Part shown: piece after piece, positions 1 through 64,000 of the stretch
Layout: each line of letters begins with the position of its first letter
Numbering within the stretch: position 1 is the first letter of the stretch
Assembly (NCBI RefSeq): GCF_001007875.1
Contig: NZ_CP011412.1
Coordinates: 806,001 to 870,000 of the forward strand
Source of the DNA: Sedimenticola thiotaurini
GTDB lineage: Bacteria > Pseudomonadota > Gammaproteobacteria > Chromatiales > Chromatiaceae
Length of the DNA stretch: 64,000 nucleotides
Direction of reading: 5' to 3'
Notes under the pieces: model-generated
Told to the model about the DNA's origin: nothing
Databases searched by the model: none
Seen by the model: only the letters and a program-made list of their open reading frames with translations
Position numbers and translations under genes: made by a program

Positions 1-2
1 AT

Positions 3-1820
3 CAGCGTCTGGTTGCCGCCTGTCATCTTGAAGCCCTGAATGAAGCGGATACAGAGGCCTATATCAAGCATCGTCTGGACCGGGTAGGCTGGAAAAATGA
101 CCCCCAGATTGATCAGGGAGTCTATCCTCTGGTTTATCAATTCAGTAAAGGGGTTCCGCGCCGAATTAATCTGGTCTGTAGCCGTTTCCTGCTCCACGGC
201 TGCGTGGAAGAGAAACATCGCATTCGTGTGGCAGATGTGCGAACGGTGGTTGAGGAGTTGCAGCATGAGCAACTCGCACCTGTCGGTTTCAAGGCCGACC
301 TGCCGCCCTTGCCCCAGGATGAAGAGCCGCTTGAGCCTGATTCGGATATGGAGCCGGATGTTAATGAGGAACAGCCGGCGGCTATGGCGGCACAGGAAGA
401 GCTGTCGGTTAAGGCTGTCGATACCGGAAAAAGCAATCCATCTGTTCAGGAGGCACCTGTTGCCACCAAGACACCAGCAGCCGCCCCGATTAAACCTCTG
501 GATGGAGTGGCTGATCTGAGCTCACTGGAGAATCAGAAACGTCAAGATGCGGTTACTTCCTCACCTGTTCCTGATGATGTGGAAGAAGATGTTATCCAGG
601 AGAACTATTTCTCCCTCTCTGAAGCAGTAGATCTCCCTTCCGAACCGGTACCGATCAAGAAGCCAGCAGAGCCGAGAGTTAAGCCGCGTGGTGGCTATGG
701 TGACCGTTTTGCCAGTGTCAAGCTGAACGAGCCGGCTAGTGCCAACAAAACTCACTACTACAATCAATACCGGTCTGATTCCCGCTCTTCCGGTGCCGGC
801 TCCAGAAAGTGGAGCCGGTTGTCCGTTGCATTACTGATCCTGATTGCGGCATTCACCATTGCCGCGGCGGTTTACCTGCTTGGTCCTCAACTGCTCGATG
901 AGCGTGTGTCAAAAAACGATCAGGAACCGAATCAACCAGCTGCTGTGGTTAATGGGCATCAGGCTGCTGATCAATCCGTATCCCAACCGGCCGGGACAGA
1001 GACCGGGAATGGGGATGCAGAGAGTGCACAGCCAGTCACCCCGGAGGAGGTAGCCAGAGCTGATGTTGCCTCTGCTACCAGCGAATTGAAACAGCAGGAG
1101 ACCCGCTCTTCCATTGATCCAGTTACTCAAACTTTGCTGAATAGCGAGACCGTGCTGACTGAAAAAAAAACAGCGCCCGAGGTTGAGTTAAGTGACGTTT
1201 CTCCACTGACAGACAGAGATGATGTGGAGGAGGCCCTAACCAGGGTCTCATTAGCGGTGGATCAGAGTGCTGACAGCGGAAAGATCGCGTTGGCTTCCCA
1301 AACCTTTGCAGCTAAAAACCAGAAGCAGAACGCGGCAGTAGAAGAGATAGTGACTGCCTCTCTCTCATCAGGGGCTGTGTCTGCCGCAGGGGATAGGGGC
1401 GCCGAGACGCCGCTTCCCGATACAACACATACTCTTGCGCACGATGCGTCCCCTGAATCGGCTATTGAACCTGATATGCAATCAAAAGTATTCTTCCGTT
1501 CCGATAGCACATTTATTCAGGACGAATACAAAGAGCAGTTATCCCAGCTTGCGGCGTGGCTGCAACGACACCAGGGGAGTGTGGTTCGTATCGTCGGCTA
1601 TGCCGATAGTCTGGGTGACGCCGCCTATAACCAAGCGCTCTCCCTGAAACGGGCCCAGGCTGTAGCGGCTTACCTGGAGAGCAAGAATGTCGATGACAGC
1701 CGCTTCCGTATTGAGGGGAGGGGTAGTTATTCAAATACGGACAGCCTCGCCGGCACGGTGGGTGGTGAGCGGCGATCACAGCGACTGGTGGAAGTTACAG
1801 CTGGTCCGCTGACTGACTAA
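3..1820 (+). CDS. GspA/ExeA-type AAA ATPase with membrane anchor and OmpA domain (5' partial)
   Basis: The reading frame is open from the window edge, so the start lies outside. The first ~90 residues match the C-terminal end of the ExeA/GspA AAA module, with the motif GVPRRINLVCSRFLLHG and the preceding lid helices. A Pro/Glu-rich, low-complexity cytoplasmic linker follows. One hydrophobic segment (bases ~819-885) is preceded by Arg/Lys, giving a single-pass inner-membrane protein. A long periplasmic linker leads to a C-terminal OmpA-like peptidoglycan-binding domain (bases ~1485-1806) with the GYADS and RAQAVAAYL motifs. In the GspA family the ATPase works with a peptidoglycan-binding part to help secretion complexes cross the wall; here the binding module is OmpA-like. 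The first GTG inside the window (204) is not the true start because the upstream codons encode conserved sequence. The exact role is unknown. Confidence 0.85.
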   Translation, partial: QRLVAACHLEALNEADTEAYIKHRLDRVGWKNDPQIDQGVYPLVYQFSKGVPRRINLVCSRFLLHGCVEEKHRIRVADVRTVVEELQHEQLAPVGFKADLPPLPQDEEPLEPDSDMEPDVNEEQPAAMAAQEELSVKAVDTGKSNPSVQEAPVATKTPAAAPIKPLDGVADLSSLENQKRQDAVTSSPVPDDVEEDVIQENYFSLSEAVDLPSEPVPIKKPAEPRVKPRGGYGDRFASVKLNEPASANKTHYYNQYRSDSRSSGAGSRKWSRLSVALLILIAAFTIAAAVYLLGPQLLDERVSKNDQEPNQPAAVVNGHQAADQSVSQPAGTETGNGDAESAQPVTPEEVARADVASATSELKQQETRSSIDPVTQTLLNSETVLTEKKTAPEVELSDVSPLTDRDDVEEALTRVSLAVDQSADSGKIALASQTFAAKNQKQNAAVEEIVTASLSSGAVSAAGDRGAETPLPDTTHTLAHDASPESAIEPDMQSKVFFRSDSTFIQDEYKEQLSQLAAWLQRHQGSVVRIVGYADSLGDAAYNQALSLKRAQAVAAYLESKNVDDSRFRIEGRGSYSNTDSLAGTVGGERRSQRLVEVTAGPLTD

Positions 1821-1887
1821 CCTGTTCTATATGGATATTTTCTTCTGTCCTCCGCGCGACATACTATTTTTATCCGAGTGATATGGC

Positions 1888-4140
1888 ATGAGTGATACGC
1901 AAGTCGGGGTCTTGCCTAAATTTCACCCGCTGATTAAAGATTATCAGGCAGAAGTGGATACTTTTCTCCACAAAGGATTGGTGCGCCTGTTCCAGGAAGT
2001 TGAGCCGGTAATGATCGATTTTGCCAGCAAGGCTGAAACAGATAATGCACAGCTTCTCTTTTTTGATGCTATTACCCAGGTACAGAACCTCAGCGAGCAG
2101 GTCACAGACTCCTTTTTGACCACCTTACATAAGGGGTTCTCCGCATTCTCCAATTGTCGGCCAATCGAGTATCCCAGACCTATTATTGAGGCGGAAGATA
2201 CGTCAAAAATCGAAATTGTTGAAAACCAGGACCTGGAGATCCATATTGCCATACAGTCGATGATTACCCGGTCAAAAGATAAAAATCATCAGGCACTTTA
2301 TCAACTGGGTCAGCGATTGGCGGTGATTCAGCAGGGGAAAAAACTGAGGGACCAGGATATACCGGCCAGCCCCGAACACGTCAGCACCACATTCCAGACC
2401 GCTTCCGACCTATTTGGGCTGGAGCAGAAACTACTCCTCATACTCTACGTATTATTTGAAAAATGCGTGTTAAAAGAGATCGGAACGCTCTACGCCTGCA
2501 TCAACAAGATGCTTTCCGATGCAGGTATTTATCCCCATCTACCCCCTACCATCACCCGCTATAAAGATAGCAGCCGATCCGACGGAAACGGGTCTGCCCA
2601 GGATGGTGAAAGTGCGCAGCAGCAAGCGTCTCAAGCGAGCAGCAGTTCAGACCTGCGGACCGAACCTCTGACCAATGAGGACTTTTTGGTTGGCAAAGAG
2701 GTATTCAACACCATTCTGTCCATGTTGACAGAAAGGCGTCATGCCGATCCCCGTTTCAGGAATCACCCGGAGTACGCCCCGGATGGCAATCTGGAGCAGC
2801 TCAGATCCAGCCCGGAACTGGTCACCGCCATCAATCAGTTGCATACGCCGGTTGAGTTCGATATGGGGGTATACGCTGATACAGCGGCGGATGATCTCAG
2901 CCCGAATGACAGGAGCGCAGCGGCGATAGATTATCTGCAGAAGCGCATTACCAGTGAACGGGAGAATCTATTCAGTGAACTGGACGAAAACACCATCCCT
3001 ACTGCCGATCTGGATACCATTGAACTGGTGGGAATGCTGTTTGAACATGTGCTGGATGATCCGGATCTTGCCAGCCTGACCAAAACGGTGATATGCCACC
3101 TGCACACACCTTATCTCAAGGTGGCCATTATCGACCGGGAATTTCTCACCAACCCGGACCATATCGCCCGAAAACTGCTCAACCTGGTGGTTAATGCGGG
3201 GCGGCGCTGGGTTGACGAGAATAACGTCGATGCCGGTATCTACCACACCATGCGCGACATGATCCATAGCATCATGCGCGACTTCAAGGATGACATTTCT
3301 CTCTTTGATCGCTGCTACAGTGAATTTCTCGATCATCTGCGAGCACTGGAACATAGAACACGGTTACTGGAAGAGCGGACCCGGGAGGCGACCCGGGGCA
3401 AGGATAGGCTGGAGTATGCCCGGTTACGTGCCGATGAGATTATGCATCAGCATTGTGATGGAGTACGTTTTCATCCGGTCCTGTGGCAGTTTCTTTCGGT
3501 TGTCTGGAAAAACTACATGACTCTGTTGCTGCTTCGGGATCAGGAGATCGAGCGGCGTAAAGAGTGGCGCAGTGTTCTGATGGTGATCAATAGCGTCATC
3601 AAGATCAATAACGGTTATGGTGATGCCCTGACAGCACAGTGGTTAAAGCACGCCTGGCCCCGTCTCAGAAAGAACATTGAATCCGGTCTGGATTTTCTTG
3701 GCAATACCAATCCAAGTGAGTACGTCGCCTTTAAAAAGACGATCGCTGAACTGCAGCAGGCCCGGCAATCGGAGCCGTCCGAAAAGGTCGTGGTGCGCCC
3801 CGTTACCGAGACCAAAAAGCGCAAAGCCAAATCTGCAGAAGCCGCCCGCTCGGCCACCCTGCGCAAATTCCTGGAGCAGGCGCAGCAGACAGAAATTGGC
3901 ACCTGGTTCGAATTCAGCGAGCCTGATGGCAGCCTGCGGCGGGTAAAACTCTCCTGGTACAGCCCGGTGACAAACAACCATATGTTTCTCGATCGGTTCG
4001 GGTCAAAGGCGTTTGTTATTCCGACAGATGTCCTTGTTCAACGGCTGGCCAACGGAACTGCGTACACCGTCGAACCGAACCGTTTTCCGTTTGTCGACCA
4101 GGCATTGCAGAAGATATACCGCCTGTTACGCAAGGAGTAG
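1888..4140 (+). CDS. DUF1631 family protein
   Basis: A 750-residue soluble protein that I recognise as the DUF1631 family, large proteobacterial proteins without an established function that are sometimes mislabelled thymidine phosphorylase. The N-terminal half is helical, with a Ser/Gln-rich linker around residues 230-255. The C-terminal part has a basic stretch rich in Lys and Ala, then a compact beta-rich end starting near the motif GTWFEFSEPDG, which resembles the PilZ-like tail of this family. The start is an ATG 67 bases after the preceding stop. Its stop codon directly abuts the stop of the convergent AraC-type gene, with no spacer. Family assignment is firm; function is not known. A link to c-di-GMP through the tail would be inference. 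Confidence 0.85.
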   Translation: MSDTQVGVLPKFHPLIKDYQAEVDTFLHKGLVRLFQEVEPVMIDFASKAETDNAQLLFFDAITQVQNLSEQVTDSFLTTLHKGFSAFSNCRPIEYPRPIIEAEDTSKIEIVENQDLEIHIAIQSMITRSKDKNHQALYQLGQRLAVIQQGKKLRDQDIPASPEHVSTTFQTASDLFGLEQKLLLILYVLFEKCVLKEIGTLYACINKMLSDAGIYPHLPPTITRYKDSSRSDGNGSAQDGESAQQQASQASSSSDLRTEPLTNEDFLVGKEVFNTILSMLTERRHADPRFRNHPEYAPDGNLEQLRSSPELVTAINQLHTPVEFDMGVYADTAADDLSPNDRSAAAIDYLQKRITSERENLFSELDENTIPTADLDTIELVGMLFEHVLDDPDLASLTKTVICHLHTPYLKVAIIDREFLTNPDHIARKLLNLVVNAGRRWVDENNVDAGIYHTMRDMIHSIMRDFKDDISLFDRCYSEFLDHLRALEHRTRLLEERTREATRGKDRLEYARLRADEIMHQHCDGVRFHPVLWQFLSVVWKNYMTLLLLRDQEIERRKEWRSVLMVINSVIKINNGYGDALTAQWLKHAWPRLRKNIESGLDFLGNTNPSEYVAFKKTIAELQQARQSEPSEKVVVRPVTETKKRKAKSAEAARSATLRKFLEQAQQTEIGTWFEFSEPDGSLRRVKLSWYSPVTNNHMFLDRFGSKAFVIPTDVLVQRLANGTAYTVEPNRFPFVDQALQKIYRLLRKE

Positions 4141-5130
4141 CTACCGGCAGTGCTGGACATGACTGAAAACAGTCCGGTATTGCTGCGGTGACATTCCGGT
4201 GGTGCGTTTGAACAGTTTCATGAATGAACTACTGTCCTCATAGCCCACCTGTCGGGTGATCTGTTCAATCGGTATCTGGCTCGATTCCAGAATTTTTTTC
4301 GCTCTCTCAATGCGCAACGACTGCAGGTAGGCCAGGGGGCTGTCTCCAGTCGCCTGTTTGAAGCGCCGTTTAAAGGTGCGGGGAGCCATGCCGCAACGTT
4401 CCCCCAGTCGATCGATACTAATTTTCTCCGCCAGGTGACTCTCCATCCACTCCTGGGCGGAGAGAATCTGTGCATCCTGATGATATTTCTGGCCCTGGCT
4501 GGTAGTGAAGGCGGCCTGGGAGTGCTGTTTCCGTTCTATCACCAGTGCCTTGGCGGTCTGCAGGGCTAGCTCCTGTCCTGCATGCTGTTGTATCAGAAGC
4601 AGTGACAGGTCCAGCCAGGCACTGCCACCGGCAGCACATAACAGATCCACCTCGTTGGTAATCAGTTGCGCCGGTTTGAGTATTACCCGGGGATAACGCT
4701 GTCTGAACTGGTCGATGTAACCCCAATGGGTGGTGGCCTGTTTGCCATCCAGCAGACCGGTTTCTGCCAACAGAAAACTGCCGGTGCAGCTACTGACAAT
4801 CTGGCTGCCGGTGGCATGCATCTCCCGCAACCAGTCGATGGCGTTACGGTTACTCTCTAAGGTCCGGTCAATGTCGGCGCCGATAGGGGGTATGAAGACA
4901 ATATCGCTCTCCCTAATCGATGCAAAACAGAGATCCGGTTGCAGCGTCAGTCTATTTAAACAGCGAATCGGCCGTTGTTGCTCTGCCGCCAACTGGACCT
5001 GGAAGCGGCTTGCCGGCGGCTGGTTGTGTACCCTGTTCCAGGTGACACCCACCAGGCTGAACAGGTCCAATACCCCGGTAATCACCGAAGAGAAGGCGTA
5101 ATCAAAGCAGAGTAGGGTAATTTTTTTCAT
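4141..5130 (-). CDS. GlxA-type AraC family transcriptional regulator
   Basis: A 329-residue regulator with two parts. Residues ~1-190 form a DJ-1/PfpI-like domain carrying the nucleophile-elbow-like motif SCTGSFLLAETG. Residues ~225-325 form the AraC helix-turn-helix pair, with MAPRTFKRRFKQATGDSP and the second helix ending TTGMSPQQYR. GlxA-type regulators sense small molecules through the PfpI-like domain and usually act on neighbouring catabolic genes. This one is divergent from fadH with ~120 bases between starts, and a 16-base palindrome lies in that gap, so control of fadH is a reasonable inference. The ligand cannot be read from the sequence. Confidence 0.88.
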   Translation of the reverse strand: MKKITLLCFDYAFSSVITGVLDLFSLVGVTWNRVHNQPPASRFQVQLAAEQQRPIRCLNRLTLQPDLCFASIRESDIVFIPPIGADIDRTLESNRNAIDWLREMHATGSQIVSSCTGSFLLAETGLLDGKQATTHWGYIDQFRQRYPRVILKPAQLITNEVDLLCAAGGSAWLDLSLLLIQQHAGQELALQTAKALVIERKQHSQAAFTTSQGQKYHQDAQILSAQEWMESHLAEKISIDRLGERCGMAPRTFKRRFKQATGDSPLAYLQSLRIERAKKILESSQIPIEQITRQVGYEDSSSFMKLFKRTTGMSPQQYRTVFSHVQHCR

Positions 5131-5163
5131 CGGCAGTACGGTTTGGCATATATCGCCACCTAT

Positions 5164-7288
<2,125 letters not shown>

Positions 7289-7296
7289 ACGGCCTA

Positions 7297-7989
7297 TCAG
7301 GCCTCGTAGGATTTCAGGGCTTCAATATCCAGTACGGTAATCGCCCCATATTTCACGTCCAGGATTTTTTTGGATTGCAGCACGTGCAGGGCCTGGTTGA
7401 CCCGCTGACGGGAGATTCCAGATAGATTTCCCAGCTCCTCCTGGGATATCTCCAACTTGTAGTGCATGCCTGGATAGAGTTCGTAATTGAACATGGAGGC
7501 CAGCGAGCGGGCGACCCGCGCCTCCGGGGATAACAGGCGGTCATACTCCATATAACCGATGAACTGTCCCAGGCGTTCGTTAAAGTGAGTCAGCAGGAAA
7601 TGGTTGAAGCTGATGCTCTCCTCCAGCAGGGCAAAAAAAGTGTCAGCGGGCATAAAGGCGATACGGGATGGTCGCAGAGCCACAATGTCATATCGCCTGG
7701 GCTCGCGCTTCAGCAATGCACCCTCGCCAAACCAGCTCCCGGACGGGATACCGGTAATAAAGGATATCTGTTTTCCGGAACGGGATTCACAGGATATCTT
7801 TGCCAGTCCATCGACGATGCCTACCCACTCCTCCGCTGGAGAGCCTTTGCGGCGAATGATCTCTCCGGCCTTGTATCTCTGCTCATACAGTGTCTCCCTG
7901 ACCCTTTGCTGCTGGGCCACTGAAAGGCCCTCCAGCCAGGGGCTTTTTACGAGAAACTGCTCAAGCGTTTGCATGGCCTCAAATGTCAT
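7297..7989 (-). CDS. Crp/Fnr family transcriptional regulator
   Basis: A 230-residue protein with a cyclic-nucleotide-binding-like beta roll (residues ~15-135, motif GSWFGEGALLKREPRRYDIVAL) and a C-terminal winged helix (ISQEELGNLSGISRQRVNQAL). It lacks the N-terminal cysteine cluster of oxygen-sensing FNR; its only cysteine is in the beta-roll part, so an Fe-S sensor is unlikely. The effector is unknown. The first ATG (7989) and a second one five codons in (7974) are both possible starts, and neither has a strong ribosome-binding site. Two palindromes sit at and just upstream of the start, suggesting autoregulation. It is divergent from the small hypothetical gene at 8193 and convergent with fadH. 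Confidence 0.9.
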   Translation of the reverse strand: MTFEAMQTLEQFLVKSPWLEGLSVAQQQRVRETLYEQRYKAGEIIRRKGSPAEEWVGIVDGLAKISCESRSGKQISFITGIPSGSWFGEGALLKREPRRYDIVALRPSRIAFMPADTFFALLEESISFNHFLLTHFNERLGQFIGYMEYDRLLSPEARVARSLASMFNYELYPGMHYKLEISQEELGNLSGISRQRVNQALHVLQSKKILDVKYGAITVLDIEALKSYEA

Positions 7990-7999
7990 CTGAATGACA
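7984..7999. promoter_or_regulatory. Palindrome TGTCAT-CTGA-ATGACA overlapping the Crp/Fnr start
   Basis: A perfect 16-base inverted repeat that includes the first ATG of the Crp/Fnr gene (complement of 7987-7989). Read as TGTCA-N6-TGACA, it has the 5+6+5 architecture of Crp/Fnr family operators. A position over the start codon fits autorepression. Binding by this regulator is inferred. Confidence 0.45.
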
Positions 8000-8016
8000 G
8001 ATAATTGAAAATCGAG

Positions 8017-8031
8017 TTGTTATCATAACAA
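8017..8031. promoter_or_regulatory. Palindrome TTGTTAT-C-ATAACAA upstream of Crp/Fnr
   Basis: A perfect 15-base palindrome with a single central base, about 32 bases (near three helical turns) from the centre of the start-codon palindrome. It lies in the AT-rich divergent region between the Crp/Fnr gene and the hypothetical gene at 8193 and could act on either promoter. Confidence 0.35.
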
Positions 8032-8192
8032 AATCCCATGGAATGAAATATTGACATGTGAATAGTAGAAAAAACAATAATAATATAATAAAAACAATAA
8101 GATATAAGGCGTCGGCCCTTCTCGCCTGAGAGCTGTTGTGTAGACGTTGAAGCGGGCCGTGATCGATGGCGAATTCTACGGAGCATTGTGAT

Positions 8193-8576
8193 ATGTCTGC
8201 AAATATGAGTTTATCAGTTGTCAATGAAACTACGGCATTTGTTTCCACTCATCCGGCTGCACACAATGACGTGCCTGGCGCAACGGACGTTACAGCAGTC
8301 CAGATTCCCGATGCCTGCTGGGAGCCGGTGGATTTTCTTGATGACGATGAAAACGGCGTTCCCAGCCAATTGCTGGCAACTCTCTATGTGAATGCCTGCC
8401 CCATGCATTTCGAGGCTTACCTGGTGGATGAGAACGGTGAGATCTGTGACCCCCGGCACCAGGAGTCGATCAACTTGATGAAGACGGCACTGCGGGATGA
8501 TGAGCCCTGGAAAAGTTTTCACTATGCCGGGCACGATTACGTCATGATCGCTATCCCTTTTGGCAAGAGTCGCTGA
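8193..8576 (+). CDS. Hypothetical acidic small protein
   Basis: A 127-residue protein that I do not recognise. The start at 8193 is preferred over an ATG nine codons upstream because GGAG lies nine bases before it. The first ~40 residues are polar and probably flexible. The rest looks like a small alpha/beta domain with the motifs ACWEPVDFLDDDENGVP, LATLYVNACPMHFEAYLVD and SFHYAGHDYVMIAIPFG. There is no signal peptide or membrane segment. Two cysteines (in ACWE and NACP) and a third in GEICDPRH could bind metal or form a disulfide, but nothing shows that. It is divergent from the Crp/Fnr gene, shares its AT-rich palindrome-bearing upstream region, and is followed by a good terminator, so it is probably monocistronic. 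Confidence 0.7.
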   Translation: MSANMSLSVVNETTAFVSTHPAAHNDVPGATDVTAVQIPDACWEPVDFLDDDENGVPSQLLATLYVNACPMHFEAYLVDENGEICDPRHQESINLMKTALRDDEPWKSFHYAGHDYVMIAIPFGKSR

Positions 8577-8591
8577 ATAGCCAACCGTCCG

Positions 8592-8634
8592 GGGAACGGC
8601 GTCTGGCGACATGGCTACAACGCCGTTCCCTTTT
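8592..8634 (+). terminator. Intrinsic terminator after hypothetical gene
   Basis: A perfect 11-base stem (GGGAACGGCGT with ACGCCGTTCCC), a 17-base loop and a TTTT tail lie 15 bases after the stop codon. This has the form of a Rho-independent terminator. Confidence 0.8.
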
Positions 8635-8932
8635 CGATCACGATGCCCGTGCATGGGTTCTGTGGTAGTGCAATCGACCCGCAAGAGGAAGGTTATTGCA
8701 CTATCTGGCACTCCCTGTATGACGCAGCCGCTATCCGCCGGTTTGACCTGTCCTGACAGCTGAACTATCAGCCATCTCCCCCAGTGCTCCACCTGTTGAA
8801 GCGGTGTCAGCTGTATCTGTACCCTGAACCCTGTGTATTTCTGGCCGGGGTGCTCTATGCTATGGGTTGAACGGGGCGGCTGCCTACCTCTGTTTAATGA
8901 AGTGGAAGCCCGAATCGCTGAAGGAGCGCGAT
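8635..8932. other. Intergenic stretch before the HDOD gene
   Basis: Apart from the terminator at its left edge, I see no gene in this ~300-base stretch. A minus-strand ORF running through it has no recognisable product and overlaps the real gene at 8193. It should hold the promoter for the HDOD gene, but I could not pick a convincing one. Confidence 0.5.
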
Positions 8933-9916
8933 ATGATCTGCATTAATTGTGGCAGAACCCATCGATATATTAATTCTGCCATTGACCAGGGTATGCACTG
9001 GTTACGTAGCGATGAAGCTACCGGTCTCGGTATCTGTTCGTTCTGCCCCGGGGCGGTTGTCGCCTGGGATCAGGGTGCGCGGGATGTGCGCGACCTGGCA
9101 ACAGCCAAGTGGCAGGTAGAACGTGAATCCGATCTGGCGGGTTGGTTGGTAAGGCATGCAAAACTACCGTCATTACCCCATGTGCTGATAGAGATCTACC
9201 GGGAGTTGGAGTCCAGGGTGGCCGGTATCGATCGTATTATCGATTTGATTGAAACCGATCCGGGACTGACAGCACGCACCCTGCAGATCGGTAACTCCGC
9301 CTATTATGGTATGGGGAAAGAGGTGACCCGGGTAGAGGACGCCATTTTGCGTGTGGGGCCATTTGACCTTTGGGCCCTGCTGATATCCAGCGAAGTGAAA
9401 AGCCTGTTCTTCGGTATTCGCCCGGATCTGATCGACATGAACAGTTTCTGGCGTCACTCCCTGTTCACCGCCTGCGCCTGCCGGGTATTCGCGGAACAAC
9501 AGAGACTGGAGTCAGCGGGAGATCTGTTTGTCGCTGGCTTGCTGCATGATATCGGCAAACTGCTGTTTCTGGAGATGATCCCTATCGAGTATGGGGATGT
9601 GATCAAGCGTTACAAGGGTGGCGATGAAGGTGCTGCACTGGAACTGGAACTGATGGGATTTGATCATGGCGAGTTGGCCGCGCGGCTGTTTGAAAGCTGG
9701 CAGCTGCCGGACCTGTTTGTCGAACTGGCGGGTAATCACCATGGTCCCGATTCATTACCGGGGTCTGCCCGATTACTGGTGCTTCGCAGGGCCAACCAAC
9801 TGGCACACGAGTATCTGGACAATCGAAGCGTCGAGCAGGAGTTACAGACCCCAAGCGAGCCCGCCATGCAATCCATCATCGATCTGTATACCCAACTGAC
9901 TGAACTGGTGGTGTAA
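8933..9916 (+). CDS. HDOD domain protein with N-terminal cysteine motif
   Basis: A 327-residue cytoplasmic protein. The ATG at 8933 is preferred because AAGGAG lies just upstream; TTG and ATG codons further upstream only add residues lacking family character. The N-terminal ~40 residues hold two CxxC pairs (MICINCGR and GICSFCPG), a likely small zinc-binding module. From about residue 65 the HDOD domain follows, with LPSLPHVLIEIYRELE, the IETDPGLTARTLQIGNSAYYG helix-turn, and the HD-type motif GLLHDIGKLLFLE. HDOD proteins act in bacterial signalling, often linked to c-di-GMP, chemotaxis or stress; catalysis is usually not shown. It stands alone between its own promoter region and the DMT transporter gene. 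The output is unknown. Confidence 0.85.
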   Translation: MICINCGRTHRYINSAIDQGMHWLRSDEATGLGICSFCPGAVVAWDQGARDVRDLATAKWQVERESDLAGWLVRHAKLPSLPHVLIEIYRELESRVAGIDRIIDLIETDPGLTARTLQIGNSAYYGMGKEVTRVEDAILRVGPFDLWALLISSEVKSLFFGIRPDLIDMNSFWRHSLFTACACRVFAEQQRLESAGDLFVAGLLHDIGKLLFLEMIPIEYGDVIKRYKGGDEGAALELELMGFDHGELAARLFESWQLPDLFVELAGNHHGPDSLPGSARLLVLRRANQLAHEYLDNRSVEQELQTPSEPAMQSIIDLYTQLTELVV

Positions 9917-10095
9917 ATCCGGGTGAGGGTCCAAAAAGGGAGATCGACCTGTCGCCGGTTGGCGGGAGTTTCAGGGCGTGGTGTACAGAGTGTCCTTTCA
10001 GGAATTGCTGAACCGTTGCCGCGGCAGCGGATAATTTTTATCTCGCCAACCGGATCGGGCGATGATGTTCCTCAAACAGAGCCGACCAGGGAGTC

Positions 10096-10542
10096 ATGAT
10101 GTCATCCAATCTGCTGTTAATTTCACTTGTGGCAGTCGCCGGTGGTGTTGCTGTCGCTTTGCAGGCGCAGTTGATGGGGTTGCTGGATCGGGGGATGGGG
10201 ACCCTGGAGAGCGTCTTCATCACCTATGGCAGCGGCGGCTTAATGGTGGGCCTGATGATGCTCTTTATGCGGGGTGGCAACCTGTCGGCCTGGCACACCG
10301 TGCCCTGGTATGCCTTCCTCTCCGGGGCCATTGGTCTGGTGATCGTGGCCACCATCGGTTTCAGTGTTCCCCGGCTTGGTCTGGTGTCAGCCTTTACCCT
10401 GATTGTGGCCGCCCAGTTCTTCGTTGGGGCGCTTCTGGATCACTACGGTTTTCTGGGCGCCGAAGTGCGGGAGCTTAATCTCCAGAAGGTCCTTGGCATG
10501 CTGGTTCTGCTACTTGGCGTCTGGCTGACGGTACGCAGCTGA
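10096..10542 (+). CDS. DMT family transporter, YdcZ/DUF606 type
   Basis: A 148-residue integral membrane protein with about five transmembrane segments. The repeat pattern LVAVAGGVAVALQAQLMGLLDRG and ATIGFSVPRLGLVSAFTLIVAAQFFVGALLDHYGFLG is typical of the short YdcZ-type half-transporters of the drug/metabolite superfamily, which act as dimers. Its substrate is unknown. AGGGAG lies upstream; two tandem ATGs (10096 and 10099) are both possible starts, the second having the better spacing. It converges on the dioxygenase gene with a 10-base gap. Confidence 0.85.
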   Translation: MMSSNLLLISLVAVAGGVAVALQAQLMGLLDRGMGTLESVFITYGSGGLMVGLMMLFMRGGNLSAWHTVPWYAFLSGAIGLVIVATIGFSVPRLGLVSAFTLIVAAQFFVGALLDHYGFLGAEVRELNLQKVLGMLVLLLGVWLTVRS

Positions 10543-10552
10543 ACAAAACTGA

Positions 10553-11479
10553 TCAGCGATACTGCGCTATACCTGTGTTCTCCAACCGATCATAGTAGCG
10601 CGCCCGATAGAGGTGGCGGGTTCCCTGTTCATCATCCTGAAAGGCGGCCCGATCGTGCAGGATATTGTTGCTGATCAGACCCATCCCCGGCTCCAGCCGG
10701 CCCCGGAAGATATACGGGGAGTCACTGTCCAGGATCTCATTCAGGGCGGATACCGCCTGACGGACAATGGGATCTTCAGACCAGATAACGTGACGGGTCC
10801 GGATGGTGAAGCGCATGTGCAGGTTGCCACAGGGCAGAATAGAGAAGACCGGGCCGGTCTCCTCCCGGCGGGCCACTTCATTTCTGCTCATGCGGGGCGG
10901 GATGGTGAGCACATCTGCGCCCATCAGGGCCGGGATAAAGTCCGGATTACGATCCCGCAGCAGGATATAGGCAATCTCATGGTCCAGCAGGGCATTCTCA
11001 CCACCGCTGCCGGCACTCTGTACACAGTGCAGGATCAGTGAGTGGATCTGCTCGTCCGGTCGATTGTAGTAGCCATCCGTGTGCCATTTGATGGGGCGGT
11101 TGGAGTAGGGGATGTACTGCCGCCTTACGCCGTCGGTGGCCACTTTCAGTGAGGTCAGGCCGGTATCATCCGACAGCCAGTTATGATTCAGGTGTCGGGC
11201 GCCAAACTGTCTGCCCAGTGCCAGCGGGATCTGCGGATCCGGGTCACTGCCGGTTCTGCTGATATAGATCGCCATGTTGGCTTTTTGTAACCGCCGTTGG
11301 ATGGCGTTGTACTCGGCTGAATCGAGGTGGCGGGGATCCGTGACAGGTACCAGCAGATCTTCTATAGAAGTTGGGTAGTCGGCCAGTTTTCTGGTCCGCC
11401 ACTCCTGATATGCCGCCTCTTCATCCGGATTGAATGGAGAGCTGATCTGGATATCATGGCTTACTGCTGTATGGGGCAT
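10553..11479 (-). CDS. TauD/TfdA family 2-oxoglutarate/Fe(II)-dependent dioxygenase
   Basis: A 308-residue protein of the TauD/TfdA fold. The iron-binding HxD pair is in KWHTDGYYNRPDEQI, the distal histidine in ISNNILHDRAAF, and the 2-oxoglutarate-binding arginine is likely in HLYRARYYDRL. The family hydroxylates small acids such as taurine, or amino-acid side chains; the substrate here is not clear and no taurine transporter is nearby. The longer frame begins 14 codons upstream (11521), but the internal ATG at 11479 fits the family start better. It is probably monocistronic, and the ~110-base AT-rich upstream gap separates it from phhB on the same strand. Confidence 0.85.
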   Translation of the reverse strand: MPHTAVSHDIQISSPFNPDEEAAYQEWRTRKLADYPTSIEDLLVPVTDPRHLDSAEYNAIQRRLQKANMAIYISRTGSDPDPQIPLALGRQFGARHLNHNWLSDDTGLTSLKVATDGVRRQYIPYSNRPIKWHTDGYYNRPDEQIHSLILHCVQSAGSGGENALLDHEIAYILLRDRNPDFIPALMGADVLTIPPRMSRNEVARREETGPVFSILPCGNLHMRFTIRTRHVIWSEDPIVRQAVSALNEILDSDSPYIFRGRLEPGMGLISNNILHDRAAFQDDEQGTRHLYRARYYDRLENTGIAQYR

Positions 11480-11632
11480 CGACGAACCGCTCGTCAGAAG
11501 AAGATCGAAAAATATTAGCAATTACTAAAGATCTCTTCCAGTCAGCCAATGAAACTACTATTTCATGTGCGTGTAAATATTTAAAGATATAACTATTAAA
11601 CAGATAGTTACTGCCTTTTATTATAGCTTTTT

Positions 11633-11998
11633 CTAACTTTCATCTGGAATCAATGCATCGATTTTTGCTGCACAGATAAAATCGTTTTCCGACAGGTGGC
11701 CGATTGCGTGGGTGGTGTAACTGACCAGGCAGCGGTTATAGCTTACTTCCAGCTCCGGATGGTGATCTTCCACATTGGCAATCCAGGCAACGGCATTGAC
11801 GAAGGCCATGGTCTGGTAAAAATCCTTGAATCTGAATTCACGTTTAATCCACTGGGCTGAGCCCACCAGGCTCCATTCCGGCGCCAGTTTGGCCAGCAGA
11901 TTCCGGCATTCCGCTTCTGGCAGGGGTGGTGTCTGCGGATTACAGGCTTCACAATGTCTGGTCAGTAGCGGGGTGGCTTGGGGGTCCACTTTTGACAT
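11633..11998 (-). CDS. phhB: 4a-hydroxytetrahydrobiopterin dehydratase (pterin-4a-carbinolamine dehydratase)
   Basis: A 121-residue protein that recycles oxidised pterin cofactor after aromatic amino-acid hydroxylation; some bacterial members may serve in other pterin or molybdopterin roles. The active-site motif is in NVEDHHPELEVSYNRC, with the family's paired histidines, and the C-terminal helix contains HLSENDFICAAKIDAL. The N-terminus carries CEACNP, common in proteobacterial members. Length is typical. No phenylalanine hydroxylase gene is in the window, so its partner must be elsewhere or its role is different. Confidence 0.93.
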   Translation of the reverse strand: MSKVDPQATPLLTRHCEACNPQTPPLPEAECRNLLAKLAPEWSLVGSAQWIKREFRFKDFYQTMAFVNAVAWIANVEDHHPELEVSYNRCLVSYTTHAIGHLSENDFICAAKIDALIPDES

Positions 11999-12096
11999 GA
12001 TTGCGGCTCCATTGGGAGTGAATCGATCTGCAGAGAGTATGGTATAAGCGGCACGGCTCTGCTGGTTGGCATTGCCGGTCAGCTCGGCCGGTCGTT

Positions 12097-12909
12097 TCAG
12101 CCGTTGATCATGCTGACGACAGGACTGTCGATAACCGGATGGCGTAGTTTCGGATAGTGACGGGAGATGCGCTTTACGTAGTTACGGGTCTCCGGGTAAG
12201 GGGGGATCCCCTGATAAGCGTCCACAGCGTTCTCGCCCGCATTGTAGGCCGCCAATACCAACGGCACATCTCCATCAAAACGCTGCATCAACCATTGCAG
12301 GTAGGCCATGCCGCCATGCAGATTCTGGGCGGGATCCCAGCTGTCGGTGACGCCGAATCGTCTCGCGGTATCGGGAATCAACTGCATCAATCCCCGGGCA
12401 TCTTTTACCGAGTGGGCCCGTGGGTTGAAATTGGATTCCGCCCATATGACCGAAAGCACCAGTTCGGGATCCAGTCCATAGGCGGGTGCCCTGACCCTGA
12501 CCCACTGTTCAATCTCTTCGCGGCCCGGGCGCTTCCGTGCGGCCAGTGGCGTGCAGTGTGGGTCAGGCTGGGGATCCGTTGCGGCGAGCAGTGACACCAT
12601 TCGTGTCGCCGCCGGATCACCGGCGTCGGCGGCCTTTTTGAACCAGCCGGCAGCGATGGCGGGATTCTGTTCAACACCGCGACTGTTGAAATACATCCAG
12701 CCCAGCGCGTAGTACGCCTCCCGGTCTCCACGATCCGCCGCCAGGCAGTAGAGCTGGAACGCCTTTTCATAATCCTTCTGCACGCCGCGACCGTGCTCAT
12801 AGCGAACCGCCAGTTCACGCAGGCTGTCCGACGTCGGCAGCTCTTCTGCCAGACAGGGCAGGGGGAGCAGTAGAAAGCTGAGCAGCAGTGTGTGAAGTCG
12901 GAAGCGCAT
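12097..12909 (-). CDS. Sel1-repeat lytic transglycosylase
   Basis: A 270-residue exported protein. The internal ATG at 12909 gives a proper signal peptide (RFRLHTLLLSFLLLPLPCLA, cleaved before EE). Two Sel1-like TPR repeats follow (about residues 28-100, motifs YEHGRGVQKDYEKAFQLY and YFNSRGVEQNPAIAAGWF). The C-terminal part is a family 1 SLT domain, with catalytic Glu158 in SVIWAESNFNPRA and the downstream motifs DARGLMQLIPDTA and AAYNAGENAVDAY. It should cleave peptidoglycan in the periplasm; the Sel1 part probably recruits partners. The same-strand gene phhB lies 98 bases downstream. Confidence 0.9.
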   Translation of the reverse strand: MRFRLHTLLLSFLLLPLPCLAEELPTSDSLRELAVRYEHGRGVQKDYEKAFQLYCLAADRGDREAYYALGWMYFNSRGVEQNPAIAAGWFKKAADAGDPAATRMVSLLAATDPQPDPHCTPLAARKRPGREEIEQWVRVRAPAYGLDPELVLSVIWAESNFNPRAHSVKDARGLMQLIPDTARRFGVTDSWDPAQNLHGGMAYLQWLMQRFDGDVPLVLAAYNAGENAVDAYQGIPPYPETRNYVKRISRHYPKLRHPVIDSPVVSMING

Positions 12910-13099
12910 GATCTGGTCACAAGAGTGGTAATCAACATGGTTACGCAATTATTGTTCCAGAACATATAAAATCTAATAGCATCAGAAAGTTAGCTATTGT
13001 TGCTGTGCAACAATACAACTCCCGGTGTAAAAACACCTGACATATCGGGTCGCTATCCGTGGCTTCGGGAAAGAGTTTACGCAGAGAAGATTGTTCGAT

Positions 13100-13930
13100 T
13101 CATGGGGTCCCCGCTGCATCCAGCAGAGCAGCTATGCCGGGATAGTTGGCCTGGGTTAACTGGTATTTACGCCCGCAAGCGCCCCAGGATTCACCCACCG
13201 CCAGCGCTTTTATCAGCTCATCCGGCCGATCAATGATCATCCCGCCGGTTGAGCCAATCCCCAGTTGAAACAGCAGGTCCGGCAAACCGCTGGCGCTTGG
13301 GCCGATTATATGGATCTTTCCCGCATCTCCAGCCGCCGTGATGATCGACTCCAGGGTGTTGTTGATCAGGGTCGAAGCGGTGCACAAAATGGTGTCGCAA
13401 TCAGCCAATGGCTCCGGCGAGGTGAAGACCGGCAGGCCCAGTTCGGCCGGTACCCGTTCCGGTTGCTGCTCGATTATCGTTACCCGCCGGCCCCGGGCAA
13501 GATAACGTTCTATAAGCGGGCCGAAAAAGCCGACCATACCAATGTGGGCGTCGGGCCCGTCGATATCGCTGCCCCGGGGGATTGTGGAGGGGTCAAAACC
13601 GGCCCGCCTCATCAAGTGCTGACTCATTGCATTGAATGCCCCCAACGCCAGTGCGCTGCGGGGAATATCAACGCCATCCAGTTGACCGGCAATGCCCGCC
13701 ACCGATTGACCAACAGTATCCTGAGCGGCCGATGCCAACCAGGGGCGAGTCTCGCCAAGGCAGCTGTAAAAGGGGCCGGTACTGCCGTCATTCAGCAATA
13801 CAAAGGCGAAGTTGTCCTTGATCTCGGATGATGATATTTCAGGTGGCAGTAGAATCCGCTCAATGGTTGGCAAATGCAGGGTGTTGTCGATCTGCCAGAT
13901 CAGTTGCTGATAGCGGCTCAGATAGGACAT
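13100..13930 (-). CDS. DUF364/DUF4213 (putative heavy-metal chelation) protein
   Basis: A 276-residue protein that I place in the DUF364 family with a DUF4213-like N-terminal part. The C-terminal Rossmann-like portion has VGFFGPLIERYLARGRRVTIIEQQPE, the segment CDTILCTASTLINNTLESI and IHIIGPSASGLPDLLF. Family members have been proposed to bind metal or act in small-molecule metabolism, but no activity is settled. It has no signal peptide. It is likely monocistronic, transcribed away from pepD. Assignment to the family is fairly confident; function is unknown. Confidence 0.75.
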   Translation of the reverse strand: MSYLSRYQQLIWQIDNTLHLPTIERILLPPEISSSEIKDNFAFVLLNDGSTGPFYSCLGETRPWLASAAQDTVGQSVAGIAGQLDGVDIPRSALALGAFNAMSQHLMRRAGFDPSTIPRGSDIDGPDAHIGMVGFFGPLIERYLARGRRVTIIEQQPERVPAELGLPVFTSPEPLADCDTILCTASTLINNTLESIITAAGDAGKIHIIGPSASGLPDLLFQLGIGSTGGMIIDRPDELIKALAVGESWGACGRKYQLTQANYPGIAALLDAAGTP

Positions 13931-14184
13931 GGAGAATAACCTGTTATGGTTTGCCTTTAGCGACTGGCAACAGCGCCAACCCGGACTGTTTCAGACAGTT
14001 GTCCTGAACAGTTTATCCCGGGCTGCTCAAACTATAGACGGTGCCGATGATTTGTGACATCGCCAGGAGCCTCTTTTACGGAGGCAGGTTACTCTGTCCA
14101 CCGGCCAATTCGATTGCTCAAGGGCCTCGCCGGGGCTACCATAAGCGCGCCAAAATCGGCTGCTCCCAATTGTGATTGCCCCCT

Positions 14185-15639
14185 ATGAATAACGCCATTG
14201 CAAACCTAGCTCCCCAACCTGTCTGGAAACATTTTTATCAGCTTACCCGGATACCCCGGCCATCACACCATGAAGCTGCCGTGCAGGCCTACGTCATGCA
14301 GTTTGGAGAAGGCTTGGGATTGCCGACCTTTCAGGACGAGGCGGGCAACATTCTGATCCGGAAGCCGGCAAGCCCTGGCATGGAATCCGCTCCCGGCGTA
14401 GTACTGCAAGGGCATCTGGATATGGTGCCCCAGGCCAATGGGGACAGCGGCCACGACTTTACCCGGGATCCCATTCAGGCCCGGATCGAGCAGGAGTGGG
14501 TAAAGGCATCCGGAACCACCCTGGGGGCTGATAACGGCATCGGTGTGGCGGCCGCCCTGGCGGTGCTGGAGTCCCGACAGCTGAAACATGGCCCTATTGA
14601 GGCGCTGTTTACCAGCAACGAAGAGGACGGCATGACCGGTGCCTTCGGGGTTCAGCCCGCCTGGCTTCAGGGGAAAATGCTGCTCAACCTGGATTCCGAA
14701 GATGAAGGGGTTCTCTGTATCGGCTGTGCCGGTGGCGCCAATGCCAGTACCAGCCTGTCATACACTCCCGAGCCGATTGAAGCGGGCTGGGTCGGTTATC
14801 GTCTCTCGATCAGCGGACTCAAGGGTGGGCACTCGGGCGTGGACATTCATCGGGGCAGGGCGAATGCCAATAAGCTCCTGTGCCGCTTGTTGTCAGTGGT
14901 TGAGGCGGCCTGCGACGCCCGATTGAGTTCCCTGAGCGGCGGCAATATGCGTAATGCCATACCCCGGGAGGCGACCGGTATTCTGCTGGTGCCGGCATCC
15001 AAATCAGCAGAGCTGAAGAGGCAGATAGAGAGCCACGGGAACGCCATAACATCTGAATTGGCGGCAATCGAAGCGGATCTGTCGATCCAGTTGGAACCCG
15101 ATACCAAAGCGGAAAATTGGCTGCCAAAACCGCTCCAGCAGGGTTTGCTGGACGCCCTGCGGGCCTGTCCCAGCGGGGTGGTGCGGATGAGCGATACCAT
15201 GCCCGGCTTAGTGGAGAGCTCCACCAACCTGGCCATTGTGAAAGTGGCAGACGGTCAGATAGAGATCAAGAGCCTGGTGCGTAGTTCAGTGGACTCTGCC
15301 CGTGATGAGTTGTGTGCGGTACACCGCTCCCTGTTCCGCTTGATCGGGGCCGAGACCCTGATCGATGGTCAGTACCCCGGCTGGAAACCGGACCTGGATT
15401 CCCCTTTGTTACAAGTTATGCGCCAGACCTACCGGGAGATTTTTGATAATCAGGCCGAGATCGGCGCTATTCATGCCGGGCTCGAGTGCGGCATCATCGG
15501 TGGACAGTATCCAGGCATGGATATGATCTCATTCGGCCCCACCATCCGTTATCCCCATTCGCCGGATGAGTGCATGCACATTCCCTCGGTGCAGCGCTTC
15601 TGGGATCTGCTGGTGGCCACACTGGCACGGCTCGAGTGA
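14185..15639 (+). CDS. pepD: Aminoacyl-histidine dipeptidase (PepD, M20C family)
   Basis: A 484-residue zinc dipeptidase that cleaves Xaa-His dipeptides such as carnosine in the cytosol. Metal ligands are visible in LQGHLDMVPQ, GADNGIGVAAAL, TSNEEDGMTGAFG and LNLDSEDEGVLCIGCAGG. The C-terminal motif GLECGIIGGQYPGMDMISFGPTI is characteristic of PepD. The ATG at 14185 is preferred over an in-frame TTG three codons upstream. The neighbouring PRK-like gene starts 126 bases downstream on the same strand, but the AT-rich gap suggests separate promoters. Confidence 0.95.
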   Translation: MNNAIANLAPQPVWKHFYQLTRIPRPSHHEAAVQAYVMQFGEGLGLPTFQDEAGNILIRKPASPGMESAPGVVLQGHLDMVPQANGDSGHDFTRDPIQARIEQEWVKASGTTLGADNGIGVAAALAVLESRQLKHGPIEALFTSNEEDGMTGAFGVQPAWLQGKMLLNLDSEDEGVLCIGCAGGANASTSLSYTPEPIEAGWVGYRLSISGLKGGHSGVDIHRGRANANKLLCRLLSVVEAACDARLSSLSGGNMRNAIPREATGILLVPASKSAELKRQIESHGNAITSELAAIEADLSIQLEPDTKAENWLPKPLQQGLLDALRACPSGVVRMSDTMPGLVESSTNLAIVKVADGQIEIKSLVRSSVDSARDELCAVHRSLFRLIGAETLIDGQYPGWKPDLDSPLLQVMRQTYREIFDNQAEIGAIHAGLECGIIGGQYPGMDMISFGPTIRYPHSPDECMHIPSVQRFWDLLVATLARLE

Positions 15640-15765
15640 CCCGTGTCAAGCCAAAAAGCATTTATAAATCATTAAGCTATCTATAAGTGCCGGTTGCATG
15701 AAGTATAAGAAAATTTGAATCTGCGGCACATTGCATCAGCCGAAGCAGTGTATTACCGTGCTGCA

Positions 15766-16644
15766 ATGTCAACTAAACACCCCATTATTGTGATCACTGG
15801 CTCGTCGGGATCCGGCTCCTGGCGAGTCAGTGATGTATTCAACCATATCGCCTGGCGTGAAGAGATCAGCCACCTGATTGTGGATGGCAGCGCTTTCCAC
15901 CGCTACGAGCGGGACGAGATGGCGACACAGGTTGAAGCAGCCAGCGCCGAAGGGCGTTATCTGAGCCACTTCAGCCCCGAAGGCAATCGTCTCGATCTGC
16001 TGGAGTCCCTGTTTCAGGAGTTCTCCGCCGGTGGTACCGGTCAATATCGGCACTACCTGCACACCGAGGAGCAGGCGCAGGAGCATGGCCAGCAGGTGGG
16101 CACTTTCACCCCCTGGCAGGCATTGCCGGAAAACCTGGACCTGCTGGTTTACCAGGGGTTACATGGCGCCTTCAGCTCTCCTGAGCTGGATGTGCAGCGG
16201 CATGTGGATCTCTCTCTGGGAGTGGCGCCCATCGTTAATCTGGAGTGGATCAAGAAAATCCATGTAGACATCAGGAATCGGGGCTACACCCTGGATGAAG
16301 TTCGCTCGGTGATCCAGCATCGCCTGCATGACTATGTTCACTACATAACGCCGCAGTTCTCCAGAACAGATATCAATTTCCAGCGTATCCCACTGGTGGA
16401 TACATCCAATCCGTTTGATGCCCGGGACATACCGGAGAATGACGAGAGTATGGTGGTGATCAGTTTCCGGGAACCCCGAAACCATGATTTTGCCTATCTG
16501 CTCAACCGGATTGACGGGGCCTTCATGTCCCGGCGCAATTCTCTGGTGGTGCCTGGTGGTAAAATGGAGTTCGCCATGGAGATATTGTTGAACCCCCTGG
16601 TGCATGAGATGATGGAGCGTCGACGCCAGTTACAGGAGATCTGA
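15766..16644 (+). CDS. PrkB-like phosphoribulokinase homologue with degenerate active site
   Basis: A 292-residue homologue of class I (bacterial) phosphoribulokinase, closest in feel to E. coli PrkB (motifs GTFTPWQALPE, VNLEWIKKIH, YITPQFSRTDINFQRIP, VDTSNPF). The ATG at 15766 gives the typical start; the residue numbers then match Rhodobacter sphaeroides PRK through the first hundred residues. The P-loop reads GSSGSGSW, with Trp19 where Ser/Thr normally ligates magnesium. The motif GDxFHR reads GSAFHR, so the catalytic base Asp42 is Ser. The Walker B acid in LLFYEGLHG is Gln130, and the Arg of the KIHRD motif is Val167. His45 and Arg49, which bind substrate, remain. Normal PRK chemistry is therefore unlikely. 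No Calvin-cycle gene is nearby, and a small ORF follows directly. Confidence 0.88.
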   Translation: MSTKHPIIVITGSSGSGSWRVSDVFNHIAWREEISHLIVDGSAFHRYERDEMATQVEAASAEGRYLSHFSPEGNRLDLLESLFQEFSAGGTGQYRHYLHTEEQAQEHGQQVGTFTPWQALPENLDLLVYQGLHGAFSSPELDVQRHVDLSLGVAPIVNLEWIKKIHVDIRNRGYTLDEVRSVIQHRLHDYVHYITPQFSRTDINFQRIPLVDTSNPFDARDIPENDESMVVISFREPRNHDFAYLLNRIDGAFMSRRNSLVVPGGKMEFAMEILLNPLVHEMMERRRQLQEI

Positions 16645-16688
16645 TCATCACTACCGACAAATCCAAAGATCGCGCCATTCTCGAAGCA

Positions 16689-16925
16689 ATGCGTAAGGTA
16701 TTGACTGCCGTAATCCGGGATACCACGCCACCTCCGGGTATGCGTCATCCGCTCACCGATACGACAATCCAGGACATGCGGGTCTGCCTTGGTATGATCA
16801 CCGCCCGGGAGCGGGAGCTGGGTGATGAGGCGGGTGAGACCGCGCAACGACCCTATTACACTGATGCGCAGCCCACCTCCACCGTCGTACCGTTTGACCT
16901 GAACAAGGACAAGGATCAGAAGTAG
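16689..16925 (+). CDS. Small hypothetical protein downstream of PRK homologue
   Basis: The first ATG gives 78 residues with the core MRKVLTAVIRDTTPPPGMRH, then PLTDTTIQDMRVCLGMITARERE. I recall similar short proteins in purple sulfur bacteria, some annotated loosely as segregation and condensation proteins; I cannot confirm that. The same frame is open and protein-like for 16 more codons upstream (ITTDKSKDRAILEA), back to the PRK stop, where AGGAG precedes CTG (16641) and ATC (16644) but no ATG, GTG or TTG. The true start may therefore be a non-standard codon. The C-terminal tail is polar. It is probably co-transcribed with the PRK homologue. Confidence 0.6.
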   Translation: MRKVLTAVIRDTTPPPGMRHPLTDTTIQDMRVCLGMITARERELGDEAGETAQRPYYTDAQPTSTVVPFDLNKDKDQK

Positions 16926-16965
16926 CCGCGGTCTGCCGCATAGGGGGGGCAGCAGCACCCCTCGG

Positions 16966-17874
16966 TTACTTCTTGATTGGTGATTTATCGATATAACGCC
17001 GCTCAAGGTCGGCAAAACTATCGATTCGACGATCCCTCAGAAAAGGCCAGATACGGCGTACCGATTCGCTCCGCTCCAGGTTGATATCCACTATCAGGAT
17101 ATCTTCGTTACTACCTGACTTACCAAGAAATTCTCCCTGGGGTCCGCAGACGAAGGAGTGTCCCCAAAAGGTGATGCCCTGACTCTGTCCCGAAGGATCC
17201 GGTTCATGGCCGATCCGGTTGCAGGCCGCCACCGGCAGGCCGTTGGCGACGGCATGACCCCGTTGTACGGTGACCCAGGCCTCCCGCTGCCGCAACTGCT
17301 CATCCTCATCATCAGCTGGATCCCAACCGATCGCTGTGGGGTAGAGCAGTAGTTCGGCACCGGCCAGGGCCATCAGTCTGGCTGCTTCCGGATACCACTG
17401 ATCCCAGCAAATGAGTACCCCCAGTCGACCGATGCTGGTGTCAATGGGGGTAAAACCGAGATCACCGGGGGTAAAGTAGAATTTCTCGTAAAATCCAGGG
17501 TCATCCGGAATATGCATCTTGCGATAACATCCCGCCATCCGGCCATCACTGTCGAATACCACTGCGGTGTTGTGATAGAGGCCAGTGGCCCGCTTCTCGA
17601 ACAGTGAGCAGACGATTACCAAACCCAATTCAGCAGCCAGGGCACTGAAGTGCTCAGTGGAAGGGCCTGGGATGGTCTCTGCCAGGTCAAACAGACGGCT
17701 CTCCTCTGTTTGGCAGAAATAGGGGGTGTTGTGCAGTTCCTGCAATAACACCAGTTGACTTTCCGCCGCGGCAGCCTGACGTATCCTGTCCGTGATCAGG
17801 GCGATGTTTTCATCCCGGTCACTGCTGCAGGCGTGCTGGATCAGGGCGATCTTGAGGTTTTTGTTCGGATTCAT
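16966..17874 (-). CDS. aguB: N-carbamoylputrescine amidase
   Basis: A 302-residue nitrilase-superfamily enzyme that hydrolyses N-carbamoylputrescine to putrescine, CO2 and ammonia. The catalytic triad is visible as Glu46 (LLQELHNTPYF), Lys119 (YRKMHIPDDPGF) and Cys156 (VLICWDQWYPEAARL). The downstream motif YPTAIGWDP is typical of this subfamily. It follows aguA on the same strand with an 86-base gap and completes the agmatine route to putrescine. The gene for arginine decarboxylase, which would make agmatine, is not in the window. Confidence 0.95.
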   Translation of the reverse strand: MNPNKNLKIALIQHACSSDRDENIALITDRIRQAAAAESQLVLLQELHNTPYFCQTEESRLFDLAETIPGPSTEHFSALAAELGLVIVCSLFEKRATGLYHNTAVVFDSDGRMAGCYRKMHIPDDPGFYEKFYFTPGDLGFTPIDTSIGRLGVLICWDQWYPEAARLMALAGAELLLYPTAIGWDPADDEDEQLRQREAWVTVQRGHAVANGLPVAACNRIGHEPDPSGQSQGITFWGHSFVCGPQGEFLGKSGSNEDILIVDINLERSESVRRIWPFLRDRRIDSFADLERRYIDKSPIKK

Positions 17875-17960
17875 GGCTGGGATCTTGAAGCTTGTTGTGA
17901 AGGCGCTGATGGTCGTTTGAACTGAGCCGATTTAACAGGATTGCGCCGGAAGTCACAACC

Positions 17961-19052
17961 TCAATCAGCGGGGTCAGGTCGGGGAGATGGTATGGGAAAA
18001 CCGACCTGCTCGGGAAACTGCATGGTAATGCAGTGGAGACTGCCATTCTGACGGATCAGGGGCAGGCAGTTGATGGGAATAATCTCCCGTTTCGGGAAAT
18101 GGGTTTGCAGGCAGTGCACCGCTTCCACATCCTGCGGGATATCGTACACAGGTAGCAACACGGCGTCGTTAATAATCAGGAAATTGGCATAACCGGCCGG
18201 CAACCGATGACCATCAGCCGATATGATCGGTGGAATCGGTGGCAGAGGTACCAATCGGTAGGGGGTGCCGTCAGGTTGCCTGAATCTGCCCAGTTCGGCT
18301 GCCATCGCTTCCAGCTCGGGATAGTCCGGATCATCCGGCGTGGCGGTGGAGTAGAGAATGGTTGCCGGGTCGGCAAATCGGGCCAGGGTGTCTATATGAC
18401 CGTCAGTATCATCCCCGGAAAGATGGCCGTGATCCAGCCACAGAAAGCGCTCGATCCCCAGTTGTTCAGCCAGCACTGCCTCCACCTGCACCGTTTTCAG
18501 TTGCGGATTTCTGCTAGGGGTCAGGATGGAGCTGCGGGTGGCCAGAAGGGTACCCTGACCATCGGTTTCGATGGCGCCGCCCTCCAGCACCAGTGGCACT
18601 GGCTGCCGCTGGATATGGGCAAAAACACCCGAACGGAACAGCGTTTCTGTTATCTGGTTGTCCAGGTTGGCCGGGTATTTTCCCCCCCAACCATTGAACT
18701 GAAAATCGAGCAGCAGTGCACCTTCTTCCCCGATACAGGTCAAAGGCGCGTGATCTCGTGCCCAGCTGTCATTGGATTGAGCAATCGCAAACCGCAGGGC
18801 ACTTGAATCTATACCTGCGTCCTCCAGTTTGCGGCGGATAACCTGCTGATGGCGTTCGCTGTTACAGACAATCAGCAGCATCTGGAAGCGGCTAACCTGT
18901 CGGCAGATAGAGAGGTAGACCTGGTCTACGGCTGCAAGCTGGTCGGACCAGTCGGTATCCCGATGGGGCCAGGTGAGCATGATGGCGGATTGAGGGGTCC
19001 ACTCGGCGGGCAGGTGGTACTTGGCGGTCAAGGGAGTTGTTCCATGGGGCAC
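17961..19052 (-). CDS. aguA: Agmatine deiminase
   Basis: A 363-residue guanidino-group-modifying enzyme that turns agmatine into N-carbamoylputrescine and ammonia. Substrate and catalytic motifs include SNDSWARDHAP, FNGWGGKYPA, VLEGGAIETDGQGTLL, the histidine region WLDHGHLSGDDTDGHID and the nucleophile Cys341 in NGSLHCITMQFP. Length and order are standard. The gene lies upstream of aguB in what is likely a two-gene operon; a short exported BamE-like protein gene is next upstream on the same strand, only 26 bases away, so all three may share a transcript. Confidence 0.95.
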   Translation of the reverse strand: MPHGTTPLTAKYHLPAEWTPQSAIMLTWPHRDTDWSDQLAAVDQVYLSICRQVSRFQMLLIVCNSERHQQVIRRKLEDAGIDSSALRFAIAQSNDSWARDHAPLTCIGEEGALLLDFQFNGWGGKYPANLDNQITETLFRSGVFAHIQRQPVPLVLEGGAIETDGQGTLLATRSSILTPSRNPQLKTVQVEAVLAEQLGIERFLWLDHGHLSGDDTDGHIDTLARFADPATILYSTATPDDPDYPELEAMAAELGRFRQPDGTPYRLVPLPPIPPIISADGHRLPAGYANFLIINDAVLLPVYDIPQDVEAVHCLQTHFPKREIIPINCLPLIRQNGSLHCITMQFPEQVGFPIPSPRPDPAD

Positions 19053-19078
19053 CGACCGGAAAGCCGGTGCCCGAATAA

Positions 19079-19369
19079 TCAGCGGTGTACGACGGTGTTG
19101 ATCACATACTCGTTTTCAAAATAGACCGTGAATTTGGGGTAAACCCAGCGCGTGATCGGTGGTTCGCCCACCCAGGGCAGCTCTTGTGACGGACTGCCGA
19201 ACTGGGCCCGAACCGCATCCATGGTCTGTCCGGTGCGGGGGCGTAGCAGCCCTTCGCTACTGTTGGCCGGCGCTTGCTCGATGGCATCGAGTAAGAGCAC
19301 GTCGGCTGTCGCCAGCGGGCTGATGGACGAGAGCGCGGCGATCAGCAGCAGGGTGGAAATGGGTTTCAT
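19079..19369 (-). CDS. Small exported BamE/SmpA-like protein
   Basis: The ATG at 19369 gives a 96-residue protein with a signal peptide (KPISTLLLIAALSSISPLATA, cut near ADV). The mature part has the motif GQTMDAVRAQFGSP, typical of the BamE/SmpA-like fold, and ends with a beta-rich tail (RWVYPKFTVYFENEYVINTVVHR). It has no lipobox cysteine, so it should be a soluble periplasmic protein rather than true BamE. It lies upstream of aguA and is divergent from the lolC-type gene. Function is unknown. Confidence 0.75.
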   Translation of the reverse strand: MKPISTLLLIAALSSISPLATADVLLLDAIEQAPANSSEGLLRPRTGQTMDAVRAQFGSPSQELPWVGEPPITRWVYPKFTVYFENEYVINTVVHR

Positions 19370-19478
19370 AATATTTGGAACTCCTGTCCTCTTATTCTCT
19401 AAGGTAAAATATAGCATTTTGATCTAGATCCCGAAACATAAAGGTGTTTCTTTTCAGAATATGGTTTAATGCGCGCCT

Positions 19479-20726
19479 ATGTATAAGCCTCTCGAACTGT
19501 TCATTGGACTGCGGTATACGCGCGCCAAGCGACGCAACCACTTTATCTCTTTCATCTCCCTGATCTCCATGCTGGGAATCATGCTGGGTGTGGTTGCGCT
19601 GATCGCCGTGCTTTCAGTTATGAATGGGTTTCACAAAGAAGTCCGTGAACGGATTCTCGGAATGACATCTCATGCCACCATCTCCTCTTACCAGAACAAC
19701 CTGACGGACTGGCAGGAGGCGATGCAGCTCTCTACGCAGAACCCCCACGTGGTCGGCCAGGCGCCATTTATTGAAGCCCAGACCATGCTGACCAATGGGC
19801 AGCGGGTCAATGGTGCGATCTTACGCGGTATTCTGCCCGATTATGAACCCCGGGTTTCGGAAGTCGGCGACCACATGCTGGCCGGCCGCCTGGATCAGTT
19901 GGTTGCCGGACAGTTCGATATTGTACTGGGGCGGGAACTGGCGCAGTTGCTGGGAGTTGGGGTCGGTGACAAGGTGACCGTGGTGACGCCCCAGATACGG
20001 GTCACTCCGGCTGGTGCAATGCCTCGCCTGAAACGGTTTACCGTGAGCGGAATATTTGAAGTGGGTATGGGGGAGTATGACCGGGGACTGGCCCTGATCC
20101 ATATGGAGGATGCGGCCCGGTTACTTAAGTTGGGCGATGGTGTGACCGGCGTACGGCTGAAGCTGGATGACCTCTATCTGGCACCGGAAGTGTCCCGGGA
20201 ACTTGCCGATCAACTCCCCGGTGTCTACCGGGTCAGTGACTGGACCTTTCAGCACCGTAATTTTTTCAGCGCCCTGCATACGGAAAAACGGATGATGTCT
20301 CTGATCCTGTTTCTGATCGTTGCTGTGGCCGCATTCAATATTGTTTCCACCCTGGTGATGGTGGTGACGGACAAGCAGAGCGACATCGCCATCCTGCGCA
20401 CCCTGGGTATCTCACCCCGGAGCGTGATGAGCATATTTGTGATACAGGGCGCCACCATCGGTTTCATTGGAACCCTGCTGGGTATCGGTGGCGGCATTCT
20501 GTTGTCGCTCAATCTGGAGTCGATCGTGCAGGGTATCGAACGGCTGTTCAATGTGAATTTCCTCGACCCCAACATCTATTACATCAGTTCACTGCCCTCA
20601 GACCTGCATTGGGATGACGTGGGTCTGATCAGCATCAGTGCCTTTCTTATCACCCTGCTGGCTACGCTCTATCCGGCCTGGCGCGCTTCCCGTACCCAAC
20701 CAGCCGAGGCTTTGCGCTATGAGTGA
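19479..20726 (+). CDS. lolC: Lipoprotein-releasing ABC transporter permease (LolC/LolE/LolF type)
   Basis: A 415-residue MacB/FtsX-superfamily permease with one N-terminal transmembrane helix, a large periplasmic domain (residues ~45-270) and three C-terminal helices. The N-terminal motif [20 protein letters not shown] and the C-terminal [19 protein letters not shown] are typical of Lol permeases. With LolD it extracts outer-membrane lipoproteins from the inner membrane and passes them to LolA. Only one permease gene is present, followed at once by lolD with an 8-base overlap. Thus this may be a homodimeric LolF-type system rather than the LolC/LolE pair of E. coli; lolE could also be elsewhere. 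Confidence 0.93.
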
Positions 20727-21414
20727 TCAGGCCGCAGTCATTGCCTGCCGGGATCTGACCCGGACCTTTATCGATGGTCGTTTGACGGTCAAGGTTCTGG
20801 ATGGCGTCACCCTGAGTGTGGCGCGTGGAGAGCGGGTGGCTATTGTGGGCAGTTCCGGGTCGGGAAAAAGTACCCTCCTGCACTGCCTGGGGGGACTGGA
20901 TAAGGCGACCAGTGGTGAGGTACTGATAGACGGACAGAATCTGGCCAGCCTGAATGAGAAAGCGCGCGGGACACTGAGAAACCAGGCGCTCGGCTTCGTC
21001 TACCAGTTCCACCACCTGCTGCCGGAGTTCACCGCCCTGGAAAATGTGGCCATGCCGCTGTTGATCGGGAATTCTCCCGTGTCGGATGCCAGGCAACGGG
21101 CCGCCGAGATGTTGTCCCGGGTTGGTCTGGAGCACCGGGTAGGGCACAAGCCCGGCGAGCTATCCGGTGGGGAGCGTCAGCGGGCCGCGGTTGCCAGGGC
21201 ACTGGTGAATCATCCACGGTGTGTGCTGGCTGACGAGCCGACCGGTAATCTGGATCAGAAAACGGCACGTCAGGTGTACGAACTGATGCTGGAATTGAAC
21301 CGGGATCTCCAAACCAGCTTTATTGTGGTCACCCACGACATGGGGCTGGCGGAGAGTATGGATCGCGTGCTCTATCTGTCGGATGGGCTGCTGAGTGATC
21401 AAGCCGGCACCTGA
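20719..21414 (+). CDS. lolD: Lipoprotein-releasing ABC transporter ATP-binding protein
   Basis: A 231-residue ABC ATPase. It shows Walker A ([10 protein letters not shown]), the Q-loop region [20 protein letters not shown], which is characteristic of LolD, the signature [15 protein letters not shown], Walker B ([11 protein letters not shown]) and the switch His in [10 protein letters not shown]. It energises the membrane release of lipoproteins. The ATG at 20719 overlaps the permease stop by 8 bases, so translation is coupled; a longer frame from 20638 only runs inside the permease. It converges closely with the DUF2062 gene. Confidence 0.96.
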
Positions 21415-21418
21415 GGGA

Positions 21419-21931
21419 CTATTTTGAACCGCGCCGGTTTTTCCAGTTTGAAATAATGTGCATACGCCACAAACCCCGGATCGAGATATACCCGATCAAG
21501 GCCGCCAGCAGGCCACACACCAGGCTGCCCAGATAGAGCGGCTCCCAGATGCTGCCCATACTGTGTTTGAACCACTCCATAGTGGGTTCGAAGGCTTCGT
21601 TTGATGCCGGTGTACCCATCATCCAGGTGCCGACCAGGTAGGAGAAATAGAACATCGGCGGCATGGTGAACGGGTTAGTAATCCACACCAGTGCCAGCGA
21701 GATCGGCATGTTGACCCGAAACGGAATGGCGGTTGCCGCTGCCGCAATCATCTGAAAGGGCATGGGAATGAAAGCCCAGAACAGGCCAACGGCGAACGCA
21801 CCAGCCACGGAGCGGCGGTTCATGTGCCAGAGATTGGGATCCTGCAGAAGTTGACCAAAGACCTTGAGATGCTTGTGGTTACGGATCGTTTCGTGATTCG
21901 GGGTAAATCGTTTGAACAGTTGTTTTGGCAT
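21419..21931 (-). CDS. DUF2062 domain membrane protein
   Basis: A 170-residue membrane protein of the DUF2062 family. It begins MPKQLFKRFTPN at the internal ATG (21931), followed by the family signature HLKVFGQLLQDPNLWHMNRRSVAGAFAVGLF and about three to four hydrophobic segments, including the motif WITNPFTMPPMFYFSYLVG. In many gammaproteobacteria a DUF2062 gene sits between the lol genes and comEC, as here. Function is unknown; it sits opposite in strand to both neighbours and converges with lolD over a 4-base gap. Confidence 0.88.
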   Translation of the reverse strand: MPKQLFKRFTPNHETIRNHKHLKVFGQLLQDPNLWHMNRRSVAGAFAVGLFWAFIPMPFQMIAAAATAIPFRVNMPISLALVWITNPFTMPPMFYFSYLVGTWMMGTPASNEAFEPTMEWFKHSMGSIWEPLYLGSLVCGLLAALIGYISIRGLWRMHIISNWKNRRGSK

Positions 21932-22164
21932 GCGGTCTCTTCTCAACGGTACAATCCCCTGTTCAGGGCAGAGTATTGAAGCACGCAACGACTATTTTGA
22001 CCAGTGAATGCGTGGTTTTGACCCACATTCAGCGGCGACTCTCCGGCCGGATGATTCCATCAGGCGACCGGCTCCGCAGCGCTTGAAAAATGGTGGTGTT
22101 TGTCCTGCATAAGATTTAATCTACTTGACCATCAGTTGAACGATCATAAACCCAGGGAAGGGCC

Positions 22165-24477
22165 ATGATTCTTACAACGGTTGCTTTTATTACCGGTGTT
22201 CTGCTGCTGCAGTACCAGCCGACACTTCCGGCGCCGCTCCTGTCGCTGTTGTTATGCCCGCTACTCTATGCAGCGTGGCGCTATTACTCCCGTCCCCCAA
22301 TCCACGGCATTGCTGTCCTGCTGTGTGGATTTCTCTGGGCCTCGATCATGGCACACCTCTCCCTTTACCCGGGTCTCGCCAGCGAGTTGGAAGGGCGGGA
22401 TCTTCAGGTGGTCGGTATTGTTGAATCGCTACCTGATGCCACTGCGCAGCGAACCAGTTTCCGGTTTCTGGTCGAGCAGATCTCGGATGGACAGCATGAC
22501 TACCCGTCCCCTGGGTATGTACGACTGAACTGGTATCGGAACGCACCAGAACTCTCGCCGGGTGAGCGTTGGCGCTTGCTGGTCCGGCTCAAGCGTCCCC
22601 ATGGGATGGCCAATCCCGGCGCCATCGATTATGAAAAGAGCCTGTTTCAGAAGGGCATTCGAGCGACCGGCTATGTACGGAATGATGCCATCAATGCCAG
22701 GCTTGAAATTCTGTATGCCGGTTATCTGTTCCAGCACTTGCGCCAGATAATGGCCAAACGCATAAACACCGTACTCCATTCTGAAGCTGCCCCGGGGCTG
22801 GTACGGGCACTGGTAATCGGAGATCGTTCCGGTATCTCCCAGGATCAATGGCTGATTTTCCGCCAAACCGGCACCAATCATCTGGTCGCCATCTCGGGTC
22901 TCCATATCGGTATCGTCTCCGGCCTGGCCTTTTTTCTGGGTAAATGGCTGTGGCGGCGATCTGCCTTGCTCTGCACTCTGTTTCCTGCCCCCCAGGCCGG
23001 GGCAGGTGTCGCTCTGGCGGGCGGCTTTATTTACGCCGGTCTGGCCGGTTTTGCTATTCCCTGCGTGCGGGCGCTGGTTATGCTCACGGTGGCATTGGGC
23101 GGGCTGCTTTTTCGCCGGGTACCCCATCCGTCCCGTAGTCTCTGTATTGCCCTGCTGTCGATCGTGCTGCTGGACCCGGCGGCGGTGTTGTCGATCGGGT
23201 TCTGGCTCTCTTTCGGCGCTGTTGCGGCAATCATGTTCGGAGTGGTGGGTCGAACGGGTTCTCGCCAATCACCCCTGGCCGGCCTGTTTCGGGTTCAGTG
23301 GGTAGTGGCACTGGGGCTGGCGCCCTTGCTGTTGATGCTCGGGCTGGAGCTGCCAATCCATTCGCCACTGGTGAATTTCATCATGGTTCCGCTGTTTTCC
23401 CTGCTCCTGGTGCCGTTCACCCTGTTTTCGGCACTGATACTCATGTTATGGCCACCTGTGGGTGCGGATCTGCTAACGGCAGCGGCCTGGCTGTTGGGGC
23501 AGGCCGAGCTGTTACTGGCTGCGCTGGCAGAGCATGGCGAGACGCTTCGGCTGCATGGTGACCCGCCCGGGTGGATGTTGCTCGGTGTATTGTTGAGCAT
23601 CATCCTGCTTTTACTGCCGGCCGGTCTGCCGGGCAGATGGTTGGGCACACTACTGGTCTGTCCCCTGTTGCTCTATCGTCCGCCACAACCTTCTCCGGGT
23701 GAGGTGTGGCTGACCATGCTGGATGTGGGGCAGGGGCTGGCCATCGTGCTTGAAACCGCACAACACCGGTTACTTTATGATACCGGTCCCATGTTTCCGT
23801 CAGGGTTCAATACCGGCGATGCTGTGGTGGTTCCGTTTCTCAAAACTCGCGGTGTGAAACAGATAGATCGGCTTATTGTCACCAATGGCGATATTGATCA
23901 CCGGGGTGGCCTGGCAGCCGTGCTTGGATCGTTTCCGGAGACAGAGCTGTTATCAGGTGAACCGGAACGGGTCGATATTGCTCAGGCCGAGCCATGCCGG
24001 GCCGGTATGCAGTGGGAATGGGATGGGGTTCGTTTTGAAATACTTCATCCGGATGGATCGGCGCGCTGGCGTGGCAATAACGCCTCCTGTGTTCTGGCTG
24101 TCAGAACAGCTACTGCACAGCTGCTGTTGACCGGCGATATCGAAGCGGAGGCCGAGGAGTGGCTGGTTCAGACCTATGGGGAGCGGTTGATGTCCACTGC
24201 CATCACCATCCCCCATCACGGCAGTGGCACCTCTTCCAGACCCCATTTTGTGGCCGCCACTGCACCGAGCTTCGGCCTGATATCCAGCGGTTATCGAAAC
24301 CGCTATGGATTTCCCAAGGCGGAAGTTCTACAGCGATGGCGCGAACGGCGTGTTCAGTTGGTGAATACAGCGGAGGTGGGAGCTCTCTCCCTGCGGCTGG
24401 GCCCGGACGGTCTGATTGAAGGCCCGACAGGCTACCGCAGTACCCACCGGCGATACTGGATGGCTCCCCATTTGTGA
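22165..24477 (+). CDS. comEC: DNA internalization protein ComEC/Rec2
   Basis: A 770-residue polytopic inner-membrane protein, the channel through which single-stranded DNA enters the cytoplasm in transformation. N-terminal hydrophobic helices precede an OB-like region (LQVVGIVESLPDATAQRTSF). The competence domain follows, with the motif TGTNHLVAISGLHIGIVSG and about eight membrane helices. The C-terminal metallo-beta-lactamase-like domain has TMLDVGQGLAIVLE, the segment TNGDIDHRGGLAAVLG and ITIPHHGSGTSSRPHF. The domain set looks complete. In the window the pilus gene pilZ is the only other gene with a possible competence link. Confidence 0.95.
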   Translation: MILTTVAFITGVLLLQYQPTLPAPLLSLLLCPLLYAAWRYYSRPPIHGIAVLLCGFLWASIMAHLSLYPGLASELEGRDLQVVGIVESLPDATAQRTSFRFLVEQISDGQHDYPSPGYVRLNWYRNAPELSPGERWRLLVRLKRPHGMANPGAIDYEKSLFQKGIRATGYVRNDAINARLEILYAGYLFQHLRQIMAKRINTVLHSEAAPGLVRALVIGDRSGISQDQWLIFRQTGTNHLVAISGLHIGIVSGLAFFLGKWLWRRSALLCTLFPAPQAGAGVALAGGFIYAGLAGFAIPCVRALVMLTVALGGLLFRRVPHPSRSLCIALLSIVLLDPAAVLSIGFWLSFGAVAAIMFGVVGRTGSRQSPLAGLFRVQWVVALGLAPLLLMLGLELPIHSPLVNFIMVPLFSLLLVPFTLFSALILMLWPPVGADLLTAAAWLLGQAELLLAALAEHGETLRLHGDPPGWMLLGVLLSIILLLLPAGLPGRWLGTLLVCPLLLYRPPQPSPGEVWLTMLDVGQGLAIVLETAQHRLLYDTGPMFPSGFNTGDAVVVPFLKTRGVKQIDRLIVTNGDIDHRGGLAAVLGSFPETELLSGEPERVDIAQAEPCRAGMQWEWDGVRFEILHPDGSARWRGNNASCVLAVRTATAQLLLTGDIEAEAEEWLVQTYGERLMSTAITIPHHGSGTSSRPHFVAATAPSFGLISSGYRNRYGFPKAEVLQRWRERRVQLVNTAEVGALSLRLGPDGLIEGPTGYRSTHRRYWMAPHL

Positions 24478-24606
24478 CCCGGCTTCGGGATAGGATCCAC
24501 CTTACAGCTTTCGATCCCTCCCTGGAATGCAGTATGATACAGCTCATTTAGTGGGGCGGATTGTCCCAGTCCACATAAGAAGAGAACCCCAGAGGGAATA
24601 GTCAAG

Positions 24607-25221
24607 GTGTTTGAACTGGTTAAAGCTGGCGGCATATTGATGGCGCCAATCATTGCGTGTTCCATCGTGGCCATGGCGATCATAATTGAACGTCTGTGGG
24701 CGCTACGGGCCAAGCGGGTTATTCCGGATAATCTGGTTGCCCAGATCTGGCAGCTCTATAGTAAAGGAAAATTGACTAACGCCCATGTGGTTACCGTTAA
24801 GGAAGGCTCGCCACTCGGCCGCATCCTGGCCGCAGGCCTGGCCAATCGGCAACATACCAAGGTTGTGATGAAGGAGGCAATTGAGGAAGTGGGGCGCCAA
24901 GTGGTCCATGAGCTGGAACGCTATCTGAATACACTGGGAACCATTGCCTCGATCACGCCACTGCTGGGGTTGCTGGGCACTGTGATCGGCATGATCAAGG
25001 TTTTTGCCGCCATCATGACCGCGGGCGTGGGTGATCCCACTGTCCTGGCGGGAGGGATCTCTGAAGCGTTGATCACCACTGCGGCGGGCCTCTCTGTCGC
25101 CATCCCAAGTCTCATGTTCCATCGCTACTTCGGCGGTAAGGTGGATCGCCTGGTGATCAAGATGGAGGAGCAGGCACTGAAAATGGTCGAAGTGATGGCT
25201 GGCGAGCGCGAGCAGGAGTAA
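24607..25221 (+). CDS. exbB: MotA/TolQ/ExbB proton channel family protein
   Basis: A 204-residue inner-membrane protein with three transmembrane helices. The signature region TLGTIASITPLLGLLGTVIGMIKVF and the downstream ALITTAAGLSVAIPSLMFHRYF are classic for ExbB/TolQ. It starts at a GTG (24607). With the adjacent exbD it forms a proton-driven motor; the usual partner is a TonB- or TolA-like protein, but in the comEC-lpxK context no TonB gene is present, so its partner is unknown. The 6-base gap to exbD supports an operon running through lpxK. Confidence 0.93.
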   Translation: MFELVKAGGILMAPIIACSIVAMAIIIERLWALRAKRVIPDNLVAQIWQLYSKGKLTNAHVVTVKEGSPLGRILAAGLANRQHTKVVMKEAIEEVGRQVVHELERYLNTLGTIASITPLLGLLGTVIGMIKVFAAIMTAGVGDPTVLAGGISEALITTAAGLSVAIPSLMFHRYFGGKVDRLVIKMEEQALKMVEVMAGEREQE

Positions 25222-25227
25222 AGCCAG

Positions 25228-25653
25228 GTGAATCTACGTCCACATCGCAAAGAGTCACCGGAGCTGAACCTTACCCCGCTGATTGACGTGGTGTTCCTGT
25301 TGCTGATCTTCTTCATGGTCTCCACCACTTTTGATAAGGAGTCACGTATCAAGGTGGAGCTGCCAACGGCAGCGACCCAGGATGAACAAGTAGAAGAAGA
25401 GAAAGTCCTGGAGATTACCATCGACGCCCGTGGGCGTTTCTACGTTGATGATCGAGAGGTGGTGAATACCGAAGCGGATACCCTGAAGCGGGCCATTGAA
25501 AAGGCAGCCGGAGTGCGCCGGGACCTGCCGGTCATCATCAAGGCGGATGCCCGTGCCTCCTTCCAGTCGGTCTTCAAGGTGATGGATGTCACCAGTCAGT
25601 TGGGCTTTGTGAATATGACCTTCCCCGGTAAACAGCCGGTAGCGGACAACTGA
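25228..25653 (+). CDS. exbD: ExbD/TolR family biopolymer transport protein
   Basis: A 141-residue protein with a short cytoplasmic N-terminus, one transmembrane helix carrying the essential Asp (LNLTPLIDVVFLLLIFFMVS) and a periplasmic domain that ends VMDVTSQLGFVNMTFPG. It begins at a GTG six bases after exbB and ends seven bases before lpxK. It acts with ExbB to couple proton flow to work in the periplasm or outer membrane. In many relatives a lipid A flippase gene (msbA) lies between exbD and lpxK; here there is none. Confidence 0.93.
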   Translation: MNLRPHRKESPELNLTPLIDVVFLLLIFFMVSTTFDKESRIKVELPTAATQDEQVEEEKVLEITIDARGRFYVDDREVVNTEADTLKRAIEKAAGVRRDLPVIIKADARASFQSVFKVMDVTSQLGFVNMTFPGKQPVADN

Positions 25654-25660
25654 CCGATCC

Positions 25661-26644
25661 GTGAAACGTCTGGATTATTACTGGGATAGTCTCAACCCGG
25701 TTGCCATTCTCCTGCTGCCGCTCTCCTGGCTGTTCCGGCTGGTCAGCTGGCTCAGGTGTCAGGCCTACCGAATGGGTCTGCTGATAACTTCTGAACTACC
25801 GGTTCCGGTCATCGTCGTGGGCAATATCACGGTGGGCGGCACCGGAAAAACACCACTGGTGATCTGGCTGGCCCGCCATCTGCGGGATCTGGGCTTCACG
25901 CCGGGCATCATCTCCAGAGGCTATGGTGGTCAGGCGGATGAATGGCCGCAGCCGGTAACACCACAGAGTGATCCAACCCTGGTGGGTGATGAGCCCGTGC
26001 TGCTGGCCAGTCGTACCGGCTGCCCCGTATGGGTGGGACCCGACCGACCCAGGGCTGCGCGGCAGCTGTTAAGTGAGTCAGATTGCGACATTCTGATCTC
26101 CGATGATGGTCTGCAACACTACCGGCTCCGGCGTGACCTGGAGATTGTTGTGGTTGACGGGGCGCGGGGCCTGGGCAATGGACTATCACTCCCGGCCGGT
26201 CCGCTGCGGGAGCGGCCTGCAAGGCTGAATCGGGTGGATATGGTGATCGCCAACGGAAAATCTCCGTTAACCGAGCACCGGATGACGTTGGTGCCCGGAC
26301 GACTGATCAACCTGGCCGATCCGTCACACCAGGTCGGTCTGGACTATTTTGCGGAGCAGCGGGTACATGCCCTGGCTGGTATTGGGAATCCCGAGCGTTT
26401 TTTTGACACCCTGCGCAGTGCCGGTCTGGAACTGCAGACAAGGCCCTTTCCAGACCACCACCGATTCACCGAAACAGAAATTAACCCGGAAGACCAGTTA
26501 CCGGTGATCGTAACCGAGAAAGATGCGGTAAAATGCGCTCCATTCGCCGGTCGGCGGCACTGGTATCTGGAAATCAGTGCGGAACCCGATCCGGGCACCA
26601 TTCAACAGCTGGATAAGCGAATCAGAGAGTTTAAAAATGGATAG
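25661..26644 (+). CDS. lpxK: Tetraacyldisaccharide 4'-kinase
   Basis: A 327-residue kinase that phosphorylates the lipid A precursor disaccharide-1-phosphate at the 4' position, on the cytoplasmic face of the inner membrane. The N-terminal hydrophobic helix ([19 protein letters not shown]) anchors it. The P-loop is in [19 protein letters not shown], and further motifs are [27 protein letters not shown] and [11 protein letters not shown]. The C-terminus has [14 protein letters not shown]. The start is a GTG. It overlaps the Trm112-like gene by 8 bases. Confidence 0.96.
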
Positions 26645-26819
26645 GAAATTGTTGGATATTCTGGTCTGCCCCTTGTGTAAGAGCAAGCTGACCTATGACA
26701 AAAAGGCGGGTGAGTTGATCTGTAAAGCGGATCGACTGGCATTCCCGATCCGTGATGGCATACCGGTGATGCTGGAGGAGGAGGCGCGCAGCCTGTCTCC
26801 GGAAGAAGAGGTCGAGTAA
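26637..26819 (+). CDS. ycaR: Trm112/YcaR family protein
   Basis: A 60-residue protein of the Trm112/YcaR (UPF0434) family. It begins [20 protein letters not shown], with the CPLC pair, has the segment [21 protein letters not shown], and ends in an acidic tail. Zinc-ribbon members of the family stabilise methyltransferases; the bacterial YcaR class is conserved between lpxK and kdsB but its job is unclear. The ATG at 26637 overlaps the lpxK stop by 8 bases; a longer frame upstream runs inside lpxK. It is translationally coupled in the lpxK-kdsB operon. Confidence 0.93.
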
Positions 26820-26845
26820 CCGGTGCCGGTCACCTGGAGTCAGCG

Positions 26846-27625
26846 ATGAACTTTAAAGTCGTCATACCGGCCCGCTTCGCCTCAACCCGGCTGCCGGGAA
26901 AGCCGCTGCTGGAAATCGCCGGAAAACCGATGATACAACACGTCCATCAGCGGGCTGTTGAGAGTGGCGCCGATCAGATCATTGTTGCCACCGATGACCA
27001 GCGTATCGCAGATTGTGTAACGGGGTTCGGTGGTGAGGTCTGTCTGACCGATTCCGGACACCGCTCCGGTACCGACCGTATTGCCCAGGTGGTCAGGCAA
27101 TTTGGCTGGGCAGCGGATGAGATCGTGGTCAACCTGCAGGGTGATGAGCCGGATATGGCACCAGATCTGCTGCAACAGGTTGCCACCGATATGGCCAACC
27201 ATCCGGATGCCGTTATGACCACGCTCTCTGCTGATTTGACAGAAACCTCCCAGCTGTTCGATCCCAACGTGGTTAAACTGGTGACCGACGCCAGGGGGTA
27301 TGCCCTCTATTTCAGCCGAGCAGCTATCCCGTGGAACCGGGATCAGTTCGCCGATCAGCGGCAGTTACCAGAAAGTGTGGAAGGGTATCGGCGGCATATC
27401 GGGCTCTACGCCTACCGGGCGGGCTTCCTGGAACAATACATCCGCTGGCAGCCGGCACCACTGGAAGTGTTGGAGTCACTGGAGCAGCTCCGGGTACTCT
27501 GGCACGGCGAGCGTATCCATGTCAGTGCCGCCACCGTGCTGCCGGGACCGGGGGTCGACACTCAACAGGATCTGGATCAGCTCAATGAACTGTTTAAGCG
27601 GGATGGGGCGAGAGAGACCAGCTGA
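26846..27625 (+). CDS. kdsB: 3-deoxy-manno-octulosonate cytidylyltransferase
   Basis: A 259-residue nucleotidyltransferase that activates KDO as CMP-KDO for lipopolysaccharide core synthesis in the cytosol. The N-terminal motif VVIPARFASTRLPGKPLLEI is the family hallmark, followed by VATDDQRIADCV, the CTP-site segment SGTDRIAQVV, and VNLQGDEPDM. The later motif HIGLYAYRAGFLEQYI is also typical. It lies 26 bases after ycaR and completes the lipid A/KDO part of this operon. It converges on a small hypothetical gene with a 5-base gap. Confidence 0.96.
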   Translation: MNFKVVIPARFASTRLPGKPLLEIAGKPMIQHVHQRAVESGADQIIVATDDQRIADCVTGFGGEVCLTDSGHRSGTDRIAQVVRQFGWAADEIVVNLQGDEPDMAPDLLQQVATDMANHPDAVMTTLSADLTETSQLFDPNVVKLVTDARGYALYFSRAAIPWNRDQFADQRQLPESVEGYRRHIGLYAYRAGFLEQYIRWQPAPLEVLESLEQLRVLWHGERIHVSAATVLPGPGVDTQQDLDQLNELFKRDGARETS

Positions 27626-27630
27626 TCGCT

Positions 27631-27930
27631 CTATCGACTGATCTTGTTGGCCAGCAGTTCCAATAACTCTTCTGAAAGACTGTCGGGAACCTGGCCAAAC
27701 AGGGGAATCAGCACTGTTTCAGGTCCTTTTCTGGATGGTTCTCCAAACAGATTGGCCTGAATTATCGTATTATCAGAAGGGTCTGACAGTACCAGAACCC
27801 CTTCGTCCGCCAGCACTTCATGCAACACCCACTCTCTACCGAGATGGGTAAAACGGCTCCCGATCAGTGTGCGCATGCGTAGAATAAAATCCTGATCCTG
27901 CAAAACAGACTCCAAAGTTAAGTGTTTCAA
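27631..27930 (-). CDS. Hypothetical protein
   Basis: A 99-residue protein that I do not recognise. It starts MKHLTLESVLQDQDFILR and has the segments RFTHLGREWVLHEVLADEGVLVL and ETVLIPLFGQVPDSLSEELLELL. It has no cysteine, signal peptide or membrane segment. The pattern of charged helix, short beta strands and a C-terminal helix suggests a small folded cytoplasmic protein. It lies between kdsB and the next hypothetical gene, both of which separate kdsB from ptp compared with the Pseudomonas order. It could share a transcript with the gene at 28344, 51 bases upstream. Confidence 0.65.
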   Translation of the reverse strand: MKHLTLESVLQDQDFILRMRTLIGSRFTHLGREWVLHEVLADEGVLVLSDPSDNTIIQANLFGEPSRKGPETVLIPLFGQVPDSLSEELLELLANKISR

Positions 27931-27981
27931 GCGTGGGATTTAACCAGAGAGATTCAGAACAGTGCAGCTTTCCGCCCGGGC

Positions 27982-28344
27982 CTAAAAATGGCCGTAGGCC
28001 ACCAGAAGGTCACTTTTTCTTCGTCCGTGGTTCATGCGTCGATCCGTGCCGTCCCGGTGAGCACGCCTGCGTTCAATCCGATAACGGCGGGATTTCTGGC
28101 TGCGGCGGTCAACCACACCTTCATAGGCGCAATGGCACGCTGCCGCGTCACAGCCCGGGAACGGCAGCTTCGGTGGCTTATCCACCGGATACATGCGATC
28201 CATCTGACGAATGGCCGATTTACAACCGCATCTGGAAACTTTCAGCAGGATAAACCGCTCATATTGTTGGATTTTCTCGAGCTGGGCCTTGCGTGTTTCG
28301 TTAATACCGGATGACTTATGTTCGTTTCTGGAGAACCATTTCAT
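27982..28344 (-). CDS. Hypothetical cysteine- and arginine-rich protein
   Basis: A 120-residue protein starting at an internal ATG (28344) preceded by a GAGAG stretch. The middle holds a cysteine cluster (SRCGCKSAIRQMDRMYPVD and GCDAAACHCAYEGVVDRR), and the C-terminal third is very basic with repeated RR pairs (RRYRIERRRAHRDGTDRR). The repeated DRR/NHGRR style recalls proteins of sulfur-oxidising gammaproteobacteria that I have seen annotated only as hypothetical. Metal binding plus nucleic-acid contact is a guess from composition. It sits in the gap between kdsB and the tyrosine phosphatase gene and is transcribed away from the latter. Confidence 0.6.
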   Translation of the reverse strand: MKWFSRNEHKSSGINETRKAQLEKIQQYERFILLKVSRCGCKSAIRQMDRMYPVDKPPKLPFPGCDAAACHCAYEGVVDRRSQKSRRYRIERRRAHRDGTDRRMNHGRRKSDLLVAYGHF

Positions 28345-28627
28345 AATATCTCTCACTGCTTGACCCGCTGTATGTTGTGATTATAGATGATGATTTTTTG
28401 CCTGCTGAAAGTTGGATCATCGCCTGGCTAGGGAAAAGGCGGGATAGTGTGCTCGGTTTGACCGGATCGGTGTCGGAAAGCATAGCGGGGTCGCGGCACT
28501 GGACTTCCATGGCCAATCATGGAATAAAGCGATCCGAACTCTTCATAAGCAGAAACGGTGTCCGGGAGATACCGGAGACCCAGGAAAAGACGCGATCCAT
28601 TCTGCTCCATTTACAGGCCTTGATTTT

Positions 28628-29110
28628 ATGAAAAAAATTTCAGTTTTATTCGTCTGCATGGGCAATATCTGCCGTTCACCGACCGCGCATGGTGTGTTCG
28701 AAAAGCTGGTCGAAGACACCGGGCTGAGCCAGTATATCGAAGTTGATTCTGCCGGTACCCATGCTTACCATGTGGGTAATCCCCCTGATCCCCGGGCTCA
28801 GAAAACGGCACTAAGTCGCGGTGTTGATCTTAGCCAACAGCGCGCCCGACAGGCGGAACATAGCGATTTCGAGCGCTTCGATTATGTTATCGCGATGGAC
28901 CAGGATAATCTGAACAATCTTCTGGCTATCGCCCCGGAGAACCATCGGGAGAAACTGCACCTGTTGCTGGATTTTGCCCCTGAACTGGAAAAGCGGGAGG
29001 TTCCCGATCCCTATTTCGGGGGGACGCGGGGATTTGACAAGGTTTTTGATCTGGTTTCCGATGCTTCTCAAGCATTGCTGACCGCAATCCGACGGAAACA
29101 CCAGCTCTGA
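28628..29110 (+). CDS. Low molecular weight protein-tyrosine phosphatase
   Basis: A 160-residue phosphatase. The catalytic loop CX5RS is in FVCMGNICRSPTAHG (Cys10, Arg16) near the N-terminus, and the general acid Asp lies in VPDPYFGG. Such enzymes dephosphorylate tyrosine kinases of polysaccharide export or arginine-phosphorylated proteins; the target here is not indicated. In the Pseudomonas order this gene is followed by murB and rne; here a strong bidirectional terminator and then rne in opposite orientation follow. Length and motifs are standard. Confidence 0.93.
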   Translation: MKKISVLFVCMGNICRSPTAHGVFEKLVEDTGLSQYIEVDSAGTHAYHVGNPPDPRAQKTALSRGVDLSQQRARQAEHSDFERFDYVIAMDQDNLNNLLAIAPENHREKLHLLLDFAPELEKREVPDPYFGGTRGFDKVFDLVSDASQALLTAIRRKHQL

Positions 29111-29125
29111 CCCGATGTTATGCAT

Positions 29126-29166
29126 AAAAAACGGGGGAGGTGCTACTCGACACCTCCCCCGTTTTT
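29126..29166. terminator. Bidirectional intrinsic terminator between ptp and rne
   Basis: A long, nearly uninterrupted inverted repeat: AAAAAACGGGGGAGGTG pairs with CACCTCCCCCGTTTTT around an 8-base loop. It ends with T runs on either strand, so it can stop both the phosphatase transcript and the convergent rne transcript. Confidence 0.92.
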
Positions 29167-29190
29167 GCGTTTCATCCTGACAATAGGTGA

Positions 29191-32100
29191 TCAGGTGTCC
29201 CCATCCGGTGCCGGTTTCTCCTCCGGCTTTTTATCAACGCTTTTCGGCGTACTCTTCGGTGATGTTTCAGCCGGAGCCGGCTTGCCGGTTGCCTCGGATT
29301 TCTCCTTGATGGCGACATCCGGTTTACTTGCCACCTTGGCCGATGGGGTAGTGGTGGCAGGCTTTGTCTCCACCTGTCGCAGGGGCGCCTGCTCGGGGAC
29401 CGGTGCGTGCTTGGGGGCTGCCTTTACGGGCGTCGCCTCCGGTTTGCTTGCTGCCGGCGCTGGCTTGGTTGCAGGAGCGGCTGAGCTTGATTTTACCGCA
29501 GTGGGTTTGGTTTCCACCTGACGCAGAGGCTGCTCGTTTACCAGCGGTGTCTTCGGCGCTTCCGGAGCGGTCGACGACGGTTTTGCCGCTTCAGCTTTTG
29601 GTTTTTTTACTTCAGGTTTCTGTTCAACAGGGGCCGATGACGGGGCAGTTTTAGGTTTAGGCGCAGACACATTGGACTTTGCCGGTTGCGTCATCTCTGG
29701 CCTGTTATTGTCACTGTCTGCGGGACGACTGTCGGACTTTTCCCCAGCCTTGACCTCCGTGGCTTTGGCTACAGAAACAGGCGCCGGCTTGTCGGACGGT
29801 TTAGCTGCCGCATCACCCGCTGGCGCCGGTGACTCGGAAGCAGGGGCCTTGGCGCGTACTGCTGGCTTCTCATTTTTCGTTTCAGGAGCACTATCAGCGG
29901 CGGACTCCACAACCGGCCTAGATTCGGCTGGTGCTGCTGCGGACGACTCCGGCTTGCTGGTCGTGGCGGCGTTGTCCCCGTCCGGTTTACTGCCGCTATC
30001 GGAGCCACTGGTTGCAGCCGCAGCCGAGGCCACTGCAGCAGGGGCAGGGGTTGCGGCCTTGTTTTCGGCAGCCGGTTGACGGCTCGCAGACTTGTCAGTG
30101 GCTGAATCGTTCTGGCCATTTGAAGCTGCGTTCTCCTGCTTATCCTTCTCCTGCGCCGATGATTTTGGCTTGCGGGTGCGTTGACTCTTGGCCGCCCGAG
30201 GCTTGTCCTTGGCCTGTTCAGTGCTCTCTTTCCCGTTTGATTGGGCATCTGATGGCTGGCCTGATTTCGATGCGTCAGACGCCTCGTTGGTCGTGCTGAC
30301 CGCCTCATTCTCAGGCGTAGTGGTCTTACGCCGGCGGCGTCCGCCACGGCGTCCACGCCGCGAGCTGCGTTTCGGCTCTTCGCCTGTCGCCTTCTGCTCG
30401 CCAGAACGATTTTTGTCATTGTTCGCGTTCGATTTCTGCTCGCCAGAGGTGGTCTCTTCTTCCGGAGTACGTTTATCGCTTTTACGCTGATTGGGCCGCT
30501 GCTGGCGATTTTCTTCAGGTTTTTTCTTCCCGGCTGGCTTTGACTTACCTGAACGGTTCCCGTTGGAGCGCGGGGTATCATCTGACTTGTTCCGGCTGCG
30601 CCGGTCACGGCTCTTGGATTCGTCCCGTTTCTCTTCCTTGCGGGGGGTCGAGTCGGCTTTTTTCGGAGAGGATTCCGCGCCTGTTGCGGTATCACCGCCA
30701 ATGATAGCCTTCCAGAGCTTGCTGAAGAAACCTTTCTCACGCGGCTTCTCTTCCTCTACCTGGCGTTGCTGCGGAGTAGGGGCAGGGGAGGTGGGGATGA
30801 ACCGCTTGACCGTAGGTTCTTCCGTCTTGGTCTCCTTAGGCTTGGCGAAGTCCGGGGTTTTGTCTTCCGGCTCCACCATCATCTTGTAGCTGGAAGTCTC
30901 TTCGTCACCTTCCGCCACATCCTGGGCACGTATGCGCTCGATTTCGTAATGGGGTGTTTCGAAATGGATGTTGGGAATCAATACCACATTGACATTCTGG
31001 CGCTGTTCAATGTCATGGATCGCATCGCGCTTTTCGTTCAGCAGGAAAGTGGCCACGTCCACCGGTAATTGAGCGGTGATCCGCAGGGTATTCTCCTTCA
31101 TGGCATGCTCTTCGATAATCCGGAGCACCGAGAGTGCCAGGGATTCAACGCCGCGGATAAACCCGTGTCCATCACAACGGGGGCAGACATGCAGCATCGA
31201 TTCGCCAAGAGATGGTCGAAGCCGCTGACGGGACAGCTCCAGCAGTCCGAAGCGGGAGATCCTACCCAGCTGAACCCGGGCCCGGTCCTGTTTCATCGCC
31301 TCTTTCAGACGATTTTCCACTTCCCGTTGATTACGGGTGGGGGTCATGTCGATAAAATCGATCACGAACAGACCGCCCATATCCCGCATTCTGAGCTGCC
31401 GGGCAATCTCGTCGGCCGCTTCCAGGTTGGTATTCAGGGCGGTCTCTTCGATGTCGGCACCTTTGGTGGAGCGGGCCGAGTTGATATCAATCGAGGTCAG
31501 TGCTTCAGTGTGATCGATGACAATGGCGCCACCGGAGGGCAGGCGGACTTCGCGCTGGAAGGCGGACTCGATCTGACTCTCGATCTGATAGCGGCTGAAC
31601 AGCGGCACTTCATCGGTATAATGGCGCAGTTTTCGTGCATTGTGGGGCATGACCTGCTCGATGAATTCGCGCGCTTCGGTAAAGACCTCCGGGTGATCGA
31701 TGACAATTTCACCAATATCCGCCCGCAGATGATCTCGGATAGAGCGGATGATGACATTGCTCTCCTGGTAGATCAGGAATGGCGCGGATTTCTCCTTAGC
31801 CGAGGTCTCGATGGCTTCCCACAGTTGCAGCAGGTAATCCAGGTCCCACTGCAGATCTTCCTGGCTCTTGCCGATTCCGGCGGTACGGACAATCAGTCCG
31901 GCGCCTTCAGGTATCTCCAGGCCGGACATGGCATCGCGCAGCTCATTACGTTCCTGGCCCTCAATACGGCGGGAAATCCCACCGGCCCGGGGGTTGTTTG
32001 GCATTAATACCAGGTAACGGCCGGCGAGGGAGATGAAGGTGGTCAGTGCGGCGCCTTTGTTACCGCGCTCCTCCTTCTCGATCTGAACGATGAGCTCCTG

Positions 32101-32394
32101 ACCCTCTTTAACAGCATCCTTGATCTGTACGCGCCCACTGGATTCTTTGGCGCTTCCGGTGAAGTAGTGGCGGGAAATCTCTTTGAGTGGCAGAAAACCG
32201 TGTCGTTCCGATCCATAGTCAACAAAGGCTGCTTCCAGACTGGGCTCTACCCGAGTGATCTTTCCCTTGTATATATTGGCTTTTTTTTGTTCCCGACCGG
32301 TTGTTTCTATGTCCAGATTGTATAATTTTTGGCCATCCACGATGGCTACCCGCAACTCTTCTGGCTGAGTTGCGTTGATCAACATGCGTTTCAT
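29191..32394 (-). CDS. rne: Ribonuclease E
   Basis: A 1067-residue endoribonuclease that starts RNA decay and processes rRNA and tRNA; its C-terminal half scaffolds the degradosome at the inner membrane. The start [21 protein letters not shown] at 32394 matches the E. coli enzyme, so a 20-codon upstream extension is discarded. The N-terminal half has the S1 domain ([20 protein letters not shown]), the DNase I-like catalytic region ([20 protein letters not shown]) and the zinc link ([10 protein letters not shown]). The C-terminal half is disordered, with an arginine-rich patch ([14 protein letters not shown]) and an Ala/Pro/Lys-rich tail containing the repeated block PLRQVETKP. The long upstream gap may carry an autoregulatory 5' leader, as in E. 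coli. Confidence 0.96.
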
Positions 32395-32938
32395 ATTGTG
32401 AAATTCCCAGGGCGCGCTTTCTTCCGGCAGGAACCGGACAGGGTGATACATCACCTGGCTTCACCCGCTATTTCGGGGCCGGATTCCTAACAAGAAACAA
32501 GAGCTGTACGCCTGGTTGAATGGGGCCTTAGCCTGTTCAACACGGCAGCATCTTTGAAGCACGCCGTTAACTATGTACATCGATTGCGTCTGCAATACGA
32601 TGCGTTCTTTGTTATGCACAGGGTCGGCAGGAGTCTGCTGATCGATCTATCCCACCCGGGTGAGAGATCTGATCGCCCGGCAATAACGGAACGCCACCTG
32701 GCGGGGTGTACGTTCGATGATCAGTTTGCGTATAGCGGATACAACGAACCCTCTCAGCTCTATATCACCGCTAACGGCGGATTATAGCTATATTAAGCAG
32801 GTGCAGCAAATAACATCTGTCGGCGGAACCGCTCGGTGCCCTTGATTTCCGGTGAAACAGTTAACAGTCAGAGAACCTGGGTTGCTCAACCCCGAACAAC
32901 TGCTTGGTGTCGTTTGGGAAGCTGGTATCATACCGGCG
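32395..32938. other. Divergent rne/rluC intergenic region
   Basis: About 540 bases between the divergent starts of rne and rluC. In enterobacteria the rne mRNA has a long leader used for autoregulation, and the size here would allow the same; that is inference. A plus-strand ORF of 77 codons (32554-32787) lies inside, but it has no recognisable product. I could not pick a structured RNA with confidence. Confidence 0.5.
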
Positions 32939-33913
32939 ATGTCAAACTCTCAACAGATTTATAACGCTGTGCATACCCTGAGTATCGAGCCGGGGTATGA
33001 GGGGCAGCGTATTGATAATTTTCTTATCAATCACCTGAAGGGCGTACCCAAGAGTCTGGTCTACCGGATCCTGCGACGGGGTGAAGTGCGTGTCAACAAA
33101 GGACGTATCAAGGCCAATTATCGGCTGCAGGTGGGGGATCAGGTGCGGGTTCCGCCTGTTCGCATGGCAGACCGGGATGAACCGGCGCGAGTCGACAACC
33201 GGCAGCTTGAACGTCTCGAAAAAGCTATAATATTCGAAGATAAGCGACTGATAGTACTTAATAAACCATCAGGTATAGCTGTCCACGGTGGGAGCGGTTT
33301 GAGCTTCGGAGTGATCGAGGCACTGCGTCAGTTGCGTCCGGATGAACGCCAGCTGGAGCTGGTGCATCGTCTGGATCGTGAGACCTCGGGCTGTTTGCTG
33401 GTGGCCAAACGGCGCAGTGCACTGCGCACACTCCATGAACTTATGCGTTCCAATGGGATCGATAAGCGTTACATCGCGCTTGTCAGGGGTAACTGGCGGC
33501 GCGACCGTATCGAAGTCGATGCGCCGCTGCTTAAAAACACCCTGCAGGGTGGTGAACGGATCGTAGTGGTGAATCCACGGGGAAAAGAGTCGCTGACGCG
33601 ATTCAGCATCCGAGAGCGAATCGGGGATTTTCAGCTGATTGAGGCCCGCTTGATGACCGGGAGAACCCACCAGATCAGGGTTCACGCCGCCCATTTGGGG
33701 ACACCGGTGTTGGGGGATGGGAAATATGGTGATGCCGCCACGAACCGGGAACTCAGGGATCTGGGGTTGCGGCGTCTGTTTCTTCATGCTGAAACGCTGC
33801 GTTTCAGATGGCCGGATGAGAAACAGTTTCAGCACTTCAGAGCGCCCCTGGAACCGGCTCTGGAGGAGTTACTGTCCCGAATTCGGACAAGTGCACATGC
33901 AAACAGGTATTAA
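32939..33913 (+). CDS. rluC: 23S rRNA pseudouridine synthase RluC
   Basis: A 324-residue enzyme. An N-terminal S4 domain (residues ~15-80, motif [22 protein letters not shown]) precedes the RluA-type catalytic domain, with catalytic Asp146 in [17 protein letters not shown] and the C-terminal [14 protein letters not shown] and GDGKYGD. In E. coli RluC modifies uridines 955, 2504 and 2580 of 23S rRNA. The ATG at 32939 gives the family start; the frame upstream is not conserved in type. The position divergent from rne and followed by a HAD phosphatase and sppA matches the usual gene order and supports RluC over RluD. Confidence 0.93.
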
Positions 33914-33919
33914 TTGACA

Positions 33920-34573
33920 ATGGGACGCGAGTTCAAACTCCTGGTATTTGATTGGGACGGGACCCTGATGGATTCCGAGGCGAGGATCGTCTCCTGCGTA
34001 CATGCGGCTGCCCGGGATATGGCCATCGAAAGCCCGTCGGATGATCGGGTCAGGGACATTATTGGTCTGGGGCTGAAAGAGGCTTTGGAGAAGCTGTTTC
34101 CCGGCTCAGACAACTCTTTTAAAGAGCAGTTTATCGGTTTTTACCGGGACTATTTTCTGCATGAGGATCGTACCCCCTCACAGCTTTTTCCCGGCGCTCT
34201 CGATGTGTTGCATGGATTGGCTGACGAAGATTATCTGCTGGCCGTAGCGACAGGGAAAGGGCGCCCCGGGCTCAACAAGGTGCTGGAAGAGACCGGCCTG
34301 AAGTCGCTGTTTCACGCCACCCGGTGTGCCGATGAGACCTTTTCCAAGCCGCACCCGGAGATGCTGGTACAGATCATGGATGAACTGGCTGTGGAGCCGG
34401 TGGATACCCTGATGATCGGAGATACCGAGTATGACCTGCAGATGGCCATCAATGCAGGTACCCATGGCCTGGCGGTGAGCTACGGGGTACACACGCCCGA
34501 GCGGCTCAATCGATTCAACCCCCTGGGTTGTCTGGATGATATATCAGAGCTTTCGGCCTGGCTGCATGGCTGA
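33920..34573 (+). CDS. HAD-IA family phosphatase (phosphoglycolate phosphatase-like)
   Basis: A 217-residue hydrolase. Motif I is LVFDWDGTLMDSE, motif II VATGKGRPG, the Lys of motif III is in DETFSKPHPEM, and motif IV is MIGDTEYDLQMA. A helical cap lies between motifs I and II. It resembles phosphoglycolate phosphatase-like proteins next to rluC and sppA in many gammaproteobacteria; the substrate is unproven. The ATG at 33920 is preferred over a TTG two codons upstream. It follows rluC by 6 bases, in a probable rluC-HAD-sppA operon. Confidence 0.9.
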   Translation: MGREFKLLVFDWDGTLMDSEARIVSCVHAAARDMAIESPSDDRVRDIIGLGLKEALEKLFPGSDNSFKEQFIGFYRDYFLHEDRTPSQLFPGALDVLHGLADEDYLLAVATGKGRPGLNKVLEETGLKSLFHATRCADETFSKPHPEMLVQIMDELAVEPVDTLMIGDTEYDLQMAINAGTHGLAVSYGVHTPERLNRFNPLGCLDDISELSAWLHG

Positions 34574-34614
34574 GTCGGATCTCACACCGTTGAAACAGAT
34601 TCAGAGTGAGGAAA

Positions 34615-35589
34615 ATGGATAATCTGGAACAAGAGCGAGTCAAGCGTAAAGCAGGTTGGGAGCGGGAGCTATTGGAAAAACTCGCCACCGCTTCGATCAC
34701 CGAACAGCGGCGAGCGCGGCGCTGGGGTATTTTCTTTAAACTGCTGACTTTCGCCTATCTGGTGACGGTGCTGATCCTGTGGCTGCCGGACACCTGGTCC
34801 GATGCGGCTATCAAGTCTGCCAAGGAACATACCGCCGTGATCGAAATCAAGGGCGTGATAGCGGATGATAGCGAGGCCAGTGCAGATAACGTGGTGACTG
34901 CGCTCCGTTCTGCCTATAAAGACGAGAAAACCAAAGGGGTGATTCTGCGCATCAACAGCCCCGGGGGCAGCGCGGTACAGGCCGGCTATATCAATGATGA
35001 GATCCGGCGTCTGAAGGAGAAGCATCCCGAAATTCCAGTGTATGCGGTTGTGACCGATATGGCCGCGTCGGGCGGCTACTATATCGCGGTTGCCGCTGAT
35101 CAGATTTACGTGGATAAGGCCAGTATCGTCGGTTCAATCGGCGTGCTCATGAGTACCTTTGGCTTTGAGCGGAGCATGGAAAAACTGGGTGTGGAGCGCA
35201 GGCTGTTGACGGCTGGTGAGCACAAGGGGATTCTCGATCCCTTTTCCCCCATGAAGAGCGAGGAGAAGCAGCATATCCAGAATATGCTTGACCAGGTGCA
35301 CCAACAGTTTATCCAGGCAGTCAGGGATGGTCGCGGTGACCGGTTGCAGGAGAATGACGATATCTTCAGTGGACTGTTCTGGTCCGGGGAAGAGAGCATC
35401 AAGCTCGGTCTGGCGGATGGCCTGGGTAGCAGCAGCTACGTCGCCCGGGAGCTGATCGGTGCCGAGACCCTGGTGGACTACACCCGCTCCGAGGATCTGC
35501 TGGAGCGCTTTGCCAAGCGTATTGGCGCCGGCGCGGCGGCGTTTATGTCCAGTCAAACCGGCTTGGGACTAACCCCGCATATACGCTAA
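34615..35589 (+). CDS. sppA: Signal peptide peptidase SppA, S49 family
   Basis: A 324-residue membrane-anchored serine peptidase that degrades leftover signal peptides. A charged N-terminal helix, rich in Glu and Arg, precedes one transmembrane segment (LLTFAYLVTVLILWLP). The peptidase part has AVIEIKGVIADDSEAS, the substrate-cleft motif LRINSPGGSAVQAGYI, the catalytic Ser in TDMAASGGYYIAVAADQ, and VGSIGVLM. It is the short form (half the length of E. coli SppA), as in Pseudomonas and Bacillus. The internal ATG at 34615 is chosen over a GTG three codons upstream. The next gene in the syntenic order, maf, is displaced by ~5.5 kb. Confidence 0.93.
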   Translation: MDNLEQERVKRKAGWERELLEKLATASITEQRRARRWGIFFKLLTFAYLVTVLILWLPDTWSDAAIKSAKEHTAVIEIKGVIADDSEASADNVVTALRSAYKDEKTKGVILRINSPGGSAVQAGYINDEIRRLKEKHPEIPVYAVVTDMAASGGYYIAVAADQIYVDKASIVGSIGVLMSTFGFERSMEKLGVERRLLTAGEHKGILDPFSPMKSEEKQHIQNMLDQVHQQFIQAVRDGRGDRLQENDDIFSGLFWSGEESIKLGLADGLGSSSYVARELIGAETLVDYTRSEDLLERFAKRIGAGAAAFMSSQTGLGLTPHIR

Positions 35590-35688
35590 CGGACCCCTGT
35601 TCATCATCAGTTGTCAGTATGGGGGGCACGGCGTACTATCCTTTGGAATAGTCGTCGTGCCTGGACCAGAGAGCGTCAGAATAACCCC

Positions 35689-36045
35689 ATGATTGGCCCG
35701 GTGGATTCCAAGTGTGCCAAGCGCCTGTGCGGTAGTCATCGCAAGGTCAGTTCCCCTGCATCGGCGGGCGAAGCGGATATTTTTTTCAATCTCTGTATGG
35801 ATCGGGTGCACTATGCGCCGGAGCGGCATGCCATCTACTTTGTGGATTCCTGCCATGTCACCGTGGCGGAGACCATACTGGCGGTTCTGCGGGGTTTGGA
35901 GTGCAAACCGGAAATCGAGCAGCTGTATCTGGATCAGCTGAGTATATTCAAGAGTCTGAAGCGGGTGAAAGTCAAACCAGAAGAGGCCCGGGCTGTGATG
36001 GTGGCTCTGCGCATGCAGGGTATGCAGATTACGGTGTCCAAGTAA
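35689..36045 (+). CDS. Hypothetical protein
   Basis: A protein of 118 residues that I do not recognise. A longer frame opens at a TTG 78 bases upstream, but the added residues (Trp- and Arg-rich) look non-coding, so I prefer the ATG. It has PVDSKCAKRLCGSHRK, then NLCMDRVHYAPERHAIYFVDS, a helical middle with VAETILAVLRGLECKPEIEQ and a final segment ARAVMVALRMQGMQITVSK. It lacks export signals. It follows sppA by ~100 bases and is closed by a strong hairpin. It is the first of the genes that separate sppA from maf. Confidence 0.6.
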   Translation: MIGPVDSKCAKRLCGSHRKVSSPASAGEADIFFNLCMDRVHYAPERHAIYFVDSCHVTVAETILAVLRGLECKPEIEQLYLDQLSIFKSLKRVKVKPEEARAVMVALRMQGMQITVSK

Positions 36046-36078
36046 CCGGTAGGGCAGCCTGACTATCGGTTACCGGAC

Positions 36079-36113
36079 ATACGCCCCGACTGTCTGCCGA
36101 CAGCGGGGCGTAT
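36079..36113. terminator. Strong hairpin between convergent genes
   Basis: ATACGCCCCG pairs perfectly with CGGGGCGTAT, and inside it CTGTC pairs with GACAG around TGCC, with one bulged A. It sits between the convergent stops of the hypothetical gene and the lipoprotein gene. It lacks a clear T run, so termination is probable but not certain. Confidence 0.55.
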
Positions 36114-36128
36114 GGGTTCTGTCCGTCT

Positions 36129-36497
36129 CTATTCAGCTGGTTGCGCCATCTCCTTCACCTTGTCCACCACCTCTTCGGTTTTCTCAATGGTGGCTTGCTT
36201 CACCTCTTCATATTTTTCCTTGATGGCTTCCATATCGGCCTTTTCGCTCTTCGGCAGGCTATCCTGCTCTCCGGTTGGAGCTTCATGACGATCCTGGTTC
36301 ATTTCACTCCACTTTTCCCGGGCGGATTCTGTGGATTCCGATACTGCATTGCCCAGCTCTTTGGCTGATGCCTTTGCGTGCTCGGCAGCTTTCTCCATGC
36401 TGCTTTTCTCCACGTTGCCGGTGCTGTTCTGTTCGTCAGTACCGCAGCCACTAAGCAGGAGTGTGGATATAGCAATGATCAATGCAAACTTTTTCAT
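36129..36497 (-). CDS. Small helical lipoprotein
   Basis: A 122-residue protein with a lipoprotein signal peptide: KKFALIIAISTLLLSGC, with Cys18 as the acylation site. The mature part is highly charged and almost wholly helical, with repeats such as EKAAEHAKASAKELGNAVSE and IKEKYEEVKQATIEKTEEVV. Apolipophorin- or late-embryogenesis-like helical lipoproteins have this look; a stress role is a guess. The residue after Cys is Gly, not Asp, so the outer membrane is the likely site. It is transcribed convergently to its left neighbour. Confidence 0.8.
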   Translation of the reverse strand: MKKFALIIAISTLLLSGCGTDEQNSTGNVEKSSMEKAAEHAKASAKELGNAVSESTESAREKWSEMNQDRHEAPTGEQDSLPKSEKADMEAIKEKYEEVKQATIEKTEEVVDKVKEMAQPAE

Positions 36498-36910
36498 GAT
36501 ATTTCTCGGGTTGGGTTCTATTGATGGAAGCGTTAAAAGAGTACCTTCCTACCCGGCCAATGGTTGCAAGCCGTCTGCTGCAAAGCAATAGGGCAAATGT
36601 AAACGAAAGTGTCTATATTTCCAGGCAACCGGTCGATGCACCTGATGGATAGTCTTTGTTAAAGTAGTCTCTGTCTGTTAAATCAACACCGCTTGTACCC
36701 ATTACTCTGTAACTGTTACCGCTCTACAATAGTAATGTCAGACAGAGTATAGACCCGAATGCTGTGATTATTTGCTTCTGCCTCGGGTGGGTCTGCTGTA
36801 TGCATCTATGTAGTTGGCGGTTCGGCAGCGCTAACCGGACGGGATTGCTCTGACCGGGCACAACGGACGGGAATGACAGGACCTGCCCCAAGGGTAAACA
36901 GCAAGCAGGT
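36498..36910. other. Intergenic region before NUDIX gene
   Basis: About 410 bases between the divergent lipoprotein gene and the NUDIX gene. I see no gene, terminator or clear repeat in it. It must hold the promoters of both flanking genes; I could not identify them with confidence. Confidence 0.5.
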
Positions 36911-37567
36911 ATGACCAGTAGGATTCAACGTGCGAAGGATATGAATCGGTACGAGCTTGATTGTACAAGCATCTCAGAAATACTCGATGTAAAAGGGCAT
37001 CAGGTTCCCGAAGCGGTCCGGTATCCGGAAGGTTATTTCGCGGCCCCCCCGGCCCCCGCATCGGTGCTGATGCCGCTGTTCAAGGACCAGGATGGCTGGC
37101 GGGTACTCTATATCAGACGGTCGGAACATGAGAATGACCGGCACAGTGGCCAGGTGGCCTTTCCCGGCGGAAAGCTGGAGGCCATTGATCGTGACGCCCA
37201 TGCGGCCGCATTACGGGAAGCCCAGGAAGAGATAGGGCTGGATCCCGCTCATGTCTCTATTCTGGGTGACTTGAGGTCCTATCACACCATCAGCAACTAT
37301 CTGGTGACACCGGTGGTGGCGGAGATCCAGTGGCCGGTACCGCTGGTGCCGGACAGACGGGAAGTGAGTCGGGTTTTCAGTATTCCGGTGAACTGGCTGG
37401 CGGATCCGGCAAATCACCGGGTCAGCTGGCGCAGGCTGGATGGCTCTGATGCAAGTATCCAGGTGATCCATTTTGAGCGTTACGAGGGTGAACTACTCTG
37501 GGGTATTACTGCCAAATTGACCGTTACGCTGTTGAATCTGATCGGCTTGCTGGAGACCCGGCGCTGA
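36911..37567 (+). CDS. CoA pyrophosphatase (NUDIX hydrolase, NudL/YeaB-like)
   Basis: A 218-residue hydrolase. The CoA-class signature upstream of the Nudix box is RHSGQVAFPGGK, and the Nudix box itself reads GGKLEAIDRDAHAAALREAQEEIG. The CoA subgroup cleaves CoA or its derivatives into 4'-phosphopantetheine and adenosine 3',5'-bisphosphate. The C-terminal half has DRREVSRVFSIPVNWLAD and ELLWGITAKLTVTLLNLI, also usual in the subgroup. The first ATG (36911) and one ten codons later (36941) are both possible starts. The gene stands alone in front of the cyclase unit. Confidence 0.9.
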   Translation: MTSRIQRAKDMNRYELDCTSISEILDVKGHQVPEAVRYPEGYFAAPPAPASVLMPLFKDQDGWRVLYIRRSEHENDRHSGQVAFPGGKLEAIDRDAHAAALREAQEEIGLDPAHVSILGDLRSYHTISNYLVTPVVAEIQWPVPLVPDRREVSRVFSIPVNWLADPANHRVSWRRLDGSDASIQVIHFERYEGELLWGITAKLTVTLLNLIGLLETRR

Positions 37568-37708
37568 GTGGTGACCGCCAGAAAACCGGCATATGACAAG
37601 TTCCGACTTCCACGGGAATTGTACTTAAACCGGTAACTATCGGACTCACCGATACATGCTAAGATTGTCCTCTTGCAAAACCTGTCTCCTTGCGCACTGG
37701 CGCCCTTG

Positions 37709-39157
37709 ATGAAAAAACTGACCCGACGACTCGAGAACTCATCGCTTCCGCTTGCGCTGAAGTGGTCGGTTATTATCGCCTGTTTTGTCTCTCTGGTGAT
37801 GGGTTCTCTGGGCTGGTTTTTAATCAATCAGCAGACCGCCAATTATCGACATCAGAATGCACTGCTTGGTGGTGTGGTGGTTGATCAGCTGGCGTTTGCC
37901 GCCGGTGAGCCGCTGCTGGCAGGGGATGATCTCAGTCTGCAGGTGCTGGTCAGGCAGCAGGAGAAAAACGCGCTGATCATCGGTATGCAGGTGTTTGACC
38001 TGAAAGGCGTCCTGAAAGCGAGCGCCGGTGTCTCACCCATCGGTGATATTTTGTCCCTTTTTGATCGGAACGAACAGCTGCGCCAGTTGCCCTGGCGCAC
38101 GCCCTATGTCAATGCGGTCTCTTTTTTCAGCAGTATCAAATTCAAAGATGTAACCGCAGGTTATGCGGTGGTCAGTATTGATCAAGGTCCGCTGGAACAG
38201 CAGTTGAGCGCATTAACCGGGGCACTGATCACCACCACCATCGGCCTGATTGTGATCGGGGCGATACTGGCGTTTCCGTTGGCCCATCGACTCTGCCGTC
38301 CCATCTATCAGTTGGTCAAGGTGGGAGAAGCAATAGACAGTGGTAAAACCCACATGCCGATTGCCGTGGGACGTAAAGATGAGATCGGTCGTGTACTCGA
38401 TGCCTTTCAGCACATGGCAGAGGGCATGGAGAAGAAGCGCGAGGTTGAGCAGGCCTTTTCCCGTTTCCTGTCACCCACTATCGCACACCAGGTGTTGAAC
38501 CAGCCGGCCGGTAGCGAACTGGGCGGTATTACCAAGGTAGGCAGTGTGTTGTTCTGCGATGTGGTCGGTTTTACCGAGTTATCTGAAAACCTGTCGCCCA
38601 GGGATGTGGGGGAGATGTTGAATCAGTACTTCAGCTATTTCTCCATTGCGGCGGACAGCTGCAACGGAACCGTGGATAAATTCATCGGCGATTGCGTGAT
38701 GATTCTGTTCGGGGTGCCGGAATCGGACACATCCCATGGGCTGCATGCGGTCACCTGCGGTGTGCTGATCCAGGAGATTGCTGCCCGGATTAACCATCAG
38801 CGACAGAAGAAAGGCCTGCCGCTGGTGCAATTCAAAGTCGGAATCAACAGTGGTCAGATGCTGGCCGGTAATCTGGGCAGTGTGGAGCGGATGCAGTACA
38901 CCGTAGTAGGAGATACAGTGAACCTGACAGCGCGGGTTTGTGATATCTGTTCACCGGGCCAGATTCTGATAACCGAGGCGACACTGATGCAGCCAGGGGT
39001 TAAATCCCTGGCCAAAAGTTTTCCGCAAAATACCGTCAAGGTTAAGGGTCGTCGTCAGCCTGTTAAAACCTATCTTATTGACAGCAATTCCTTTATATCC
39101 GAATCCAGATTTCAGGAGAGCCTGAAAACCATACTACCGACGGTGGAAGTCCAATGA
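37709..39157 (+). CDS. Membrane-bound class III adenylate/guanylate cyclase
   Basis: A 482-residue sensor cyclase that should make cAMP. Two transmembrane segments (ALKWSVIIACFVSLVMGSLG near residue 20, and ALITTTIGLIVIGAILAFPL near 190) enclose a periplasmic domain of ~140 residues. A HAMP domain follows, then the catalytic domain. Metal-binding aspartates are Asp284 (FCDVVGFTELSE) and Asp328 (DKFIGDCVMILFG). Lys324, Asp402 and the Asn405/Arg409 pair (VGDTVNLTARV) fill the purine- and transition-state positions, so catalysis looks intact, and Lys/Asp favours ATP. The ATG at 37709 is preferred over a TTG twelve codons upstream. It overlaps the TPR lipoprotein gene by 4 bases, suggesting a functional pair. 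Confidence 0.92.
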   Translation: MKKLTRRLENSSLPLALKWSVIIACFVSLVMGSLGWFLINQQTANYRHQNALLGGVVVDQLAFAAGEPLLAGDDLSLQVLVRQQEKNALIIGMQVFDLKGVLKASAGVSPIGDILSLFDRNEQLRQLPWRTPYVNAVSFFSSIKFKDVTAGYAVVSIDQGPLEQQLSALTGALITTTIGLIVIGAILAFPLAHRLCRPIYQLVKVGEAIDSGKTHMPIAVGRKDEIGRVLDAFQHMAEGMEKKREVEQAFSRFLSPTIAHQVLNQPAGSELGGITKVGSVLFCDVVGFTELSENLSPRDVGEMLNQYFSYFSIAADSCNGTVDKFIGDCVMILFGVPESDTSHGLHAVTCGVLIQEIAARINHQRQKKGLPLVQFKVGINSGQMLAGNLGSVERMQYTVVGDTVNLTARVCDICSPGQILITEATLMQPGVKSLAKSFPQNTVKVKGRRQPVKTYLIDSNSFISESRFQESLKTILPTVEVQ

Positions 39158-40089
39158 GGCAGTTGCTGATTTCCCTCCTTGTTATTCTGCTCACGGGTTG
39201 CAGTGCCATTGTGACAAAAACTGCTCCCACGGCGCCTCCGCTATCCCCGGCAGAACTGATCCAACAGGCAGAGAAACTGTACCAGCAGGAGCAGTGGCAT
39301 GAGGCGCTGGTGCTGCTTGGTTCGGGGCTGGACCGGTATCCTGATGAGCGGCGTCTTGCCGAGTTGCACGCTGAAATAAAACGTAATTGGGAGATGCGAA
39401 AACGGAACCGGGAGGACTGGATTCTGGTGCATGAAACCAGTTCGCTATGGAAAAAGGTTCCGTATCTGGAGGAACTGGTTTCTATTGATCCGGACAATAT
39501 TATTACCAGGTCCCGGCTGCTGTTCTGGCAGAACATGCTCAAGTCGAAAGTTCCCGATCTGATAGCCTGCGGCTCGGTACATCTGCATCTGGATCAATCC
39601 CTTGCCGAGGCCTGCGTCACCCTGGCCGAAAAGATCAAGCCGACCGAGGAGAGCGCTTTTTTGCTGCGCAAAATCCAGCAGTCCCATGCCGAGAAAAAAC
39701 GAACCGAACGCTCGAAAAAGGCGGTTCAGGAGAAGCATGATAAGACCCAACAGCGCAATCGACTGTTAAAACAGGCCCAGGCACAGATCGCCGATGAGGC
39801 CATCCCGGATGCAGTCGCCTCGCTTCAGCAACTGCTGGAACTGGTACCGGATGACCCGGAGGCCAGCGGACTGTTGGAACAGGTGATCCGGGTTCGCGAT
39901 GAGAAGGTGGCCAATCTGATCGCATTCGGTGATGCACTCTATCGGGAGGAACAGATCGAGCAGGCGGTATCTGTATGGGAGTCGGCGGAAAAACTCGACA
40001 TGGGGCGTCAGGATGTGGCGGGGCGCATCGAGCGCGCCATGAAGGTTCTTGAGCGGCTGCGGGAGATTCAGGAACAGCCGGTGCCCTGA
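39154..40089 (+). CDS. TPR-like lipoprotein coupled to the cyclase
   Basis: A 311-residue lipoprotein. The signal peptide RQLLISLLVILLTGC carries Cys16 at the lipobox, with Ser next, pointing to the outer membrane. The mature part is helical. It has a TPR-like repeat near the N-terminus (LIQQAEKLYQQEQWHEALVL), a Lys/Glu-rich coiled segment (HAEKKRTERSKKAVQEKHDK) and TPR-like repeats again near the C-terminus (AIPDAVASLQQLLELVPDDP and IAFGDALYREEQIEQAVSVW). ATGA overlap with the cyclase stop means coupled translation. It could deliver a periplasmic or envelope signal to the cyclase sensor domain; that is inference. Confidence 0.85.
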   Translation: MRQLLISLLVILLTGCSAIVTKTAPTAPPLSPAELIQQAEKLYQQEQWHEALVLLGSGLDRYPDERRLAELHAEIKRNWEMRKRNREDWILVHETSSLWKKVPYLEELVSIDPDNIITRSRLLFWQNMLKSKVPDLIACGSVHLHLDQSLAEACVTLAEKIKPTEESAFLLRKIQQSHAEKKRTERSKKAVQEKHDKTQQRNRLLKQAQAQIADEAIPDAVASLQQLLELVPDDPEASGLLEQVIRVRDEKVANLIAFGDALYREEQIEQAVSVWESAEKLDMGRQDVAGRIERAMKVLERLREIQEQPVP

Positions 40090-40098
40090 GGGCGTGGT

Positions 40099-41073
40099 TC
40101 AGGCATCCACCGCCGGTCGACTGGTGGAGCCGATATCTCCTGACCAGAAGGCGTTGCGCGGATTGAGAAAATCGCTCCAGGGGATGTAGTGGGAGCCATC
40201 ACAGGAGAAGTTCAGCCCGATCAACCCGTTAAAAACATTGATTGACCCGGAGCGCAGATAGACCGTTTCATCCGCCAGTCGCAGTTTCTTGAAGCCCTCC
40301 AGCACCGGTTTGATTTTGTTCTGCGGCAGCACGGCATCAGAAGGATAGTCGTGCAGCGGATAGGCGAGGCAGATATCGGGATCGATCAGGTCTTCAACTT
40401 CCAGCATCCGGTAACGGAAGGGGTCATCCATCAGCCACAATGTGGCACGGCTGCTGGAGAAGTGCAGCTTGCCATGAAATACCCCGCGCTGGACAATCAG
40501 CTCCTCCATAATGGACATTACCTCATCAATATGGCTGTCCAGCACGCTCTTTACCCTTGTCTGCTGAAACAGTAGTCCCCGGATTGACGGGTCGCCTTTC
40601 ATTTGTCGCCATTGATCCGGCTCATCGTACAACTGTTGGGTCAGGGGCAGGTCGCGCAGATCAAAATCCGCACCCAGCAAGCCGATCACCCGATCCTGTC
40701 TTCTGACCAGTTGGATTGCGGTGATACTGGGGCGTCCCGACAACAGGCTGATATAGGCTTCGGAGAGGTAGTAGTCGACGGCCGGATAGATGCTGTTCAG
40801 ATAGGGACGACTGGAGCGGTCTCTGCCAAAGTGCTCCGGGAAACGGCCGCTTCCATTGATATTGTCCGAGATCTGGATGGCGTCCGTACCCAGGGCATAG
40901 ATGTAGGCGCAGTAGGGGAGTTCTGCCACCCGGTCTGCCAGTACCTGATCGAGCGACTCCCGATCAGGCCAGACATCACTGCAAGCCCTGGCAATCCGTC
41001 CCAGAATGGGCTGGATGAGGCTGCCCAGGGCTTCCCGCTGTTTACTGATGCTTTTCTGTATCGGACTCGTCAT
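40099..41073 (-). CDS. Soluble PDC-sensor-like protein without output domain
   Basis: A 324-residue protein. It starts with a helical segment (KSISKQREALGSLIQPILGRI), then contains a PDC/Cache-like sensor fold with YIYALGTDAIQISDNINGSG, the typical FGRDRSSRPYLNSIYPAVDYY, and RRQDRVIGLLGADFDLRDLPL. A second part of ~150 residues follows, with ATLWLMDDPFRYRMLEVEDL and LRSGSINVFNGLIGLNFSCDGSHYIPWSDF. There is no signal peptide, membrane helix, kinase, cyclase or GGDEF part. PDC domains usually sense small ligands outside the cell, so a free cytosolic form is unusual. It converges on the TPR lipoprotein gene with a 9-base gap. Confidence 0.75.
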   Translation of the reverse strand: MTSPIQKSISKQREALGSLIQPILGRIARACSDVWPDRESLDQVLADRVAELPYCAYIYALGTDAIQISDNINGSGRFPEHFGRDRSSRPYLNSIYPAVDYYLSEAYISLLSGRPSITAIQLVRRQDRVIGLLGADFDLRDLPLTQQLYDEPDQWRQMKGDPSIRGLLFQQTRVKSVLDSHIDEVMSIMEELIVQRGVFHGKLHFSSSRATLWLMDDPFRYRMLEVEDLIDPDICLAYPLHDYPSDAVLPQNKIKPVLEGFKKLRLADETVYLRSGSINVFNGLIGLNFSCDGSHYIPWSDFLNPRNAFWSGDIGSTSRPAVDA

Positions 41074-41111
41074 GATTTGTTACCAGTAAACCAGGGATGA
41101 GTGGACCATCC

Positions 41112-41723
41112 TCAAGGAACCTGAACTCCTTCAGCCTCCAGGAAACTGATCAGCCGGATAAGCGGTAGGCCGATCAGGGTGTTGGGGTCGTCCCCCTCCA
41201 GTCGCCGGAACAGGGCGATACCCAATCCCTCGGATTTAAAACTGCCAGCACAGTTATAGGGTTGCTCCCTGTCCAGATAACGCTCTATCTGCTGTTTATC
41301 CAGATCCCGGAAATGGACGTGGAACAGCTCACAGCTGGTCCGGGCCTGATCGGTCCTGTTGTTATAGAGACAGAGACCAGTATAGAAGGTCACCCGTTTA
41401 CCCGATGCCAGGGAAAGTTGCTCAATGGCCCTGTCACGATTCCCGGGCTTCCCCAGTATCTGTTCATCAATACAGGCCACCTGGTCGGAACCGATCACCA
41501 GGGCGTCCGGGTGTTGCCTGGCGACGGCCTTTGCCTTGGCCTCGGCCAGTCGTCGCACCAGCTGTTCCGGTGTCTCATGGGGGTGACGCTGTTCATCGAC
41601 GTCGGGGGCGCCCACGTCGAAAGCGAGCCCCAGTTTGCCTAACAGCTCCCGTCGAAAGGGCGATGTGGATGCCAGCACAATGGCGGGGTGGTTGGTCTTG
41701 AGTGCGGATGGGGTACGGTTCAT
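41112..41723 (-). CDS. maf: Maf/YceF nucleotide pyrophosphatase
   Basis: A 203-residue house-cleaning NTP pyrophosphatase. The family motif is VLASTSPFRRELLGKLGLAF, followed by DEQRHPHETPEQLVRRLAEAKA, the catalytic base region ALVIGSDQVACI, and GKRVTFYTGLCLYN. The pattern is closest to the YceF subgroup, thought to act on m7GTP. In the usual order it stands divergent from and next to yceD-rpmF-plsX; here the oadGAB operon lies between them. It is 38 bases from the PDC-protein gene, which it may precede in the same transcript. Confidence 0.93.
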   Translation of the reverse strand: MNRTPSALKTNHPAIVLASTSPFRRELLGKLGLAFDVGAPDVDEQRHPHETPEQLVRRLAEAKAKAVARQHPDALVIGSDQVACIDEQILGKPGNRDRAIEQLSLASGKRVTFYTGLCLYNNRTDQARTSCELFHVHFRDLDKQQIERYLDREQPYNCAGSFKSEGLGIALFRRLEGDDPNTLIGLPLIRLISFLEAEGVQVP

Positions 41724-42097
41724 GGGGAGTGAAATGGTTGCTCGTTTCTGGCTTTTTTATGGTTGCGCAATGCTACCAAAAATAGCGCTTCTGAGGGGAG
41801 AAATCCGACCATTTGAAAATGTAAAAAGATTTGCAATGTTGCCATCATATTGCGATGTCTTGACAATCTTAAATTTCATAGATACATTGAAAAAAAGCAT
41901 TGGTTTTATCAATACAAAGCATCTATCCATAATATACTCATTGTTTATCAATGGGTTATAAATAAACAAACTTTCCTTAGACTTGACAAGATAGCTCCGT
42001 ATCCCCTAGAAATGCGGACCGATTTAAGTCTTTTCTAATATTTGACCGTCATGCTGTAACTCCACGGACAGAGAAGCGGGACGAAGGGGCCGACATA
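41724..42097. other. AT-rich divergent region upstream of oadG
   Basis: About 370 bases between divergent maf and oadG. From ~41760 to ~42020 the sequence is much richer in A and T than the rest of the window. ORFs on both strands cross it, but none has a recognisable product or a good ribosome-binding site. It most likely carries the oadGAB promoter(s). Confidence 0.6.
41860..41888 (+). promoter_or_regulatory. Candidate sigma-70 promoter for oadGAB
   Basis: A perfect -35 hexamer TTGACA (41860-41865), a 17-base spacer and TACATT (41883-41888, 4 of 6 matches) point toward oadG. A second TTGACA (41983-41988) with TAGAAA 18 bases later is nearer the gene and could be an alternative. Confidence 0.35.
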
Positions 42098-42346
42098 ATG
42101 GATGTATCCAATCTGCTGTTTGATGGGGTGAATCTGATGCTGCTGGGGATGGGCAGCGTGTTTCTTTTTCTGACGGTTCTGGTGTTCACCATGAGCGGGG
42201 TCTCCCGGCTGGTGATCGCCTTCTCCGGTGATGAACTCTACAGCGATCCCCAGGGCCACCCCCTGCCAACAGAGCCGGAAACAGAGCACGAGGAGGTCAT
42301 TGCGGTGATCTCCGCGGCTATCAGCCGTTATCGAAACAAGTCCTAG
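42098..42346 (+). CDS. oadG: Oxaloacetate decarboxylase gamma chain
   Basis: An 82-residue protein with a single N-terminal transmembrane helix (LMLLGMGSVFLFLTVLVFTMS) followed by a short polar tail with acidic and His residues. It links the carboxyltransferase (alpha) to the membrane pump (beta) and helps place a zinc ion in the complex. The position just upstream of oadA and oadB, all in the same direction, settles the assignment even though the gamma subunit is poorly conserved in sequence. It begins 110 bases downstream of the second candidate promoter. Confidence 0.9.
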   Translation: MDVSNLLFDGVNLMLLGMGSVFLFLTVLVFTMSGVSRLVIAFSGDELYSDPQGHPLPTEPETEHEEVIAVISAAISRYRNKS

Positions 42347-42415
42347 AGCCGTGACTGCAGCACTGTCTGCCAGGTCCGCCTCTTTCCGCATCACCGTCTA
42401 GCTGAGCGAAATCCT

Positions 42416-44200
42416 ATGACCAATAACACCAAACTCGGCATAACCGATGTCGTTCTCCGCGACGCCCACCAATCCCTCTTCGCTACCCGTTTGCGGATTG
42501 AGGATATGTTGCCCATAGCTGCAAAACTGGATCAGGTCGGTTTCTGGTCACTGGAGACTTGGGGTGGCGCTACTTTTGATGCCTGTATCCGTTTTCTTGG
42601 CGAAGACCCCTGGGAACGGTTGCGGTTACTGAAAAAGGCTATGCCCAACACCCCGCAACAGATGCTGTTCCGGGCGCAGAATATTCTTGGCTATCGGCAC
42701 TATGCGGATGATGTGGTGGAGCGCTTCGTGGAGCAGGCAGCCGCCAATGGCATGGATATTTTCCGTATTTTTGACGCCATGAACGACCTGCGTAATCTGG
42801 AAACTGCCATCAAGGCGACCCTGAAAACCGGCAAGCATGCCCAGGGGACCATCTCTTATACGGTCAGCCCGGTACACGATACGGACTATTGGCTGGATAT
42901 GGCCAAGGGCCTGGAGGATATGGGGGCAAATTCGATCTGTATCAAAGACATGGCGGGCTTGTTGAAACCCTACGTGGCATTCGATCTGATCAGCCAGATG
43001 CGTGAGGCGGTCTCGGTGCCGATCGCACTGCATTGCCATGCCACCACCGGATTGAGTACCGCAACGCTGGTCAAAGCGGCCGAGGCGGGGGTGGATATGG
43101 TCGATACCTCGATCTCGTCCATGAGCATGACTTACGGACACTCATCCACCGAATCGGTGGTATCCATCCTGGATGGAACGGCGCGTGATACCGGTCTGGA
43201 TATCCAGCTGCTGGAGGAGATTGCCGCCTACTTCCGGGAAGTACGAAAAAAGTACGCTAAATTCGAAGGCGCCCTGAAGGGTGTCGATTCCCGCATTCTG
43301 GTTGCCCAGGTGCCCGGGGGCATGCTGACCAATATGGAGAGTCAACTCCGGGAGCAGGGGGCAGCTGACCGGCTGGATGAGGTGCTGGAGGAGATTCCCC
43401 GGGTCCGTAAGGACCTCGGCTACATCCCGCTGGTCACACCCACTTCACAGATCGTGGGCACCCAGTCGGTACTCAATGTGCTCAATGGTGAACGCTACAA
43501 GAACATCACCAAGGAGACCGCCGGCGTACTCAGGGGTGAATACGGGGCTACCCCGGCTCCTGTCGACAGTGCACTGCAGGCCAGGGTGCTGGAAGGGGAG
43601 GAACCGATTTGTTGCCGTCCGGCCGATCTGCTGGAACCGGAGATGGAGAAACTGACCGAAGAGTACCGGTCAATTGCCAAGGAGAAGGGGATTAAGGTTG
43701 CGGAGAACCTGGTTGAAGATGTGCTGATCTACGCACTGTTTCCCCAAATTGGTCTCAAATTCCTTGAAAATCGCGATAATCCCGCTGCCTTCGAATCCGC
43801 ACCCACGCTGGAAGAAGAGCCGGTCACACCCCCATCCGTTCCGGCAACACCTACTGCACAAGGCCCGGAATCCTATACAGTGACGGTAAACGGTAAATCC
43901 TACGGCGTGACCGTCTCTGCCGGCGGTGAGATAGAGCAGGTGGTTTCGCAACCGGCATCCCCGTCATCGGCATCGGGCAACTCGGCGGGTGAAGCGGTGC
44001 CGGCACCCCTGGCCGGAAACATCTTCAAGGTAAAGGTAACCATTGGTCAGCATATCAAGGCAGGGGATGTGATCATGATCATGGAAGCGATGAAGATGGA
44101 GACCGAAGTCAGGGCCAACCGGGGCGGAATCCTGGAAAGAATTGTCGCCAAAGAGGGCGAGGCGGTCCAGGTGGGCGATCCACTTGTGATTATCAGCTGA
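42416..44200 (+). CDS. oadA: Oxaloacetate decarboxylase alpha chain (biotin carrier and carboxyltransferase)
   Basis: A 594-residue subunit. Residues ~1-290 form the HMG-like carboxyltransferase barrel with [20 protein letters not shown] and [13 protein letters not shown], metal ligands in [25 protein letters not shown], and the conserved-domain part up to ~460. A Pro/Ala/Ser-rich linker leads to the biotinyl domain, with the modified Lys560 in [11 protein letters not shown]. It transfers the carboxyl group of oxaloacetate to biotin, and the beta subunit then decarboxylates it and exports Na+. It lies 69 bases after oadG and 1 base before oadB. Confidence 0.96.
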
Positions 44201-44201
44201 T

Positions 44202-45335
44202 ATGAGCGGAGCAGAAGCACTTTGGCAATCCATGGGCATTGCCACCATGACCTGGGGCCAGCTGCTGATGATGCTGGTCGGCTGTTTGCTGATCTATCTT
44301 GCTGTAGTGAAAAAGTTTGAACCACTGCTGCTGTTGCCGATCGGGTTTGGCGCCATCCTGAGTAATATTCCGGAAGCGGGCATCGCCGATCCAGGTGGGC
44401 TTTTATACTATATCTATCATGTGGGTATAGAGACCGGGGTGTTTCCCCTGTTGATTTTCATGGGGGTAGGGGCCCTGACCGACTTTGGCGCTCTGATCGC
44501 CATGCCCAGCACCCTATTTCTGGGGGCTGCCGCCCAATTCGGCATCTTTGCCACCCTGCTGGGGGCCCTGGCCCTGAATCTGATCCCCGGTTTTGATTTC
44601 AGCCTGGCGGACGCCTCTGCGATCGCCATTATCGGTGGTGCGGACGGTCCGACCGCTATCTTCCTGGCCTCCCGTCTGGCGCCCGATCTGCTTGGGGCAA
44701 TTGCCGTGGCGGCATACTCCTATATGGCGCTGGTGCCGATAATCCAGCCACCGATCATGCGGCTGCTCACCACCGAAAAGGAGCGAAATATTGTCATGTC
44801 CCAGCTGCGACCTGTGGGTCGCCTGGAAAAGATACTGTTCCCGTTTACAGTATTACTGCTCTGTATCCTGTTTCTGCCCTCCGCAGCCCCACTGATCGGT
44901 ATGCTGATGTTCGGCAATCTGCTACGGGAAGTGGGGGTAGTGGATCGCCTGAGTCGCGCAGCCCAGAACGAGATTATTAATATAGTCACCATCTTTCTCG
45001 GCCTGGCTGTGGGATCGAAGCTGTCAGCGGACAGATTTCTGACCCTCGATACCCTGGGTATTCTGGCCCTGGGGGCGATCGCCTTCTGTATCGGCACTGC
45101 CACCGGTGTGCTGATGGGCAAGGTTATGTGCAAGATCAGTGGCGGTAAGGTCAATCCCCTGATCGGCGCGGCGGGAGTGTCGGCGGTACCCATGGCGGCC
45201 CGGGTGGTGAACAAGGTGGGGCTGGAGAGTAACCACCATAATTTCCTGCTTATGCATGCCATGGGGCCCAATGTGGCAGGGGTGATCGGCTCAGCAGTTG
45301 CGGCCGGCGTACTGCTGGCGGTGGTTGGGAACTAA
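44202..45335 (+). CDS. oadB: Oxaloacetate decarboxylase beta chain (Na+ pump)
   Basis: A 377-residue polytopic inner-membrane protein. It decarboxylates carboxybiotin and couples this to Na+ export. The conserved motif [19 protein letters not shown] carries Asp148, equivalent to the essential membrane Asp of the family; [21 protein letters not shown] and [15 protein letters not shown] are also typical. Two or so conserved serines sit in membrane segments. It makes the last gene of the oad operon. Together with oadG and oadA the set is complete and should provide a sodium-motive force when oxaloacetate is decarboxylated. Confidence 0.95.
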
Positions 45336-45476
45336 ACGACCAGCATGCGATTGTGCTGAAGCCTGGAAAGATACTGCGTCAGGGATGGTGATCCATTATT
45401 CCGGGCGGGTTCCAAACCGACGTAAGTGTGTAATATTTTTGACGTATCCCGGATCCCGTAATATCATTGCGCGCTT

Positions 45477-46013
45477 ATGTCGTCGCGACTTCCTGAATTC
45501 ATCGATCCCCGGCGCCTAGCCAGCCAGGGAGGCGGCTACTCCGGTACGGTGAAGCTGGCTGATCTCCCGCGGTTGAGTGAGGCATTACTGGATACAGCCG
45601 GTAACGCCGGATTCAGCCTGGAGTTTTATCGTGATAACCGGAACCGGGCACGGATCAAGGGAGAGGTTCGGGCGGAGCTGGTGTTGGAGTGCCAACGCTG
45701 CCTGGAAGCCCTGGTGCTACCGGTAGATGCGGTACTCGATCTGGCGGTAATTCAGGTTCCTGAAGAGGCCGATCGGTTACCGGAATCGGTTGATCCGGTC
45801 TGGGTTGAAGAGGATACCTTGCGACTTTTGGATCTGGTGGAAGATGAGCTGATACTGGCGATTCCCCAGGTGCCACGACACGAACCTGACGATTGCGGGA
45901 CTGGAAGTTATACTCCTGCCCAGGAAGAGATGGTCAGTCAGGGACAGGAAGATGATGCATCAGACAGACCGAATCCGTTTGCCGTACTGGCCGGGTTGAA
46001 ATCTGATAAATAG
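45477..46013 (+). CDS. yceD: YceD family protein (DUF177, 23S rRNA accumulation)
   Basis: A 178-residue protein of the YceD/DUF177 family. It starts MSSRLPEFIDPRRLASQGG and shows the family motif RAELVLECQRCLEALVLPV, with the CxxC pair, then the acidic region EADRLPESVDPVWVEEDTLRL and DLVEDELILAIPQVPRH near the C-terminus. It is found upstream of rpmF across bacteria and plants and is linked to 23S rRNA accumulation. It precedes rpmF by 40 bases. The gap to oadB upstream is ~140 bases, so it probably has its own promoter. Confidence 0.95.
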   Translation: MSSRLPEFIDPRRLASQGGGYSGTVKLADLPRLSEALLDTAGNAGFSLEFYRDNRNRARIKGEVRAELVLECQRCLEALVLPVDAVLDLAVIQVPEEADRLPESVDPVWVEEDTLRLLDLVEDELILAIPQVPRHEPDDCGTGSYTPAQEEMVSQGQEDDASDRPNPFAVLAGLKSDK

Positions 46014-46053
46014 TTTAAATTTAATTGCTTATTGTAACTCAGGAGCTTGAACC

Positions 46054-46233
46054 ATGGCGGTCCAGCAGAACAAAAAAACCCCTTCAAAACGTGGCATGCG
46101 TCGTTCCCACGATGCACTTCGGGGTGAGACTCTCTCCATCGATCCAACCTCTGGTGAGACCCATCTTCGTCATCACGTCTCTCCCGACGGTTTCTACCGT
46201 GGCCGCAAAGTGGTCAGTGGTAAGGGCGAATAA
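46054..46233 (+). CDS. rpmF: 50S ribosomal protein L32
   Basis: A 59-residue ribosomal protein. It begins [20 protein letters not shown], has the family core [20 protein letters not shown], and ends with [18 protein letters not shown] precedes the ATG by 8 bases. It has no zinc-binding cysteines (the C-minus form usual in gammaproteobacteria). Its place between yceD and plsX is conserved. A strong terminator-like hairpin follows, so plsX expression may depend on read-through or on its own promoter. Confidence 0.97.
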
Positions 46234-46266
46234 CCCTTTACACCGTGAGTCGTATGCGAGCAGTTC

Positions 46267-46302
46267 CACACAACCGTCCTTTCGGGGCGGTTGTGTGTTT
46301 TT
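46267..46302 (+). terminator. Terminator/attenuator hairpin between rpmF and plsX
   Basis: A perfect 10-base stem (CACACAACCG with CGGTTGTGTG), an 11-base loop and a run of five T lie 33 bases after rpmF. It should end most yceD-rpmF transcripts and so uncouple ribosomal protein from phospholipid genes. Confidence 0.85.
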
Positions 46303-46341
46303 GCGCCCGCAAAAGATGTCTGAACCTTCGAGGATATAAGG

Positions 46342-47367
46342 GTGAGTGATCGGATAACCATAGCCCTGGATGCCATGGGTGGTGATCATGGCCCTTCCGT
46401 CGTGGTGCCAGCTGCACTGGACTTCCTGAAAAAGGACCGGGATGTCGATCTGATTCTTGTCGGACGGGAAGAGGCCATCAAACAGCATCTGAACGGGCGT
46501 CAGCCGGATAGCCGGCTCCGGATTGTGCCAGCCTCCCAGGAGGTTGGTATGGATGAGCTGCCCTCCAGGGCGCTGCGGGGGAAGAAAGACTCCTCCATGC
46601 GGGTCGCCATCGACCTGGTGAAAGAAGGTCAGGCGCACGCCTGTGTCAGCGCAGGCAATACCGGTGCGCTGATGGCTACCGCCCGCTTTGTGCTGAAAAT
46701 GCTGCCCAATGTGGATCGCCCCGCCATCATTACCGCATTACCCTCCATGTCGGGCCACACCTGGGTGCTTGACCTGGGAGCCAATGTGGATAGCAGTTCG
46801 GACCATCTGTTCCAGTTTGCCGTGATGGGTAGTGAACTGGTCTCTTCCGTGGATGAGGATATTCCCAATCCCCGTATTGGCCTGTTGAATATCGGCCAGG
46901 AGGAGATCAAGGGGAACGACCAGGTGAAACGGGCCCATGAACTGCTGACCAACAGTTCGCTCAATTATATTGGATATATTGAAGGCGACGGTGTCTATAC
47001 TGGTGAAGTCGATGTGGTGGTTACTGATGGATTTGTCGGTAACGTTGCGTTAAAAAGCGCCGAAGGCGTCGCCAAAATGATTGCCCATTACCTGAAAAGT
47101 GGATTCAGGCGCAATATATTCACTAAATTGGCCGGTTTGCTGGCCCTGCCAGTGATCAATGGTTTCCGTAAAAAGATCGATCCGCGACGTTATAACGGGG
47201 CCAGTCTGCTGGGGTTGCGGGGGATTGTAATCAAAAGCCATGGCGGAGCCGATGTGCTGGCTTTTAATCATGCGATTAAAATGGCCAAAAAAGCAGTCCA
47301 TACCAATGTCCCGGAGCGCATAGCCCATGGGGTCGAATCTCAACTAGAAAAAAGGGCGGACGTGTGA
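46342..47367 (+). CDS. plsX: Phosphate acyltransferase PlsX
   Basis: A 341-residue cytoplasmic/peripheral enzyme. It turns acyl-ACP into acyl phosphate for phosphatidic acid synthesis. Family motifs are [78 protein letters not shown], and GANVL-like end [18 protein letters not shown]. The start is a GTG with GAGGAT upstream. It overlaps fabH by 4 bases, so the two are translationally coupled. Confidence 0.96.
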
Positions 47368-48332
47368 CCTATTCCCGCATTATCGGAACAGGCAGTTACC
47401 TGCCTGAAAAAGTAGTTACCAATGACGATCTCGCACAGATGGTCGATACATCCGACCAATGGATCCGGGAGCGTACCGGTATACGGGAGCGTCATATCGC
47501 CGTGGAGGGTGAAACCACCTGCGATCTGGCTGAAAATGCCGCACGCAATGCCATCGCCGCTTCCGGCAAACAGATCTCCGACATTGACCTGATCATTGTC
47601 GCCACCACCACGCCGGATCAGATATTCCCCAGTACCGCCTGCCTGCTGCAGAGCCGTCTGGATATCCACGGTTGCCCGGCATTCGACGTGCAGGCCGTTT
47701 GCACCGGATTTATTTACGCCCTGAGTATTGCCGATAATTTTATCCGGGCCGGCAACGCGACCTGTGCCCTGGTTATTGGCGCCGAAACCTTTTCCCGTAT
47801 TCTGAACTGGAAGGACCGGGGTACCTGTATCCTGTTTGGTGATGGTGCCGGGGCAGTCGTTATCGAAAAGAGCGATGAGCCAGGCATTCTCTCCACCCAT
47901 CTGCATGCGGATGGGGATTACGCCAGTCTGTTACACGTACCTGAAGGGGTCTCAAAAGGTTACGACGTGGTTCGGCAAAATGCCGCTTTCGTCGAGATGA
48001 AGGGCAACGAGGTATTCAAGATGGCAGTGAATACCCTGGGCCGGATCGTCGATGAAACGCTGGACAAGAACAATATGAAGAAATCCGATGTGGACTGGTT
48101 GATTCCGCACCAAGCCAACATTCGGATCATTCGGGCAACAGCACGTAAACTGGGTATGCCGATGGAACAGGTTGTAGTGACTGTCCATGAACATGGCAAC
48201 ACCTCTGCCGCTTCGGTACCGCTGGCACTGGATGTGGCGGTTCGTGATGGCCGTATCAAGAAAGGGGAGACCCTGTTGATGGAAGCCTTTGGCGGCGGCT
48301 TTACCTGGGGTTCTGTGCTGGCCAGGTTTTAA
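47364..48332 (+). CDS. fabH: 3-oxoacyl-ACP synthase III (KAS III)
   Basis: A 322-residue condensing enzyme that starts fatty-acid synthesis by joining acetyl-CoA with malonyl-ACP. The catalytic triad is Cys113 ([14 protein letters not shown]), His in [18 protein letters not shown] and Asn in [15 protein letters not shown]. The start is a GTG inside the plsX stop. The fabD gene, which makes malonyl-ACP and commonly follows fabH, is absent here; the ~110-base gap to fabG shows no trace of it. Confidence 0.97.
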
Positions 48333-48442
48333 CTGAATCAACTGGAGCAGGGTGAGTTTTGTCCTGATTGCTGGATGATCGCCCGTTGCCAGCTTTGCGT
48401 CCCGAGCAGCACGGTTCGGGACGGTAACGTTTGGAGATAGAG

Positions 48443-49183
48443 ATGCTTGATAATGAAATTGCATTGGTAACCGGAGCAAGTCGTGGCATTGGCGCCGCCA
48501 TCGCCAAAGGGCTTGGAGAGCAGGGAGCAACGGTTATCGGAACAGCGACTTCAGAATCGGGGGCGGCAGCCATCACGGCCCGTCTTGGCGAAGCCGGTAT
48601 AAAAGGCGAGGGGATGGTGCTGAACGTCACCGATCCGGCCTCCATCGACGCCGTGCTGAAAGCTATTGCAGAGCGCTTTGGCGCACCCGGGATTCTGGTG
48701 AACAATGCCGGTATTACCCGGGATAACCTGCTGATGCGAATGAAGGATGAAGAGTGGGACAGCATCATGGAGACCAATCTCACTTCCATCTACCGCTTAT
48801 CCAAAGCCTGTCTCCGGGCCATGATGAAGGCACGCAAGGGACGTATTATCAGTATCGCGTCAGTGGTTGGTTTTACCGGAAATGCCGGCCAGACCAATTA
48901 TTCCGCAGCCAAGGCAGGGATGATCGGTTTCACCAAATCCCTGGCCCGGGAGGTTGGTTCCCGGGGCATCACGGTGAATGCGGTAGCCCCGGGTTTCATC
49001 GACACCGACATGACCCGTGAACTGCCCGAAGAGCAGCATAAAAAGCTGCTTTCTGAAATTCCTCTGGCCCGCTTGGGCGCGCCAGAGGAGATTGCCAGCG
49101 CCGTTGTTTTCCTGGCTTCACCGGCTGCGAATTACATAACTGGCGAAACTCTGCACGTAAATGGCGGCATGTATATGGGGTAA
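48443..49183 (+). CDS. fabG: 3-oxoacyl-ACP reductase
   Basis: A 246-residue short-chain dehydrogenase that reduces beta-ketoacyl-ACP with NADPH. The cofactor motif is VTGASRGIGAAIAKGL, the NNAG motif LVNNAGITRDNLLMR, and the catalytic Ser-Tyr-Lys set is in SIASVVGFTGNAGQTNYSAAKAGMIGF. The C-terminal PGFIDTDMTRELP is typical of FabG. The ATG at 48443 has GGAG six bases upstream; a TTG four codons earlier is not used. It lies between fabH and acpP. Confidence 0.97.
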   Translation: MLDNEIALVTGASRGIGAAIAKGLGEQGATVIGTATSESGAAAITARLGEAGIKGEGMVLNVTDPASIDAVLKAIAERFGAPGILVNNAGITRDNLLMRMKDEEWDSIMETNLTSIYRLSKACLRAMMKARKGRIISIASVVGFTGNAGQTNYSAAKAGMIGFTKSLAREVGSRGITVNAVAPGFIDTDMTRELPEEQHKKLLSEIPLARLGAPEEIASAVVFLASPAANYITGETLHVNGGMYMG

Positions 49184-49376
49184 ACCCTAACACCGGGGCC
49201 TCATTCCGTCTTTATATATTCAATCTATCGAATTGAAATTCATAGTTTTTTTTATCTCATCAAAAAACGAGAAATTAAAGGCCAATTTGCTTTGAACTTT
49301 TGAGGTTTGATGAATACAATACCCGTCGGTCGTGTGACAAGCCGGCCATATTTTTTTACCGGAGGAATTTAAGAAC

Positions 49377-49610
49377 ATGAGCTCTGTTGAAGAACGTGTT
49401 AAGAAGATAGTTGTTGAACAGCTGGGTGTATCTGAAGATGAGGTGACCCTGGAAGCCTCTTTCGTGGACGATCTGGGTGCGGACTCTCTTGACACAGTCG
49501 AGCTGGTCATGCAACTGGAAGAAGAGTTCGGTACTGAAATTCCAGATGAAGACGCCGAAAAGATCACCACTGTTAAACTGGCTGTTGAGTACATCAACGC
49601 GCATAGCTGA
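49377..49610 (+). CDS. acpP: Acyl carrier protein
   Basis: A 77-residue acidic protein that carries acyl chains on a phosphopantetheine arm. Ser37 in [20 protein letters not shown] is the attachment site. A strong GGAGGA box precedes the ATG, fitting its high expression. The ~190-base AT-rich gap after fabG suggests a separate acpP promoter, as in E. coli, and a terminator follows. Sequence and length are fully typical. Confidence 0.98.
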
Positions 49611-49635
49611 TTCGTTCTCGCCCGTTTAATTTAAG

Positions 49636-49673
49636 GCCGCACAGCCGTCTATAGCGACTGGATGCGGCTTTTT
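49636..49673 (+). terminator. Terminator after acpP
   Basis: GCCGCA pairs with TGCGGC, with CAG/CTG pairing inside, followed by five T. It lies 25 bases after the acpP stop and may give the short, abundant acpP transcript with partial read-through into fabF. Confidence 0.7.
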
Positions 49674-49708
49674 GCTTTATTAAGATCCCAATAGGGGGTA
49701 GGCCTCAG

Positions 49709-50953
49709 ATGTCTGAAAGAAGGGTTGTTATAACCGGGCTGGGTATGGTGACGCCGGTTGGACACACAGTTAACGAGTCCTGGGAGAATATTCTCGCGGG
49801 GAAGAGTGGTATTCAACCGATCACCCATTTCGATATTGAACCTTTCAGCGTCCATTTCGGTGGTCCGATCTATGATTTTGACGTGACCCAGTACGTGCCC
49901 AAGAAGGATGTCAGGAAAATGGATAAGTTCATCCATTACGGCATCGCCGCCGGGTCCCAGGCCATTGAAGATTCCGGACTGGAAATTAACGATGAGACCG
50001 CGCCCCGTATTGGTGTCGCTGTTGGTGCCGGTATCGGCGGTATCACCGGAATCGAGAACAGTTATCACGCCTACCTTAATGGCGGTCCACGAAAGATCTC
50101 CCCGTTCTTTGTACCGGCCAACATCATCAACATGGTGGCGGGTAACCTCTCGATCAAATATGGGCTGAGAGGTCCCAACTACTCAATCGTATCCGCTTGC
50201 AGTACCGGCACTCACAACATAGGCGAAGCGACCCGTCTGATTCGCCACGGTTATGTGGATGCCATGGTGGCCGGTGGTGCAGAGATGGCCACCTCGCCGG
50301 TTGGACTGGGTGGTTTTGCGGCCGCCCGGGCACTCTCCACCCGCAACGACGATCCCCAGGGCGCCAGCCGTCCCTGGGATCGGGATCGGGACGGCTTCGT
50401 CCTGAGTGACGGTGCCGGTGTTATGGTGCTGGAAGAGTATGAAGCGGCCAAGGCACGTGGTGCCAAAATTTATGCCGAGATCGTCGGCGTTGGAATGAAC
50501 TCTGACGCCTATCACATGACCGCTCCGTCCGTGGGTGGCGAAGGTGCCAGTGAATGCATGCTGCTGGCCCTTAAGGATGGTGGCATCAATCGCGAACAGG
50601 TTGACTACATCAATGCCCACGGTACGTCGACGCCTGCAGGTGATGTGGCCGAGACCCGTGGCGTAAAGCGTGCGTTTGGCGACCACGCCTATAAGCTGGC
50701 CGTCAGCTCCACAAAATCGATGACTGGCCACATGCTGGGAGCCGCCGGCAGCGTGGAGGCGGTGTTTACTGCCCTGGCCATCCGCGACCAGGTTGCGCCA
50801 CCGACCATCAATCTGGAGAACCCGGACCCGGATTGTGATCTGGATTACGTACCCAACACCGCCAGAGAGATGAAGATCGATGTGGCGATCTCCAACTCAT
50901 TTGGGTTTGGTGGCACCAACGGTACGCTGGCCTTCCGTCGGGTGACTGACTGA
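49709..50953 (+). CDS. fabF: 3-oxoacyl-ACP synthase II (KAS II)
   Basis: A 414-residue elongating condensing enzyme. The nucleophile Cys164 is in [20 protein letters not shown]; the histidines are in [19 protein letters not shown] and [19 protein letters not shown], which also holds the catalytic Lys. The [14 protein letters not shown] end is typical. It extends acyl-ACP chains and in many bacteria adjusts membrane fluidity through cis-vaccenate. It follows acpP after a terminator and is closed by its own strong terminator. Confidence 0.97.
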
Positions 50954-50990
50954 TTCCTATCCGTCAGATTACCGTCGATAGCGTATACGC

Positions 50991-51024
50991 AATAAAAAAC
51001 GCCTATTACCAGGCGTTTTTTATT
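50991..51024. terminator. Terminator after fabF
   Basis: A perfect 14-base inverted repeat (AATAAAAAACGCCT with AGGCGTTTTTTATT) around a 6-base loop, with T-rich ends on both strands. It is a strong intrinsic terminator that separates fabF from pabC. Confidence 0.92.
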
Positions 51025-51110
51025 GTCAGGGCTATCAATCGAGTGCCGTTCAATCTATCTTACAGATCGATAAAATAACCCTGCAAACCGGTGTATAGAG
51101 AGGTACAGGC

Positions 51111-51929
51111 TTGTTAATCAACGGCAAAAGCGAAACCCGGATCGAAGCGAATGATCGTGGCTTGCAGTTTGGAGACGGGTTGTTTGAAACCATCGCCGTC
51201 AAAGATGGTGCCCCATGCCTGTGGCGCCGGCATATGGAGCGGTTGCTCGGTGGCTGTTCCCGGCTGGGTATCAAACCGCCCGATATTCATCAGCTGCGGC
51301 AAGAAGTTGACCGGGAAATTGGCAAAGCCGGGCGGGGAGTAATAAAGATTATTATCACCCGTGGACCTGGCCAGCGCGGGTATCGCCCCCAGGCGGAGAG
51401 TCAACCTAGCCGGATAATCAGTTTCAGCGATGAACCCTCTTTTCCGGAACAGGTGCATCAGCGGGGTATCGTGGCGCGCCTTTGCTCCACCCGGCTGGGT
51501 TGGAATCCGGCCCTGGCGGGCTTGAAACATCTGAACCGACTGGAGCAGGTATTGGCGCGGGATGAGTGGAATGATCCATCCATTCACGAAGGCCTGATGA
51601 TGGACGCAGCCGGCCGGGTCATCGAGGGAACCAGTTCCAATCTGTTTGTGGTGCAGGATGAGAAGCTTTACACCCCCGATCTCAGCCGCTGTGGTGTGGC
51701 AGGCGTGATGCAGGGCAGAGTCATTGAAATCGCCGAAGAGCTGGATATCCCGGTCATTATCACCGATATATCCCTGCAGGATTTATGGGTCGCCGACGGT
51801 CTCTTTCTGACCAATTCACTGATCGGTATCTGGCCAATTCGGGAACTATCCGGACAGGAGTTTTCTCTCGATGCCTTGCCCCGGAATCTGATTGATGCCG
51901 TCCAGGAGCGGGGTTATAGTCTGAGCTGA
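51111..51929 (+). CDS. pabC: Aminodeoxychorismate lyase
   Basis: A 272-residue PLP enzyme of fold type IV that releases pyruvate from aminodeoxychorismate to give 4-aminobenzoate for folate. The start MLINGKSETRIEANDRGLQF is at a TTG, judged real because family proteins begin at exactly this point and AGAGG lies upstream at good spacing. The PLP-binding Lys is in AGLKHLNRLEQVLARDEW, and the C-terminal motif is EGTSSNLFVV. It stands after the fabF terminator and before mltG, as in the conserved order. Confidence 0.94.
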   Translation: MLINGKSETRIEANDRGLQFGDGLFETIAVKDGAPCLWRRHMERLLGGCSRLGIKPPDIHQLRQEVDREIGKAGRGVIKIIITRGPGQRGYRPQAESQPSRIISFSDEPSFPEQVHQRGIVARLCSTRLGWNPALAGLKHLNRLEQVLARDEWNDPSIHEGLMMDAAGRVIEGTSSNLFVVQDEKLYTPDLSRCGVAGVMQGRVIEIAEELDIPVIITDISLQDLWVADGLFLTNSLIGIWPIRELSGQEFSLDALPRNLIDAVQERGYSLS

Positions 51930-51979
51930 TGTTGTCTAAGTATTCTCCTTTAACTTACTGATCCGGCAGATTATTTTCG

Positions 51980-52978
51980 ATGCTTTTTCGACTGCTTGGC
52001 ATACTGATTCTTACCGGAAGTCTCGCCCTCGGTTGGGTGCTGATGTCGCTCGACAGCTTCAGCAATCAGCCCTTACAGCTGCCGGAGGCAGGGATCGCCT
52101 ATGAAATTGTGCCGGGCAGTTCGCTCTCCGCCGTTGCCGGCGATCTGCAACAGCGTGGCTATATCAATAGCGCATTTTATTTCCGTTTGATGGCGCGACT
52201 GGAGGGCCAGGCAGGCAATATCAAGGCCGGCGAATACCACCTCAACGCAGGACTTACCCCCCGCTCACTGTTGACGTTGCTGGTTTCAGGGCAGGTAGTG
52301 AACCACACGCTCACCCTGGTAGAGGGATGGAATTTCCGCCAGGTGCTTGCCGCCGTTGCCGGCCATAAGGCCCTGAAACACACCCTGGAGGGTCTCTCCG
52401 ATGAAGCGATCATGACCCGCCTTGGATCACCCGACATGCATCCGGAAGGGCGTTTTTTACCCGATACCTACCATTTTCCCAAGGGTACAACCGACCTTGA
52501 TTTTCTCAAGCGGGCCAAGGTCGCCATGGAGCAGCTTCTGGAGCGGGAATGGGCAGCACGGGAAGAGGGATTGCCCCTCAAGACCCCCGATGAGGCCCTG
52601 ATACTTGCCTCCATTGTGGAGAAGGAGACCGGCCACGCCGCCGAACGTCCAGAGATTGCCGGCGTATTTATACGCCGGCTCAGAAAAGGGATGCGACTGC
52701 AGACCGACCCGACCGTGATCTACGGCATGGGAGACGATTTTGATGGCAATATACGGCGTAGCGATCTTCGCAGGGATACACCCTACAATACCTATGTGCA
52801 TCGGGGGTTGCCGCCCACGCCAATCAGCATGCCGGGTGCTGACGCCCTCCATGCTGTCCTGCATCCGGCCAAGGGAAACAGCCTCTACTTTGTCGCCAAG
52901 GGAAATGGTCAACACCACTTCTCCAGTACCCTGAGCGAACACAACCGGGCTGTCAGAAAATACCAGCTTAAGCGATAA
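51980..52978 (+). CDS. mltG: Endolytic transglycosylase MltG
   Basis: A 332-residue inner-membrane protein that cuts nascent glycan strands and so ends their growth. One N-terminal membrane helix (LFRLLGILILTGSLALGWVL) is followed by a LysM-like part (YEIVPGSSLSAVAGDLQQRG) and the YceG catalytic domain. The catalytic Glu lies in ASIVEKETGHAAERPEIAGVF, and the QTDPTVIYGMG and YNTYVHRGLPPTPI motifs are clear. The gene is 50 bases downstream of pabC and 7 bases upstream of tmk. Confidence 0.95.
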   Translation: MLFRLLGILILTGSLALGWVLMSLDSFSNQPLQLPEAGIAYEIVPGSSLSAVAGDLQQRGYINSAFYFRLMARLEGQAGNIKAGEYHLNAGLTPRSLLTLLVSGQVVNHTLTLVEGWNFRQVLAAVAGHKALKHTLEGLSDEAIMTRLGSPDMHPEGRFLPDTYHFPKGTTDLDFLKRAKVAMEQLLEREWAAREEGLPLKTPDEALILASIVEKETGHAAERPEIAGVFIRRLRKGMRLQTDPTVIYGMGDDFDGNIRRSDLRRDTPYNTYVHRGLPPTPISMPGADALHAVLHPAKGNSLYFVAKGNGQHHFSSTLSEHNRAVRKYQLKR

Positions 52979-52985
52979 TCAAACC

Positions 52986-53630
52986 ATGACGGTCAACAAG
53001 GGCAAGTTCATTACGGTAGAGGGTGGCGAGGGCGCCGGCAAGAGTTCAAATCTGGCCTTCATTCGCGACCTGCTGGAGCAGGCTGGCCATGAAGTGGTCT
53101 TCACCCGGGAACCGGGTGGCACGGCCTTGGGTGAGGATATCCGGGATCTTCTGCTGGGTCACAAACACACTGGCATGGGCCGGGACACGGAACTGCTGTT
53201 GATGTTTGCTGCCCGTGCAGAACACCTGACCCGCATCATCCTGCCCGCCCTGAATGCCGGTAAATGGGTACTTTGTGACCGCTTTACCGACGCTTCCTAC
53301 GCTTACCAGGGCGGCGGACGGGGTATAGATATGGATCGGATCAATGTATTGGAAGAGTGGGTTCAGCAGGGTCTCAAACCTGATCTGACACTGCTGCTGG
53401 ATCTGCCGGTCAAGACCGGACTGGATCGGGCCGGTCAACGCTCCGAACCGGATCGCTTCGAGGCTGAACAGCACGCTTTTTTTGAACGGGTACGTGAGAC
53501 CTACCTGGCTATCGCAGAACAGGATAGGGCTCGGGTACAGGTTGTAGATGCCGCCGTGCCTCTGGGTCAGGTGCAGGAACAGATCCGTCTGGTTATGCAA
53601 CGATTTGTCCAGGGGCAACTTGATGGATGA
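52986..53630 (+). CDS. tmk: Thymidylate kinase
   Basis: A 214-residue kinase that phosphorylates dTMP to dTDP. The P-loop is in VEGGEGAGKSSNLAFIRDLL; Ser replaces Thr after Lys-Ser in the usual GKST, and the next residue is Asn. FTREPGGTALGEDIRDLLL and the DRFTDASYAYQGGGRG lid/DR motif are typical. It lies between mltG and holB, overlapping the latter by 8 bases. Confidence 0.96.
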   Translation: MTVNKGKFITVEGGEGAGKSSNLAFIRDLLEQAGHEVVFTREPGGTALGEDIRDLLLGHKHTGMGRDTELLLMFAARAEHLTRIILPALNAGKWVLCDRFTDASYAYQGGGRGIDMDRINVLEEWVQQGLKPDLTLLLDLPVKTGLDRAGQRSEPDRFEAEQHAFFERVRETYLAIAEQDRARVQVVDAAVPLGQVQEQIRLVMQRFVQGQLDG

Positions 53631-54633
53631 ACCGTTAACGGACTATTCATCGATCGAGGCCGTGTTGCCCTGGCAGGCGACCCACTGGCAGCGCCTTATG
53701 GCTGCCAAGCAGTCCGCCCGTCTGCCCCACGCCTTGCTGCTTACCGGAGGACTGGGCCTGGGCAAATCCTGGTTCGCCCATCGGTTGGCCGCTGCATTGC
53801 TCTGTACGGAGCCCCAGGAGGAGGGCAGGCCCTGCGGAAACTGTCAGGGGTGCCGGTTGTTGCGTGCGGGCAGCCACCCGGATTTCACCTGGATTCAACC
53901 GGAAGAGCCGGGAAAAGCGATCAAGATCGATGCCATTAGAGAGTTTACCCAGAAAGAAGGGCTGACCAGCCGCTCCGGTGGCTATAAAATCATCATAATA
54001 GAACCGGCGGACGCCCTGAATACGGCAGCGGCGAACAGCCTGTTGAAGACCCTGGAGGAGCCGGTAGAACGCACCGTGATGGTGTTGGTGACGGCCAATG
54101 CCGGCCGCCTGCCAGCCACCATTCGAAGTCGTTGTCAGCGCTACCATTTTACTCCGCCCGATCCGGCGACCGCCCAGAACTGGCTGGCTGAGCAGATCCA
54201 TGGTAATGGGGATCTCCCACTGCTGCTCTCGCTGGCCTCTGGCGCCCCCCTGCTGGCATTGAATTATGCCCGGGAAGGTATCCTGGAGGAGCGGGCCAGG
54301 GTGCTAGATGATCTGATTGGCATTCTGAAGGGGAGCGATCCCATCGGTGTAGCGCTGCGCTGGAGCAAACTTGACCAGTTGAGTCTGATCAACTGGTTCA
54401 GCGGCTGGGTGATAGACCTGATTCGGCTCAAAATAGCCCCGGAGTCTGCCCATATAATGAATGTGGATCAAAGGGATCGCTTGCATGCGCTGGCACGAAA
54501 GGTAAACTCTAGGAAGTTGTACGCGCTGTTGGACCAACTCCTGGAAGCAAACCGGACACTGGGCTCTCAGCTGAATACACAAATGCAATTGGAAAGCCTG
54601 CTGCTCAATTGGGCGGGCATCGGCGTTGGGTGA
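53623..54633 (+). CDS. holB: DNA polymerase III delta' subunit
   Basis: A 336-residue clamp-loader subunit. It has an AAA+ fold with the P-loop-like GLGLGKSWFAHRLAAALLC, a zinc-binding part with CGNCQGCRLLRAGSHPD, and TLEEPVERTVMVLVTANAGRLPATIRSRCQ. It forms part of the gamma complex that loads the beta clamp. The ATG at 53623 overlaps the tmk stop by 8 bases; a longer frame upstream lies within tmk. pilZ starts 7 bases after its stop. Confidence 0.94.
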   Translation: MDEPLTDYSSIEAVLPWQATHWQRLMAAKQSARLPHALLLTGGLGLGKSWFAHRLAAALLCTEPQEEGRPCGNCQGCRLLRAGSHPDFTWIQPEEPGKAIKIDAIREFTQKEGLTSRSGGYKIIIIEPADALNTAAANSLLKTLEEPVERTVMVLVTANAGRLPATIRSRCQRYHFTPPDPATAQNWLAEQIHGNGDLPLLLSLASGAPLLALNYAREGILEERARVLDDLIGILKGSDPIGVALRWSKLDQLSLINWFSGWVIDLIRLKIAPESAHIMNVDQRDRLHALARKVNSRKLYALLDQLLEANRTLGSQLNTQMQLESLLLNWAGIGVG

Positions 54634-54640
54634 GATAAGT

Positions 54641-55000
54641 ATGTCTGTAACGAATGCACCGGCAGCCCGACAAGGAATTCTCTCTTTGACTATCAAAGAC
54701 AAGAACGCCTTGTACGCGGCTTATATGCAGTATGTTAAAAATGGCGGCCTTTTTATACCCACCAATAAAAAATATGGTTTGGGTGATGAAGTCTTCATGC
54801 TGTTGACCCTGATGGAGGAGACGGAACGCATACCGGTGGCAGGTAAAATCATCTGGATTACACCAGTTGGTGCCGAGGGAAACCGGGCTGCCGGCATCGG
54901 TGTTCAATTCAGTGACCAGGACGGAGGCATGGCCAGGAACAAGATTGAAGGCTACCTCGCCGGCGCACTGAAATCGGAGCGCCCCACCCACACCATGTAA
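54641..55000 (+). CDS. pilZ: Type IV pilus assembly protein PilZ
   Basis: A 119-residue single-domain PilZ protein. In Pseudomonas this type, next to holB and tatD, is needed for type IV pilus formation and does not bind c-di-GMP with the usual motif. The start is RQGILSLTIKDKNALYAAYM after a short N-terminus, with FIPTNKKYGLGDEVFMLLTL and AAGIGVQFSDQDGG. There is no RxxxR at the N-terminus, consistent with that non-binding type. The ATG at 54641 is used; a TTG five codons upstream lies within holB. Confidence 0.93.
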   Translation: MSVTNAPAARQGILSLTIKDKNALYAAYMQYVKNGGLFIPTNKKYGLGDEVFMLLTLMEETERIPVAGKIIWITPVGAEGNRAAGIGVQFSDQDGGMARNKIEGYLAGALKSERPTHTM

Positions 55001-55020
55001 ACGCACCTCTGTTGGTGCGT
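55001..55020 (+). terminator. Short hairpin between pilZ and tatD
   Basis: ACGCACC pairs with GGTGCGT around TCTGTT immediately after the pilZ stop, followed by only two T. It may weakly reduce read-through into tatD. Confidence 0.35.
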
Positions 55021-55045
55021 TTGCACAACAGTTTAAGAGACCCTG

Positions 55046-55816
55046 ATGCTTGTCGACTCCCACTGTCACCTGGACTGCCTGGATCTGGCGCCCTTTGATA
55101 ACAGTTTTGAAAAAATGCTCGACTCCACCCGCAGCGCGGGTGTGGAGCACATGCTTTGTGTCTCCATCGACCTGGAGAGCTATCCGGCCATGCTGGCACT
55201 GGTGGAGGGGCAGCCCGACATCTCTATTTCAGTCGGCGTGCATCCCAATGATAAAGATAGAGAGGAACCGACCCCTGAACAGCTGGTGGAACTGGCCAAA
55301 CACCCGAAAAATGTCGCCATTGGGGAAACCGGCCTGGACTATTTTCGCAGCGAAGGTGATCTGGAGTGGCAGCGTGACCGCTTTCGAAACCATATTGCTG
55401 CGGCCCGGATGTGCGATAAGCCACTGATTATTCATACCCGGGCCGCCCGGGAAGATACCATCCGTATCATGCAGGAGGAGGGCGCCCGGAGCGTCGGTGG
55501 AGTGATGCACTGCTTTACCGAGAATTGGGAGATGGCCAGACAGGCGCTGGATCTCGGCTTCTATATCTCATTTTCCGGCATCATCACCTTCAACAGCGCG
55601 GCCGATCTGCGGGAAGTGGCGAAAAAAGTCCCCCAAGACAGGATTCTTATAGAGACCGATTCACCCTTCCTGGCGCCGGTTCCCCTGCGGGGTAAATCCA
55701 ATCTGCCGGCCTACGTGGCCCATGTGGCGGACAAGGTGGCGGACATCCGGGGGGTCGACCGGGAGCGCATCGAAGAGATTACCAAAGAAAATTTCTACAG
55801 GCTGTTTTTTAATTAA
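55046..55816 (+). CDS. tatD: TatD family deoxyribonuclease
   Basis: A 256-residue metal-dependent hydrolase. Metal ligands are in LVDSHCHLDCLDL, the region VAIGETGLDYFR, LIIHTRAAREDT and VMHCFTENWEMA, and the final Asp in LIETDSPFLAPVP. Family members act as 3'-5' DNA or RNA exonucleases in repair and quality control. Its place at the end of the holB-pilZ unit is the standard one. It is followed by a hairpin shared with the convergent thioesterase gene. Confidence 0.94.
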   Translation: MLVDSHCHLDCLDLAPFDNSFEKMLDSTRSAGVEHMLCVSIDLESYPAMLALVEGQPDISISVGVHPNDKDREEPTPEQLVELAKHPKNVAIGETGLDYFRSEGDLEWQRDRFRNHIAAARMCDKPLIIHTRAAREDTIRIMQEEGARSVGGVMHCFTENWEMARQALDLGFYISFSGIITFNSAADLREVAKKVPQDRILIETDSPFLAPVPLRGKSNLPAYVAHVADKVADIRGVDRERIEEITKENFYRLFFN

Positions 55817-55848
55817 TTATCAGATAGATATAGTCATTACCTGATAAT
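55816..55848. terminator. Bidirectional hairpin between tatD and thioesterase gene
   Basis: ATTATCAG pairs with CTGATAAT around a 17-base loop, with AT-rich flanks ending in TTTATTTAATT. It lies exactly between the convergent stops and probably ends both transcripts. Confidence 0.55.
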
Positions 55849-56247
55849 TTATTTAATTAACTTCGGCCTGGAGTTCTCATCCAGTCCGACATAGGTGATA
55901 GAGGCCACAGCGACTCGCCCGACCGTATGGGGGTTTCTGTCCCGCTCTGCATAGACCTCCACTTTGACCCGTATCGATGTATTTCCTTTGCGCTCCACCT
56001 CAGCATAACAGCTGACCAGATCACCCACATGGACCGGTTTTTCAAATTGAAAGTCATGCACGGCGACAGTGGCCACCCGGGCGTCGGCCACCTGCATGGC
56101 GATGATACTCCCGGCAATATCCACCTGGGACATTAACCAGCCACCGAAGATATGGCCTGAAGGGTTGGTATCTGCCGGCATGGCGAGCACTCTGACCGTT
56201 AACTGACGTTCACCCGGGTTACGTTCTTCGATGGGGTATTTACTCAT
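55849..56247 (-). CDS. Acyl-CoA thioesterase (YciA-type hotdog protein)
   Basis: A 132-residue hotdog-fold thioesterase. It has ADTNPSGHIFGGWLMSQVDIAG, with the family's active-site Asn-Pro-Gly-His-Phe/Ile-Phe-Gly-Gly run, followed by VAVHDFQFEKPVHVGDLVSC. YciA-type enzymes hydrolyse a broad range of acyl-CoA esters in the cytosol. The C-terminus carries the TYVGLDENSRPKLIK tail. It is likely monocistronic, downstream of the aminotransferase gene across an AT-rich gap of ~85 bases. Confidence 0.92.
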   Translation of the reverse strand: MSKYPIEERNPGERQLTVRVLAMPADTNPSGHIFGGWLMSQVDIAGSIIAMQVADARVATVAVHDFQFEKPVHVGDLVSCYAEVERKGNTSIRVKVEVYAERDRNPHTVGRVAVASITYVGLDENSRPKLIK

Positions 56248-56332
56248 GGTTTATCTCAAGTGTTGGTTAAAATAGTCAATTAGTTTATCTAATAGTGTTT
56301 TATAAATAATAGCTTAATAGTTATTTTTAATG

Positions 56333-57469
56333 TTATTTATTGATAATTTCAGTCACTATCTGCATCGCGTCGTATAACTTCTGCTCGCCGGTATAAAAGT
56401 GGGGAGAAAACCGGATACCGCCGCCACGCGGTGCGCAGATCACACGACGCTGCATCAACTCCCGGTAGACCTGTTCGTGGTCACCGAACGTTACCCTGAA
56501 AGTGACGATTCCCGAGCGACGATGCTGTTCTGGTGAACTGGTCAGTTGGAGTTGATCGTGTTCAGCAATCAGGTGGATGAGCAGATCGGTATTGCCTAGA
56601 ATAGCAGCCTCTATCTGCTCCAGCCCAATCTCTTTGATGAGTGAGATACTGCTGTTAAGTGCATGAATACCCAGCATATTGGGACTGCCACATTCGAAGC
56701 GCTGTCCGCTGCTGGCGGGGGTGGTTTCCAGGCTGTCGTAATCACCGGCCGCCGCCAGCATGTGCCAGCCAAACTGGTGCAGTTTCAGCTGCTCCCGGAT
56801 ATTCCGAGCTGTGTAGAGCAGGGCCACACCCTCGGGTCCAAGCATCCATTTGTGGCCATCAGCCACGACAAAATCTGCAGCTATCCGGTTTACATCAAAC
56901 GCCAGGGCGCCCAGGCTCTGAATTGCGTCGACACAGAACAGGATCTGCCGTTCCCGGCAATAACGACCAATGGATTCCAGGTCCATACGCAGCCCCGTGG
57001 CGTACTGCACCGAACTCACACTGATCAGTCGGGTGTTTTCATCACAGGCCGCCAGCAGGGCGGTTTCCGGCGTCTGCTCCGGGCCGGGTTCGATTATCCT
57101 CGCCTCCACACCATAACGGGCCAGGCTTTGCCAGACGACCCGGTTGGAGGGAAACTCCTGTTTCAGGAAGACCACGTTCTGTCCCGCCTGCCACTCCAGG
57201 CCGTGGGCGATGGTTGATAGCGCCTCGGAAGTGCTTTTCTGAATCGAGATATCATCGAGGGATGATGCATTGATCAACCAGGCAAGATTTGCCCGCAACT
57301 GGCGCTCGGTCTCCATCCATTGCAAATAGTGGGTCGCGCCCAGACTACTGTTTTCGTCAGCAAATTGTTTGACCGCCTCGGCGGTACAGCGCGGCCAAGG
57401 GGCCACGGCGGCATGGTTCAGGTAGATCAGGTCATCCTGCAAGCCGAATAGATTTTTCTCATCTTTCAT
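56333..57469 (-). CDS. Class V aminotransferase/cysteine desulfurase-like protein
   Basis: A 378-residue PLP enzyme of the class V fold. The PLP Lys is in VVADGHKWMLGPEGVALLY; upstream are FCVDAIQSLGALAFDVNRI and SVSSVQYATGLRMDLESIG. It lacks an obvious cysteine loop typical of a true desulfurase at the expected C-terminal site, where CAPRGGGIRFSPHFYTG is seen instead. I therefore call it an aminotransferase-like protein of unknown substrate. The ATG at 57469 (MKDEKNLFGLQDDLIYLNHA) is chosen; 75 codons further upstream in the open frame have no family character. Confidence 0.85.
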   Translation of the reverse strand: MKDEKNLFGLQDDLIYLNHAAVAPWPRCTAEAVKQFADENSSLGATHYLQWMETERQLRANLAWLINASSLDDISIQKSTSEALSTIAHGLEWQAGQNVVFLKQEFPSNRVVWQSLARYGVEARIIEPGPEQTPETALLAACDENTRLISVSSVQYATGLRMDLESIGRYCRERQILFCVDAIQSLGALAFDVNRIAADFVVADGHKWMLGPEGVALLYTARNIREQLKLHQFGWHMLAAAGDYDSLETTPASSGQRFECGSPNMLGIHALNSSISLIKEIGLEQIEAAILGNTDLLIHLIAEHDQLQLTSSPEQHRRSGIVTFRVTFGDHEQVYRELMQRRVICAPRGGGIRFSPHFYTGEQKLYDAMQIVTEIINK

Positions 57470-57733
57470 AGAGCACGTTACCGTGGTTGGTCGGTTAGGG
57501 TCCCAGGATAGCGCGTTTTGCCAGGGTTCGGATAAAACCCGGACATGGGTGAACTGAACCGGCGATGATGGCGTCCAACTGTCCAGGAGCAACTGCAGGC
57601 CCCCTAAACAACGATGCCAGAACGGGCAGCTAAATAAAAGTAGGCTACGCACTGGTGAACTGTAGCCCGCCGTAATCCGACGGGCCGTTTTCAATCAATC
57701 TTTTTTGAATCTTTCAATCCGGTAGGTCGTGTG

Positions 57734-58492
57734 ATGTGGTCGTATCAGGCGTGGCGTAACAGACGTATTCTCTCCCGTAGCTCTGTGGATGAATCGGTCT
57801 GGATGGGGCTGTTCGAGCGTATGCCCTTGTTGCATCGTCTGAATCTGGAAGAGTGGGGACGTCTACGCGAACTATCGTTGCTGTTTTTACATGCCAAGGC
57901 GATTGAACCGGTTCAGGGCTTGGAACTGGGTCAGGAACAGCGCTTGCTGATCGCTGTGCAGGCCTGTCTGCCGATTCTGAACCTGAACCTGGACTGGCTC
58001 GACGGCTGGGTGGAAATCATTGTCTATCCGGATGCATTTATCACCCGAAGGGAAGCGGTGGATGGGGCTGGTGTGGTGCATACACACCGCAATATCCTGG
58101 GTGGCGAAGCCTGGCTGCGGGGTCCCCTGGTACTCTCCTGGCGTGATATCGAAGCCTCAGAACCGGGCCAGAACCTGGTTATCCACGAAATAGCTCACAA
58201 GCTGGATATGCTGGACGGGCGGGCCAACGGTTACCCACCCATCCATAAGCAGATGATCCGACAGGAGTGGAGCGCCAAATTTACAGCGGCCTATGATGAT
58301 CTGTTACATCGCTGTAATAGGGGGGAGGAGAGCGGGATCAACCCCTACGCGGCGGAAAATCCGGCTGAATTCTTCGCCGTGTGCAGTGAATATTTTTTCC
58401 AGTCCCCTGAGCTTCTGGCGCGAATTTATCCCCAGGTTTATGGCCAGTTGAGCCTTTTTTACCGCCAGTCTCCGTTACCTGAAAGCGACTGA
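57734..58492 (+). CDS. mtfA: MtfA zinc metallopeptidase
   Basis: A 252-residue cytosolic zinc peptidase. The metal-binding motif is His151-Glu152-xx-His155 in NLVIHEIAHKLDMLDGRANG, with the downstream acidic ligand region ENPAEFFAVCSEYFFQSP. MtfA of E. coli binds the glucose repressor Mlc and has aminopeptidase activity. Length and motifs fit well; no glucose PTS gene is nearby. The ATG at 57734 follows a GTG one codon earlier. It converges on the LysR gene. Confidence 0.93.
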   Translation: MWSYQAWRNRRILSRSSVDESVWMGLFERMPLLHRLNLEEWGRLRELSLLFLHAKAIEPVQGLELGQEQRLLIAVQACLPILNLNLDWLDGWVEIIVYPDAFITRREAVDGAGVVHTHRNILGGEAWLRGPLVLSWRDIEASEPGQNLVIHEIAHKLDMLDGRANGYPPIHKQMIRQEWSAKFTAAYDDLLHRCNRGEESGINPYAAENPAEFFAVCSEYFFQSPELLARIYPQVYGQLSLFYRQSPLPESD

Positions 58493-58538
58493 TTTCGGTC
58501 TGAACAGCGGCCATCCGGTTGGCTTGGCTCCGTGGGCT

Positions 58539-59474
58539 CTAGTCGAGAACGCTGCGCTCCAGAAATCCTTTTTCTACCAACTGATTGAGTATCTCTCTGC
58601 TCTTCTCCTGAAAACGGTCCCTGAGTAGCCGTACCGCTGGTGTGATGGATTGCCGACTCGGACAGACAAGCCAGAGTTCGGTAGCTCTGGGCTTGAACTC
58701 GGGCAGGAGATTGACCACTCTTCCTGACAGCAGATCGGCGGACATGTCCAGACACGATTTTATCGCCACCCCTTTTCCGGCCACACACCAGCGTCTCACC
58801 AGATCGCCGTCATTGGAGGCGCGATCCCCGCGCATCTTGACCTTGTACTCTGTCCCGTTATGGGAGAACACCCAGAGATCGTGGATGACATCGTAGAGCT
58901 GATAGAACAACCCGTTGTGTGCGGCCAGGTCATGGGGGTGTTCCGGGGTTCCGTGCTTATCCAGGTACCCCTGGGTGGCGCAGAGAATGCCGGGGACATT
59001 GCAGATCTTGAAACCGTACAGATTAGCGTCAGTAGGGGAGCCGTAGCGTAGCGCCAGGTCTACGGAATCACGATAAAAGTCGATATTGCTGTCGCTGATG
59101 TTGATTTTCAGGCTGACGCCGGGGTAGATGTCCAGAAACTCATCAAGCCAGGGTGTCACCAGGTTTCGACCCAGGTCCGATGACAGGGCGATACGCAGTT
59201 CACCATCCACAATATCCAGACTATCCCGCATGTTCTGCCTGGCTTGTTCCAACAGGTTCAGCGCCTGTTCGCACTGGGGGATATAACGCTCTCCCGCACT
59301 GGAGAGCCGCAGCTGTCGCGTAGTGCGGATAAACAGCTCCATACCCAGGGCATTTTCCACCCGTTTAATCGCCGCACTGGCGGTGGCTGTACGCATATCC
59401 AGGTTGGTAGCTGCCGCCGTAATACTACGAAATTCAGCCACTTTCAGGACAACTTGAAGATCTTCCAGTAACAT
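58539..59474 (-). CDS. LysR family transcriptional regulator
   Basis: A 311-residue regulator. The N-terminal winged helix has MLLEDLQVVLKVAEFRSITA and SAAIKRVENALGMELFIRTT; the C-terminal part is a LysR substrate-binding domain with LSSDLGRNLVTPWLDEFLDIYP. I use the ATG at 59474, as a TTG three codons upstream overlaps the operator repeats. It is divergent from the three-oxidoreductase operon and likely controls it. The effector could be an electrophile or quinone, judging from the target enzymes; that is inference. Confidence 0.93.
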   Translation of the reverse strand: MLLEDLQVVLKVAEFRSITAAATNLDMRTATASAAIKRVENALGMELFIRTTRQLRLSSAGERYIPQCEQALNLLEQARQNMRDSLDIVDGELRIALSSDLGRNLVTPWLDEFLDIYPGVSLKINISDSNIDFYRDSVDLALRYGSPTDANLYGFKICNVPGILCATQGYLDKHGTPEHPHDLAAHNGLFYQLYDVIHDLWVFSHNGTEYKVKMRGDRASNDGDLVRRWCVAGKGVAIKSCLDMSADLLSGRVVNLLPEFKPRATELWLVCPSRQSITPAVRLLRDRFQEKSREILNQLVEKGFLERSVLD

Positions 59475-59527
59475 ATTATCCAATATTATTTGATAATGTT
59501 TCGTGCATTATCCTGTTTATAGGATAA
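59475..59527. promoter_or_regulatory. Repeated ATTATC half-sites in the LysR/oxidoreductase gap
   Basis: ATTATC (59475-59480) faces GATAAT (59492-59497) across 11 bases, and TTATCC (59508-59513) faces GGATAA (59522-59527) across 8 bases. The four half-sites lie directly upstream of the LysR start, about 100 bases from the divergent oxidoreductase gene. They have the form of paired LysR recognition and activation sites. Confidence 0.5.
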
Positions 59528-59624
59528 CAATCAATCCCTACCATCTACCCCAGTGAATAGTCGGGGTTGCCTCCTGCAACTTCGCTCTACTCCCCATCCG
59601 GGGATGATCAACTGGAGAAATTTT

Positions 59625-60659
59625 ATGAAAGCTGTTGGATATACCAAATGCCTGCCGATCGACAACGTGGACGCCTTAACCGATATTGAATTGCCCCAGC
59701 CGGTAGCGACCGGACGGGATCTGCTGATAAAAGTCGAGGCAATAGCGGTGAATCCTGCTGATTACAAGGTGCGCCAGAATATGGCACCGGCAGCGGGCGA
59801 AACCAAGGTGATTGGCTGGGACGCCGTCGGTGAGGTGATTGCAGCAGGGGAGTCAGTCAGCCGCTTCAAACCGGGGGATAGGGTCTATTATGCGGGCGAC
59901 ATCACCCGCCCGGGCTGCAACGCCGAATATCAACTGGTGGATGAACGTATTGTTGGCCACAAGCCGAAAAGCCTGTCAGACGCCGAAGCCGCTGCCTTGC
60001 CCCTGACCGCCATCACCGCCTGGGAAATTTTATTTGAGCATCTGGGTCTACAACAGCAGCACCCGGACACCGTGGAAAAATCTGCAGATATCATTCTGGT
60101 GGTCGGCGCGGCCGGTGGTGTGGGTTCGATTCTGGTTCAGCTGGCCAGCACGATCACCGGGGCAACCATTATCGCCACCGCTTCCCGTGAAAGCTCCCAG
60201 GCCTGGGTGAAAAAACTGGGCGCGCATCATGTGATTGATCACACCAAACCCATGCAGCCGCAGATCGAGGCACTGGGTATTGGTCAGGTTACCCATGTGG
60301 CCAGCCTGAACAGCACCGACTCCTACTTCGAGAGTTATACCGAGCTTCTGGCACCCTTTGGCAGGATTGCCATGATCGATGACCCGGAATCCCTGGATGT
60401 GACCAAGCTGAAACCCAGAAGCCTGTCACTACACTGGGAGTTCATGTTCGCCCGCTCCATGTTTCAGGCGCCCGATATGGCGGAGCAGGGCCGGCTGCTC
60501 AATCGTGTCTCGGATCTGGTGGATCAGGGCTATATTAAGACAACCATCGGCAAAAACCTCGGGGTCATCAATGCTGAAAACCTCCGGACAGCGCACCAGG
60601 CGTTGGAAACCGGTCGCTCAATCGGCAAGATCGTCCTGGAAGGTTTTCAGCTGTCCTGA
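59625..60659 (+). CDS. Zinc-type alcohol dehydrogenase-like (quinone oxidoreductase family) protein
   Basis: A 344-residue MDR-superfamily oxidoreductase. The start MKAVGYTKCLPIDNVDAL with GGAG eight bases upstream is clear, so 24 upstream codons are dropped. Motifs include VKVEAIAVNPADYKVRQ-like VEAIAVNPADYKVR, the segment VIGWDAVGEVIAAGESV, and the nucleotide-binding VVGAAGGVGSILVQLAS. No catalytic-zinc cysteine set is apparent, so it should reduce activated double bonds or quinones with NAD(P)H. It is first in the operon with the LLM and SDR genes, opposite the LysR regulator. Confidence 0.9.
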   Translation: MKAVGYTKCLPIDNVDALTDIELPQPVATGRDLLIKVEAIAVNPADYKVRQNMAPAAGETKVIGWDAVGEVIAAGESVSRFKPGDRVYYAGDITRPGCNAEYQLVDERIVGHKPKSLSDAEAAALPLTAITAWEILFEHLGLQQQHPDTVEKSADIILVVGAAGGVGSILVQLASTITGATIIATASRESSQAWVKKLGAHHVIDHTKPMQPQIEALGIGQVTHVASLNSTDSYFESYTELLAPFGRIAMIDDPESLDVTKLKPRSLSLHWEFMFARSMFQAPDMAEQGRLLNRVSDLVDQGYIKTTIGKNLGVINAENLRTAHQALETGRSIGKIVLEGFQLS

Positions 60660-61655
60660 ATGGAGTCAACAGAGACCGAGCCCATGGATACGCGGAAATT
60701 TCAGACCATTAACAGAGGGTACAACAGCACCTTCCAGCCCAACCGTCTGAGCCTTGGCCTGGTGGTACCGCTTGAGCACTATGCAACCGGTCCGGTGCCA
60801 ACCATTACGCGTCACCTGGAGCGTGTTCAACTGGTGGAACAGCTGGGCTTTGCCGCCGTCTGGTTGCGGGATGTACCGTTTAATGTCCCGTCCTTTGGCG
60901 ATGCGGGACAGACTTTCGATCCGTTTGTCTATCTCGGCCTGCTGGCTGCCCGGACAGAGCGGATCGCCCTTGGCGTCGCCAGTATCGTGCTGCCGCTGCG
61001 CCACCCGGCGCATGTGGCCAAGGCGGCGGCCAGCGTGGACCTGTTGTCCGGGGGCAGACTCATCCTGGGCGTGGCATCGGGCGACCGGCCCGAGGAGTAT
61101 CCGGCGCTCAATCTGCCGTTTGCCGAGCGGGGTGCCCGTTTCCGTACCAGCTTTGACTATATCAGGCGGATGTGGGAAGAGCGGCCAGCATTCGATAATC
61201 CGTTTGGCTCGCTTCAGGGCGACCTGGATATGTTGCCGAAACCGTTCTCCGGAAGGGTGCCGCTGCTAATCACCGGTGGCAGCCAGCAGGATCCGGACTG
61301 GATCGCCCGGAACGGCGAGGGCTGGATAACCTATCCGCGCGGTGTGGCAGCACAGGCCCGTATCATCAGTGATTGGCGGGAACGGGTGAAAGCGGCAGAT
61401 GAGCCCGCCAAGCCCGCCGTACAATCGCTCTATATCGACCTGACCGAAGACCCGGAAGCGGTTCCAGAACCGATTCACCTGGGTTTCCGCCTGGGCATAA
61501 ACCATCTTCGACGCTATCTGCAATCCCTGCAGGAGATCGGCATCAACCATGTTGCCCTGAACCTGCGCTTCAACCGGGCGGATATCGAAACAACCCTGAA
61601 ACAGCTGGCCGATGAGCTGTTGGCGGATTTTCCCGGGCCGGATCCTATTGAATAA
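60660..61655 (+). CDS. LLM class flavin-dependent oxidoreductase
   Basis: A 331-residue member of the luciferase-like monooxygenase fold. It has [52 protein letters not shown] and [20 protein letters not shown], all usual for F420/FMN-linked LLM proteins; a flavin-dependent activity is most likely in this background. Its substrate is unknown. The start codon directly follows the stop of the dehydrogenase gene, a sign of coupled translation; a second ATG eight codons in (60684) is an alternative. Confidence 0.9.
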
Positions 61656-61668
61656 GGAAAGAGAGATT

Positions 61669-62499
61669 ATGCAAAAAACCATTCTTGTTACCGGTTCCAC
61701 AGACGGTATCGGGTTGGAGACCGCCCGGACGCTGGTTGCTCGGGGCCATCGCGTGCTGCTGCATGGCCGTAATCCCGCCAAATTGGAAGAGGTGGAACGC
61801 TCCCTCTCCGGGATACCGGGTGATGGCGCGGTTAAGAGCTACGTGGCCGATCTGTCCCAACTGGCTGTAGTGGATAAATTGGCCCGGGCGATCACGGAGC
61901 GGCACGCAACACTGGATGTTTTGATCAACAATGCGGGGGTATTCAAAAGCGCCAATCCCATTACGGAGAATGGACTCGATGTGCGCTTTGCAGTCAATAG
62001 CATCGCACCCTATATGCTGACCCAACGCCTGTTGCCACTGCTGGGAACGACCGGGCGGGTAATCAACCTCTCATCCGCCGCTCAGTCCCCGGTCAACGTG
62101 AAGGCATTGGCAGGAGAGGTCAGACTGGACGACGACTTCAGTGCCTATGCACAAAGCAAACTGGCATTGACTATGTGGTCCCGCAGCCTGGCCCTGTCCC
62201 TGAAGGAAGCGGGGCCGGCCATAATCGCGGTCAACCCCGGCTCCTTGCTCGGCACCAAGATGGTGAAAGAGGGTTTTGGTACCGCGGGTAAAGATATCCG
62301 TATTGGCGCGGATATATTGACCCGTACGGCGCTGGATGATGGGTTTCAGCACGCATCCGGCCGCTATTTTGACAATGATACCAGGGCGTTCGCTTCGCCC
62401 CATGCCGATGCGCTCGATCCCGATAAAACCGCGATTGTTGTGCAGGCGATCGACAAAGTGGTGGCCGGTATGACCGACCAGTGGGGAAGTTCTGACTGA
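61669..62499 (+). CDS. Short-chain dehydrogenase/reductase
   Basis: A 276-residue SDR. It starts [20 protein letters not shown] with the TGxxxGIG cofactor motif, LINNAGVF, and the catalytic Ser and YxxxK in [10 protein letters not shown] and [19 protein letters not shown]. The C-terminal half has [28 protein letters not shown] box precedes the ATG at 61669; an upstream extension overlaps the LLM gene. It is last in the operon. Its substrate is not indicated; the gene set suggests detoxification of reactive carbonyls or similar compounds. Confidence 0.91.
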
Positions 62500-62605
62500 A
62501 TGACACTGGACTTGAACAATTCACCGCCAGTGAGAGCAGGGGATAACCAGATCCTCCCGGATAGCGATACAGCACTGGTTGGGTGCCTCGCCGTAAACAC
62601 AAGAT

Positions 62606-62627
62606 GCCGGCGACCCGGGTCGCCGGC
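62606..62627. repeat. 22-base perfect palindrome between convergent genes
   Basis: GCCGGCGACCC is followed directly by its reverse complement GGGTCGCCGGC, between the convergent SDR and nitroreductase genes. There is no T run on either side, so it may be a hairpin that aids termination or mRNA end protection, or a protein-binding site. Confidence 0.55.
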
Positions 62628-62659
62628 CGCAGTCGGTTATCTGATATCCAGAACCGGCG

Positions 62660-63313
62660 TTAAATATCGGTGAAAATTTTCTCGGCCGGCAGACGGGACT
62701 TGGGCAGTGAGGCGTTAAAATCGTCTTCGCTGCGGTAACCCAATGCAACCACAACGATGCTGGTGAGGCTTTTCTCCCGCAGCCCCAGGACCTCATCCAT
62801 GATCCGGTGATCAAATCCCTCAATCGGGCAGGCGTCCACTTCCAGCGTGGCGGCGCCCAGCAGCAGGGTCCCGAGGGAGAGATAGACCTGTTTCTCCATC
62901 CAGTGCTGGGTATCCTTGAGGTCAAATTGATGCAGGTTGGCGTAGAAACTGCGTCCAGTATGCTGACCCTGTTTAGCCTCCGCATTGGCAAAGCGTCCAT
63001 CCCGATCTTCCTGTTCCAGTACCTGCGTCAGATACTCCTGATCCATCGACGTGCGGGCACAGAAAACCACCACATGTGATGCGTTAAGGATTTTCGGTTC
63101 ATTGTAGGGATAATCGGCAGCGGTGGCGCTGGCCACCTTTTGTTTACCTTCGTCGGTGCTGGCAATCACATAGTGCCATGGCTGGGAGTTGACCGACGAT
63201 GGGCTGAATCGCAGCAGAGTCCGCAGCTGGTCGAAGGTTTTATCATTGATTTTCAGGTTCTTATCAAATGCCTTGGTAGCATGCCGGGTCTGGGCAAAAT
63301 GGGCGATATTCAT
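62660..63313 (-). CDS. nfsB: NAD(P)H nitroreductase, NfsB type
   Basis: A 217-residue FMN enzyme of the oxygen-insensitive nitroreductase family. It begins MNIAHFAQTRHATKAFDKNL, with the FMN-phosphate Arg-His in TRHATKAFD, and has LRFSPSSVNSQPWHYVIAST and the C-terminal IVVVALGYRSEDDFN. It reduces nitroaromatics and quinones in two-electron steps. It converges on the oxidoreductase operon and would fit a quinone/nitro stress response with it, though its own promoter lies on the far side. Confidence 0.95.
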   Translation of the reverse strand: MNIAHFAQTRHATKAFDKNLKINDKTFDQLRTLLRFSPSSVNSQPWHYVIASTDEGKQKVASATAADYPYNEPKILNASHVVVFCARTSMDQEYLTQVLEQEDRDGRFANAEAKQGQHTGRSFYANLHQFDLKDTQHWMEKQVYLSLGTLLLGAATLEVDACPIEGFDHRIMDEVLGLREKSLTSIVVVALGYRSEDDFNASLPKSRLPAEKIFTDI

Positions 63314-64000
63314 GGTTGTCTTGTCTCTGTTCCTGGGTTGGGATTCCGTGGTTGTTCATCTTAGTGGGCAATCCTAATCACCATGGATAGGTGGAAAAAC
63401 CGCCATGGTGGAGAATAAGTTTCAAAATTAATTTGAAAATGAAGCGCTCAAATCCAGGGATTGAGTATGCCTTACATCTCTGCATGCCCGACGGAGAGAC
63501 CGACGACGGGGCAGGAAACTTACCACAACGACCAAATCTCTCAAATTACTTAGGCAGCAAGTCCAGGTTAATTTAGAAAAGGGGTCATTATGCCAGTTCC
63601 AATGGTTTTCCCGGTTAAAACCCCATAACAGAAGAATTACGGGTGGTTTCGGACTGATATATAAATGCGCATAATGTATATTATGTTAAATTATCAATTC
63701 GGATAGAACAGCCGGATAGGAAATCGTTAACGTATGGTGTTGTCTCCCACCGATCGGCAGGTATACAGGATATTTAAGGGATTGGCCCGTCCTGAATGTT
63801 ATCGGGGGCTCGAATTGCACGCTCCTGTGGTATTGCACGCCCTGTCCCGAATTCACTGAAGAAACCGCAATGACAACGACCCAGACCGGAAAAGCGCATC
63901 CGGTTTTCCTCTTCGCAGGCCTCATATGTATCGAAGGAGATCAGCCTCTTGAACCTGTTGGCTAAATTCGCTGTTGTTGGCGGATGAAGATGGCAACTTG
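63314..64000. other. Right-end region without a supported gene
   Basis: I find no gene that I can support in the last ~690 bases. The part from ~63400 to ~63720 is AT-rich. A minus-strand ORF of 79 codons (63686-63925) lacks a recognisable product. AAGGAG at 63936 is followed by a TTG frame that stops after 12 codons. An ATG at 63984 opens a frame that runs off the window edge; too little is visible to judge it. Confidence 0.5.

Follow-up and report, generated by a model that had tools for sequence, protein, structure and literature searches.

The gene at positions 15766-16644 on the forward strand of the window (the whole stretch of 64,000 nucleotides of Sedimenticola thiotaurini DNA analyzed here) encodes a phosphoribulokinase (PRK) pseudoenzyme, for which the loss of ribulose-5-phosphate (Ru5P) kinase activity is strongly predicted from the sequence. 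In the explanation that we consider best, with a probability of roughly 0.5, this pseudo-PRK would make no RuBP, would still bind Ru5P or a related phosphorylated sugar, and would regulate the Calvin cycle without catalysis of its own; we infer these properties from the residues that the protein has lost and kept. The protein is a member of a known PRK family, and no earlier description of a pseudo-PRK was found in the open-licence literature.

The reading frame runs uninterrupted from the ATG at 15766 to the TGA at 16642-16644 and encodes 292 residues. In a Pfam profile search, PF00485 covers the protein with its full profile (1-196 of 196; 163 bits), and the match to the NCBIfam model NF011997 'phosphoribulokinase' reaches 418 bits against a cut-off of 362, which places it in the class I PRK profile. 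This agrees with the earlier note on this DNA, which had described a PRK homologue with a full-length open frame. The nearest solved structure by sequence is that of Rhodobacter sphaeroides PRK (1a7j; phmmer, E 2.6e-87). An AlphaFold model of pseudo-PRK (mean pLDDT 89.9, pTM 0.88, from a 13-row alignment) has the PRK fold, with 1a7j as its best structural match (Z 33.7, rmsd 2.1, 275 aligned residues; Foldseek E 6.6e-32) and the runner-up PRK structure far below at Z 22.2. The R. sphaeroides enzyme, CbbP, is a bacterial, octameric PRK of class I (NF011997) that has full-length homology, fold and Ru5P-side residues in common with pseudo-PRK, at 47-48% identity in structural alignments. However, pseudo-PRK is without the base, metal-ligand, Walker B and ATP-arginine positions of CbbP, and its kinase activity is predicted to be absent. 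A uridine-kinase-like fold within a non-kinase protein is also found in the N-terminal domain of S. pombe Tad2 (PDB 7eey; Z 17.6 over 190 residues), known here from the structure title, but this is a eukaryotic tRNA-deaminase domain with 10% identity to pseudo-PRK.

Residues are numbered as in R. sphaeroides PRK (1a7j), and the window numbers are one lower past a one-residue gap. The phmmer alignment with 1a7j is ungapped across the P-loop and the Asp42 segment, with one single-residue gap after window residue 63. Therefore, window Trp19, Ser42, Gln130 and Val167 correspond to Ser19, Asp42, Glu131 and Arg168, and multiple alignments concur. We take Asp42 to be the catalytic base of the R. sphaeroides enzyme, Glu131 its Walker B acid and Ser19 its P-loop metal ligand. 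Presumably, Arg49 and Arg173 are on the Ru5P side, and Arg31, Arg234 and Arg257 form the allosteric site, with Arg234 as part of the NADH site. For plant PRK, PMC9978339 gives an Asp-His dyad in which Asp is the catalytic base. According to PMC5241800, His45 and Lys165 of R. sphaeroides PRK bind Ru5P and Arg168 binds ATP, and in archaeal PRK one sulphate is held by Arg, Tyr and His side chains and the other by the P-loop with Ser31/Thr32.

The losses, all on the forward strand, begin in the P-loop (residues 12-20, GSSGSGSWR; 15799-15825), which carries Ser18 for Thr18, Trp19 for Ser19 at the metal-ligand position and Arg20 for Thr20. Ser42 (15889-15891) replaces Asp42, Gln130 (16153-16155) replaces Glu131, Val167 (16264-16266) replaces Arg168, and Arg234 has become Ser. 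Retained on the same strand are His45 to Arg49 (15898-15912), Tyr98 and His100 on the side of the Ru5P phosphate (window Tyr97 and His99; 16054-16062), and Lys165, Asp169 and Arg173 (window 164, 168 and 172; 16255-16281), with the lost Arg168 in between; Arg31, Arg187 and Arg257 are also unchanged. The alignments thus show an intact sugar-phosphate side in a protein that has lost the side for nucleotide, metal and base. The earlier note had named the same four replacements as catalytic and His45 and Arg49 as retained. Both statements hold: the four positions match those of 1a7j and are not misaligned, and the two retained residues are seen in all ten orthologues. Binding of Ru5P, regulation and partnership with a true PRK, the roles it had suggested, are all compatible with the residues kept.

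Orthologues at E < 1e-107 were found in 10 of the 210 genomes of the family, i.e., in eight of the nine genomes of the genus and in G018 and G023. These carriers (clade A) span three genera and include S. selenatireducens DSM 17993 and BK-1, S. hydrogenitrophicus SB48 and SN1189, three Sedimenticola MAGs, MAG HKST-UBA179 and Ca. Sedimenticola endophacoides; none of the ten has an interrupted frame. The catalytic base is absent throughout (position 42: S in 8, G in 2), as are the Walker B acid (position 131: Q in 9, K in 1), the ATP-binding arginine (position 168: V in 2, T in 6, N in 2) and the Ser/Thr hydroxyl at position 19, which is W, N, A, Y or H, with Trp in the window strain only. Position 18 is Ser and position 20 basic (Arg or Lys) in 10/10; Glu40, Ser43 and Arg186 are likewise lost in all ten, and Arg234 in nine. 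Ru5P-side His45, Arg49, Tyr98, His100, Lys165 and Arg173 are retained in every orthologue. As the orthologues have the losses in common, an error in a single strain is ruled out, and the same class of changes, for which the earlier note had proposed a search in related genomes, recurs in all ten. Co-loss of pseudo-PRK and the small ORF downstream of it in the ninth genome of the genus (G008) was considered as evidence and rejected because the locus falls in an assembly gap: pepD is truncated where contig C42 stops, and aguB where C81 does. Since both flanking genes run off their contigs, this genome is uninformative on the absence of pseudo-PRK.

Selection was assessed with a simple Nei-Gojobori count in the seven genomes that have all three PRK copies (21 pairs), where dN/dS was taken from pairs with a synonymous difference < 0.6, the other pairs being near synonymous saturation. 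Over the 21 pairs, pseudo-PRK had a median dN of 0.126, compared with 0.044 in the RuBisCO-linked PRK and 0.051 in the remaining copy. The dN/dS of pseudo-PRK was 0.070-0.087 (5 unsaturated pairs), which is higher than that of the RuBisCO-linked PRK (0.018-0.043, 7 pairs) and overlaps with that of the second PRK (0.030-0.088, 8 pairs). The pseudo-PRK gene is under purifying selection. The earlier note had proposed this measure and had held a decaying gene to be unlikely, and ratios far below 1 together with ten intact frames bear this out.

In clade A, the losses appear unevenly spread along the protein. An alignment of 83 canonical PRK rows gives 95 near-invariant positions (conserved in at least 97%); every member of clade A keeps 75 of these, every member has lost 12, and the members differ at the other 8. 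The 12 shared losses fall at residues up to 198 (12/70), with 0/25 from 199 on (Fisher p 0.03), although this p value is only indicative, as the split was picked after the list was seen, close to where PMC5241800 sets the boundary between the domains of the archaeal enzyme. From residue 199 on, 3/25 near-invariant positions are mixed in clade A. The N/C contrast is absent in two further lineages, B and C, which lose C-terminal near-invariant positions (3/25 and 4/25; p 1.0 and 0.74). In R. sphaeroides PRK, the elements that build dimers and octamers belong to the C-terminal domain (PMC5241800).

The genome of the window has two further PRK genes, L001 and L002, both the same as R. sphaeroides PRK at each of 17 positions compared. 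The sole RuBisCO match of the genome is some 5 kb away from L001. L002 (G000:C1:1381467-1382327) is a canonical-residue PRK away from RuBisCO, and is about half identical to the window protein. All clade A genomes (10/10) encode one or more further PRKs in which Asp42, Glu131 and Arg168 are present, so the canonical PRK that the earlier note had proposed to look for in related genomes is present in all of them. PrkB of E. coli (NP_417814.1, 'putative phosphoribulokinase') belongs to the same sequence family as pseudo-PRK, and we know of no role for this PRK homologue. Unlike pseudo-PRK, it is canonical at Thr18, Asp42, Glu131 and Arg168, and it departs from R. sphaeroides PRK at 31, 187, 234 and 257 instead. 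Pseudo-PRK is therefore not simply PrkB; an alignment with both groups had also been suggested by the earlier note. For S. thiotaurini SIP-G1, PMC4472907 describes all of the Calvin cycle, with RuBisCO of form II, and gives a chromosome of 3,928,944 bases and a plasmid of 33,340 bases.

The survey of the family covered 210 genomes (an order-level search gave the same 210), and residues were read in 104 distinct aligned PRK rows, which leave out the other PRKs of G065, G122-G125 and the lineage-C organisms. The N-terminus, and with it position 42, is missing from L049 (G005). Lineage B, found in seven genomes of two genera of the family and on MAG contig L131, keeps Arg168 and Ser19, whereas all eight members have Glu131Arg and a replacement of Asp42, by Asn in L131 and by Ser in the others. 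Lineage C, on MAG contigs L132 and L133, has Glu131Gln, Thr18Ser and Thr20Gln and keeps Asp42, Ser19 and Arg168. The lineage-C genes of L132 (CAMYIN010000154.1) and L133 (CAMYJT010000017.1) lie beside genes that resemble those of branched-chain amino acid ABC transporters. With a lineage-C protein as query, 163 of 369 genomes of a class sample matched at 1e-95; 29 new rows read from among the best loci were all canonical at 18, 19, 42, 131 and 168, one of them with Trp at 20. All 133 plasmid records were < 60% identical. A divergent PRK, L068 (G010:C90:11826-12773), has N for Asp42, R for His45, G for Arg49 and Q for His100 and keeps Glu131 and Arg168; here it is the sugar side that has gone, opposite to the pseudo-PRKs, and the copy looks different in kind from them.

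In trees built with the catalytic columns removed, lineages A, B and C are each strongly supported clades (100/99 or better), and a grouping of A with C is moderately supported (93/78 and 90/85 in two trees). The first tree places all three on one side of a weak branch (61/91). In the second, a canonical-residue row, L176 (G379:C6:51116-51985), joins their side of the branch (89/95) that separates the other 38 rows, and L176 is possibly the nearest active relative of the pseudo-PRKs. For this second tree, an AU test did not reject one clade of A, B and C (p 0.28). A pairing of A with B in place of C was not rejected either (p 0.14). A single origin is thus neither demonstrated nor rejected by these sequences. 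The RuBisCO-linked PRK of the genus falls within a well-supported canonical group (100/96) and the pseudo-PRKs branch elsewhere, which argues that pseudo-PRK is an old paralogue.

The gene order in the genus is pepD, pseudo-PRK, small ORF, aguB and aguA (names by resemblance; contig L127 shows part of it). The small ORF family is found in 176/210 genomes of the family, and in G075 and G076 the small ORF directly adjoins a pepD-like ORF (likeness by eye) with no PRK in between. Pseudo-PRK was therefore probably inserted between pepD and the small ORF, and their adjacency is no evidence of partnership. The gene neighbourhood was rejected as a functional clue, since the small ORF family is widespread without an adjoining PRK and the neighbours of lineages B and C differ; no functional hint is thus taken from the small ORF. 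At the loci examined in the genus and in lineages B and C, no neighbourhood link to CbbP or cbb genes was found. A conserved non-coding block upstream of pseudo-PRK (15705-15765, forward strand; ATAAGAAAA..TTGAAT and TGTATTAC) is common to the 8 aligned loci of the genus and appears promoter-like. TGTATTAC lies about 9 bases 5' of the ATG, no Shine-Dalgarno sequence was seen by eye within the block, and the transcript may be leaderless. The downstream small ORF (16634-16925) has an AGGAG-type ribosome-binding site and is without an ATG, GTG or TTG start. All 8 loci of the genus have ATC (16647-16649 in the window) where the relative L142 has ATG, and AUC may be its start codon.

With the parts needed for the reaction lost, the sugar-binding residues kept and the gene maintained by selection in related genomes, pseudo-PRK is probably sensing or regulating rather than catalyzing. 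We propose that it would bind Ru5P or a comparable sugar phosphate without turnover and, most likely, would enter mixed oligomers with active CbbP, which would alter the response of CbbP to substrate or effectors. Such a subunit is favoured over a free-standing Ru5P sensor or buffer, which we judge less likely, because conservation of the protein is best in its C-terminal domain. Pseudoenzyme subunits are known from the non-catalytic large subunits of plant ADP-glucose pyrophosphorylase and from HisZ, where a dead paralogue beside an active one acts as regulator, the model that we propose for pseudo-PRK. These are different enzymes, however. A regulatory reach of PRK is plausible, though only by analogy with the active enzyme. 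Weighing against the regulator are the missing neighbourhood link to cbb genes, the loss of Arg234 in nine of ten orthologues, and a dN above that of the RuBisCO-linked PRK. We hold it possible, though only tentatively, that lineages A, B and C are pseudo-PRKs that lost catalysis stepwise: the Walker B acid would have gone before the base, and the base before the P-loop metal ligand and the ATP arginine, with Ru5P binding kept throughout. In Sedimenticola, this would have ended in a regulatory subunit specialized in Ru5P sensing, which would assemble together with CbbP and adjust CO2 fixation.

The missing link to cbb genes at the loci examined would also suit a protein without catalysis whose task has nothing to do with either Ru5P or CbbP, such as a scaffold or a moonlighting protein. 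Such a role would not demand the Ru5P-side residues, yet these are retained in 10/10, and we consider it unlikely. The retained residues could instead mean that pseudo-PRK is still an enzyme with altered chemistry or substrate, using kept Lys165, Asp169, His45 and His100 in a metal-independent reaction or with another phosphoryl donor or acceptor. The pocket is mostly retained in all ten orthologues, and the basic residue at position 20 could bind phosphate. However, clade A has neither the base nor the Walker B acid, and neither the metal ligand of the P-loop nor the ATP arginine, and positions 19 and 168 are free to vary within clade A, unlike in a re-tuned catalytic site, which makes such an enzyme improbable.

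Weak or conditional PRK activity is very unlikely in clade A, where all four groups are missing together; R. sphaeroides PRK mutants at such positions are reportedly strongly impaired. Lineage C, which keeps Asp42, Ser19 and Arg168, may still be active; this lends the idea some support and argues for gradual loss. A decaying, non-functional gene might explain why, genome for genome, the RuBisCO-linked PRK has a dN about 2.9 times lower, but the intact frames, dN/dS of 0.07-0.09, the conserved upstream block and the conservation of the dead states themselves largely refute this, and we find it hardly credible.

The PRK gene serves as a marker of autotrophy, and the NCBI model still labels pseudo-PRK phosphoribulokinase. 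As a conserved dead copy passes this model, what is probably no enzyme is entered as PRK by automated annotation. According to PMC5241800, two enzymes are regarded as specific to the Calvin cycle, and PRK is one of them. A culture of S. thiotaurini SIP-G1 exists (DSMZ 28581; PMC4472907), which opens the question to direct tests, and a natural series of partial losses is available in lineages B and C. If pseudo-PRK binds Ru5P and CbbP, it would represent a new way to control CO2 fixation post-translationally in sulfur-oxidizing chemoautotrophs and in a relative of animal symbionts.
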